41,883 bases of DNA, from contig VEMX01000047.1 of assembly GCA_009711805.1 (NCBI GenBank), positions 1 through 41,883 of the forward strand. The letters are read 5' to 3'. The translations under genes and the position numbers were made by a program. The number at the start of each line of letters is the position of its first letter. Positions within the stretch are counted from its first letter, which is position 1. The DNA comes from Balneolaceae bacterium. Lineage in GTDB: Bacteria > Bacteroidota > Rhodothermia > Balneolales > Balneolaceae. This document shows positions 1 to 41,883 of the stretch, piece by piece. The notes under the pieces were generated by a model. That model was not told the DNA's origin. It saw nothing but the letters and a program-made list of their open reading frames with translations, and searched no databases.

Positions 1-34
1 GGGGCCACAATCAGTACTTGGATTCCTCGGATAA
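1..34 (+). CDS. Flagellin, 3' end only (gene starts before the window)
   Basis: Bases 2-34 read in frame as GPQSVLGFLG followed by TAA, the same last ten residues as the complete flagellin that ends at 1441. The DNA match to 1408 onward is exact and runs through the stop codon and the following terminator. This is therefore the C-terminal D0 tail of a second, tandem flagellin gene whose body lies upstream of the window. Frame and identity are seen directly; how similar the rest of that gene is cannot be judged here. Confidence 0.85.
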   Translation, partial: GPQSVLGFLG

Positions 35-68
35 TCCGACCTCCGAATATCCATTCCGACTTATTAAT

Positions 69-103
69 CCATACCGCCATGCCAGGCAGTATGGATTTTT
101 TTT
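69..103 (+). terminator. Rho-independent terminator of the upstream flagellin
   Basis: The inverted repeat CCATAC ... GTATGG, with a partly paired GCC/GGC inside, is followed by a run of eight T. It lies 35 bp after the stop codon at 32-34. The same sequence occurs after the second flagellin at 1476-1510. Confidence 0.85.
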
Positions 104-398
104 GTTTGGGAGGGATCCTCCTTTTGCCCTGTGGGGGAGGGCAGGTTCAGGTTTCAGGGGTATGAGTCGGTACATCATCGGGTATTTTCCATAGATGCTA
201 CAAAAACACGGAAAGGGATCAAAAAAAAGCCGGTCACGCGCACAGATGGTGCAATGGAACACAGAAAAAGTACAACATGAAGAATGGAATGCCCATGAGG
301 TTCAAAAAGAATATCATGGGTATATATTATTTAAACAATGACTTAATGAATTTTTTTAAGCATGGAACATTCCTCTGAAAAAAATTTAAGTCAACAAT

Positions 399-425
399 TT
401 AAGATCCTCTTTTTACCCTCGATAA
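399..425 (+). promoter_or_regulatory. Candidate sigma-28 (FliA) flagellin promoter
   Basis: TTAAGATC, an 11-base spacer and CTCGATAA resemble the sigma-28 consensus TAAAGTTT-N11-GCCGATAA: 5 of 8 at -35 and 6 of 8 at -10, with the core CGATAA intact and exact spacing. It sits 60 bp before the flagellin start, where a class 3 flagellar promoter is expected. Match and spacing are seen; use by FliA is inferred. Confidence 0.5.
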
Positions 426-472
426 ATCTATTGAATCAAGCAGAGAAATCCGCTACAAACAAATTAAATAAC

Positions 473-478
473 AGGTGA
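473..478 (+). promoter_or_regulatory. Flagellin ribosome binding site
   Basis: AGGTGA lies six bases before the ATG at 485 and fixes the flagellin start. Several neighbouring genes lack a comparable site. Confidence 0.7.
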
Positions 479-484
479 ATAATC

Positions 485-1441
485 ATGGCGAGTTTTGGCG
501 ATCTAAACAGAGTGAACACCAATGTACAATCCCTGGATTCCCAGCTATCGCTGAACCGGGTGAACCGAGAATTAGGTGACAGCCGCATGCGGATGTCCAC
601 GGGTCTTAAAATCAACAAGGCCGAAGATGATGCGGCGGGGTATTCCATTGCAACCAAATTGAGATCCCGGGTGGCAGGCCTGGAGCAGTCCCTGCAGAAT
701 GTAGGGGATGCCAAGTCGGTACTCGATATTGCAGAAACCAGTTTTGATACCATCATGGATGGGCTCATTGAAATGAAAGGGCTGGCCACACAGGCCGCCA
801 ACGATACCCTGGGTGCTACCGAGCGAGGCTACATCGGGGACCAGATAGCCGCTATTGGAGCCGATATTAATGAAGTAGCCAACCAGACGGTCTTCCAGGA
901 CTTTGATCTGTTGAATGGTTCCGACAACACCGGCAGCCTCTCGCTGACTTTCCAGGTGGGCGAGCGAGCTTCCGACACCATTACCGCCGATATTGACGCG
1001 GTGAATGTAGGCGAACTCTTTACCTCGGCAACCGGGACCACCAACCTCGGTAGTACCAGTGGTGGCTCTACCGACGGATCCGCTATTACCGCGACTGCGG
1101 CCACGGCCAGCAGCCAGGGTAACCTGAGCTTTGCCACCGGCTCGAATGCAGCCAATTCCAATGATTTCCGATCATTCATCAGCTCGATTGACAGTGCCAT
1201 TGACTCGATGAGTAACCGGGTGAACGATATTGGGATTGCCCAGTCGTCACTATCGGTCCGGGAAGAGACCTTATCGGAATCTATAAGTGCGAACGAATCG
1301 GCCAAATCACGGATTATGGATACCGATTTTGCGAAAGAACAAAGTAATTCTGTTAAGCTGCAGATATTGCAGCAAACAGCGACTTCATCACTGGCCCAAG
1401 CCAACATGGGGCCACAATCAGTACTTGGATTCCTCGGATAA
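485..1441 (+). CDS. fliC: Flagellin (flagellar filament protein)
   Basis: The 318-residue product is the structural subunit of the flagellar filament, exported by the flagellar type III apparatus. Residues 1-140 hold the conserved N-terminal D0/D1 helices (motifs such as RMSTGLKINKAEDDAAGYSIA and ATQAANDT), and about 240-318 the C-terminal D1/D0 helices ending in SSLAQANMGPQSVLGFLG. The centre (about 145-225) is a short, Gly/Ser/Thr-rich variable region, so this is a small flagellin with little surface domain. The ATG is supported by AGGTGA six bases upstream and by a sigma-28-like promoter at 399-425. GC content and codon use look richer in G+C than the surrounding genes. It is one of at least two tandem flagellin genes, since the preceding gene shares its 3' end exactly. 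Family assignment is certain; the symbol is generic. Confidence 0.97.
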   Translation: MASFGDLNRVNTNVQSLDSQLSLNRVNRELGDSRMRMSTGLKINKAEDDAAGYSIATKLRSRVAGLEQSLQNVGDAKSVLDIAETSFDTIMDGLIEMKGLATQAANDTLGATERGYIGDQIAAIGADINEVANQTVFQDFDLLNGSDNTGSLSLTFQVGERASDTITADIDAVNVGELFTSATGTTNLGSTSGGSTDGSAITATAATASSQGNLSFATGSNAANSNDFRSFISSIDSAIDSMSNRVNDIGIAQSSLSVREETLSESISANESAKSRIMDTDFAKEQSNSVKLQILQQTATSSLAQANMGPQSVLGFLG

Positions 1442-1743
1442 TCCGACCTCCGAATATCCATTCCGACTTATTAATCCATACCGCCATGCCAGGCAGTATG
1501 GATTTTTTTTGGTTGGGGGTAGAGTAAATCTTCTTTTATTCACCTCAAATAATAAAGATTGGCTAATTGGCGTCGATAAAAGGCATAGAACAAGACACAG
1601 ACAATTAGAGGTTGTGGTTTTTTAATTCCATTGTTTGTATTTGTATAATAGAGAAGCTGTTATGAACGAAATGAATCTGCCTATTCTGGAAATCAAGATT
1701 GTGTTAGGCAGGAAACAATAGTAGGTCAGAATTATGCCGGATT
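1442..1743. other. Intergenic region, flagellin to histidine kinase
   Basis: It contains the flagellin terminator at 1476-1510 and then about 230 bp with no convincing gene. TATAAT occurs at 1644-1649 but without a good -35 at standard spacing, so I do not call a promoter. Confidence 0.5.
1476..1510 (+). terminator. Rho-independent terminator of the flagellin gene
   Basis: CCATAC ... GTATGG stem with a short loop followed by eight T, 34 bases after the stop codon. It is identical to the terminator at 69-103. Confidence 0.88.
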
Positions 1744-2961
1744 ATGAATATAGAGAGAATATCAAATATGAAACTCCCGGAAATAAAAAATGAAATGAGT
1801 CGGGTCATTGAGCTATCCAAGCTAGACTTTGATTACACTCATCTTGAAGAATACCTGGGCGAATTGACTCAGATGGCCGCTAAAGTATCAGGCGCGCCTA
1901 TTTCTTTAATCAACCTCATCGACAGACATACCCAATGGACAGTTTCTTCTGAGGGGTTCGATATTGAGCAAATGAAACGTGAAGAATCCGTCTGCCAGTA
2001 TACAATTGCAGAGGATAATGACTTTGAAGTGGATGACCTTAACGAAGATGAACGTTTCAAGGATAAACCTTATGTCTCAGGTGGTCCTGAATTACGCTAT
2101 TACTATGGTATACCACTGGAAACACCGGAGGGAAATAAAATAGGGGCTTTATGTGTATTCGATCCCCATGTGAGAAAGCTTAGTAGTGAGCAAAAGGAAT
2201 TGCTGAAGTTAATTGCAGGAGAAATTGTACAGAGGCTGCTCTTTATTCAAAAGCATGAAGAGTTAAAATCTTCCGTTCAGAAAGTGAAATCACAGCACCG
2301 GAAGGTAAGTCATGATATAAGAGGACCTATAGGCGGACTTATCGGGCTGGCGGATATAATTAAGGCTGAAGCCGAAGAAAAAAAGTTAGGCGACATCCTT
2401 GAAATGATCACTCTTATTAGAGAAGGTGGACAATCAGTGCTGGATTTGGCCGATGAGATTATGAGCGAAGGTGTTAAAAAAGAAGAACCAGGGAAAGTAG
2501 AATTTAATTGCAGAAATTTATGTAAAAAGCTTAGTGAATTATATATCCCTCAGGCCGTTAATAAGGGCGTAGGCCTGGAGTTTGATTTTCCTTCCACATC
2601 AGACCCCATCTTTTTTTCCAAATCAAAATTAGTTCCTATTGTAGGAAACCTGATATCCAATTCGATTAAGTTCACCCCACAAGGAGGAAAAGTGGGTGTT
2701 GAGTTGCAGATTGAAAAAAATGAAGGGAATAATAAGAATACGCTTCGGGTGTTTGTTGAAGATTCGGGGGGGGCTATATCGGAAACCCGGATAGGTGAAA
2801 TTCTTGAAAGTGGGAATCCAGTTTCAGAGTTAGGTAGATCGGACGAAGCAGGATTTGGACTGGTGTTAGTACGACAATTAGTAGAGGATATGGATGGAAA
2901 GATTGGAGTTAAACCAACCGAAGGGGCTGGTCCGGTGTTTGAGATTGTGGTTCCGGTTTGA
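1744..2961 (+). CDS. GAF-domain sensor histidine kinase, soluble
   Basis: The 405-residue protein has no signal peptide or membrane segment, so it should act in the cytoplasm. Residues about 30-165 form a GAF sensor domain (PISLINLIDRHTQW, ESVCQYTI, YYGIPLETPEG). A HisKA dimerisation domain follows, with the phospho-acceptor H190 in VSHDIRGPIGG, then a HATPase domain: N box GNLISNSIKF (301-310), G1 box at D340 and G2 box EAGFGLVLV (368-376). The G1 box reads DSGG rather than DxGxG, so it is somewhat degenerate. No receiver domain or response regulator is adjacent, making it an orphan kinase here. The signal is unknown; proximity to flagellin is not evidence of a motility role. The start could instead be Met9 (ATG at 1768), preceded by a weak GAGAGA. 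Confidence 0.88.
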   Translation: MNIERISNMKLPEIKNEMSRVIELSKLDFDYTHLEEYLGELTQMAAKVSGAPISLINLIDRHTQWTVSSEGFDIEQMKREESVCQYTIAEDNDFEVDDLNEDERFKDKPYVSGGPELRYYYGIPLETPEGNKIGALCVFDPHVRKLSSEQKELLKLIAGEIVQRLLFIQKHEELKSSVQKVKSQHRKVSHDIRGPIGGLIGLADIIKAEAEEKKLGDILEMITLIREGGQSVLDLADEIMSEGVKKEEPGKVEFNCRNLCKKLSELYIPQAVNKGVGLEFDFPSTSDPIFFSKSKLVPIVGNLISNSIKFTPQGGKVGVELQIEKNEGNNKNTLRVFVEDSGGAISETRIGEILESGNPVSELGRSDEAGFGLVLVRQLVEDMDGKIGVKPTEGAGPVFEIVVPV

Positions 2962-3068
2962 ATTAAATACTTTCTACCTCATTAAAGGCTTTTTACCACC
3001 CAAATGAAATAGAGTACACATATTTTAGGTATTGAATACAATACGAGTACACTCCTTCCTGGAAGAAA

Positions 3069-3111
3069 AAGAAAGCATATATATTCAGTAGAGCTGATCA
3101 TATGCTTTCTT
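3069..3111 (-). terminator. Terminator for the reverse-strand lipoprotein gene
   Basis: A perfect 12-bp stem (AAGAAAGCATAT at 3069-3080 against 3100-3111) encloses a 19-base loop. On the reverse strand it ends in a T-rich stretch (TTTTTCTTCC). It lies just after the stop of the gene at 3134-3613 and may also stop transcription arriving from the kinase gene. Confidence 0.65.
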
Positions 3112-3133
3112 AAAAATTGACAGAAAAGAAGAT

Positions 3134-3613
3134 CTATTTTTTAATGGCAAAACCATTTACAGATACACTTTCCTTAATAATGTAATTGGTTGAGGTATTC
3201 GTGCTTATACTAAAGTTAACAATAGCATTAGCTCCCCATTCATTGGCTAGTTTATACACTTCTTTGATTGATTTATCAATATCAATCTTTTCAACTGCGT
3301 AGTACTTTACGCCTGATGGGAGGAAAGCCTTCTGGACAACAAACGTTTTATCTTTTCCTTTTAAGATTCCAAGTTCTCCTTTTGTATTATAAGTAGTAAT
3401 TGAAACTTCCCTTACTTCAGGTTCAAATGTTACTTCTACTATACCGATAGATTCATAACTTCCACTTGGTTTCTCTGGTGTAAACTGAAATCCTTTTTCT
3501 GTGTATTCCCTAAAATCTATACCATAATAACTGTACCCACCACTTTGGCTTAGGTTGGTTGTTGATGCACAGCCGGTAATAAGTAAAAGAAGAAATAAAC
3601 TGTATTTTGCCAT
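3134..3613 (-). CDS. Putative small envelope lipoprotein
   Basis: I choose the internal ATG at 3613 because it starts a typical lipoprotein signal peptide: MAK, a hydrophobic core and the lipobox LITGC, with lipidation expected at Cys15. The upstream ATG at 3661 would add 16 residues before the signal. The mature part of about 145 residues has no transmembrane segment. Its last third (KLANEWGANAIVNF) resembles the GANAIV segment of YbjQ-like and related small envelope proteins, but the likeness is too slight to assign a family. The gene stands alone on the reverse strand with its own terminator. Function unknown; export and lipidation are well supported. Confidence 0.75.
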   Translation of the reverse strand: MAKYSLFLLLLITGCASTTNLSQSGGYSYYGIDFREYTEKGFQFTPEKPSGSYESIGIVEVTFEPEVREVSITTYNTKGELGILKGKDKTFVVQKAFLPSGVKYYAVEKIDIDKSIKEVYKLANEWGANAIVNFSISTNTSTNYIIKESVSVNGFAIKK

Positions 3614-3915
3614 TGTATTTATTCTATTTATTAAGAAGTTAAAATTCGAAAAATAATACATATAATTATCAAATGTTTAAAACATAAACTTTAAAATGAC
3701 TTATAAATTCATCTTTTATAAGATATTTTTGAGTATAATAGAAGTTGATTTCTCTGTAAAAATTGACTGTGTTTGAGATAGAAAAGCATTTTTTAAATAA
3801 GGATACTTCTTTAGTGAATCATAGAAGATTTAACAAAATAGGTTGTTGACATATCCGGACATTCAAAAATACCAGACACAAAAAAACCTGATCTCATTAC
3901 TGAAATCAGGTTAAG
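3614..3915. other. AT-rich intergenic region
   Basis: About 300 very AT-rich bases lie between the lipoprotein start and the tRNA-Leu gene. Only the tRNA terminator at 3880-3914 is recognisable. I see no further gene. Confidence 0.5.
3880..3914 (-). terminator. Terminator downstream of tRNA-Leu
   Basis: On the reverse strand a stem AACCTGAT ... ATCAGGTT is followed by seven T. It begins directly after the tRNA 3' end, so it should end the tRNA transcript. Confidence 0.85.
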
Positions 3916-4003
3916 TACCGCGGGCCGGGCTCGAACCGGCACTCGAATTGTAATTCGAATTGGATTTTAAGTCCAACGTGTCTACCAATTCCACCACCGC
4001 GGC
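3916..4003 (-). tRNA. tRNA-Leu (anticodon UAA)
   Basis: On the reverse strand the 88-base sequence folds as a class II tRNA. The acceptor arm is GCCGCGG paired with CCGCGGT (one G-U), the D-loop contains GGTAGACA, the anticodon stem TTGGA/TCCAA encloses CTTAAAA (anticodon TAA), a long variable arm follows, and the T-arm carries GGTTCGAGCC. The long variable arm and UAA anticodon identify leucine. The terminal CCA is not encoded and must be added enzymatically. Confidence 0.96.
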
Positions 4004-4124
4004 AACAGTAGGCGCCAAATATACAACTTTAATGATGACTACTGCAAAGTGAATCACTTAAAAAATTCTTCTTTATCTGTTCGGTTTTGTAACTTCCCCT
4101 AAAATCCAAAAAAGGTTCAGAGAT

Positions 4125-4664
4125 ATGAAGAAATATATCATACTACCATTTGTATTTATTGTACTGTTTAGTTTTCAGGCTTTTGCCCAGTTAGAAATTG
4201 GAGCCTCTTATGAAATACGTGATAAAGCACCCGAAAATGGTTTTGGGCTACGTGTACAAAAAGGGATGCTTGAAAAAGTACCCCTGGTGAATTTAGGGTT
4301 GAGAGCCCATTTTAGTTATTTCAATGAAGAAAACCGTATCAGTGGGAGTGATGGCCCAACCACGGGTGAAATTACCAACTACGACTTTGGATTGGCTGCA
4401 GTTGGGGGAGTTTCGCTGGGTTTAATAGAACCATATATAGGACTTGGACTTGGCTCAGAAACGGTAGATCTAAATTATGATGTATCTGGTCCGAATGAAG
4501 AATCCAACTTCTATTGGAATACATTTGTAGGAGCTAAGGTTTCTGTGATTCCTGTCCTTAAACCCTTTGTAGAGTATCGCTACTCAAATAAAGAATTAAG
4601 TGAACCAACTATTTCTGCAAAAGAAAACGATCGGATTATTTTTGGGGTAAGCTTAAGTTTTTGA
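4125..4664 (+). CDS. Outer-membrane beta-barrel protein (OMP_b-brl type)
   Basis: The 179-residue protein begins with a Sec signal peptide (MKKYIILPFVFIVLFSF, cleavage after AFA before Q). The mature 158 residues alternate hydrophobic and polar residues with strands such as VNLGLRAHFSYF, YIGLGLGSETVDL and VKPFVEYRY-like segments, ending in the strand IIFGVSLSF with a C-terminal Phe. That is the usual signature of an eight-stranded BAM-inserted barrel of the OmpA/OmpX size class. It has no peptidoglycan-binding domain. No specific function can be given. It is divergent from the tRNA gene and followed by rel. Confidence 0.8.
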   Translation: MKKYIILPFVFIVLFSFQAFAQLEIGASYEIRDKAPENGFGLRVQKGMLEKVPLVNLGLRAHFSYFNEENRISGSDGPTTGEITNYDFGLAAVGGVSLGLIEPYIGLGLGSETVDLNYDVSGPNEESNFYWNTFVGAKVSVIPVLKPFVEYRYSNKELSEPTISAKENDRIIFGVSLSF

Positions 4665-4780
4665 TGACTCTTATGTCAGGTTCTTTGAACTTTAATACAT
4701 CTTATATTGTAAGATAATAAGGAAGGCATACTTTTTTTATAATGCTACGAAGAGTTGAATCATACGAAGAAGTAAACTGA

Positions 4781-7027
4781 ATGAGTAAGGCGGCAACCAT
4801 AAAAAAGAATAATCTTGACGGCTACGAACTGGACGAAACCCGCCGCCAGGATCTGGATCAATTGATTGAAGTATGCAGAGCACATATTGATCATATTGAT
4901 GAAGAAGCGTTGATTAGGGCATTTAAGTTATGTTATGTATCTCATGAGGGAATGACACGGGCTTCAGGCGAGCCTTATTACTTTCATCCCCTGGAAGTTG
5001 CCAAGATTGTAGCCCGGGAGATAAATATAGATGACGTATCGGTGGTAGCTTCTCTGTTACATGATACGGTGGAAGATACAGAGGTAACACTGGAAGATAT
5101 TAAGGACCTTTTTGGTGAACAGGTAGCGCTTATCATTGATGGAGTTACAAAGATTACAGGGGTTTTTGAAAGCCGCGATACCAAACAGGCAGAAACATTT
5201 ATGAAGTTGTTGCTTTCGATGGCTAAAGATATACGGGTGGTGTTGATTAAGTTTGCCGATCGTCTGCACAATATGAGGACGATCCAGCATCTTAAAAGAG
5301 AAAAAAGAGTCAAAATTGCATCAGAAACTAAAGAGTTATATGCTCCTTTGGCTCATCGTTTTGGTTTATTCCGCATAAAAAATGAATTAGAAGACCTGTG
5401 TTTTAAAACACTCGATCCTACCTCATATAAATTTGTGGCCCGTAAACTCAGGGAAAAGAAAGAGGACCGGGTTCGTTTTATACATGAATTTATGACTCCG
5501 ATCGAGAATGAACTTAAAAAGCTCAACTTTAAGTTTGAGATTAAAGGCCGGCCTAAGCACATTTTTTCCATTTACCGGAAAATGCAGCGGCAGCAAAAGC
5601 CCTTTGAAGAGATTTATGATCTTTTTGCCATCCGCATTATTCTGGAAGATCCGCATACCAAAGAAGATTGCTGGCGGGTATACTCTATTATAACCGATTG
5701 GTATACTCCTATTCCCGAGCGATTTAGAGATTTTATATCTGTGCCCAAAGCAAATGGGTATCAGTCGCTCCATACAACGGTAATTACCAATAAGGGGCGA
5801 AAGGTAGAGGTGCAAATTCGCACTCAACGAATGAATGATATAGCTGAAAAAGGCCTGGCTGCTCACTGGAAATACAAGGAAGGTTCAAAAAAAGGTTCAG
5901 AAACACTCGATAAGTTTGTGAGCTGGGTCAGAGAGGTATTGGACAATCCACGCCCCGATGCGGCAACCGATTTTGTAAAAGATTTTCAGTTGAACCTGTA
6001 TAAAGATGAAATTTATGTATTCACCCCTACAGGCGAAATACGAACATTGCCAACCGGAGCCACTCCTATAGATTTTGCCTTCGAGATCCATAGTGAGATT
6101 GGAGAACGTGCCATGGCAGCCAAAGTGAATGGTAAAATGGTGCCCCTTCGGCAAAAACTGAAAAATGGAGATCAGGTAGATATCATCACTGGTAATAAAA
6201 TAAATTTAAATCCCGACTGGATTGATGATGTAGCCACGCATAAGGCAAAATCAAGAATTCGCCAGTTTATAAAACAAAAGCAGCGTAAAGTTGCGGAAGA
6301 AGGGAAGGAGTTATGGGAGAAAAGAGCCGAAAGAGGCAAAATTGAAATTTCAGATCAGGAGTTAACCAAGTTTGCCAAACGTTTTAAGTACGAATCTACT
6401 CAAGAACTATTTTATGATATAGGTTCGGGGGCTTTTGACGTAAATGAGTTATTTAAGGAGGTTAAGAAGTTTAAGAGTACTGGCCGAATTAATTCCGAAG
6501 ATCAGCAAGAGACTTCTCCGATTGATGAAGAAGTCATTCAGGAAAAATACCGGAATGCAGCTCGCGAAATGGGAGATGGAAAAGCATTAATTATTAATGG
6601 GGAGCTAAGTAATGTTAAGTACAATTACGCCAATTGTTGTAATCCTATACCCGGGGATGATGTCATTGGGTTTATCAGCAGGAGCGGAAGTATTAAAATC
6701 CACCGTACGCTCTGTAACAATGCTCAGCACTTGTTAAAAACAGAAAGTGAACGCATTGTAGACGTAAGTTGGGCTAAAAATATTGATACTCAATTCCTGG
6801 GCGCGGTTAAAGTTATAGGAGGAGATCGGGTGGGAATGATTAATGATATAACTGATGTTCTATCTAAATCGCTGGAAACTAATATGAAAAGTATTAATGT
6901 TAATAGCGATAGTGGAATGTTTGAAGGTATTATTACTGTTTATGTTGATGGAATTTCCCATCTTAACAAGATTATGAAACGACTTGAAAAGGTTGAGGGA
7001 GTTAAAAACGTTTTACGTTACGAATAA
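4781..7027 (+). CDS. rel: Bifunctional (p)ppGpp synthetase/hydrolase
   Basis: The 748-residue protein makes and degrades the stringent-response alarmone (p)ppGpp. Domains in order are: hydrolase HD domain (about 45-195; YYFHP near 66-70, H94-D95 in HDTVEDT, DRLHNMRT at 160-167); synthetase (about 255-365; EIYDLFAIRI and RFRDFISVPKANGYQSLH); TGS (about 408-470; IYVFTPTGEI, LPTGATPIDFA); the CC/zinc-finger region with NCCNPIPGDDVIGF; and a C-terminal ACT domain (about 670-748). The hydrolase motif is intact and the synthetase loop is RFRD, the R-x-K/R-D type of bifunctional Rel/SpoT rather than the acidic RelA type, so both activities are expected. Length is normal for the family. It could equally be called spoT. 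It stands alone, upstream of the HU-ruvX-def-fmt run. Confidence 0.96.
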   Translation: MSKAATIKKNNLDGYELDETRRQDLDQLIEVCRAHIDHIDEEALIRAFKLCYVSHEGMTRASGEPYYFHPLEVAKIVAREINIDDVSVVASLLHDTVEDTEVTLEDIKDLFGEQVALIIDGVTKITGVFESRDTKQAETFMKLLLSMAKDIRVVLIKFADRLHNMRTIQHLKREKRVKIASETKELYAPLAHRFGLFRIKNELEDLCFKTLDPTSYKFVARKLREKKEDRVRFIHEFMTPIENELKKLNFKFEIKGRPKHIFSIYRKMQRQQKPFEEIYDLFAIRIILEDPHTKEDCWRVYSIITDWYTPIPERFRDFISVPKANGYQSLHTTVITNKGRKVEVQIRTQRMNDIAEKGLAAHWKYKEGSKKGSETLDKFVSWVREVLDNPRPDAATDFVKDFQLNLYKDEIYVFTPTGEIRTLPTGATPIDFAFEIHSEIGERAMAAKVNGKMVPLRQKLKNGDQVDIITGNKINLNPDWIDDVATHKAKSRIRQFIKQKQRKVAEEGKELWEKRAERGKIEISDQELTKFAKRFKYESTQELFYDIGSGAFDVNELFKEVKKFKSTGRINSEDQQETSPIDEEVIQEKYRNAAREMGDGKALIINGELSNVKYNYANCCNPIPGDDVIGFISRSGSIKIHRTLCNNAQHLLKTESERIVDVSWAKNIDTQFLGAVKVIGGDRVGMINDITDVLSKSLETNMKSINVNSDSGMFEGIITVYVDGISHLNKIMKRLEKVEGVKNVLRYE

Positions 7028-7217
7028 GCAAAATAAAATTGACTTTATGTATATTAATTTTATATCTATCTTAGAAGATATTATACATAGAATAGAGAAA
7101 CTGTTTGCTTTATTAATAAATCAGCTTAAGGAAGAAATACAAGTAAGCAGTTTGGAAGGATAAAACGTTGCTGAGCCATAAATCAGGTTCGCACATAATT
7201 TAAAAAAAAGGATAACT

Positions 7218-7541
7218 ATGATGACTTATACAAAACGCGACGTAGTACGTCGGGTAGCAGAAGCAATGGATGAACCCATGATCCATGCAGAACCATGGGT
7301 AGACGCCGTAATTGTAGCCATGCGCGAAATTATGATGTCTGCTGACACAGAATGCCGAATAGAAATACGGGATTTTGGGGTCTTTGAGGTTAAGGAGACA
7401 AAAGCTAAGCCTAAAGCCAGAAACCCAAAAACAAACGAAGTTATTTATGTTCCGGCACACAGGAAAACACACTTCAAGCCGAGTAAACTGATGAAGAAAT
7501 TTCTCCGTCAGCCGCTGGAAGAAGTAAAAAAAGATAAATAG
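7218..7541 (+). CDS. HU/IHF-family DNA-binding protein
   Basis: The 107-residue basic protein belongs to the HU/IHF family of dimeric nucleoid proteins that bend DNA. Residues 6-45 form the helical dimerisation part (KRDVVRRVAEAMD). The beta arms carry IEIRDFGVFEV and the DNA-contacting RNPKTNEVIYVPAHRKTHFKPSK. The short C-terminal extension (LRQPLEEVKKDK) is longer than in classical 90-residue HU. The start is one of two adjacent ATGs (7218 or 7221), with AAAAGGAT six to nine bases upstream. It is the first gene of a compact run, 14 bp before ruvX. Whether it acts as HU or a site-specific IHF-like protein cannot be told from sequence alone. Confidence 0.92.
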   Translation: MMTYTKRDVVRRVAEAMDEPMIHAEPWVDAVIVAMREIMMSADTECRIEIRDFGVFEVKETKAKPKARNPKTNEVIYVPAHRKTHFKPSKLMKKFLRQPLEEVKKDK

Positions 7542-7555
7542 CTAACCATCTATTT

Positions 7556-7978
7556 TTGCAAAGATATGCACGTTTGGTCGGTATTGATGTAGGAACAAAA
7601 CGAGTAGGACTTGCTCGTACCGACTTACTTAAAACAATTGCATCTCCGGTGGGTACTTATGCTCCCGATCAAGTGATCGATGAGCTAAAATCTATAGAAG
7701 AAGAAGCACCTATCGACAAATTTATTGTAGGCTGGCCTTTAACTCCGAAAGGGGAAGAAGGGTCAGCCACAATAATGGTGGAGAAATTCATCAAAAAATT
7801 AAGCCGTTCTTTTCCGGATATCGAGATCATAAAAGTAGACGAATCTCACACTTCTAATAAAGCTATGGAAGTAATGATTGAATCCGGTGTCCCACAGAAA
7901 AAAAGAAAACAAAAAGAAAGACTTGATAGAATCGCTGCAGCTATTATATTGCAGACTTATTTAGATCAGAACATTTAA
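7556..7978 (+). CDS. ruvX: Putative pre-16S rRNA nuclease / Holliday-junction resolvase RuvX (YqgF)
   Basis: The 140-residue protein has the RNase H-like fold of the YqgF/RuvX family: GIDVGTKRVGLA with catalytic D11, FIVGWPLTPKGEEG, DESHTS, and a terminal Asp in RLDRIAAAIILQTYL. The family matures the 5' end of 16S rRNA and has been linked to recombination and transcription. The start appears to be TTG at 7556: no in-frame ATG precedes the first catalytic motif, and the next upstream in-frame stop is at 7535-7537. It follows HU by 14 bp and precedes def by 8 bp, so the genes are probably cotranscribed. Confidence 0.92.
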   Translation: MQRYARLVGIDVGTKRVGLARTDLLKTIASPVGTYAPDQVIDELKSIEEEAPIDKFIVGWPLTPKGEEGSATIMVEKFIKKLSRSFPDIEIIKVDESHTSNKAMEVMIESGVPQKKRKQKERLDRIAAAIILQTYLDQNI

Positions 7979-7986
7979 AACAAAAT

Positions 7987-8547
7987 ATGTCCATTTTACC
8001 TATTGTTACCTACGATGATCTTGTGCTCCGAAAAGAGGCTGAGGAAATCGAGGAGAATTCAGATGAACTACAAGAGCTTATCGATGATATGCTCGAAACT
8101 ATGTACAATGCAGATGGGGTAGGCCTGGCTGCACCTCAAATTGGAAAATCTATACAGCTTTTTGTGATGGATTCAGATCCTATGGTTGAGGACGACGAAG
8201 TGAAATACGGCCCCATGGTAGTTATAAATCCTATTATACTGGAAAAAAAGGGCGATAAAGTACCTATGGAAGAAGGTTGCCTGAGTATTCCCGAAGTAAA
8301 TGATAAAGTCTTTCGCCCGGAAGTGATCGTTATTGAATATTCTGACCGGGAATTTAATAAACACCGGCTCGAAGCCGTAGGTTGGACCTCCAGAATTATC
8401 CAACACGAATATGACCATCTGAAAGGAGTCCTTTTTCTGGATTACCTGAGTGCATTCAAAAAAAGAATGCATAAACCTGCCTTAAAGGAAATTAATTCAG
8501 GTGAAAAGAAAATTAAATATCCTGTAGTTTCGAAGAATAATAACTAA
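7987..8547 (+). CDS. def: Peptide deformylase
   Basis: The 186-residue metalloenzyme removes the N-formyl group from the initiator methionine of nascent proteins in the cytoplasm. All three signature motifs are present: GVGLAAPQ (44-51), EEGCLSIP with metal ligand C98, and QHEYDH with metal ligands H140 and H144 and catalytic E141. Length is usual for type I deformylases, with a short Lys-rich tail. It lies between ruvX (8 bp) and fmt (12 bp), the common def-fmt pairing in which deformylase acts on what Fmt adds. Confidence 0.97.
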   Translation: MSILPIVTYDDLVLRKEAEEIEENSDELQELIDDMLETMYNADGVGLAAPQIGKSIQLFVMDSDPMVEDDEVKYGPMVVINPIILEKKGDKVPMEEGCLSIPEVNDKVFRPEVIVIEYSDREFNKHRLEAVGWTSRIIQHEYDHLKGVLFLDYLSAFKKRMHKPALKEINSGEKKIKYPVVSKNNN

Positions 8548-8559
8548 GAAGGTATTCTG

Positions 8560-9474
8560 ATGGAAATTGTATTTATGGGATCGCCCGACTTTGCGATTCC
8601 AAGTCTGGAGAAACTATATCATTCCGATCATACCATAAAAGCGGTCGTCAGTAATGTTGACAAGCGTAGGGGGAGGGGCTCCAAAAAGCACCCAACTCCA
8701 CTCAAAGCAAGGGCTCAGCAATTGAATTTGCCTACTATAGATGTAGATGATCTCAGCTCCGGCACATTTACCAACCAACTCAAAGAACTGGAAGCCGATC
8801 TTTTTGTAGTGGTGGCTTTTCGAATATTACCACCCGCCGTTTTGGATATTCCAAAAATCGGTTCAATAAACCTACATGCCTCATTACTCCCCAAATACCG
8901 GGGGGCTGCCCCCATACACTGGGCTGTAATGAATGGAGAGAGCGAGACGGGCTGTACGGTTTTCTTTCTGGATGAAAAAATAGATACGGGTAATATTATT
9001 CTTCAGCGAAAAATATCTATTGGTGAAAATGAAACTACAGGAGATGTGTACGAAAGGCTGAAGAATGAAGGTAGTGAACTACTGCTTAAAGCTGTAAATG
9101 CAATAGAAGCCGATAATTTTAAGCTTAGTCAACAGGATGATGATTTGGCAACCCCGGCTCCCAAATTGTTCAGGGATGATTGCCATATAGACTTTGAAAA
9201 TCCGGCTATCGCAGTGCACAATAAAATCCGGGGTTTAAGCCCATTTCCAACTGCCTGGGCAAAATGGGAAGATAAAAAATTTAATATGTACCAATCGAAA
9301 CTGGGGCCGGCCCTAAATCTTAAAGCAGGTCGACTTTGTTCAAAAAAGGGGAGATTATTGGTTGGCTGCTCAGAGGGTACCGTTGAGCTTCTAAAAGTGC
9401 AACTTCCCGGAACCAGAAAAATGAGTGGAATGGACTTTATAAGAGGATATACTGTAGATGGCGAATTGAAATAA
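8560..9474 (+). CDS. fmt: Methionyl-tRNA formyltransferase
   Basis: The 304-residue enzyme formylates Met-tRNAfMet using 10-formyl-tetrahydrofolate, preparing it for translation initiation. The N-terminal Rossmann-like domain holds the catalytic set N104, H106 (INLHASLLPKYRGAAPI) and D143 (EKIDTGNI). The C-terminal domain (about 205-304) is the OB-like tRNA-binding part, with GLSPFPTAWAKW. AAGGT lies upstream of the ATG at a reasonable distance. The gene overlaps nothing, follows def by 12 bp and completes the formylation/deformylation pair. Confidence 0.97.
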   Translation: MEIVFMGSPDFAIPSLEKLYHSDHTIKAVVSNVDKRRGRGSKKHPTPLKARAQQLNLPTIDVDDLSSGTFTNQLKELEADLFVVVAFRILPPAVLDIPKIGSINLHASLLPKYRGAAPIHWAVMNGESETGCTVFFLDEKIDTGNIILQRKISIGENETTGDVYERLKNEGSELLLKAVNAIEADNFKLSQQDDDLATPAPKLFRDDCHIDFENPAIAVHNKIRGLSPFPTAWAKWEDKKFNMYQSKLGPALNLKAGRLCSKKGRLLVGCSEGTVELLKVQLPGTRKMSGMDFIRGYTVDGELK

Positions 9475-9557
9475 CTGGATATATTCCTCTTGGTTAAAAG
9501 TTTGAGATCACTGTTCCATTTTTTATACTCAAGCAAGTACCGAACAAATATTTTAAG

Positions 9558-10253
9558 ATGAACCAGCCGGAATTAATAGCAGCAGCAAAGAAAGGAGATG
9601 TAGAATTAGTAAAAAAACTGATTCGTGATGGTGCTAATCTAAATGAAACCAATAAAAATGGTGTTACTGCTCTTATTGCTGCGGCTGAGAAAGATTATGA
9701 AGAAATAGCAGAGTTTCTGGTAAAGCAAGGAGCTGATCTAAATATAGAAACGAAGATGGGCGGAACGGCATTAAATCGTGCCGCTGGTACCGGTAACATA
9801 AAACTGATTAAGTACTTTTTGGATCAGGGAGCTGTAATTGGCGATTTAGCTCTCATAGCTGCTGCCCGGCAAGATGAACTTAAAGCTGTAGAACTATTGG
9901 TTGAAGCCGGTGCAGATGTAGACGCCCGGCAGAGATGGGGGCATACGGCTCTTATGTTAGCAGCTAAAGAGGGGCACACCGAAATCGTAAAATACTTAAT
10001 AGATAAAGGAGCAAAGATCGCTCTCCGGGACAGGAATAACGATACGGCCATGATGATCGCAATGGAAAATGATCAGAATGAAATAGCCAATATCTTGAAA
10101 AGAGCAGGAGCTAAAGCGGAAGTTAAACCGCAAAAAGATCCCCTGACTGGTGAGATTGAACATGACGACGATATTGAGGTTACAGAAGATATAGATGAAT
10201 TGGTTTCAGAAGAGGAAGAGGTAATAGACGATATTACACTCGACGAGGAATAA
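9558..10253 (+). CDS. Ankyrin-repeat protein with acidic tail
   Basis: The 231-residue protein has no signal peptide and is probably cytoplasmic. About six ankyrin repeats fill residues 3-185, seen as recurring units such as NGVTALIAAAEKDYEEIAEFLVKQGADLN and WGHTALMLAAKEGHTEIVKYL. The last 40 residues are strongly acidic (EHDDDIEVTEDIDELVSEEEE). Ankyrin repeats bind other proteins; the acidic tail suggests a basic partner or solubility in a salty cytoplasm. It follows fmt by 83 bp in the same direction and may be the end of that transcript. No enzymatic domain is visible and the partner is unknown. Confidence 0.88.
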   Translation: MNQPELIAAAKKGDVELVKKLIRDGANLNETNKNGVTALIAAAEKDYEEIAEFLVKQGADLNIETKMGGTALNRAAGTGNIKLIKYFLDQGAVIGDLALIAAARQDELKAVELLVEAGADVDARQRWGHTALMLAAKEGHTEIVKYLIDKGAKIALRDRNNDTAMMIAMENDQNEIANILKRAGAKAEVKPQKDPLTGEIEHDDDIEVTEDIDELVSEEEEVIDDITLDEE

Positions 10254-10632
10254 ATGCCTGTTTTAAATTCCTTATTATTTTAGAAAAATAATAATTTACT
10301 GTTCAGCATTGAGGATAATAGAGAACTAGCATATCTGGCGATCATTATTATATAATTTACTTTTTAAACAAGGATAAATGTTAGCATCAATAAAAAAAGC
10401 AAATTTAATGAGATTGTAATGTTTGGCATTTCATTGATTAGAGTTTGTCAATTTTTTGTTTAACCCCCTATAGCGCCTGTATAGGCTGTTTTATGGTTAA
10501 GAAAAACTTATCTGTTATAGATTTTTTTAAAGTAGCCAATTAGATAAAAATAGTTAGTCGATTATAATGGTGAAGGACCAAATCAGGTGATATTATTACA
10601 CTGGGTTATAAATATTTAGTGAGCAATATATA
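10254..10632 (+). other. Leader region upstream of the OmpA-giant protein pair
   Basis: The 379-bp AT-rich gap holds a nested inverted repeat (10460-10500) and a possible 13-codon leader ORF at 10378-10419, which is preceded by AAGGAT. No normal gene is visible. The gap is the likely promoter region of the surface-protein operon. Confidence 0.45.
10460..10500 (+). repeat. Nested inverted repeat in the operon leader
   Basis: TTAACC and GGTTAA form the outer arms. Inside, CCTATA (10467-10472) can pair with TATAGG (10480-10485), or alternatively GCCT (10475-10478) with AGGC (10483-10486). The two inner pairings exclude each other. No T-run follows, so it is not a simple terminator. Confidence 0.4.
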
Positions 10633-12135
10633 ATGAAAAAGGATTGGTTAATATTATTAGGTACAATGATTTTGACATCTGGATTAGCTGATGTTAGCGC
10701 ACAAAATTTTAAAGGGGCTTTTCTTGGAAGTCCCGGGCTACAGGTATCAGTAACTCAGGGAAATACAGATTTAAGGGATGACGAGCTTAACTACCTGTTT
10801 CGGCTTTATAATTACCAGGCATTTGATACATACAGCTTTGGAGAATTGAGTATTTCTTCCGGAGTTTTAGCAGGAACAAGTTATAAGAACCGTATTACTC
10901 CCGTTGAATACCGGTGGGGGCAGTTGCTTTCCAGGTATGGCATGCCGGAGCCAACTATATTCGGAAAAAAGAGTTCTTTTTATGGTTATGCCGGGCTTGG
11001 ATTGCTGTACAATCAGCCTATAAAAGTACAAGCCCCTAATGATCCCCTGGTGCCCGATCAGGGAAATAGCTTGGCAACGTCTTCATTTTGGGATTTCGAT
11101 GGTGGACTCGCTCCTTTTATACCCGTAGGTGCAGGTCTGAAAATTCCGGTTGACATACAGACCTCTTTGGATTTGAGTATAGGATACAATCAAGCGATTA
11201 ATGCATTGAAATTTACTTCTCAGGAAGTACCCGAAGGATATTGGGTTTTCTCAGTGGGATTAAACCTGAAGCGAAAAACTCCCAAAAAGCCGGTGTATAC
11301 AATTCCTCTACCTGAAAAAATTAAAAAGATGGAGATTGCTCCTCCTACAACAAGAATTAAAATAGTGACGCCAAAGCCAGTCGATTTAAGCTCTCTGTTA
11401 AATACCCAGGTAGAAAGTAAAACAATCAATTTCGATGTTTTTTCTTCACAAATAAAAGAGGCAGACTACCATATCATAGAAGAGGTTGCCCTGGTGATGA
11501 AGTTGAATTATGATGCCGGCATAGAGGTGATCGGGCATGCCGATAGTACCGGCAGTGACGCTATTAATGACATGATTTCGGAGAGCCGTGCCCGTGCCGT
11601 ATGGCTTGCACTGATAGAGGAAGGAGCCGACCCGGAACAATCCTATTATAATTGGTATGCCGATCTCCGGCCAATTACAGCAAAAAGAACTCCTGAAGAA
11701 AGAGCAAGAAACAGAAGGGTTGAATTTGAAATTCAGGAACAGTCAAAGACAAATATACAGGACATTGAAGGATCCGGCATCCGGCAAAAGATAGAAATCG
11801 GAAGCCCCATTGCTCATCAAATTGAGTTTGAGGGGCTCAATTTTGAAGATGCCGAAGATGTAAAAAAGGATTTAATAACTTTAGGAAGCTATTTGCACAA
11901 AAATAAAAAAGTCAATCTGTTCATTGCGTCAATGGGCAGAGCAGGTGCAACGGAAGGATTTCAGCAAGAACTGAGTAAAGCTCGTTCAGAAAAAATAAAA
12001 GCAGGACTCATAATACTGGGGATTGAACCATCAAGAATTCATGCTTTCAATCCTTACAAGGAAGAGTTAAACGAAGGGTATAAAAAACTTTTCCAGGAAA
12101 CGACGCAATCTGTATTACTGATCCCTCAACAATAA
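10633..12135 (+). CDS. OmpA-family outer-membrane protein
   Basis: The 500-residue protein has a Sec signal (MKKDWLILLGTMILTSG, cleavage near VSAQ). Residues about 25-215 look like an outer-membrane beta-barrel (SSFYGYAGLGLLY, VGAGLKIPV, GYWVFSVGLNLKRK). A Pro/Lys-rich linker follows, then an OmpA-type peptidoglycan-binding domain at about 255-375 (TINFDVFSSQI, EVIGHADSTGSD, ESRARAVWLALIEEGAD, RARNRRVEFEI). Residues about 385-500 appear to be a second, degenerate OmpA-like unit (NLFIASMGRAGATEGF, SKARSEKIKAGLIILGIEPSRIHAFNP). It should tether the outer membrane to the cell wall. Only 20 bp separate it from the giant surface-protein gene, so the two are probably cotranscribed and may work together. 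Confidence 0.88.
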   Translation: MKKDWLILLGTMILTSGLADVSAQNFKGAFLGSPGLQVSVTQGNTDLRDDELNYLFRLYNYQAFDTYSFGELSISSGVLAGTSYKNRITPVEYRWGQLLSRYGMPEPTIFGKKSSFYGYAGLGLLYNQPIKVQAPNDPLVPDQGNSLATSSFWDFDGGLAPFIPVGAGLKIPVDIQTSLDLSIGYNQAINALKFTSQEVPEGYWVFSVGLNLKRKTPKKPVYTIPLPEKIKKMEIAPPTTRIKIVTPKPVDLSSLLNTQVESKTINFDVFSSQIKEADYHIIEEVALVMKLNYDAGIEVIGHADSTGSDAINDMISESRARAVWLALIEEGADPEQSYYNWYADLRPITAKRTPEERARNRRVEFEIQEQSKTNIQDIEGSGIRQKIEIGSPIAHQIEFEGLNFEDAEDVKKDLITLGSYLHKNKKVNLFIASMGRAGATEGFQQELSKARSEKIKAGLIILGIEPSRIHAFNPYKEELNEGYKKLFQETTQSVLLIPQQ

Positions 12136-12155
12136 AAATTGTTTGGTAAAAAATT

Positions 12156-13607
12156 ATGGAAGCGAAATCACCAATAGAGCAAGGAATGACTGTGTGCAAG
12201 AAAATAGCATCATTTTTGATGTTGATAATGGTTATGATGGTGCTTGGTGCAGGAAATGCAAGTGCACAGACCAAAGGAATAATTTATAAATCAGCGGAGG
12301 GAGATGGCCGGCTTATCTTAGATCCGAACGGAGACGGATATGTGTCTTCAACCACAAGCGGTTTTTCTTCTAATGATGAATCAGAGAGTGAGATTTCCTT
12401 TTTCGGTATGCCGGTTCTTACGGCAGAACCTTTAAGCGATGTGAGAACCGGGGCTAGTGGCGGGCATACCGATCTGGCTACTACCAGCTCAACTACACCC
12501 GCGGCCTATATGTACTACGATGGCACAAACCTGCTCTTTCGGGTCCGTATTGCCGATCAGTCTACCGCTTCCAAAGGATACAGTTTCTTTTTTAATACCG
12601 ACTTTGACGTATTTGGTCCTAAAGCCAGTGGGTTCACAAGTTCAAACCCGGGTTTCCAGTTCGAAATTGTACTTGAAACCGGAAAAGGAGTATCTATTTA
12701 CACCCTGAATGGGGACAATGCAACTCTGTATAAGCGTTTAACAGAAGCTGATCATTTCCAGAAATCCCTTTCTTATACCCTTACTGATGGCTCAACGGGC
12801 CATTTTTATGATTTCTATGTACCTGTTTCAGAAATTCAGGGAGCCGTAAGTGGTTTTACCGTTTCCACCGGATTCCGTGCTGCCATGGCTACAATTACAA
12901 GGGCGCAAAGTGGAATCACCGGGACGCTCTCCGATATCAACGGGGTGAACGATGATAACTATAAAAATGCTACACAGGCTTTGGTAGATATTGTCGAAGC
13001 TGCCCCCTCAACCAACCTCAATGACATAGGCTCTGGCGGAGGAGGATTTGGAGCTTCTGTGACAGATGTTCCGAGTATAGACATCCCCCTGGTAGACGGA
13101 GATACTGAGGTTAGCGGTACCAGTATTGAAGCGGACGGAACTACAATTACAGTGTATGTTGGTGGTTCTTCTGTTGGAACTGCAACAGTTTCAAGTAATA
13201 CATGGACGACAACAGTAACGGCATTATCTGCAGGGGATATAGTTACAGCTTCTGCCGATGCAACAGGTAAGGATGCCTCTGCACAGTCGGATGGGATTAC
13301 AGTATTAGCAGCCAACCAGCAGTGTACGGACGACCCCATTAACGTAGCACAGGGAGGGAATACGCTTTCAGGAACTATCACAGGCTTGCCCACCGGTTTA
13401 TCCAATTCCCATTTAACTTCCAATGTAATTATCAGGGTTTACCGGGGGGGAAATGTTTTTGTATCCACCAGCTCTTCCGATCCCGGTACCGACGGCTATG
13501 TAGGCTATAATAGTTTTGCCTACAACTCTTCAACCGGAAATTATGATTTTGAATTAGACAATGGCCAAAGCGGTAAAACGGGGCCGGGGGGGGAATCCTT
13601 ACAATGA
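12156..13607 (+). CDS. Giant surface protein, N-terminal segment (truncated by frameshift)
   Basis: The 483-residue open segment starts with a signal peptide (KKIASFLMLIMVMMVLGAG, cleavage near NASAQ). Residues about 45-285 form a beta-rich N-terminal domain (GDGRLILDPNGDGYVSSTTSGF, YMYYDGTNLLFRVRIAD, YSFFFNTDFD). A Gly-rich linker follows and then Ig-like sequence (DTEVSGTSIEADGTTITVYVGGSSVGT). The last eight or so residues after GPGG are out-of-frame and end in TGA. As written it would be exported but has no sorting domain, so it could not be displayed by T9SS. The ATG at 12186 (Met11) is a possible alternative start. It lies 20 bp after the OmpA-family gene. Confidence 0.8.
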   Translation: MEAKSPIEQGMTVCKKIASFLMLIMVMMVLGAGNASAQTKGIIYKSAEGDGRLILDPNGDGYVSSTTSGFSSNDESESEISFFGMPVLTAEPLSDVRTGASGGHTDLATTSSTTPAAYMYYDGTNLLFRVRIADQSTASKGYSFFFNTDFDVFGPKASGFTSSNPGFQFEIVLETGKGVSIYTLNGDNATLYKRLTEADHFQKSLSYTLTDGSTGHFYDFYVPVSEIQGAVSGFTVSTGFRAAMATITRAQSGITGTLSDINGVNDDNYKNATQALVDIVEAAPSTNLNDIGSGGGGFGASVTDVPSIDIPLVDGDTEVSGTSIEADGTTITVYVGGSSVGTATVSSNTWTTTVTALSAGDIVTASADATGKDASAQSDGITVLAANQQCTDDPINVAQGGNTLSGTITGLPTGLSNSHLTSNVIIRVYRGGNVFVSTSSSDPGTDGYVGYNSFAYNSSTGNYDFELDNGQSGKTGPGGESLQ

Positions 13608-16600
13608 TGAGAATTATTCCATAACAGCCCAGTACCAATCACAGTGTGAGTCGAATCCGGTTGTGGATGGTTTAACCAGTGTAGTTACTTCAGAAGCTCC
13701 CGTTATCACCTCCACAAGTCTCACGGAATCCAGTACCTCAATCAGCGGTACTTCCAATTCTTCCGGTAGTGCTACCATTTATGTATACCACGACAGAATA
13801 CAAATCGGAACAACAACAGCTGCCAGCGATGGGTCCTGGACACTTTCAGGCATTAGTTCCGGAACACTGGAGGATGACAAAGAAGTATTTGCCCGGGCTA
13901 TTGATAATATTGCCGATGCACAATTTTCAGCAAATAGCAACACGGTTATAGTAGGAGAAGGGGCACTGGAACAATCGGAACCACCGGTAATATTAGGTAG
14001 TTATCTGACTACCACTACAACTATATCTGGTACTACTGTAGAAGGACCAGGAACAATTATCAGGGTTTTGGTGAACGGTTTTACGGAAGACCAGACAACC
14101 GCTGACGCCTATGGTAACTGGGAGGTTACCGGGGTTGATTTAAGCGCAGACGGCGGAAATGATATTACAGCTACAGCCAAAGCCGAAGGAAAATCTGTGA
14201 GCGGCCCCTCCGATGCAGTAACCATTCAGACTACGGCAGGATCTGCTCCTACAATAGAAGGTGGAGCCACATCCCTTACAGAATCTGGTTTCAGCGGAGC
14301 TATTGATATCAGTGGGTCCGGAACTTTCCGTATTTATATTGATGGACAACTTGCGCTAACCACTACTTCAACTTCTGTAAGCCTTTCTACTACCTCATCT
14401 GATGGTACCAATACGCTGGCCGACTTAATCAGCGCGGGCGTTACCGTATACGCTACAGCTCAGCAATCAGGAACCACGGAAAGCGGATCTTCAAATGTAG
14501 TAACAGTTACTTCTGACCCGGTACGGTATATTTCGGTTGCTTCCATAACTCCAAATCCTGTACCCGGCGGCGGTGGCGAAGATGCAACAACAACCTTCAG
14601 AGTATTGGACGCCAGCTTTGTGAAAGATTCCAGTGTACCAATGGATATTTCATTAATTGCAGGCCAGGGTTCGTTAGGTACGGTTCCCGCTCAAACAGAT
14701 GGAGATGGTGAAATCGCAGTTCCATATACAACTGCTGAGGCGGATAATGGAGGAAGCGTAAGTATTCAGGCTGTTGATGATGATGGGTATGCCGAGAGTT
14801 ATACAGCCTCATTTAATGTTCAGGAAGCTGCTCCTGTGATTAGTAACGTTAGCTTAGGGAATGATGGATCGGATAATATTGCGTTTAGTTTTGATGCTGA
14901 TAAACAGCTGGGAAGTTCATCCGGTGATATAGCAGTAAGTATTTCAGGACCGAGTAACGGATCAGGATGGCCCAAAAGTTATAACCGGTCAAATTTTTCA
15001 GAAGCCGATAACTCCGGTACTTACACTTATACACTAACTGCAACCCAGGCTTATGATGATGGAGACGGAACCTATACAGCCACCATTAATGATGCTAAAG
15101 ATTCTTCCGGTTTAGATGGTGGTGATGGCAGTGATACGGATACTTATGTTTTAAGTACCGACACGACATCCCCGACGGTAGACATCCAGGGTGAGCCATC
15201 CATTGTCAACAGTACCTCGGCGTTCAGTGTGACGGTTGAATTTAGTGAAGATGTGAGTGGTTTTACCGTGGGTGATATTACGGTGGGCAACGGCTCGGCT
15301 GGAAATTTTGCCAGCACCGATGGCAATACGTACACCGCCGATATTACCCCGGATGGAAACGGAGACATCACTATTGATGTGGCAGCAGATGTAGCCCAGG
15401 ACGGGGCCGGCAACAACAATACGGCCGCCACTCAGGCTACCGTAACGTATGACGCTACGGCTCCGGTTCTCAGTGCTCCCAACCTTGGCAATGATGGTTC
15501 GGATAAGATTACATTTAGTTTTTCCAGCGACGAGGTATTGGGCACGGCCACGGGGGACCTGGCGATCACGGTCACCGGTCCGGGCAGCTACTCCCAGAGC
15601 TTCGACCGGGATGATTTTGATGTCAGTGGAAGCGGCCCTTATACCTATACTTTGAAGAGTGCCTCATCGGTGGCTTATGGAGATGACGGCACCTACACAG
15701 CCGCCATTGATGATGCGGTGGATGCGGCCGGTAATGACGGGGGCGATGGATCCGATACCGATACCTACTCCCTGGACACAACAGCCCCCTCGGGCTACGC
15801 GGTAGCCTGGGATACCGATCCGGTCAACAGCGCCAATGAAGGAGCGGCTGGTTTTAGCATATCCTCGGGCGAAGACGGAGCTGACTATGCCTATAGCATC
15901 TCTTCCGATGGTGGAGGAACCAATGTAACGGGATCAGGGACCATGAGCGGGACCAGCCAGGCGGTAACCGGGGTAGACGTCTCGGGTCTGAGCGATGGTA
16001 CGCTGACGGTCAGTGTTACCCTTACCGACAGTGATGGGAATGCAGGGTCGGCGGCGACCGACGAGGTAACCAAAGAGACGGCATCCCCACAAATTACCGG
16101 GTTGAGCGGGAGTGCCGGTGATGCCACATCTTCGAAGACGATCGATGAGGGTATAACGGCGGTGGGCACGATGAGTGCCGATGAGAGCGTAAGCTGGAGT
16201 ATCTCGGGAGGAGCCGATAGTGGCGACCTTGGTATAGACAGTTCCACCGGTGCGATTACCTTTAACAGTGCCCCGGACTATGAGTCTCCGGCGGACGATG
16301 ATACGGGCAACGACTATGTGATTGAAGTGACGGCCACCGACGGGGCAGGCAACACTGCCACCCAGACGGTGACGATAAATATAACCGATGTGGATGAAGT
16401 GGCACCTGTGTTCGAAAACGCTACCCCTTCTGCTACAAACGCTGATCCCGATGGTTTTGAACTGGATACAGATATAGATGAGGCGGGGACTATTTATTAT
16501 GTCGTAGTTGCCAACGGGGCCAGTGCGCCTTCAGTGAGTCAGGTGAAAGCCGGAAATGATGCTTCCGGTTCAGCGGCCACCGATGCCGGTAGTCAGGCCG

Positions 16601-19600
16601 TAAGCTCCGGTGACTTTACCCATACCTTTACGATTAACGGTCTTTCTTCTTCCACTGACTACGATGTATATGTGGTGGCTGAAGATGATGAGGACACCCC
16701 CAACGTACAGTCGTCGGTTACCAAAGTGGATGTAAGTACTACGAGTTCTGACACCATTTCACCTACCATCTCCAATGGAAGTGTAGCTTCCGATAATAGT
16801 TATATAGATGTAACCTTTAGCGAGGGCATCTATAGTGGAAGTGGGGGGAGCGGAGCGTTAACCACAGACGATTTGAGTTTGACGTTCACCCAGAATGGGG
16901 GAAGTGCGACGGCAGCCTCTATCAGTTCATTGACGACAACCGGCAGCGGATCACTCAGTGGGGGAGAAACTACGATTCGGGTGATGCTCAATATCACTGG
17001 TACACCCTCTGGGGAAGAAACGGTTGCAATCAGTCCGGCTGATGGCGCATCGGTGTATGACGGAAGCGGAAATGCCGCTTTATCGACTACATCAACAGGA
17101 AATAAAAGTTTGAATGACAAAGTACAGCCCACACTTTCAAATGTGAGTCTGAGCAACGATGGTTCGGATAATCTGTCGCTGAGTTTTGACAGTGATGAAC
17201 AGCTGGGAAGTAGTACTTCGGATATTGCCGTGAGTATTGATGGTCCGAATACAAACAATGTTTACAGTTTTAACCGGGGTGATTTTAGTGAATCCAGCAA
17301 CAGCGGAACCTATACCTACACCTTAACCACTTCGCAAGCTTATGGGGATGGGGACGGTACCTACACCGCGGCTATTGACGATGCAAAAGATGCAGCAGGC
17401 AACGATGGGGGAGATGGTACAGATACCGACAGCTACGATTTTGACGGGACTGCCCCACAAATTACCGGGTTGAGCGGGAGTGCCGGTGATGCCACATCTT
17501 CGAAGACGATCGATGAGGGTATAACGGCGGTGGGCACGATGAGTGCCGATGAGAGCGTAAGCTGGAGTATCTCGGGAGGAGCCGATAGTGGCGACCTTGG
17601 TATAGACAGTTCCACCGGTGCGATTACCTTTAACAGTGCCCCGGACTATGAGTCTCCGGCGGACGATGATACGGGCAACGACTATGTGATTGAAGTGACG
17701 GCCACCGACGGGGCAGGCAACACTGCCACCCAGACGGTGACGATAAATATAACCGATGTGGATGAAGTGGCACCGGTCTTCGAGAATGCGACCCCCTCGA
17801 TCAGTAATGCAGACTCCGATGGTTTTGATGTGGACACCGATATTGATGAGGCCGGTACCATCTATTATGTGGTGGTGGCCGATGGGGCGAGTGCCCCGAG
17901 TGTTTCCCAGGTGAAATCGGGGAATGATTCCGGTGATTCCGCGGCCCTGAGTTCAGGGAGTCAAACGGTGAGTTCGGGAGACTTTACCCATGGTTTTAGT
18001 GTGAGCGGGTTATCCTCGTCCACCGATTATGATGTATATGTGGTAGCCGAGGATGATGAAAGCACTCCGAACGTGCAATCCTCGGTAACCAAAGTGGATG
18101 CAACCACGGGTTCTCCCGCCGACACGACGTCCCCGACGGTAGACATCCAGGGTGAGCCTTCCATTGTCAACAGTACCTCGGCGTTCAGTGTGACGGTTGA
18201 ATTTAGTGAAGATGTGAGTGGTTTTACCGTGGGTGATATTACGGTGGGCAACGGCTCGGCCGGAAATTTTGCCAGCACCGATGGCAATACGTACACCGCC
18301 GATATTACCCCGGATGGAAACGGAGACATCACTATTGATGTGGCAGCAGATGTAGCCCAGGACGGGGCCGGCAACAACAATACGGCCGCCACTCAGGCTA
18401 CCGTAACGTATGACGCTACGGCTCCGGTTCTCAGTGCTCCCAACCTTGGCAATGATGGTTCGGATAAGATTACATTTAGTTTTTCCAGCGACGAGGTATT
18501 GGGCACGGCCACGGGGGACCTGGCGATCACGGTCACCGGTCCGGGCAGCTACTCCCAGAGCTTCGACCGGGATGATTTTGATGTCAGTGGAAGCGGCCCT
18601 TATACCTATACTTTGAAGAGTGCCTCATCGGTGGCTTATGGAGATGACGGCACCTACACAGCCGCCATTGATGATGCGGTGGATGCGGCCGGTAATGACG
18701 GGGGCGATGGATCCGATACCGATACCTACTCCCTGGACACAACAGCCCCCTCGGGCTACGCGGTAGCCTGGGATACCGATCCGGTCAACAGCGCCAATGA
18801 AGGAGCGGCTGGTTTTAGCATATCCTCGGGCGAAGACGGAGCTGACTATGCCTATAGCATCTCTTCCGATGGTGGAGGAACCAATGTAACGGGATCAGGG
18901 ACCATGAGCGGGACCAGCCAGGCGGTAACCGGGGTAGACGTCTCGGGTCTGAGCGATGGTACGCTGACGGTCAGTGTTACCCTTACCGACAGTGATGGGA
19001 ATGCAGGGTCGGCGGCGACCGACGAGGTAACCAAAGAGACGGCATCCCCACAAATTACCGGGTTGAGCGGGAGTGCCGGTGATGCCACATCTTCGAAGAC
19101 GATCGATGAGGGTATAACGGCGGTGGGCACGATGAGTGCCGATGAGAGCGTAAGCTGGAGTATCTCGGGAGGAGCCGATAGTGGCGACCTTGGTATAGAC
19201 AGTTCCACCGGTGCGATTACCTTTAACAGTGCCCCGGACTATGAGTCTCCGGCGGACGATGATACGGGCAACGACTATGTGATTGAAGTGACGGCCACCG
19301 ACGGGGCAGGCAACACTGCCACCCAGACGGTGACGATAAATATAACCGATGTGGATGAAGTGGCACCTGTGTTCGAAAACGCTACCCCTTCTGCTACAAA
19401 CGCTGATCCCGATGGTTTTGAACTGGATACAGATATAGATGAGGCGGGGACTATTTATTATGTCGTAGTTGCCAACGGGGCCAGTGCGCCTTCAGTGAGT
19501 CAGGTGAAAGCCGGAAATGATGCTTCCGGTTCAGCGGCCACCGATGCCGGTAGTCAGGCCGTAAGCTCCGGTGACTTTACCCATACCTTTACGATTAACG

Positions 19601-22600
19601 GTCTTTCTTCTTCCACTGACTACGATGTATATGTGGTGGCTGAAGATGATGAGGACACCCCCAACGTACAGTCGTCGGTTACCAAAGTGGATGTAAGTAC
19701 TACGAGTTCTGACACCATTTCACCTACCATCTCCAATGGAAGTGTAGCTTCCGATAATAGTTATATAGATGTAACCTTTAGCGAGGGCATCTATAGTGGA
19801 AGTGGGGGGAGCGGAGCGTTAACCACAGACGATTTGAGTTTGACGTTCACCCAGAATGGGGGAAGTGCGACGGCAGCCTCTATCAGTTCATTGACGACAA
19901 CCGGCAGCGGATCACTCAGTGGGGGAGAAACTACGATTCGGGTGATGCTCAATATCACTGGTACACCCTCTGGGGAAGAAACGGTTGCAATCAGTCCGGC
20001 TGATGGCGCATCGGTGTATGACGGAAGCGGAAATGCCGCTTTATCGACTACATCAACAGGAAATAAAAGTTTGAATGACAAAGTACAGCCCACACTTTCA
20101 AATGTGAGTCTGAGCAACGATGGTTCGGATAATCTGTCGCTGAGTTTTGACAGTGATGAACAGCTGGGAAGTAGTACTTCGGATATTGCCGTGAGTATTG
20201 ATGGTCCGAATACAAACAATGTTTACAGTTTTAACCGGGGTGATTTTAGTGAATCCAGCAACAGCGGAACCTATACCTACACCTTAACCACTTCGCAAGC
20301 TTATGGGGATGGGGACGGTACCTACACCGCGGCTATTGACGATGCAAAAGATGCAGCAGGCAACGATGGGGGAGATGGTACAGATACCGACAGCTACGAT
20401 TTTGACGGGACTGCCCCACAAATTACCGGGTTGAGCGGGAGTGCCGGTGATGCCACATCTTCGAAGACGATCGATGAGGGTATAACGGCGGTGGGCACGA
20501 TGAGTGCCGATGAGAGCGTAAGCTGGAGTATCTCGGGAGGAGCCGATAGTGGCGACCTTGGTATAGACAGTTCCACCGGTGCGATTACCTTTAACAGTGC
20601 CCCGGACTATGAGTCTCCGGCGGACGATGATACGGGCAACGACTATGTGATTGAAGTGACGGCCACCGACGGGGCAGGCAACACTGCCACCCAGACGGTG
20701 ACGATAAATATAACCGATGTGGATGAAGTGGCACCGGTGTTAAGCGTACTTAACCTGGGGAATGACGGTTCGGGAAATGTGAGTTTTAGTTTTGCAAGTG
20801 ATGAAGAGCTGGGAACTTCGACCTCCGATATTGCCGTAAGTCTGGGTGGTCCGAGTGGATACAGTCAGACTTTTGACCGGGATGATTTTACCCAAAGTGG
20901 ATCAAGTCCTTATACTTATACTCTGAAGAGTGCATCCGCTCCAGCTTATGGAGATGACGGTACCTACACGGCAACAATTAATGATGCCAAAGACGCAGCC
21001 GGCAATGACGGTGGAGATGGCTCTGATACGGATACGTATGAATTAAATAGCGTACCTACTATAAACACTTGGCCGACGGCTTCCGATATTACCTACGGGG
21101 ATGCGCTGAGCAGTTCAACCCTAAGCGGGGGATCGGCGAGTGTGGCAGGGAGTTTTGCTTTTACCACCCCGTCTGCCGTACCCGGTTCGGCCGGTACGTA
21201 TTCGGCGAGTGTGACCTTCACCCCGGACGACACGGGCAACTATTCGAATGTAACCGGCTCAGTAGATGTGACGGTGAATAAGAAAGCCCTGACCGTAACG
21301 GGAGCTTCGGCCTCTGATAAAACCTATGATAGTAACACCGATGCTTCCATCAGCGGAGCAACTTTAAGTGGGGTAGTGGGCAGCGATGATGTGTCCCTCA
21401 GCAGTTCCACCTCAGGAACCTTTGCCCAGGCCGGGGTGGGAACTGGTATTGCGGTAAGTACCTCGATGGGGCTCACCGGGGCCGATGCCGGGAATTATAG
21501 TTTGAGTCAGCCGGCGGGATTAAACGGAGACATCACGGCCAAGGAACTGACCATTGGAGGTTCCTTTACCGCCAGTGATAAAACCTATGATGGTGGTACT
21601 TCGTCTTCGGCTGCTTCCAACAGTTTGTCACTGAGTGGAGTTGAATCAGGAGACACGGTAAGTTTAGATAATATTACCCTGGCGTTTGCTTCTTCGGATG
21701 TAGCTACGGGTATTACCATAAGCATTACAGCAGCCACGATTAGCGGAACAGATGCTGCCAATTATAGTATCTCGACCGGTGGAGCCCCGACAACGACGGC
21801 GGACATTACTCCCAAAGGACTTACAGTAACGGGAGCTGTCGCCCAGGATAAAACCTATGATGGTAATACCGATGCTTCTATCAGTGGAGCAACTTTAAAT
21901 GGGGTGGTTAGCGGAGATGTGGTGTCTCTTACCAATGCTACCTCAGGAACCTTTGGCCAGGCCGGGGTGGGAACCGATATAGCCGTGAGTACCTCGATGG
22001 GGCTCACCGGGGCCGATGCCGGGAATTATAGTCTGAGTCAGCCGGCGGGCCTGAAAGCGGATATCACCACCTCTAATGTGACCGTAAGCAGTTGGCCAAC
22101 GGCTTCCGATATTACCTACGGGGATGCGCTGAGCAGTTCAACCCTAAGCGGGGGATCGGCGAGTGTGGCAGGGAGTTTTGCTTTTACCACCCCGTCTGCC
22201 GTACCCGGTTCGGCCGGTACGTATTCGGCGAGTGTGACCTTCACCCCGGACGACACGGGCAACTATTCGAATGTAACCGGCTCAGTAGATGTGACGGTGA
22301 ATAAGAAAGCCCTGACCGTAACGGGAGCTTCGGCCTCTGATAAAACCTATGATAGTAACACCGATGCTTCCATCAGCGGAGCAACTTTAAGTGGGGTAGT
22401 GGGCAGTGATGATGTGTCCCTCAGCAGTTCCACCTCAGGAACCTTTGCCCAGGCCGGGGTGGGAACCGGTATTGCGGTAAGTACCTCGATGGGCCTGAAC
22501 GGAACGGATGCCGGGAACTATACCATCAACCAGCCAGGTAGTCTGAGCGCAGACATTACTGTAAAGGCCCTGACTGTGACGGGAGCTTCGGCCTCTGATA

Positions 22601-25494
22601 AAACCTATGATAGTAACACCGATGCTTCCATCAGCGGAGCAACTTTAAGTGGGGTAGTGGGAAGCGATGATGTGTCCCTCAGCAGTTCCACCTCAGGAAC
22701 CTTTGCCCAGGCCGTGGTGGGAACCGGTATAGCCGTGAGTACCTCGATGGGGCTCACCGGGGCCGATGCCGGGAATTATAGTTTGAGTCAGCCGGCGGGA
22801 TTAAACGGAGACATCACGGCCAAGGAACTGACCATTGGAGGTTCCTTTACCGCCAGTGATAAAACCTATGATGGCAATACCACCGCTTCGATGGGAGGCA
22901 ACAGCCTCTCCCTTACAGGCGTTGAGTCCGGGGATACGGTGACTTTTGACGAGATTAGCCTGGCGTTTGCCTCTTCGGATGTAGCCAGCGGGATTACGGT
23001 GACCATTAGCGGGGCAACAATAACCGGAAGTGATTCTGGGAACTACAGCATTTCGACCGGTGGAGCCCCGACAACGACGGCGGACATTACTCCCAAAGAA
23101 CTCACGATTGCAGGTTCCTTTACAGCTAACGACAAAGCATTTGATGATAACAAATCAGCAACCATAGATCAGAATAACCTGGCTCTTATTGGTGTGGAAA
23201 CAGGCGATAATGTTACATTAAGTCCGGTAGCTGAATTTGTTGACAAGCAAGTAGGTACAAATAAGACAGTGAGTCTTGTTGGAACTACTTCAATCTCAGG
23301 GGCAGATGCGGATAACTATTCTCTTTCAATAAGTGGTGCGCCTACCACCCAGGCAGACATCTTTACAGGAGCCGTTGCAGACGGAAATTCCTCCGTTACC
23401 GCAAACCCGGCAACCCTGACCGCAGGTAATAACTCAACCGTGACTGTCACAATTAAAGACAGCTATAATAACCCGGTTGAAGGCAAGATAGAAGGGGATT
23501 TCAATTTTGCAATCAGTGGTAATGCTCAGGTGGTTTCTGGCTCTTTTTCAGAAACATCTGCTGGTGTGTATGAAATTGAGGTAACCAATACCACAGCAGA
23601 AACCATAAGTGTAACAGTAACTGCTGACGGAACGCTCCTAAGTGATAAGCCGGATATAACATTTGGAGCGGGAGCTATAAGTGCCGGTGTATCGAACGTA
23701 CAGGGAACTTCGCCGCATACAGCTGATGGAAGTGATGCTTCAACAATAACAATAGATTTGAAGGATCAATATGGGAATGTTATTAGTGGAGAGGCTGCTA
23801 ATATAGCGTTCAGTGGGTTAAGTGATGCTCAGGCAGCTTCTGTATCTGAAACCGGAACGCCCGGCACTTACCAGGCAGCAGTAACCAATACGACTGCTGA
23901 AAATATAACAGTTGTAGTAACAGCCGGTGGCACTCAACTGGATGATCAGCCTTCCATTACTTTTGAGGCAGGGCTGGCCGCCAAATTTGTGATTTCAGGA
24001 AACAGTACCCAGCTTGCAGGAGAAAGCCAGAATTTGACGATTACAGCACGGGATGCAAACGGCAACACAGCAACAGCATACTCAGGAAATAAAGGATTAA
24101 CCTTTAGCGGTTCCTCTGCATCACCCGATGGATATGTACCGGTTATTACCAATAGCAGTGGAGGTCTAACCGAGTTCAGCAAAACCATAACCATCGATTT
24201 CAGTAATGGAGTGGCAACAGTTTCTTCCGGAGCAAACGGTAGGATGATCCTCTACAATGCAGGACTATCAACTATTGGTGTCACAGATGGAACCATTAGC
24301 GAAACAGCCACGCTGGATGTAACCGTTACAGCGGGGGATGCCAACAAAATTGCATTCACAAAACAACCAACCGATGCTGACCAAAGAGAAATTATTTCTC
24401 CTGAAGTAGCAGTTGAATTACTGGACGCTTATGGAAACAAAAGCAAAGAGCAAGGAATAAATATTTCGCTGCAAGTGAATAATGGAGCTGCTCTTGGCGG
24501 AAATACATCAAAGGAGTCTGATACAAACGGTGAGGCTATTTATGATGACCTGTTTGTAGAGGAAGCCGGAATGTATAAACTCACCGCATCAGCTTCAGGG
24601 TTGAAACAAACTGAATCTGATGAGTTTAGCATCCTGGATATAGAAGCACCACTGTTAACAGTAGATGATGTATCCACCAATAACCCAACTCCGACCATTA
24701 CAGGTACAACCGACGAACCTGCCGGGAGTACGGTAACCGTAACTATAGACGGCAAAACCTATACAACCACCGTTAATGAAGATGGCAGCTGGAGTGTTGA
24801 AGTCACTGATGAATTAGAAAATAAAGAATACACGGTAACTGCCAGTATAACTGATGATTCAGGAAATACAACAGAAACTACCGGTACACTGGTAGTCAAT
24901 GCAACGGATCCTCAGCTTGTGGTAGATGATCAGAATACAACAGATACAACGCCAATTATCACCGGAAGTACAGATCAAGCTGCGGGAAGTACGGTAACTG
25001 TAATAATTGCCGGCAAAACCTATACAACCACAGTTAATGAAGATGGCAGCTGGAGTGTTGAGGTTACTGAAGAGTTGGATGATGGTGAATATATAGTAAC
25101 CGCCCGTATTACCGACGATTTTGGGAATACTACCGAAGCAACAGGGACACTATCAATAGATGCCACCAAACCAACACTAACGGTAGATAATCAGAATACC
25201 GGGAATCCAACTCCTGCCATAACAGGATCTACGGATGAGCCCGCAGGGAGTACTGTAACGGTAGTGGTAAATGGTAAAACCTATACTGCTACGGTAGGGT
25301 CGGATGGTAACTGGAGTGTAAGCCTGACGGAAACTCTTTCGGAGGGAGAGTATACGATAACAGCCACTATCACAGATAGTATGGGGAATACAACAGAAGC
25401 CACCGGTACCCTGGAAATTGTATCGTCCGGAGCAGACCGTCTTGTTATTGTAAGTGGTAATAGTCAGACGCAACAGGTAACTACCCAGTTGTAG
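13561..25494 (+). CDS. Giant surface protein, central segment (repeat region)
   Basis: The 3,977-codon frame carries most of the protein. Its first codons (before about 13594) are out-of-frame relative to the upstream segment, so its ATG at 13561 is not a natural start. It contains Ig-like domains to about 14830; the 2,620-bp repeat pair (15158-17777, 18119-20738) with modules such as VTVEFSEDVSGFTVGDITVG, ITGLSGSAGDATSSKTIDEG and TIYYVVV; MBG/YDG repeats with KTYDG and KTYDSNTDA signatures; Big-1/invasin-like domains (23370-24640); and three Ig domains of 87 residues (24657-25430). It ends at TAG 25492-25494. With no signal peptide of its own it is not a stand-alone gene. Very acidic composition suggests Ca2+ binding and salt tolerance. 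Confidence 0.8.
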   Translation: MAKAVKRGRGGNPYNDENYSITAQYQSQCESNPVVDGLTSVVTSEAPVITSTSLTESSTSISGTSNSSGSATIYVYHDRIQIGTTTAASDGSWTLSGISSGTLEDDKEVFARAIDNIADAQFSANSNTVIVGEGALEQSEPPVILGSYLTTTTTISGTTVEGPGTIIRVLVNGFTEDQTTADAYGNWEVTGVDLSADGGNDITATAKAEGKSVSGPSDAVTIQTTAGSAPTIEGGATSLTESGFSGAIDISGSGTFRIYIDGQLALTTTSTSVSLSTTSSDGTNTLADLISAGVTVYATAQQSGTTESGSSNVVTVTSDPVRYISVASITPNPVPGGGGEDATTTFRVLDASFVKDSSVPMDISLIAGQGSLGTVPAQTDGDGEIAVPYTTAEADNGGSVSIQAVDDDGYAESYTASFNVQEAAPVISNVSLGNDGSDNIAFSFDADKQLGSSSGDIAVSISGPSNGSGWPKSYNRSNFSEADNSGTYTYTLTATQAYDDGDGTYTATINDAKDSSGLDGGDGSDTDTYVLSTDTTSPTVDIQGEPSIVNSTSAFSVTVEFSEDVSGFTVGDITVGNGSAGNFASTDGNTYTADITPDGNGDITIDVAADVAQDGAGNNNTAATQATVTYDATAPVLSAPNLGNDGSDKITFSFSSDEVLGTATGDLAITVTGPGSYSQSFDRDDFDVSGSGPYTYTLKSASSVAYGDDGTYTAAIDDAVDAAGNDGGDGSDTDTYSLDTTAPSGYAVAWDTDPVNSANEGAAGFSISSGEDGADYAYSISSDGGGTNVTGSGTMSGTSQAVTGVDVSGLSDGTLTVSVTLTDSDGNAGSAATDEVTKETASPQITGLSGSAGDATSSKTIDEGITAVGTMSADESVSWSISGGADSGDLGIDSSTGAITFNSAPDYESPADDDTGNDYVIEVTATDGAGNTATQTVTINITDVDEVAPVFENATPSATNADPDGFELDTDIDEAGTIYYVVVANGASAPSVSQVKAGNDASGSAATDAGSQAVSSGDFTHTFTINGLSSSTDYDVYVVAEDDEDTPNVQSSVTKVDVSTTSSDTISPTISNGSVASDNSYIDVTFSEGIYSGSGGSGALTTDDLSLTFTQNGGSATAASISSLTTTGSGSLSGGETTIRVMLNITGTPSGEETVAISPADGASVYDGSGNAALSTTSTGNKSLNDKVQPTLSNVSLSNDGSDNLSLSFDSDEQLGSSTSDIAVSIDGPNTNNVYSFNRGDFSESSNSGTYTYTLTTSQAYGDGDGTYTAAIDDAKDAAGNDGGDGTDTDSYDFDGTAPQITGLSGSAGDATSSKTIDEGITAVGTMSADESVSWSISGGADSGDLGIDSSTGAITFNSAPDYESPADDDTGNDYVIEVTATDGAGNTATQTVTINITDVDEVAPVFENATPSISNADSDGFDVDTDIDEAGTIYYVVVADGASAPSVSQVKSGNDSGDSAALSSGSQTVSSGDFTHGFSVSGLSSSTDYDVYVVAEDDESTPNVQSSVTKVDATTGSPADTTSPTVDIQGEPSIVNSTSAFSVTVEFSEDVSGFTVGDITVGNGSAGNFASTDGNTYTADITPDGNGDITIDVAADVAQDGAGNNNTAATQATVTYDATAPVLSAPNLGNDGSDKITFSFSSDEVLGTATGDLAITVTGPGSYSQSFDRDDFDVSGSGPYTYTLKSASSVAYGDDGTYTAAIDDAVDAAGNDGGDGSDTDTYSLDTTAPSGYAVAWDTDPVNSANEGAAGFSISSGEDGADYAYSISSDGGGTNVTGSGTMSGTSQAVTGVDVSGLSDGTLTVSVTLTDSDGNAGSAATDEVTKETASPQITGLSGSAGDATSSKTIDEGITAVGTMSADESVSWSISGGADSGDLGIDSSTGAITFNSAPDYESPADDDTGNDYVIEVTATDGAGNTATQTVTINITDVDEVAPVFENATPSATNADPDGFELDTDIDEAGTIYYVVVANGASAPSVSQVKAGNDASGSAATDAGSQAVSSGDFTHTFTINGLSSSTDYDVYVVAEDDEDTPNVQSSVTKVDVSTTSSDTISPTISNGSVASDNSYIDVTFSEGIYSGSGGSGALTTDDLSLTFTQNGGSATAASISSLTTTGSGSLSGGETTIRVMLNITGTPSGEETVAISPADGASVYDGSGNAALSTTSTGNKSLNDKVQPTLSNVSLSNDGSDNLSLSFDSDEQLGSSTSDIAVSIDGPNTNNVYSFNRGDFSESSNSGTYTYTLTTSQAYGDGDGTYTAAIDDAKDAAGNDGGDGTDTDSYDFDGTAPQITGLSGSAGDATSSKTIDEGITAVGTMSADESVSWSISGGADSGDLGIDSSTGAITFNSAPDYESPADDDTGNDYVIEVTATDGAGNTATQTVTINITDVDEVAPVLSVLNLGNDGSGNVSFSFASDEELGTSTSDIAVSLGGPSGYSQTFDRDDFTQSGSSPYTYTLKSASAPAYGDDGTYTATINDAKDAAGNDGGDGSDTDTYELNSVPTINTWPTASDITYGDALSSSTLSGGSASVAGSFAFTTPSAVPGSAGTYSASVTFTPDDTGNYSNVTGSVDVTVNKKALTVTGASASDKTYDSNTDASISGATLSGVVGSDDVSLSSSTSGTFAQAGVGTGIAVSTSMGLTGADAGNYSLSQPAGLNGDITAKELTIGGSFTASDKTYDGGTSSSAASNSLSLSGVESGDTVSLDNITLAFASSDVATGITISITAATISGTDAANYSISTGGAPTTTADITPKGLTVTGAVAQDKTYDGNTDASISGATLNGVVSGDVVSLTNATSGTFGQAGVGTDIAVSTSMGLTGADAGNYSLSQPAGLKADITTSNVTVSSWPTASDITYGDALSSSTLSGGSASVAGSFAFTTPSAVPGSAGTYSASVTFTPDDTGNYSNVTGSVDVTVNKKALTVTGASASDKTYDSNTDASISGATLSGVVGSDDVSLSSSTSGTFAQAGVGTGIAVSTSMGLNGTDAGNYTINQPGSLSADITVKALTVTGASASDKTYDSNTDASISGATLSGVVGSDDVSLSSSTSGTFAQAVVGTGIAVSTSMGLTGADAGNYSLSQPAGLNGDITAKELTIGGSFTASDKTYDGNTTASMGGNSLSLTGVESGDTVTFDEISLAFASSDVASGITVTISGATITGSDSGNYSISTGGAPTTTADITPKELTIAGSFTANDKAFDDNKSATIDQNNLALIGVETGDNVTLSPVAEFVDKQVGTNKTVSLVGTTSISGADADNYSLSISGAPTTQADIFTGAVADGNSSVTANPATLTAGNNSTVTVTIKDSYNNPVEGKIEGDFNFAISGNAQVVSGSFSETSAGVYEIEVTNTTAETISVTVTADGTLLSDKPDITFGAGAISAGVSNVQGTSPHTADGSDASTITIDLKDQYGNVISGEAANIAFSGLSDAQAASVSETGTPGTYQAAVTNTTAENITVVVTAGGTQLDDQPSITFEAGLAAKFVISGNSTQLAGESQNLTITARDANGNTATAYSGNKGLTFSGSSASPDGYVPVITNSSGGLTEFSKTITIDFSNGVATVSSGANGRMILYNAGLSTIGVTDGTISETATLDVTVTAGDANKIAFTKQPTDADQREIISPEVAVELLDAYGNKSKEQGINISLQVNNGAALGGNTSKESDTNGEAIYDDLFVEEAGMYKLTASASGLKQTESDEFSILDIEAPLLTVDDVSTNNPTPTITGTTDEPAGSTVTVTIDGKTYTTTVNEDGSWSVEVTDELENKEYTVTASITDDSGNTTETTGTLVVNATDPQLVVDDQNTTDTTPIITGSTDQAAGSTVTVIIAGKTYTTTVNEDGSWSVEVTEELDDGEYIVTARITDDFGNTTEATGTLSIDATKPTLTVDNQNTGNPTPAITGSTDEPAGSTVTVVVNGKTYTATVGSDGNWSVSLTETLSEGEYTITATITDSMGNTTEATGTLEIVSSGADRLVIVSGNSQTQQVTTQL
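13586..13593 (+). other. Run of eight G at the frameshift point
   Basis: Seven G would give ACG GGG CCG GGG GGG AAT CCT (TGPGGNP) and one continuous frame. Eight G put translation into a short alternative frame ending at 13607. Homopolymer G runs are prone to slippage in cells and to sequencing error. Confidence 0.85.
16087..16406 (+). repeat. 320-bp cadherin-like module, copy 1 of 4
   Basis: Identical by eye to 17455-17774, 19048-19367 and 20416-20735. It encodes about 107 residues: ITGLSGSAGDATSSKTIDEG, then LGIDSSTGAITFNSAPDYE and YVIEVTATDGAGNTATQTVT, a cadherin/CADG-like fold with DxD-type calcium-binding residues. Confidence 0.9.
17455..17774 (+). repeat. 320-bp cadherin-like module, copy 2 of 4
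   Basis: Same sequence as 16087-16406, 1,368 bp (456 codons) downstream. It is preceded here by a different module (ending DSYDFDGTAP). Confidence 0.9.
19048..19367 (+). repeat. 320-bp cadherin-like module, copy 3 of 4
   Basis: The copy-1 module carried in the second 2,620-bp repeat. Confidence 0.9.
20416..20735 (+). repeat. 320-bp cadherin-like module, copy 4 of 4
   Basis: The copy-2 module carried in the second 2,620-bp repeat. It is followed by a different Ig-like unit (VLSVLNLGNDGSGN) instead of APVFENATPS. Confidence 0.9.
21070..21470 (+). repeat. MBG/YDG direct repeat, copy 1
   Basis: It matches 22093-22493 with about three substitutions, offset 1,023 bp (341 codons). It encodes an MBG-like unit (ASDITYGDALSSSTLSGG) and part of a YDG unit (ASDKTYDSNTDASISGATLSG). 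A third related YDG copy lies at about 22569-22800. Confidence 0.85.
22093..22493 (+). repeat. MBG/YDG direct repeat, copy 2
   Basis: Second copy of 21070-21470. After it the sequence diverges (GLNGTDAGNYTINQPG against GLTGADAGNYSLSQPAG). Confidence 0.85.
24657..25440 (+). repeat. Three tandem 87-residue Ig-like domains
   Basis: Units begin near 24661, 24922 and 25183, exactly 261 bp apart. Each carries TxDxPAGSTVTV, GKTYTTTVNEDGSWSVEV and YTVTASITDDSGNTTE-like segments. The DNA has diverged more than in the 2,620-bp repeats, so this duplication is older. Confidence 0.85.
25492..25494 (+). other. In-frame TAG within the giant gene
   Basis: The codons before (GGT AAT AGT CAG ... CAG TTG) and after (GAT TCA TTA ATT GCC GGA) read as one protein in one frame. 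The simplest origin is CAG to TAG, giving QLQDSLIAGVFDED. Confidence 0.85.
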
Positions 25495-25689
25495 GATTCA
25501 TTAATTGCCGGAGTCTTTGATGAAGATAATAATCCGGCACAAAATGTAGATCTGGAGTTTACCATTACAGGCTTCCCGCAAAACTCAGAACTTCATACCA
25601 TTTCAAAAACCGAAGCTACTACCGATATAACGGGTACGGCATCTGTAGCACTCACTCTGGGTACCATTACCGGTGAATACCAGGTTGAG

Positions 25690-27696
25690 GTGAAGGCCGC
25701 CGGGCTCGATTCCGTACTGTTCCGTGCCTATGCAACTGCCGGGGCGCTGGATCAATTCTTTATCGTTCAGGGGAATGAGCAGAAGCAGCCGACTTTAAGT
25801 GTCCTGGAAGATTCTCTTGTTGTAGGAATGCTGGATGAATATGGAAATCCATTGGTGAATGAACCAGTCGCATTTAAGTTGTTTGACGAACCTCAATTTG
25901 CCAGAAATAGTAATCTTACACCCGATACGGCTTATTCAAATGAAACGGGGCATGCGGCCACTTCCTTGCGATTGGGTGATGTAGGAGGCAAGTACTTTAT
26001 ATCAGCCGATCCTTACCACCAATCATTTACACCTCTTGAATTTGAAGCCACAGCTGTAGAGAAGAAAACGGATCCAAGTGTTATAGATACCGTGAATACC
26101 GTAGTATTTGACGGAAACATGGATACCTTCATGTTTGCTGATCCGGATGTGGTGTTAAATGCAATGCAAAGCTTCACTACAGAAATATGGATTCTGCCTA
26201 ATACGCTTACAGAATATTATGAGCTGTTTAACAAGGAAGGTTCTGATGAAGCGAATGCCAAGTTTAAAATCTGGGGTGAGAACGATACGATATATGCTAT
26301 CATTTATCTGGAAGACGGCAGTACGGTAACTCTCAATTCCAATAATATCTTCGAAAAAGTACCGGCTGAGGGTGGAGCCTCCAAGATGGCTTCGTCTCAG
26401 GCTGATTCGGTATATCGCTGGACACACCTCGCCCTGAGTGTGGATAATGAAAACAAAACCATTGATCTTTATAGAAATGGATTCCGTGTTGCACAGTCAA
26501 ACTTTGAAGGTGATGTGAATCCTGGTAATTCCAGGCTCGAAATGGGAAGAGGATATGATGGGGAAATTCATGAAGTCAGAATTTGGAACGATGCAATAAG
26601 CAGGGCGGGTATACAGTCCAGAATGACTCAGATTCTTGAGGGTAACGAAAATAACCTGGTTCTCTATCATACTTTTGATGATGAAGGGGATGTGGCAACA
26701 GATCTTACAGGAAATGGCAATGACCTGCAATTAGGCGACGGCGTAGAACGACAATTCAGTATTCGTGGTATTCCGGATATCGAGATGCTGGAGAATGAGA
26801 GATACATCATGGTGTTTAAAGACATCGATGAATTTGGAGATACGCTCTCAACGGTCATAACCAGGTTGCCTGAAAATGGAACATTATACCAGGTAACATC
26901 GGATGGGACACAGAAGGGAGCTGCAATAAACAGTATACCGACTGTTCTGTCAGATCCGAAAAACCGGGCTATGTATTTACCTTATACCAACTACAGCGGA
27001 GCTGATTCACTTGATTATAAACTTCAGGATGAATTTGGCAACGAAGCAGGTGCTACACGTTTAATTAAAATACATCCTGTGTATAAACCACCTACAGTAT
27101 TTGCTCAGCTTTATCCTTCCATGAACGATTCGGTAGCAATCAAGGTGAGAGGAGATGACCGAACAATTACCTTCAACTGGGAGAAAAGCGAAGCTTATGG
27201 TGATGCAAATACCGAGTACCTCCTTTCAGTATGGGATGCCCAGGGACAAATAGTTGAATACACCGGTATTACCGATACAACCTATTCTGTAGAGGTAGAA
27301 AATTCGATTTTCGAATTCGATCATCGTTACACCTGGAGGGTAAAAGCAACCGATGGTATTGACACTACCCAAAGTGTAGATGAACTGAGCTTTATGTTAG
27401 TAAGGGCAAACCCCCTGACTTTCATGTTACAGCAAAATTACCCGAACCCATTTAATCCATCTACAACCATTGAGTACTGGATACCGATTACATCCCGGGT
27501 GAAACTGGAAATATTTGATGTGCTGGGAAGACGTGTTCTCTTACTGGTTGATAAAGCTAATCACGGAGCCGGAACCTATCAGAAAAGGTGGGATAGCGGA
27601 GGACTATCGAGCGGGGTGTATTACTACAGGCTCTCGGCCGAAGGTATTAACGGCAGCCGATATATGAAGCTGAAGAAAATGACATTGATTAAATAA
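25690..27696 (+). CDS. Giant surface protein, C-terminal segment with sorting domain
   Basis: This 668-codon frame is in phase with the central segment and really continues from 25495; the 66 codons between the TAG and the ATG at 25690 read as normal Ig-like protein (DSLIAGVFDEDNNPAQNVDL). It then has an Ig-like domain, a LamG/concanavalin-like domain (about 26090-26750; MQSFTTEIWILP, HLALSVDNENKTIDLYRNG, LEMGRGYDGEIHEVRIW), a cadherin/Ig-like unit (YLPYTNYSGADSLDYKL), a fibronectin-like unit, and the terminal type A sorting domain (LQQNYPNPFNPSTTIEYWIP, LEIFDVLGRRV, SGVYYYRLSA). The sorting domain would direct T9SS export and surface anchoring. Without upstream signal sequence this piece cannot be exported on its own. 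Confidence 0.85.
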   Translation: MKAAGLDSVLFRAYATAGALDQFFIVQGNEQKQPTLSVLEDSLVVGMLDEYGNPLVNEPVAFKLFDEPQFARNSNLTPDTAYSNETGHAATSLRLGDVGGKYFISADPYHQSFTPLEFEATAVEKKTDPSVIDTVNTVVFDGNMDTFMFADPDVVLNAMQSFTTEIWILPNTLTEYYELFNKEGSDEANAKFKIWGENDTIYAIIYLEDGSTVTLNSNNIFEKVPAEGGASKMASSQADSVYRWTHLALSVDNENKTIDLYRNGFRVAQSNFEGDVNPGNSRLEMGRGYDGEIHEVRIWNDAISRAGIQSRMTQILEGNENNLVLYHTFDDEGDVATDLTGNGNDLQLGDGVERQFSIRGIPDIEMLENERYIMVFKDIDEFGDTLSTVITRLPENGTLYQVTSDGTQKGAAINSIPTVLSDPKNRAMYLPYTNYSGADSLDYKLQDEFGNEAGATRLIKIHPVYKPPTVFAQLYPSMNDSVAIKVRGDDRTITFNWEKSEAYGDANTEYLLSVWDAQGQIVEYTGITDTTYSVEVENSIFEFDHRYTWRVKATDGIDTTQSVDELSFMLVRANPLTFMLQQNYPNPFNPSTTIEYWIPITSRVKLEIFDVLGRRVLLLVDKANHGAGTYQKRWDSGGLSSGVYYYRLSAEGINGSRYMKLKKMTLIK

Positions 27697-27757
27697 TCAG
27701 AAATATGAGTTAAGGAACTGCATGTAATTACATGCCGACCTGTTGGTTGGGTATTTG

Positions 27758-27791
27758 ATAAGGGCGTAAGCAATTGCGCTCTTATTTTTTT
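27758..27791 (+). terminator. Terminator after the giant gene
   Basis: ATAAGGGCG pairs with CGCTCTTAT (one G-U) around a short loop, followed by eight T. It lies 62 bp after the stop at 27694-27696. Confidence 0.8.
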
Positions 27792-28100
27792 GATCCCATC
27801 TGAGGGGGGCATTTTTACTTGTTGAGCTCAGGAAGAGTCATGAATTTCCCAAAAAGTTCAGGATTATGAGCTATAATTAAATTGTGAACGGATTATAGTA
27901 GAAGGAAGATAGGGCTCAAATACTCAGAAAAGCGCTTCAAAGATCAAAGTTTGATAGAAGATTTCGATGAAGATGTTATTTGATTGAAAATAGGAGAAGA
28001 GAGTAGTAGTTTTGAGGCCTTCAACCGAGCTTTATTTTAGTATAGATATAGTGAAGTGCATTTGAAGTAATAATAACTCAATCATTAAAAAGGATTCGTA
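27792..28100. other. Intergenic region before gap
   Basis: About 310 bp with no recognisable gene. It should contain the gap promoter, but I could not identify a convincing one. AAAAAGGA before the ATG at 28101 is the ribosome binding site. Confidence 0.4.
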
Positions 28101-29099
28101 ATGGCTAAAATTAAAGTGGGAATTAACGGATTTGGTCGCATAGGTAGAATGGTGACCCGTTCAATTCTCTCCCGTTATCAAGATGAAATTGAAATAGTTG
28201 GCGTCAATGACCTGACGGATACAAATACGTTGGCCCATCTTTTTAAATACGACTCAGCTCAGGGAACGTATCCTGGTGAGGTATCTGTAGATGGAAATGA
28301 GCTCACTATAGATGGAATGAGCTTTGCCGTAAGTTCTGAGCGAGATCCTGCAAAGCTGAATTGGGGAGATCTGGGGGCGGAAGTAGTAGTTGAGTCTACC
28401 GGATTTTTTCGGGATGCTGAGAGTGCCGGAAAACATTTAGAGGCTGGTGCCAGGAAAGTGATTATTTCAGCTCCGGCAAAAGGAGATATCCAAACAATTG
28501 TACTTGGCGTTAATGACGAAAAGATTGACAAAGACGTAAAAATCTACTCAAATGCCAGTTGCACCACCAACTGCCTGGCTCCTATGGTGAAGATTCTGGA
28601 TGATAAACTGGGCATTGAAAAAGGAGTAATGACCACTATCCACTCTTACACAGGAGATCAACAAATTGTAGATGGGCCGCATAAGGATCTGCGAAGAGCC
28701 CGTGCTGCTGCTGTCAATATTGTGCCAACAACTACAGGTGCTGCTAAAGCAGTAACCCTGGTATTACCTCATTTGGAAGGTAAACTGGACGGTGGCGCGG
28801 TAAGAGTTCCAACCCCAACCGGTTCACTCACCGATCTTATTGTAGTGGTTAAAAAAGATACAACAGCCGAAGAAGTAAATGCCCTGTTTAAAGAAGCAGC
28901 TGAGGGTGATTATAAAGGGATTGTAGAGTTTATCGATGTTGACTATGTGTCTTCAGATATTGTAGGTAATCCACATTCGACTATCTACGACAGCAAACTC
29001 ACTAAAGTAGATGGTAATCTTGTGAAAATTATCGGCTGGTACGACAACGAAGCAGGATACTCTATGCGAACCGCCGACCTGATTACACGAGTCGTATAA
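28101..29099 (+). CDS. gap: Glyceraldehyde-3-phosphate dehydrogenase, type I
   Basis: The 332-residue cytoplasmic enzyme oxidises glyceraldehyde 3-phosphate to 1,3-bisphosphoglycerate in glycolysis. The NAD-binding fold begins with KIKVGINGFGRIGR. D37 (GVNDLTD) is the acidic residue at the end of the second strand that favours NAD over NADP. The active site has C154 in SNASCTTNCLAP and H181 in TTIHSYTGDQ. WYDNEAGYSMR near the C terminus is also conserved. Length is normal. It has its own ribosome binding site and terminator and appears monocistronic. Confidence 0.97.
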   Translation: MAKIKVGINGFGRIGRMVTRSILSRYQDEIEIVGVNDLTDTNTLAHLFKYDSAQGTYPGEVSVDGNELTIDGMSFAVSSERDPAKLNWGDLGAEVVVESTGFFRDAESAGKHLEAGARKVIISAPAKGDIQTIVLGVNDEKIDKDVKIYSNASCTTNCLAPMVKILDDKLGIEKGVMTTIHSYTGDQQIVDGPHKDLRRARAAAVNIVPTTTGAAKAVTLVLPHLEGKLDGGAVRVPTPTGSLTDLIVVVKKDTTAEEVNALFKEAAEGDYKGIVEFIDVDYVSSDIVGNPHSTIYDSKLTKVDGNLVKIIGWYDNEAGYSMRTADLITRVV

Positions 29100-29155
29100 T
29101 AGCGGTAATTTTCTGACGACTTTATAAATAGTCCGAAGAGGCAATGACGATCTTG

Positions 29156-29188
29156 ACTCCTGTTCTACATGGTAGGGCAGGAGTTTTT
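29156..29188 (+). terminator. Terminator after gap
   Basis: ACTCCTG ... CAGGAGT outer stem with CTAC/GTAG inside, followed by five T. It lies 57 bp after the gap stop codon. Confidence 0.85.
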
Positions 29189-29286
29189 ATATATATGAGA
29201 TGGATGAAGAGTGTTTTTTAAATCTGTTTACTTGTAAAAAAGATTCTAAGTCCTCACTTTAAGCTCAAACAAAAAATGGAGTTTGT

Positions 29287-30288
29287 ATGAAAACGAATAT
29301 AAGCACATTATTTTTGATCGTTTTGTTTGAGGTATTTGCCTGTACAAACATTTCGGAAAAAGAGAAGGAGAACACAATTAATGTTGATTATGAGTTGTCA
29401 GCTGATCAAACTCATAACCGGTGGAGTAGTGCAATAGAGCCGGTGCTAAAAGTTCCATCCGGATCTGTGATAAAGGTTGGAACCGAGGAAGCTTCAGACC
29501 AGCAACTGAATGTAAATTCAACGCTCGAAGATTTAGCTAACCTGAGTTTTGATCCCATTCACCCGCTTACCGGCCCGGTATATGTGGAAGGAGCAGAGCC
29601 AGGAGATGTACTGAAAGTGACATTACACCAAATAGAATTAGGAGACTGGGGATGGACGGCCATCGTTCCCGGTTTTGGTTTTCTTTCCGAAGAATTCACC
29701 GAACCTTACCTGAAAACATTTGAACTGAGCAAGGACAGCAAAACCGCACGGTTTTCAGAAAACATACACATTCCGCTAAAACCATTTCCCGGGGTGATGG
29801 GAGTGGCTCCTGCTACCGATTCAATGTTATCTACAATACCTCCAAGAGCAAATGGAGGAAATATGGATGATCCCAATATAACGGAGGGTGCCACCGTCTA
29901 CTTCCCGGTGTTTGTGGAAGGGGCTTTGTTTTCTATTGGTGACACCCATGCCGCCCAGGGCCATGGAGAGGTTTGTGGAACCGCTATAGAAGCTCCAATG
30001 AATATAGTGTACGAGGTGGAAGTCATTAAAGGCAGGCGGTCTATTTCCGAGCCTCAGTATGAAACAGCCGATTATTATTCAGTTACAGCTTTTGCCCCCA
30101 CCATTGATGAAGCTGCCCAAAAGGCAACACGTTTTATGGTAGATTATCTGGAAGAAGAGAAAGGGATGGATCGTAATGATGCCTATGCCCTCTGTTCGCT
30201 GGCCGGGGATTTGAAAATAGCTGAAGTAGTGGATGTGCCTCATATGCTGGTAAGTATGCATATGCCAAAGAATATTTTTAAGGACTAA
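29287..30288 (+). CDS. Acetamidase/formamidase-family lipoprotein
   Basis: The 333-residue protein matches the FmdA/AmdA family, which hydrolyses short amides such as formamide or acetamide. Diagnostic segments are HPLTGPVYVEGAEPGDVLKV (92-111), GDWGWTAIVPGFGFL and DTHAAQGHGEVCGTAIEAP. The N terminus (MKTNISTLFLIVLFEVFAC) looks like a lipoprotein signal with lipidation at C19, although Phe at -2 is unusual. It is therefore probably anchored in the envelope, unlike the cytoplasmic enzymes of the family. GGAG precedes the ATG. A M28 peptidase lipoprotein follows 38 bp downstream in the same direction. The substrate is not known. Confidence 0.88.
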   Translation: MKTNISTLFLIVLFEVFACTNISEKEKENTINVDYELSADQTHNRWSSAIEPVLKVPSGSVIKVGTEEASDQQLNVNSTLEDLANLSFDPIHPLTGPVYVEGAEPGDVLKVTLHQIELGDWGWTAIVPGFGFLSEEFTEPYLKTFELSKDSKTARFSENIHIPLKPFPGVMGVAPATDSMLSTIPPRANGGNMDDPNITEGATVYFPVFVEGALFSIGDTHAAQGHGEVCGTAIEAPMNIVYEVEVIKGRRSISEPQYETADYYSVTAFAPTIDEAAQKATRFMVDYLEEEKGMDRNDAYALCSLAGDLKIAEVVDVPHMLVSMHMPKNIFKD

Positions 30289-30326
30289 TAAAAACATTAA
30301 AACCGAATTCACTGTAAGGAAACCGA

Positions 30327-31235
30327 ATGAATTATAAACACCTTCTATATAGTATTGTACTGCTTTTCTTTGTTGGAGCATGTACATCAGAGCAGAAACC
30401 TGTTGAGGGACCCACAACACTTGATACTTCACAACTTGTAGAAGATTTGCGAGTACTGTCTTCCGATGAGATGGAAGGGCGCCGAACAGGAACAGAAGGA
30501 AACAGGAAAGCAAGAGAATATCTTGTTGAGCGATTTAAGCAAGTGGGAGCAGAACCTTTTAAAGGGGAATATACCCATCCGTTTACGTTCGAAAACCGCT
30601 CAGGAGAAAAACTGGAAGCCGTAAATGTAATAGGACAGATTAATGGGCAAACAGATTCAGTTATAGTGATTACCGCCCATTACGATCATCTGGGAGTTCG
30701 CGACAGTTTAATTTTCAATGGTACCGATGACGATGCGTCAGGAACCGCTGTCCTGCTGGCCTACGCTGATTATTTCAATAAGGAAGAGCCAAACCATACG
30801 TTGGTTTTTGCCGCTTTTGATGCAGAAGAAATGGGACTCAAAGGCGCGCGTGCCTTTGTGGAAGATTCCGTGCTTTTGGAGCGAGTGGTACTGAATATAA
30901 ATCTGGATATGATTAGCCAGAACGATAAAGGAGAGCTGTATGCAAGTGGTACATATCATCATCCGGAACTAAAGCCGGTATTGGAAAGTATTGAGACCGG
31001 GGATGTCCAGTTATTATTTGGCCATGACAGGCCTGAGCAGGGGTATGATGACTGGACTTCAGCTTCCGATCATGGAGCTTTTCATGCTAAAGGAAAGAAG
31101 TTTATCTATTTTGGTGTGGAAGATCATGAGCACTACCACAAAGCAACAGACGATTTTGATACCATACCCCTGGATTTCTATAAAAGCTCTGCCCAGGTAA
31201 TTTTAAATGCTATATTAGCATTTGACGAACGATAG
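30327..31235 (+). CDS. M28-family zinc aminopeptidase, lipoprotein
   Basis: The 302-residue protein has a lipoprotein signal peptide with lipobox VGAC (lipidation at C19). The rest is a di-zinc M28 peptidase domain with expected ligands in order: H118 (TAHYDH), an Asp of DDDASGT (134-140), E167/E168 (FDAEEMG, catalytic and ligand), D194 (NLDMIS) and H271 (EHYHKATDD). It should trim N-terminal residues from peptides at the cell envelope. AAGGAAA precedes the ATG. It probably forms a transcript with the amidase-like gene upstream, and its stop lies 8 bp from the convergent DUF1508 gene. Confidence 0.93.
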   Translation: MNYKHLLYSIVLLFFVGACTSEQKPVEGPTTLDTSQLVEDLRVLSSDEMEGRRTGTEGNRKAREYLVERFKQVGAEPFKGEYTHPFTFENRSGEKLEAVNVIGQINGQTDSVIVITAHYDHLGVRDSLIFNGTDDDASGTAVLLAYADYFNKEEPNHTLVFAAFDAEEMGLKGARAFVEDSVLLERVVLNINLDMISQNDKGELYASGTYHHPELKPVLESIETGDVQLLFGHDRPEQGYDDWTSASDHGAFHAKGKKFIYFGVEDHEHYHKATDDFDTIPLDFYKSSAQVILNAILAFDER

Positions 31236-31243
31236 GATATCAA

Positions 31244-31414
31244 TCAAAATTTACGGAGGTAGCTGGTACATTCACCGGCATCCTTTCCGTCCTTTCGGGC
31301 ATCTTCTTCTTTTTCGAAGCCCTGATCCGAGTATGCTTCAATATCTCCGCTCTTTGAAACTCGTCTCCATCTCCATTCGCCTTTAACATCTTGGTATAAT
31401 TGACATTTAGCCAT
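31244..31414 (-). CDS. Small DUF1508/YegP-like protein
   Basis: A 56-codon reverse-strand gene runs from ATG at 31412-31414 to TGA at 31244-31246. The product begins MAKCQLYQDVKGEWRWRRVS and continues with SGDIEAYSDQGF and KEEDARKDG. The pattern of strand, GEWRWR, and later SxxGF followed by a Lys/Glu helix matches the small DUF1508 (YegP-like) fold. Such proteins often occur as one or two tandem copies and have no settled function. It is short and strongly charged, with no signal peptide. It ends 8 bp from the M28 peptidase gene in the convergent direction. Confidence 0.82.
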   Translation of the reverse strand: MAKCQLYQDVKGEWRWRRVSKSGDIEAYSDQGFEKEEDARKDGKDAGECTSYLRKF

Positions 31415-31522
31415 ATTCAGGTAATTGTTTTAATGAAATTTAAGTACGTTAAATTAAGGAAAAAGCCTCTTTATTCACAATCTGTGCATGTTTTATAACA
31501 TTAGAAGCTTGGTAATGCTCAT

Positions 31523-31555
31523 AAAAAAACCTGACTTCTTTTAAGAAGTCAGGTT
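31523..31555 (-). terminator. Terminator of the first cold-shock gene
   Basis: On the reverse strand AACCTGACTTCTT pairs with AAGAAGTCAGGTT around a very short loop, followed by seven T. It lies 20 bp beyond the csp stop codon. Confidence 0.9.
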
Positions 31556-31574
31556 TGTCGAAATGATTTAATTC

Positions 31575-31784
31575 TTATTCAAGAATATAAACATCTACAG
31601 CACTAAGACCTTTAGGAGTTTCTTCAGTTGCGAACTCAACCTCTTCTCCGTCTTTTATGCCTTCTTCAAATCCGATGTTTTGGACATTATTTCGGTGCAA
31701 AAATACATCTTTGCCACCATTTTCAGGCTCGATGAATCCAAAACCTTTCTTTCCATCAAACCATTTTACTTTACCGTATTCCAT
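31575..31784 (-). CDS. Cold-shock domain protein (CspA family), copy 1
   Basis: The 69-residue protein is a single cold-shock OB-fold that binds single-stranded RNA/DNA. RNP1 is KGFGFIEP and RNP2 is DVFLHRN (the usual VFVH form is FLH). I use the ATG at 31784 giving [10 protein letters not shown], since the second csp starts with the same residues; the longer upstream frame from 31814 adds a non-homologous ten residues. It shares about 80% of its residues with the protein at 35218-35427 and a conserved element about 97 bp upstream. Confidence 0.94.
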   Translation of the reverse strand: MEYGKVKWFDGKKGFGFIEPENGGKDVFLHRNNVQNIGFEEGIKDGEEVEFATEETPKGLSAVDVYILE

Positions 31785-31880
31785 AAAAAATATATAAGTG
31801 TTGTTCACAGGCACAGTGATATAGCGTTCAAACGCTGTTATTCCTATATCGGCTGTGAAGTTTAAAAATCTAATTACTAC

Positions 31881-31955
31881 AAATTATAGAAGGGAAACAA
31901 TTACTGTACTAAAAATTACCGATTGACCTTTAATTTGTGTGCCCCAAATATCTCG
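31881..31955 (-). promoter_or_regulatory. Conserved upstream element of csp copy 1
   Basis: The plus-strand text AAATTATAGAAGGGAAACAA and the following bases closely match 35521-35595 in front of the other csp gene. The box begins 97 bp from this start codon and 94 bp from the other. It is a candidate promoter plus 5' leader. Confidence 0.6.
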
Positions 31956-32022
31956 TTATTTCTGTCCAATACCAAATTATCTTAACAGATTACCTGACAA
32001 AAGATAAATTAATGGGATTAGA

Positions 32023-33321
32023 TCAGCGCAGCTTAGTTGTATCTATGCGGGATGGAGTTTTTTCGGCTGAAATAATCCCCCGGCTGGCACCGGCAATAGC
32101 CTGAATGGTTCGCCTGACATGCGCAATATTAATGGTCGAGAATTCATCTTTTACCGTGTGATAGTCATTGTCGACTTCAATAGGGGTAGAGCTTATAGTG
32201 TGGGCCGGTATTCCCAACCGGGCAAAAGGGATGTTATCGGACCAATAAAATAATCGATGTTTATTATATGGGTCAGGAGAAAATTTATATATGGAATCAG
32301 GAGAGGCATCTTGCATAATTTGGCCTAAATCAGATTTTTCAAATCCTGTTATCCAGGCAGATTTGCTGCCATCCAGGGCCGATTTCCCAATCATTGCAAT
32401 ATTTATCATAGCCACGAAGCGTTCAGGGTCAATTTGATCTGCAAAATATTGTGATCCATATTCTCCAAGTTCTTCAGCAGTAAAGGCTATAAAATAAATA
32501 GTGCGTTCAGGAGTGGGTAAGGCATTATAATATCGTGCCAGCTCAATAACAGCGGTGGTGCCGGATGCATTATCATTAGCCCCATTAGCAATAGAATCAC
32601 GTCTTACACTTTGAGTGGTACCTATATGGTCGTAATGAGCTGAGAAAATGACAATTTCATCTTTTCTCTTTCCTTCTATCATTCCAGCCACATTATTCAA
32701 TTCATGTTTCTTAATGTTGCTTTCCACAAATACACGAAAGGAGTGGATAGGTTTATCACCTAAAATAAAAACATCAGCTGGGGTATTCCCCACTTTAAAT
32801 GTACGGCTAGGTCGCGAGAAGTAATTTCTGTACCTATAAAAAGTTTTCTTATGTGCGGGATCAATAAGTACGATAGACTGGCGATTGTCTTTCCTGTACT
32901 TTAAAAAAGTGTCTCTGAATTTATCTCGAGAAGTGATTTTTAAAACAGCTACATCATCATTCCACCGTATAGAATCGGTATCAATTAATGGAAAGTATTT
33001 TTTGGAGGAGATTTCTCTGTTGTTAATAGAAATGAAAGCAGAATCAACTGAGATCGAGTAGAGTGTGAAATTTTGTCTGAAGCTTCCGAGTTCAGGCAAG
33101 GGTGATAAGCCTATAGAATTAAATTCTGCACTAATGAAATCTGCGGCTTTTTCGATGTCAGGAGACAGGGAATAGCGACCTTTCATTTCATCGGAACTGA
33201 GCGTTTTAAGAACCCTGACAGTACTTTCCTCAGTTATCCTGGGTTCTTTCTGATTGGTGCATTGAGCCACCGCAGTTAGTACCAATACAGATATAAAAAT
33301 GTAAGAAAGTTTTTTTTTCAT
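32023..33321 (-). CDS. M28-family zinc peptidase, lipoprotein
   Basis: The 432-residue protein has a lipoprotein signal (MKKKLSYIFISVLVLTAVAQC, lipidation at C21). Residues about 30-210 are an N-terminal part often seen in M28 enzymes with an inserted region. The catalytic domain follows: SAHYDHIGT, ANGANDNASGTTAV, FTAEELGEYG, INIAMIG and NDYHTVKDEF provide the expected His, Asp, Glu, Asp/Asn-region and His positions of the di-zinc site, although INIAMIG has Ala where Asp is usual. If that reading is right, one metal ligand differs from the family norm. It stands alone on the reverse strand and differs strongly from the M28 protein at 30327. Confidence 0.9.
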   Translation of the reverse strand: MKKKLSYIFISVLVLTAVAQCTNQKEPRITEESTVRVLKTLSSDEMKGRYSLSPDIEKAADFISAEFNSIGLSPLPELGSFRQNFTLYSISVDSAFISINNREISSKKYFPLIDTDSIRWNDDVAVLKITSRDKFRDTFLKYRKDNRQSIVLIDPAHKKTFYRYRNYFSRPSRTFKVGNTPADVFILGDKPIHSFRVFVESNIKKHELNNVAGMIEGKRKDEIVIFSAHYDHIGTTQSVRRDSIANGANDNASGTTAVIELARYYNALPTPERTIYFIAFTAEELGEYGSQYFADQIDPERFVAMINIAMIGKSALDGSKSAWITGFEKSDLGQIMQDASPDSIYKFSPDPYNKHRLFYWSDNIPFARLGIPAHTISSTPIEVDNDYHTVKDEFSTINIAHVRRTIQAIAGASRGIISAEKTPSRIDTTKLR

Positions 33322-33923
33322 GAACCAAGCTGCCCGGGAATATGGATGAATTGCAACTTATTAAACATCTGCATCAACGTTTGAAAAAAAATGCTATAAA
33401 ACCGATAACTAACAAATGAGTTCCGATAAAAAATCCGTTTGTATCTGAAGTTCAAGGTGTTTATTGAACATGGCTAATCAAAGAAAAGAGAGGAAAGAAA
33501 GCAAGTATTTGCCAGATTCATTTGCATGAACCAAACGCATTGGACGGTTAGTCCGCATATCTCACCACATTTTTTGGGATAATTACACTTTATTGTATGA
33601 CAATAAGTTACGAGCGTATTTTTGGTTGTTCATTTCTATCCCCTGTTTCAGATTGTGTTCTCGTCAAAAATCACCGTGGGCTGCGTTGGAACTGTAACCG
33701 ACTTGGTCACATACAGTTTGTAGCTCACTGCGTCGGTTTTGCTCTGCCTTGCCCACGGCAATTTTTGACTTCGTGAATGCGGGTTAACAGTTGTTTTGAA
33801 CAACAAATCATTCGCAAAAAACTACTCGTCTGTAATTCACAGGAAGCCGAGTCTTTGGAAGGGTTAGAGGAATTATTGGTATACATTGACCATGTTTCAA
33901 TCAATTAAAGCGTTAACCTATAC
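33322..33923. other. 600-bp intergenic region with a nested palindrome
   Basis: No gene is convincing. Between 33663 and 33769 there is a long nested inverted repeat; the flanks are AT-rich. The forward open frame at 33886-34338 is antisense to the reductase gene. Confidence 0.55.
33663..33769. repeat. Nested inverted-repeat element
   Basis: Outer arms of 19 bases (GTCAAAAATCACCGTGGGC at 33663-33681 against 33751-33769) pair at 17 of 19. Inside, AACCGAC (33696-33702) pairs with GTCGGTT (33732-33738), and within that CAGT (33714-33717) with ACTG (33727-33730). All arms share one centre, so about 107 bases can fold as one long hairpin. No target-site duplication is obvious. Confidence 0.7.
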
Positions 33924-35111
33924 TTATGATATACTCAGGCTCAGCTGTTGTTGTGTCATGCGGTCAACCAAGGCATCTTCAAAAGCTAAAACAGGAGATA
34001 GAAACCCATACCGATCATTCAGACTGGGGTTCAGGGCAAGGCACAATGCTGATTCACAGAGAAAGAAAACCGTAGATTTATTTCCCGGATCTCCCGGATA
34101 TGACATGGTTAACTGCTTGGTTAATCCCGTCTCGTCACTGGCAATAGCCCGCATTTTAAAATATCCATTCTCTATGGCTTCTTCTGAAGGGCCTTCACCT
34201 GGAGCGGGCATAATGTTTTGGAGGATAGTGCGAAACCATTTTTTGGGTCCGAGTTTGGTAATGGCCAGCAAGATAAGGGCGGTAATAAAGAATGAAACCG
34301 GATTGTATTTCTTGCCCAGTGAAGAAAACTCCTGGTAGCTCATTCTTTCGGCATAAGGTTTTCCTTGCTTGCGCATTTCTGCAGCAGTGTTGTATACAAC
34401 TTTTGAATTGATGGGGCTCATAATGAAAGGCGTTACCCAGCGGTTAATATCACTGCTGAAGCCAAAGTAATTTTGAAGGGGATCTTTTTCTATTTGCTGT
34501 GAGGCATCTGTTATTAACAGGGCGGGGTTATTCATTTGTTTATATTCACCCGATTCAAACTTATTCATCATGGTAGCAATGGTTCCCCCGTTAAAACCAC
34601 CCCGAATGGAGTAGTATGCTCTGATGGTTAACTTGTCGGGCTTGGCAAACTCACGGCTCAAAAGAAAGGCAGCTATATCTGCCGGAACACTGTCGAAGCC
34701 TGAAAATGGTATCAGTTTACATTTGTTTTCAATAGCTGTTTGCTGATACTTCTCTTTCATCTTGCGGATGAATCCCACTTCCCCGGTTATGTCGAGATAA
34801 TGGGTGCCGTGTTCGCTACACGATGCAATGAGCTGTTCTCCATACAGAGAGAAGGGTCCTACCGTAGTTATGATAATGCGGCTTTGCTGTACGAGTTGAT
34901 CAACCTGTTGGCGGTTAAGCGTGTCCACCGTAAACAAACGATCACCGGATATATTGAGTTGGCCTGCAATAGATTCAAGTTTGGAAGAATTACGGGCGGC
35001 TAGTCCCCATCTTAAAGAGTCTGGAGCGTGCTGATGTAGGTAACGGGCAGCCCGTTGCCCTGTAAAACCGGTTGCACCAACAAGGATGATATCAAAAGAT
35101 TGTTTTGGCAA
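33924..35111 (-). CDS. Saccharopine dehydrogenase-like NADP-binding oxidoreductase
   Basis: The protein of about 395 residues has an N-terminal Rossmann fold (FDIILVGATGFTGQRAARYL, LAARNSSKLESI) of the saccharopine-dehydrogenase/trans-acting enoyl-reductase-like group. Members act on varied substrates including lipids, so no reaction can be assigned. Central segments VGPFSLYGEQLIASC, HYLDITGEVGFI and LIPFSGFDSVPAD are characteristic of this subfamily. I place the start at TTG 35111: the ATG at 35174 lies inside the terminator hairpin of the upstream csp gene and would add 21 residues without homology. No Shine-Dalgarno sequence is seen for either start. It follows csp copy 2 on the same strand. 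Confidence 0.85.
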   Translation of the reverse strand: MPKQSFDIILVGATGFTGQRAARYLHQHAPDSLRWGLAARNSSKLESIAGQLNISGDRLFTVDTLNRQQVDQLVQQSRIIITTVGPFSLYGEQLIASCSEHGTHYLDITGEVGFIRKMKEKYQQTAIENKCKLIPFSGFDSVPADIAAFLLSREFAKPDKLTIRAYYSIRGGFNGGTIATMMNKFESGEYKQMNNPALLITDASQQIEKDPLQNYFGFSSDINRWVTPFIMSPINSKVVYNTAAEMRKQGKPYAERMSYQEFSSLGKKYNPVSFFITALILLAITKLGPKKWFRTILQNIMPAPGEGPSEEAIENGYFKMRAIASDETGLTKQLTMSYPGDPGNKSTVFFLCESALCLALNPSLNDRYGFLSPVLAFEDALVDRMTQQQLSLSIS

Positions 35112-35157
35112 AAGGTGAAAAAAATGGGTTAAAGCATTCCGGAGGTATTTACTGTAT

Positions 35158-35197
35158 AAAAAAAAGCCTCGCATGAAGTTAATTCATACGAGGCCAT
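35158..35197 (-). terminator. Terminator of the second cold-shock gene
   Basis: On the reverse strand GCCTCGTATGAA pairs with TTCATGCGAGGC (one G-U-like mismatch) around a short AT loop, followed by eight T. It overlaps the apparent ATG of the next gene at 35174. Confidence 0.88.
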
Positions 35198-35217
35198 ATT
35201 CTATCTAAAAGTGATTC

Positions 35218-35427
35218 TTAGTCCAGACGCACTACATCTACGGCACTAAGTCCTTTTGGTGTTTCTTCTACCTCGTATTCCACTTCTTCACCATCACGAA
35301 GTCCCTCTTCGAATCCAAGGTTTTCTATATTGTTTCGGTGAACAAAGATATCTTTTCCACCGTTATCCGGTTCAATGAAACCAAAACCTTTTTGGGCATC
35401 AAACCATTTTACTTTACCGTATTCCAT
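35218..35427 (-). CDS. Cold-shock domain protein (CspA family), copy 2
   Basis: The 69-residue single cold-shock domain has RNP1 KGFGFIEP and RNP2 DIFVHRN, and should bind single-stranded nucleic acid as an RNA chaperone. It begins [10 protein letters not shown] like the paralogue at 31575-31784 and ends with the same KGLSAVDV block. The ATG at 35427 has no Shine-Dalgarno sequence. A conserved upstream box lies 94-128 bp before the start. It has its own terminator. Confidence 0.95.
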
Positions 35428-35842
35428 AATTGAATTGAGTTATATTGAGTACAGTCTATATCAGAAGCGGATTATTATAGCCAAGCCTGAAGAGAGACTG
35501 CATATTTTAAATTAAAAGACAAACTATAGAGGGGAAACAAATACTAACTAAAAACTAATACTGATTCTTACCATATGATTGCTGCCTAAATATCCGTTTT
35601 ATTGGCCATTAAACCAAATAAACTGTTCATTAAAGCTGATAACTTAATATTTGAAGCTTGGAATGTACTTTTATCACTCGAATAACAGGGATAATTCTTC
35701 ATCAAATAGAAATATAAATGAGGGCTGTCTGTCGAATAAGCTTGCAAAAAAGAGTTAAAAATAGGATCCTACACACTTTCTGAATGGATAAATAACCGTG
35801 AATGGGTATATTTTGAGCCAATATTGAATTTGAGGTAACAGA
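35428..35842. other. Divergent intergenic region, csp copy 2 and S10 peptidase
   Basis: The first 170 bp hold the csp leader (see 35521-35595); the rest is AT-rich and should carry the peptidase promoter, which I cannot pinpoint. GAGGT six bases before 35843 is the peptidase ribosome binding site. Confidence 0.5.
35521..35595 (-). promoter_or_regulatory. Conserved upstream element of csp copy 2
   Basis: AAACTATAGAGGGGAAACAA and the following ACTAAAAA and CTAAATATCCG segments match the region at 31881-31955. Position relative to the start codon (94 bp) is almost the same as in copy 1. A shared promoter/cold-shock leader is inferred. Confidence 0.6.
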
Positions 35843-37351
35843 ATGAGAAAACTGCATACACTATTTTTCGGGATCGTTATAATTGTACTGACTGGTGTGA
35901 ATACTACCTATGCTCAGGACGGGAAAAAGCACACAGAATGGGATATTCAAATAGACAGGAGTACAACTTCGGAGCATGAAGTTACCATTAAAGGGACAAC
36001 AGTGCCGTATACCGCTACTGTGGGTAATCAGCCGGTGTGGGATGAGGATGGTAAACCTATAGCTACGCTCTTGTACACCTATTATGAACGTTCGGATGTA
36101 GATGATAAAACAAAACGGCCATTGGTAATATCATTTAACGGAGGCCCCGGATCTGCATCGGTTTGGATGCACCTGGGATACACCAGCCCCAAGCAGCTTA
36201 TCATTGATGACGAAGGTTACCCGGTACAGCCCTATGGAGTAAGAGATAATCCAAACTCAATTCTGGATGTTGCGGATATTGTATATGTAAACCCGGTAAA
36301 TACCGGCTTTTCAAGAATTATAGATAAGGAGGCCGATCGGTCCACTTTTTTTGGGGTGAATGAGGATGTTGAATACTTGGCCGACTGGATTGACACTTTT
36401 GTTTCCCGGCAGGGACGATGGCCCTCACCAAAGTATTTGATAGGGGAGAGTTATGGTACAACCCGTGTTTCAGGTTTGGCAGGCGAGTTGCAGTCTTCGC
36501 ACTGGATGTATTTAAATGGTGTGATTTTGGTATCGCCTACGGGTTTGGGAATCGATCGTGATGGTCCTGTAGAGGATGCATTACCTCTACCGTACTTTAC
36601 TGCCACAGCGTGGCACCACAATGTTTTGGAAACGGAACTTCAAAATCAGGATTTAGATGATATTCTTCCGGAAGCAGAGAAATTTGCGGTTGAGGAATAT
36701 ATTCCTGCGCTATCCAGGGGTGGATTTATTAGTGAAGCCAGGAAAAAAGAAATAGCCCGTAAGGTGGCCAAGTACTCAGGGATATCAGAGCAAGATATTT
36801 TAGATCGAAATCTGAGAATTTCTACTTCTTTCTTTTGGAAAGAACTTCTCAGGGACCGCGAATTAACTGTTGGACGGTTGGATTCACGCTATAGAGGAGC
36901 CGACAGACAGAATGGAGGAGACCGTTATGACTATGATCCGGCGCTCAGTTCATGGAATCATGCTTTTGCGCCTGCCATCAATCATTACCTGAGAGATGTA
37001 CTGGGTTATGAAACCGACCTTCAGTATTGGGTATTTGGTTCAGTATATCCCTGGAACAGAGATGGAAACCGAACCGGGGAACGGCTTCGGTCGGCGATGG
37101 CTCAAAATCCCTTTTTACATGTGATGATACAATCAGGCTATTATGATGGAGGAACTAATTATTTTGATGCGAAATATACCATGTGGAATATGGACCCAAG
37201 TGGTAAGCTGAAAGACCGACTTTCTTTTAAAGGATACCGAAGCGGACATATGATGTATCTTCGAAAAGAAGATTTGGCAACTTCCAATGAAGATATCCGG
37301 GAGTTTATCAAAAATTCCATCCCAGAGAGTGGGAGCCCGGCTAAGTATTGA
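35843..37351 (+). CDS. S10-family serine carboxypeptidase, secreted
   Basis: The 502-residue protein has a signal peptide (MRKLHTLFFGIVIIVLTG, cleavage near YAQ) and the alpha/beta-hydrolase fold of S10 carboxypeptidases. The oxyanion/substrate loop is SFNGGPGSASVW (98-108). The catalytic triad is S203 in LIGESYGTTR, an Asp near D435 in GYYDGGTNYFDA, and H469 in YRSGHMMYL. It should remove C-terminal residues from peptides in the periplasm or outside. There is no C-terminal sorting domain, so it is probably periplasmic or lipid-free secreted. It is transcribed divergently from csp copy 2. Confidence 0.93.
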   Translation: MRKLHTLFFGIVIIVLTGVNTTYAQDGKKHTEWDIQIDRSTTSEHEVTIKGTTVPYTATVGNQPVWDEDGKPIATLLYTYYERSDVDDKTKRPLVISFNGGPGSASVWMHLGYTSPKQLIIDDEGYPVQPYGVRDNPNSILDVADIVYVNPVNTGFSRIIDKEADRSTFFGVNEDVEYLADWIDTFVSRQGRWPSPKYLIGESYGTTRVSGLAGELQSSHWMYLNGVILVSPTGLGIDRDGPVEDALPLPYFTATAWHHNVLETELQNQDLDDILPEAEKFAVEEYIPALSRGGFISEARKKEIARKVAKYSGISEQDILDRNLRISTSFFWKELLRDRELTVGRLDSRYRGADRQNGGDRYDYDPALSSWNHAFAPAINHYLRDVLGYETDLQYWVFGSVYPWNRDGNRTGERLRSAMAQNPFLHVMIQSGYYDGGTNYFDAKYTMWNMDPSGKLKDRLSFKGYRSGHMMYLRKEDLATSNEDIREFIKNSIPESGSPAKY

Positions 37352-37413
37352 TACTTGAAATTCTAAAAAAGCCTTGATCTTGCAACAGTTACCCCTCAAT
37401 ATAAACGCCCCTC

Positions 37414-37668
37414 TCGCGAGGAGCCCAAGGCTTAAATAAGGTACGGTGCGATATCGACGCGGCAATCTCCTAAAATATGGTTAGGATCTTGCATCAACGC
37501 TGATTGCATCCGTTGCCACAGACAAGGAGACTGCCGTGTACTCTCACCTCACCTTGCCGAAGGCACCCCTTATGGGGAAATCCTCTCCTGGAGGAGAGGA
37601 CTTGCTTGGCTAACCAATAGATCGGTTACTTACTTTTGAGATTTTGGCCCCCATTGAAAAGCCTTCTC
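37414..37668. repeat. Dispersed intergenic repeat, copy A
   Basis: It starts CGCGAGGAGCCCAA and includes CGGCAATCTCCTAAAATATG, ATCAACGCTGAT-like and CACAGACAAGGAGACTGCC segments, then the hairpin 37581-37600 and ACTTTTGAGATTTTGG. It aligns with copy C over about 230 bp. Confidence 0.82.
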
Positions 37669-37686
37669 CTTGAGCGCCGCAGACAT

Positions 37687-37711
37687 CCCCACGGGAGGTG
37701 GGGGCTTTTAT
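37687..37711 (+). terminator. Possible terminator
   Basis: CCCCAC ... GTGGGG stem with a short loop, followed by GCTTTTATAATTTT. It is 335 bp from the S10 stop codon, within the repeat region, and the T-run is weak. Confidence 0.35.
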
Positions 37712-37940
37712 AATTTTATTTCTTTTTGTCCTTAAAACAACGAGTCATTCAGATCCCGAGAATTCGGGAGAAGAATCTTCTCATGCTCTGCCCCTGGTGG
37801 TATTTCCTTTGGGATCGTTGAATTGAATAGAAGTTTGTATCCGTAAAGCCCTCTTACTTTCAACCCCATCTGTCGGACCGGGAGGTCCTCCAAGGCACTC
37901 CCAACGGGGACGTTGGGAACGAGGTTAAAAAGCTTCCATT

Positions 37941-38070
37941 CGCGAGGAACCTAAATCTTAAATAAGGTCCGATACCCCACCGACGCGGCGATCTCCTAAA
38001 ATGTGCTTGGGATACATATCAACGCTGATCCTACCAGCTGCTATCAACAGGGAGACTGCCACGGGCTGGT
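37941..38070. repeat. Dispersed intergenic repeat, copy B
   Basis: It shares CGCGAGGAACCTAAATCTTA, ACCCCACCGACGCGGCGATC and GGGATACATATCAACGCTGA with copies C and D, and ends near AGGGAGACTGCC. The second half of copies A and C (hairpin part) is missing. Confidence 0.8.
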
Positions 38071-38115
38071 TCGCAGGACTCAGGGCATCCATGGCAGAAG
38101 AGGCTTCTATTTTCC

Positions 38116-40494
38116 CTAACTATTCTTCTCTTCGTAATATTCGCTATAGGCTCGTTTATAATAGTAGTAATTGGTGTAGTAATCGGTACTCTTTTTGGGA
38201 TCAAATGCGTTGAGCACAGTACCAACAATTTCAGCATTCAGATGTTTGAGGCCATCAATAGTGAAATCCAGTTCCCTTTTGGTAGTGGTATTAAAGCGGG
38301 TTACCAAAACCATGCCGTCAATGAGTCGAAGCAAAGAGGCAGAATCAGATATAATCCCATAAGGAGCAGTATCAAGAATGATATGATCGTAATGGTCTTT
38401 CAGATGGTCAATTGAATCTTTGAGACGCTTACTGTCCAACACGCTGGCAGGTTCAGGTGTTTTCTGTCCTACGGTAATGAGATCTACATTTGGGGCTATA
38501 GTCGATTTTATAGCTTCATCAAAACCAGCCTTCTGGAATAACAATTCTACGAGACCGGGTTCTTTATTCTCTCCAAAGATTTTATGCATGGTTGGGCGTC
38601 GCAAGTCAAGGTCAATAATAAGTGCCTTTTTACCCGCTTCGGCGAAAGTAACACCCAAGTTGGCAGCAATTGTACTTTTACCTTCCCCTTTAGTCGAACT
38701 TGTGACCATCAAAACCTTGTAATTTTTATCAGGATTGGCATAGATTATATTAATCCTCAGTCTGCGGTACGCTTCAGAGATAGGAGAGATATGATCCAGA
38801 AAAGTCAACAGTTGGTTGGATACCAACTTATTATTGACCATCTGCTTCTCTTTAGGGTCGAGGTCACCGATCAGTTCAAAGTCAGGTACATTCCCCAAAA
38901 ACGGAACATGAAATTCTTTTAAAGCCTCAGAAGATTTAATGGTATCATCCAGGCTTTCTTTAATGAATATAAAACCGACTCCCAATACTCCTCCAATGAG
39001 AAATCCAATAAGAACCCAAAGTCTTTTTTGGGGTTTTACCGGTTGTTTAGGTACAACGGCAAAATCAAGAGGGCGCCCCAGGCCAAACTGCGTTTTTTCC
39101 CATAAACTCATTTCTGCATATTGATTGGAAACCAGTAAAAAAAGTTCTTCATTAATTTTTACATCTCTTTTGAGCCGGGATAGCTGAATAATGTCTTTTG
39201 GCAGGTTGTCAAACCGAGCATTTAGGCTGGAAACTCGCTCATTAAGGACCTTTTGCTGAGTTTCAAATTGAGCTTTTTCAACCTTTAATTCTGTAAGCCG
39301 CTGGGTAGTTTCTATAATCTTGGAAGTAACCCCTCCACTTTCCATATTCAGAAAACTTAAATATACATCCGAATTATTCTGAATAAGTTGATTTGCTTTC
39401 TTTTTTATTTCAGCTTTAATGTTATCAATCTTGTTTATAAGCTTTCGCACCTCAGGGTGTTCAGGCTGCTTGCGGAGTTCAGGATTATTGGTATAAAGCT
39501 GGAGTAACTCCGTGGACGTCTCTCTAAGAAGGAATTGGTAGTTGATTAGGATAGGAGCTACACTTTCAGAGTACTGCTCTGCCAGTCCGGGTTTTATCTC
39601 ATCTAACTGGCTCTCGTACTGTTGTATAGCAGATGTAACAGCGACCAGTTGCACTTCAATTTCCTGCTTACGTCCTTCAAGAGTTGATAAGGTCGTTATA
39701 AGTTCTTGGGTTTGAGGGCTTACAGCCACAAGGTGGGTTTCATCCATAAAGCCCTGCAGTTCCTGTTCGGTAGCTTCTAGTTGCTGTTGAATTCGGTTCC
39801 GTTCGGCGCTCAAAAAACTTAATGCAGATTCTGCCATTGTCCGGTTTTGTTCGGTCGATAAACGGGAATATGTGGTCATTGTAAGGTTGACCATATAAGC
39901 GGCTTCTTCCGGAGAAGGGCTTTGAAAAGAAAGACTTACAATATCTGCCTCTCGAGTTACCTGACTGGCTGAGAGTGTATTTCTGATTCGTCCTGCTACG
40001 ATTTCATGTAGTGCGGTACTGGAATCTTCCGGGTAGCTCTTCCAGAGAAGCGGAAACTTTTTGCCGCTTTTAGTAAACTCTCTTTTCAATAAACTGTCTG
40101 CCAGTTCACTACTCAGGCTACGAGACTTTAAAATCTGTAGTTCGTTGGCAATGGTGCTTCCCACTCCAATCCCATAGGTTGTAGTCAAAAGATTTGAAAG
40201 ATCAGAACCTGCATATGAATAGCGGTTCTTACTCTCACTTATGATAATAGTCCCCTCGCTTTCATAAATAGGTGTTTGATTAATAGCCATTACAGCAGCT
40301 ATTCCTGAAAACAGGATCAGAAAAGCAAGTAAGGTCCATTTGTTTCGAAGCAGGGTATTAAAAAGTTGGAAAAGATCAATCTCTTGCTCATCATCATAGG
40401 TTCCCTCTGTTCTTCCGGAATACGGAGGATTTCCTGAAAACCCATTACTACCATTGTTATTGGGGTAGTGATGTTCATTTGAAGATATATTCAT
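38116..40494 (-). CDS. Wzz-type polysaccharide co-polymerase fused to BY-kinase
   Basis: The 792-residue protein combines a Wzz/chain-length domain with a bacterial tyrosine kinase. Residues 1-50 are polar and Asn/Gly-rich; a first membrane segment is near 53-72 (TLLAFLILFSGIAAVMA). A long periplasmic coiled-coil region follows, ending with a second membrane segment near 485-505 (LWVLIGFLIGGVLGVGFIF). The cytoplasmic kinase has Walker A SSTKGEGKST (about 599-608), Walker A' ALIIDLDLRRP (about 624-634) and Walker B HIILDTAP (about 704-711). A tyrosine-rich tail (DYYTNYYYYKRAYSEYY) is the expected autophosphorylation cluster. It should control exopolysaccharide chain length and export. No glycosyltransferase genes lie beside it in this window; an intergenic repeat follows its stop. 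Confidence 0.95.
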   Translation of the reverse strand: MNISSNEHHYPNNNGSNGFSGNPPYSGRTEGTYDDEQEIDLFQLFNTLLRNKWTLLAFLILFSGIAAVMAINQTPIYESEGTIIISESKNRYSYAGSDLSNLLTTTYGIGVGSTIANELQILKSRSLSSELADSLLKREFTKSGKKFPLLWKSYPEDSSTALHEIVAGRIRNTLSASQVTREADIVSLSFQSPSPEEAAYMVNLTMTTYSRLSTEQNRTMAESALSFLSAERNRIQQQLEATEQELQGFMDETHLVAVSPQTQELITTLSTLEGRKQEIEVQLVAVTSAIQQYESQLDEIKPGLAEQYSESVAPILINYQFLLRETSTELLQLYTNNPELRKQPEHPEVRKLINKIDNIKAEIKKKANQLIQNNSDVYLSFLNMESGGVTSKIIETTQRLTELKVEKAQFETQQKVLNERVSSLNARFDNLPKDIIQLSRLKRDVKINEELFLLVSNQYAEMSLWEKTQFGLGRPLDFAVVPKQPVKPQKRLWVLIGFLIGGVLGVGFIFIKESLDDTIKSSEALKEFHVPFLGNVPDFELIGDLDPKEKQMVNNKLVSNQLLTFLDHISPISEAYRRLRINIIYANPDKNYKVLMVTSSTKGEGKSTIAANLGVTFAEAGKKALIIDLDLRRPTMHKIFGENKEPGLVELLFQKAGFDEAIKSTIAPNVDLITVGQKTPEPASVLDSKRLKDSIDHLKDHYDHIILDTAPYGIISDSASLLRLIDGMVLVTRFNTTTKRELDFTIDGLKHLNAEIVGTVLNAFDPKKSTDYYTNYYYYKRAYSEYYEEKNS

Positions 40495-40779
40495 GAAACG
40501 TATTGGTTGATTCTTGACAGCCTAAGATACAGAATTTATTGAATAATGAAGATGCAAAATACTTTCATATCAGACAAAGTAAATTTAGTGTGTTTGACAG
40601 CTTTTAATAATGAATATGCTCCTGCTTATTATATACATAGTTTGTTGTAAAGAGAATCGATTAAGGAATGGGGGTGGTACAATTTTAGGCTGGGTGTATC
40701 TCCGGAATATTATGAGAAGCTTTCTTCTGATCGTATTCCTGTTTAAGTTCTCTGTTTCAATTCAATAAATAGGAAAAAG

Positions 40780-41490
40780 TTGCCAAAAATAGCACTGATT
40801 TCGGATGTACATGCTAATCTTACAGCATTAACTGCTGTGATGAAGAAACTGGATGAGGCTAAACCGGATGTTTGGGTATGCCTGGGTGATATTGTTGGCT
40901 ATGGTCCCAATCCATCAGAATGCATAGATGTAATAAGGGAGAGGGGGATGATCTGCGTTCTGGGGAATCATGATGCAGGTGTGTGTGGTAAAATGCCGTT
41001 GAAACATTTCAGAAGCCCAAACCGAAGGTTGATCGAGATGAGCCAGGAGATGATTAGTAAAGAACAGAAGAGTTGGTTGAGCAACCTGCCTTTAACGATA
41101 AATAGTATGGAATCTGATTTTTTAGCAGCTCATGCCTCTCCCGAACGCCCCGAAGAATGGCAGTATCTGGAAAGTGCTTTTAAAGTGAGAGAGCTATTGC
41201 CAACCATAGATCAGCAATTTTGTTTTATTGGGCACACGCACCGGTCCGCATTTGTTTCAGATACGATCGGCTTAACAGAGTTAAAGAAAGGGCATAAATA
41301 CCTGATTAATCCCGGAAGTGTAGGTCAGCCCAGAGATGGCGATGCACGAGCCTCCTGCGGAATCCTGGACACGGATGAGCTGAGCTATAAGAATATTCGT
41401 GTACCGTTCGATGTAGCCTATGTAGTGGCACAACTTGAGGAGTTAGGTTTTTCCCCACGAGCTGCCGCGCACATGATGCGCTATTCTTGA
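40780..41490 (+). CDS. Calcineurin-like metallophosphoesterase (YfcE/MJ0936-like)
   Basis: The 236-residue cytoplasmic protein has the metallophosphoesterase motifs in order: ISDVHANL (D-x-H, residues 7-14), CLGDIVGYGPNP (GD-x-x-x-x-G), VLGNHD (GNHD), then AAHASP and FIGHTHR (GH-x-H). A two-metal phosphodiesterase or phosphatase activity is expected. The closing NPGSVGQPRDGD segment is typical of the small diesterase group. The start is TTG at 40780, with AGGAAA five bases upstream. It is transcribed away from the kinase gene and followed at once by intergenic repeats. The substrate is unknown. Confidence 0.92.
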   Translation: MPKIALISDVHANLTALTAVMKKLDEAKPDVWVCLGDIVGYGPNPSECIDVIRERGMICVLGNHDAGVCGKMPLKHFRSPNRRLIEMSQEMISKEQKSWLSNLPLTINSMESDFLAAHASPERPEEWQYLESAFKVRELLPTIDQQFCFIGHTHRSAFVSDTIGLTELKKGHKYLINPGSVGQPRDGDARASCGILDTDELSYKNIRVPFDVAYVVAQLEELGFSPRAAAHMMRYS

Positions 41491-41500
41491 GATCCCACCC

Positions 41501-41728
41501 TCGAGGAGTCCGGGACTTTGATTAGGTCCGATACCCCACCAACGCAGCTATCTCCTAAAATATGGTTGGGATACATATCAACGCTGCCCACATCAGTAGC
41601 CACAGACAAGTAGACTGCCATATACTCTCACCTCACCTAAATCCTCTCCTGGAGGAGAGGACTTGCCTGGCTACCCAATAGATTGTTTATTTACTTTTGA
41701 GATTTTGGGATCTATTGAAAAGCCCTTT
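41501..41728. repeat. Dispersed intergenic repeat, copy C
   Basis: Matches copy A throughout, including the hairpin TCCTCTCC-TGGA-GGAGAGGA (41642-41661) and ACTTTTGAGATTTTGGG. Copy A and C hairpins are 4,061 bp apart. Confidence 0.82.
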
Positions 41729-41755
41729 CCTTTCCCCGTGGGGATGCTTCGGTAC

Positions 41756-41883
41756 ACGAGGAGCCCAAACATTAAGTAAGGGCCGGTTCGTTACCGATGC
41801 GGCGATCTTCCAAAATATGGTTGGGATATCCATCAACGCTGATAACATCAGCTGCCACAGACAAGGAGACTGCCATATACTCT
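41756..41883. repeat. Dispersed intergenic repeat, copy D (cut by window end)
   Basis: Begins ACGAGGAGCCCAA, then ACCGATGCGGCGATCTTCC and CACAGACAAGGAGACTGCC as in the other copies. It follows copy C almost directly, a near-tandem arrangement. Confidence 0.8.

Follow-up and report, generated by a model that had tools for sequence, protein, structure and literature searches.

Positions 33663-33769 of a contig from a Balneolaceae bacterium (VEMX01000047.1, analysed here as a window of 41,883 nt covering positions 1 to 41,883) contain a long nested palindrome, raising the question of what kind of element it is and what keeps its structure. The first-pass annotation had described three nested repeats of 19, 7 and 4 bp in an otherwise empty gap of about 600 bp, and had offered a small mobile element (MITE-like), a structured RNA or a DNA cruciform as explanations. 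The palindrome was confirmed by the positions of its arms and by its folding stability. The outer arms (33663-33681 and 33751-33769) are 19 nt long, as described, and 89% complementary, and the 7-bp and 4-bp pieces both fall within one inner pair (33696-33715 and 33719-33738). Positions 33640-33800 fold at -52.8 kcal/mol, compared with -41 (sd 3.89) for shuffled sequences (z -3.03), and 0 of 200 shuffles were as stable. The gap between listed ORFs spans 33322-33923, in agreement with the annotation, and is bounded by two genes on the minus strand, one for an M28-peptidase-like protein (32023-33321) and one for a protein with a saccharopine-dehydrogenase NADP-binding domain (33924-35174). The absence of a T-run 3' of the hairpin also held, and an intrinsic terminator was ruled out because the sequence after 33769 has no such run. 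An Rfam structured RNA was likewise ruled out, as no family scored above its gathering score for the hairpin module described below. Elsewhere in the window, a single 3977-aa ORF (13561-25494) contains antisense ORFs that recur every ~2961 bases, with tandem repeats of 258 and 261 bases close to its end; its product has the appearance of a very large repeat protein containing an extensive internal duplication.

The palindrome exists as reported, but its coordinates are too narrow to describe the repeated unit. A search of the same genome with 33600-33840, a check that the annotation had proposed, retrieved two copies, one at 92% on contig C55 and one partial on contig C43, and the C55 copy places the true extent of the window element at 33552-33783. 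This 232-bp element, of which the palindrome is only the inner part, has no long ORF, has IS1380-type ends (CCGCATATCTCACC...GTGA..ATGCGGG) and carries a 4-bp YTAR target duplication. On its left side, the target-site duplication TTAG (33548-33551), read directly and differing by one base from that on the right, is followed by a plus-strand terminal inverted repeat of IS1380 type, TCCGCATATCTCACC (33552-33566; other copies start with CCC), and the same ends are found on complete IS1380 elements. The left internal region (33567-33662, plus strand), which also lacks a long ORF, is ~90% alike among three copies, and leads into the palindrome, read on the plus strand. The right terminal inverted repeat, GTGAATGCGGG (33773-33783, minus strand), is 3 nt shorter than the GTGAGATATGCGGG of the C55 copy and precedes the right target-site duplication TTAA (33784-33787), again read directly.

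Three copies of this subfamily are present in the genome, each with different flanks. The window copy is flanked by TTAG on the left and TTAA on the right, the C55 copy, which begins CCCGCATATCTCACC and finishes GTGAGATATGCGGG, by CTAA on both sides, and the C43 copy by TTAG on both sides. The C43 copy (L006 1241-1610) still has the ends and outermost arms together with the left half; in place of the module, its interior is different, longer and hairpin-rich. An exact scan for the core pattern returned a match in the window's own genome only (1 of 296). The genomes searched contained no relative from the window's own genus. The suggestion of a small mobile element is supported by several copies with different flanks, by terminal inverted repeats and by target duplications, and the outcome that would have refuted it, a single copy without conservation, was not met, with further copies and a conserved structure found. 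It is near certain that the window element is a non-coding MITE, and taken alone the 232-bp element is an ordinary one.

The search for transposases with similar ends, also proposed in the first-pass annotation, found IS1380 transposases between matching ends in other genomes. An exact scan for TARCCCGCATATCTCACCA matched at least 119 stretches from many phyla, and we counted facing pairs of ends in 80 loci among the matches listed. These loci contained 54 facing pairs, 52 of them spaced 55-330 bp apart and two spaced 1784 bp apart. Identical 4-nt flanks, most commonly CTAG, were present in 30 of the 54 pairs among the matches listed, a count to be read with the proviso that the scan pattern itself requires TAR on one side. 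A 1784-bp element with CCCGCATATSTCACCA ends codes for a 475-aa IS1380 transposase, and a genome of the window's own family contains a complete IS1380 element whose ends, CCTGCATTTCTCACA, are related to those of the window element and are flanked by CTAG duplications. No match to PF13701 (IS1380 transposase) above cut-off was obtained in the window's own genome, a draft of 99 contigs, which suggests, as far as such a draft can show, that the copies are orphaned. We infer that an IS1380 transposase acting in trans on the ends of the element moved the window MITE; the enzyme was not found in the assembly.

Like IS1380-derived MITEs, the window element is non-coding, is present in many copies, and has a 4-bp duplication and ends like those of complete IS1380 elements, but it differs from them in that no partner transposase was found in its own genome. 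It also differs from IS1380 systems by an internal two-loop hairpin that is absent from the complete IS1380 loci read, all four transposase loci (L176, L177, L062 and L091) being without the module. R2, a covariance model of the module described below, matched 3 of the 52 MITE-size pairs among the listed loci, and the majority of foreign MITEs of IS1380 type have a different hairpin. Among the loci listed (L039-L118), IS1380-type MITEs with long internal hairpins of other kinds are frequent in Gammaproteobacteria, Acidobacteriota, Thioalkalivibrio and others, most often at a size of 176 bp.

The hairpin module occupies 33675-33758 (plus strand) and consists of three stems and two asymmetric internal loops, TGCGTT/CGCCTTG and TCA/CTCC. 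All four loop strands of the window copy read on the plus strand. Its loop A is made up of TGCGTT (33682-33687) and TGCCTTG (33745-33751; nearly all relatives have CGCCTTG), and its loop B of TCA (33707-33709) and CTC (33724-33726), as aligned in a three-hairpin alignment, A3, and in a 16-sequence hairpin alignment, A5, that includes no ERIC sequence. A first covariance model, R1, was made from A3 and matched 32 of the 128 genomes of the window's order, including further places in the window's own genome. The 45 R1 matches listed have both internal loops in common, some with one base changed, with the exception of L237, and their stems differ. R1 also scores ~41 bits on the window's wrong strand, so that an R1 score by itself does not count as evidence for the loops. 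The second model, R2, was built from A5 and shows no such wrong-strand match.

A5 shows little or no variation in TGCGTT, CGCCTTG and parts of TCA and CTC. With the named structure, 85.7% of the cells of A5 are paired, compared with 66.1% in shuffles, and both sides have changed at 22 of 29 pairs, which 0 of 500 shuffles equalled; controls in which the structure was slid along the alignment paired at most 42.9%. Because the A5 hairpins were gathered via R1, which rewards pairing, this covariation was partly selected for. R2 detects the window (58.9 bits, E 4.2e-15), the C55 copy (77.9 bits) and 26 of 30 loci of a sister family, and did not detect the module in the C43 copy. Over 79 listed loci rich in other hairpin MITEs it gave 7 matches at E up to 1 (one of the 80 listed loci, the 183-base L041, was left out of this run), and R2 is no general hairpin finder. 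The covariation check suggested by the annotation found stems that vary by compensatory changes around constant loops, and we have shown that the window hairpin is a member of a recurrent structural module.

The sister family was reached through the further R1 matches in the window's own genome and has related ends, CCCGAATTATTCACG / GGTGAATAATCCGGG. With up to 3 mismatches allowed, GGTGAATAATCCGGGTTAA occurs at 97 forward and 98 reverse places in this genome and its reversed control at 0, suggesting ~100 copies if each has two ends. We examined 62 distinct copies in 70 loci. Exactly 228 bp was the length of 45 of the 62, and 53 had identical target duplications, TTAA in 44 of those. Eight copies of 83-105 bp (L268, L273, L278, L292, L296, L302, L316 and L287) have no hairpin, with junctions at short direct repeats and more than one junction type, and the hairpin is thus not needed for persistence. 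We estimate a probability of roughly 75% that the overall explanation is correct, namely a MITE core, its sister family, a recurrent module and movement in trans by an IS1380 enzyme.

The distribution of the module is patchy, as expected of mobile elements. In the phylum of the gammaproteobacterial MAG G333, R2 matched 55 of 200 genomes (E up to 1e-3), and in the window's own phylum 33 of 198 genomes and 7 of 102 genera had a match, with 26 of the 33 genomes in a single family, f24. Copy numbers are lower bounds (at most 22 candidates were scored per genome), and module sequences were read directly at 30 and 40 proteobacterial places and at 15 others. Several proteobacterial modules lie in ~146-bp units with TAGGGCSTGTT ends. 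A longer element with the matching end, cut by the end of its contig, starts with an IS5-family transposase (NF033580 with 132.1 bits, cut-off 110; PF13340). The module recurs, then, in MITEs with either IS1380-type or IS5-type ends in two phyla, and the presence of both kinds of ends around the same module makes it common to MITEs of at least two transposase families. None of the complete elements that could be read carries it. The IS5-type MITEs of Pseudomonadota share the hairpin module with the window element, and differ from it in their ends, their TA flanks and their IS5-family transposase partner. Viral contigs scanned for IS5-type ends yielded 10 stretches and 0 facing pairs 600-2600 bp apart. 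In many of the proteobacterial copies (L392-L431) the module is bordered by an additional conserved outer pair, CTGCGCGTCG / CTAGCTCGC or variants of it, perhaps representing a third internal loop. In family f24 (L437-L451), the module lies within units with ends reading GGGCACCTCTAAAAA or similar, which may be a further type of MITE.

Six proteobacterial genomes (L339, L341, L342, L343, L346 and L351) have the module at one operon place between ThiS-family and NIL-domain genes, always in the sense orientation; Pfam was run on one of the six loci, L343. Among these copies, 93.1% of cells are paired (84.7% in shuffles), both sides have changed at 10 of 29 pairs (5.7 in shuffles), one-side-only changes number 0 and the loops are constant. 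Further pair types numbered 10, lower than the 13.3 of the shuffles. The module in the ThiS-NIL operon is a candidate for a domesticated copy.

REP and REPIN sequences are imperfect hairpins with conserved non-pairing positions and many intergenic copies, features in which the module resembles them. In contrast to these, the module is longer, is enclosed by DDE-type ends and has no association with Y1_Tnp genes. A Y1/RAYT partner was not supported, as Y1_Tnp genes are present in 24 of 30 genomes with the hairpin compared with 25 of 34 others, and no Y1 transposase was found in the hairpin-rich genomes G456, G468 and G508.

ERIC sequences have been used in strain fingerprinting for decades, and we know of no established origin or mobilising partner for them. 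For comparison, ERIC sequences were fetched from E. coli and local alignments were scored against dinucleotide shuffles. None of 2000 shuffles reached the score of the hairpin of genome G001 (48) or that of the C55 hairpin (43); the window copy is a weak match (score 32, reached by 43 of 2000 shuffles), and comparison on the reverse strand gave background levels. R2, although built without ERIC, located it at its position in 5 of 6 loci tested. On two E. coli stretches ERIC was the best match, with identical scores (17.3 bits, E 0.013; next match 14.5), and the ERIC copies of Pantoea, Rahnella and Klebsiella scored 33.1, 28.6 and 24.0 bits with no other match in those 62 kb. In the R2 alignments, TGCGT/CGCCTT and TCA/CTCC of ERIC fall on the loops of the model. 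The module meets the ERIC criterion of a conserved core with both internal loops, and shares with ERIC, IRU and RU-1 the order of blocks, both internal loops and the strand. Searching E. coli genomes by blastn gave no match, and plasmids gave short chance matches only. A separate Rfam comparison matched E. coli ERIC (L175 263-386) to V_AS5 (Vibrio antisense RNA AS5) with 46.9 bits, where the gathering score is 96, and the V_AS5 family may be an ERIC copy.

According to the cited sources, ERIC is a 127-bp element found in enterobacteria and Vibrio, has 7-bp TIRs with TA termini (PMC2229807, PMC10969869) and forms a single long stem-loop (PMC10969869, PMC2267715, PMC2229807). ERIC is a free unit, whereas the module of the window forms part of a 232-bp element that has IS1380-type ends and belongs to another phylum. 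We rejected filing the window element itself as ERIC, since it has CCGCATATCTCACC ends and YTAR duplications and not TATACTC-type ends with a TA duplication. Kinship of the module with ERIC is likely. It may be that the resemblance arose by convergence only, between unrelated sequences, and R1 did miss ERIC, E. coli ERIC scores low with R2, the Y. frederiksenii ERIC was missed by R2 altogether, and the ends of ERIC are different in the available part of PMC2229807. However, the blocks of ERIC and the module are collinear and strand-specific, with the reverse strand at background, and R2 scored Pantoea ERIC at 33.1 bits with nothing else matched across 62 kb. We consider convergence doubtful. 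A wider proposal would make ERIC a branch of a family of DNA hairpins that spans phyla. MITEs from two or more unrelated transposase families would then carry the module because both of its loops are recognised in folded DNA by a conserved bacterial factor, and some copies would have been domesticated in operons. This proposal is tentative, and we think it somewhat more likely to fail than to hold. If the ERIC core is shared with IS1380- and IS5-type MITEs in other phyla, these MITEs would provide ERIC with relatives whose mobilising enzymes can be identified, and the invariant loops would offer concrete bait for a factor that reads them. A keyword search of open-licence papers found no report of a cross-phylum ERIC-type hairpin, which is weak evidence of absence, and the portions of PMC10969869, PMC2267715 and PMC2229807 available to us contain no link of ERIC to IS1380- or IS5-type MITEs or to other phyla.

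The two other suggestions of the first-pass annotation, a structured RNA and a DNA cruciform, are compatible with a MITE; the idea of a structure stood, in that it is conserved across elements, and its low G-U share favours DNA over RNA. Were the constraint acting on RNA, G-U should be tolerated more than other mismatches. The G-T share of non-Watson-Crick cells is 0.13 in A5, 0.17 in A6 and 0.00 in A7, where 2 in 12 is expected by chance; G-U is no commoner than chance among the mismatches, which favours pairing as DNA, and we infer that the folded strand that is recognised is more likely DNA than RNA. The module would act as a folded DNA strand, either a cruciform or a lagging-strand hairpin, with its arms kept complementary by palindrome correction, selection or both and its loops kept because a widely shared factor would recognise the folded form (no loop-binding factor is known). 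Inferred as a whole, this mechanism falls a little short of even odds. If the module instead acts as RNA, transcribed hairpins would alter the stability or processing of mRNAs, making insertions useful or harmless. The operon hairpin of the six genomes, always sense, speaks for that account, as does the orientation-dependent effect of Yersinia ERIC on transcript stability (PMC2229807, from the part of the paper available). An earlier set of 30 proteobacterial places also had 14 sense and 4 antisense copies, though some of its loci are shared and some of its genes were miscalled (on the wrong strand at L341, L342 and L351). Against this, no clear strand bias was observed in either larger set: of the 51 sister copies compared with genes, 10 were sense, 13 antisense, 24 convergent, 3 divergent and 1 at an edge, and of 40 proteobacterial copies 11 were sense, 5 antisense, 17 convergent and 7 divergent, with genes called by ORF length only. 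A simple strand-specific mRNA element was rejected on these counts. G-U pairs are not favoured over other mismatches, and the module has no matching Rfam family; the weak match of ERIC to V_AS5 stays under that family's gathering score. Action as RNA is, in our judgement, unlikely.

Template-switch correction of quasi-palindromes could maintain arms without selection, and the module might have no function at all, being an old palindrome that hitch-hikes in MITEs with its arms complementary by such correction alone. Changes on both sides of the arms with hardly any G-U intermediates are what correction would give, the hairpin has been lost in the eight short sister copies, and copies are mainly found between convergent genes, positions at which an insertion is least damaging. 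Correction would, however, erase asymmetric loops, so the loops need another cause, and yet they are the most constant part of the module across phyla and ends. We find a functionless module improbable, and prefer the reading in which the loops are recognised in folded DNA. In the 51 sister copies the regions differ mildly, with no correction for shared descent, and loops (0.0080 substitutions per site and copy) and stems (0.0108) have changed less than the left region (0.0174).
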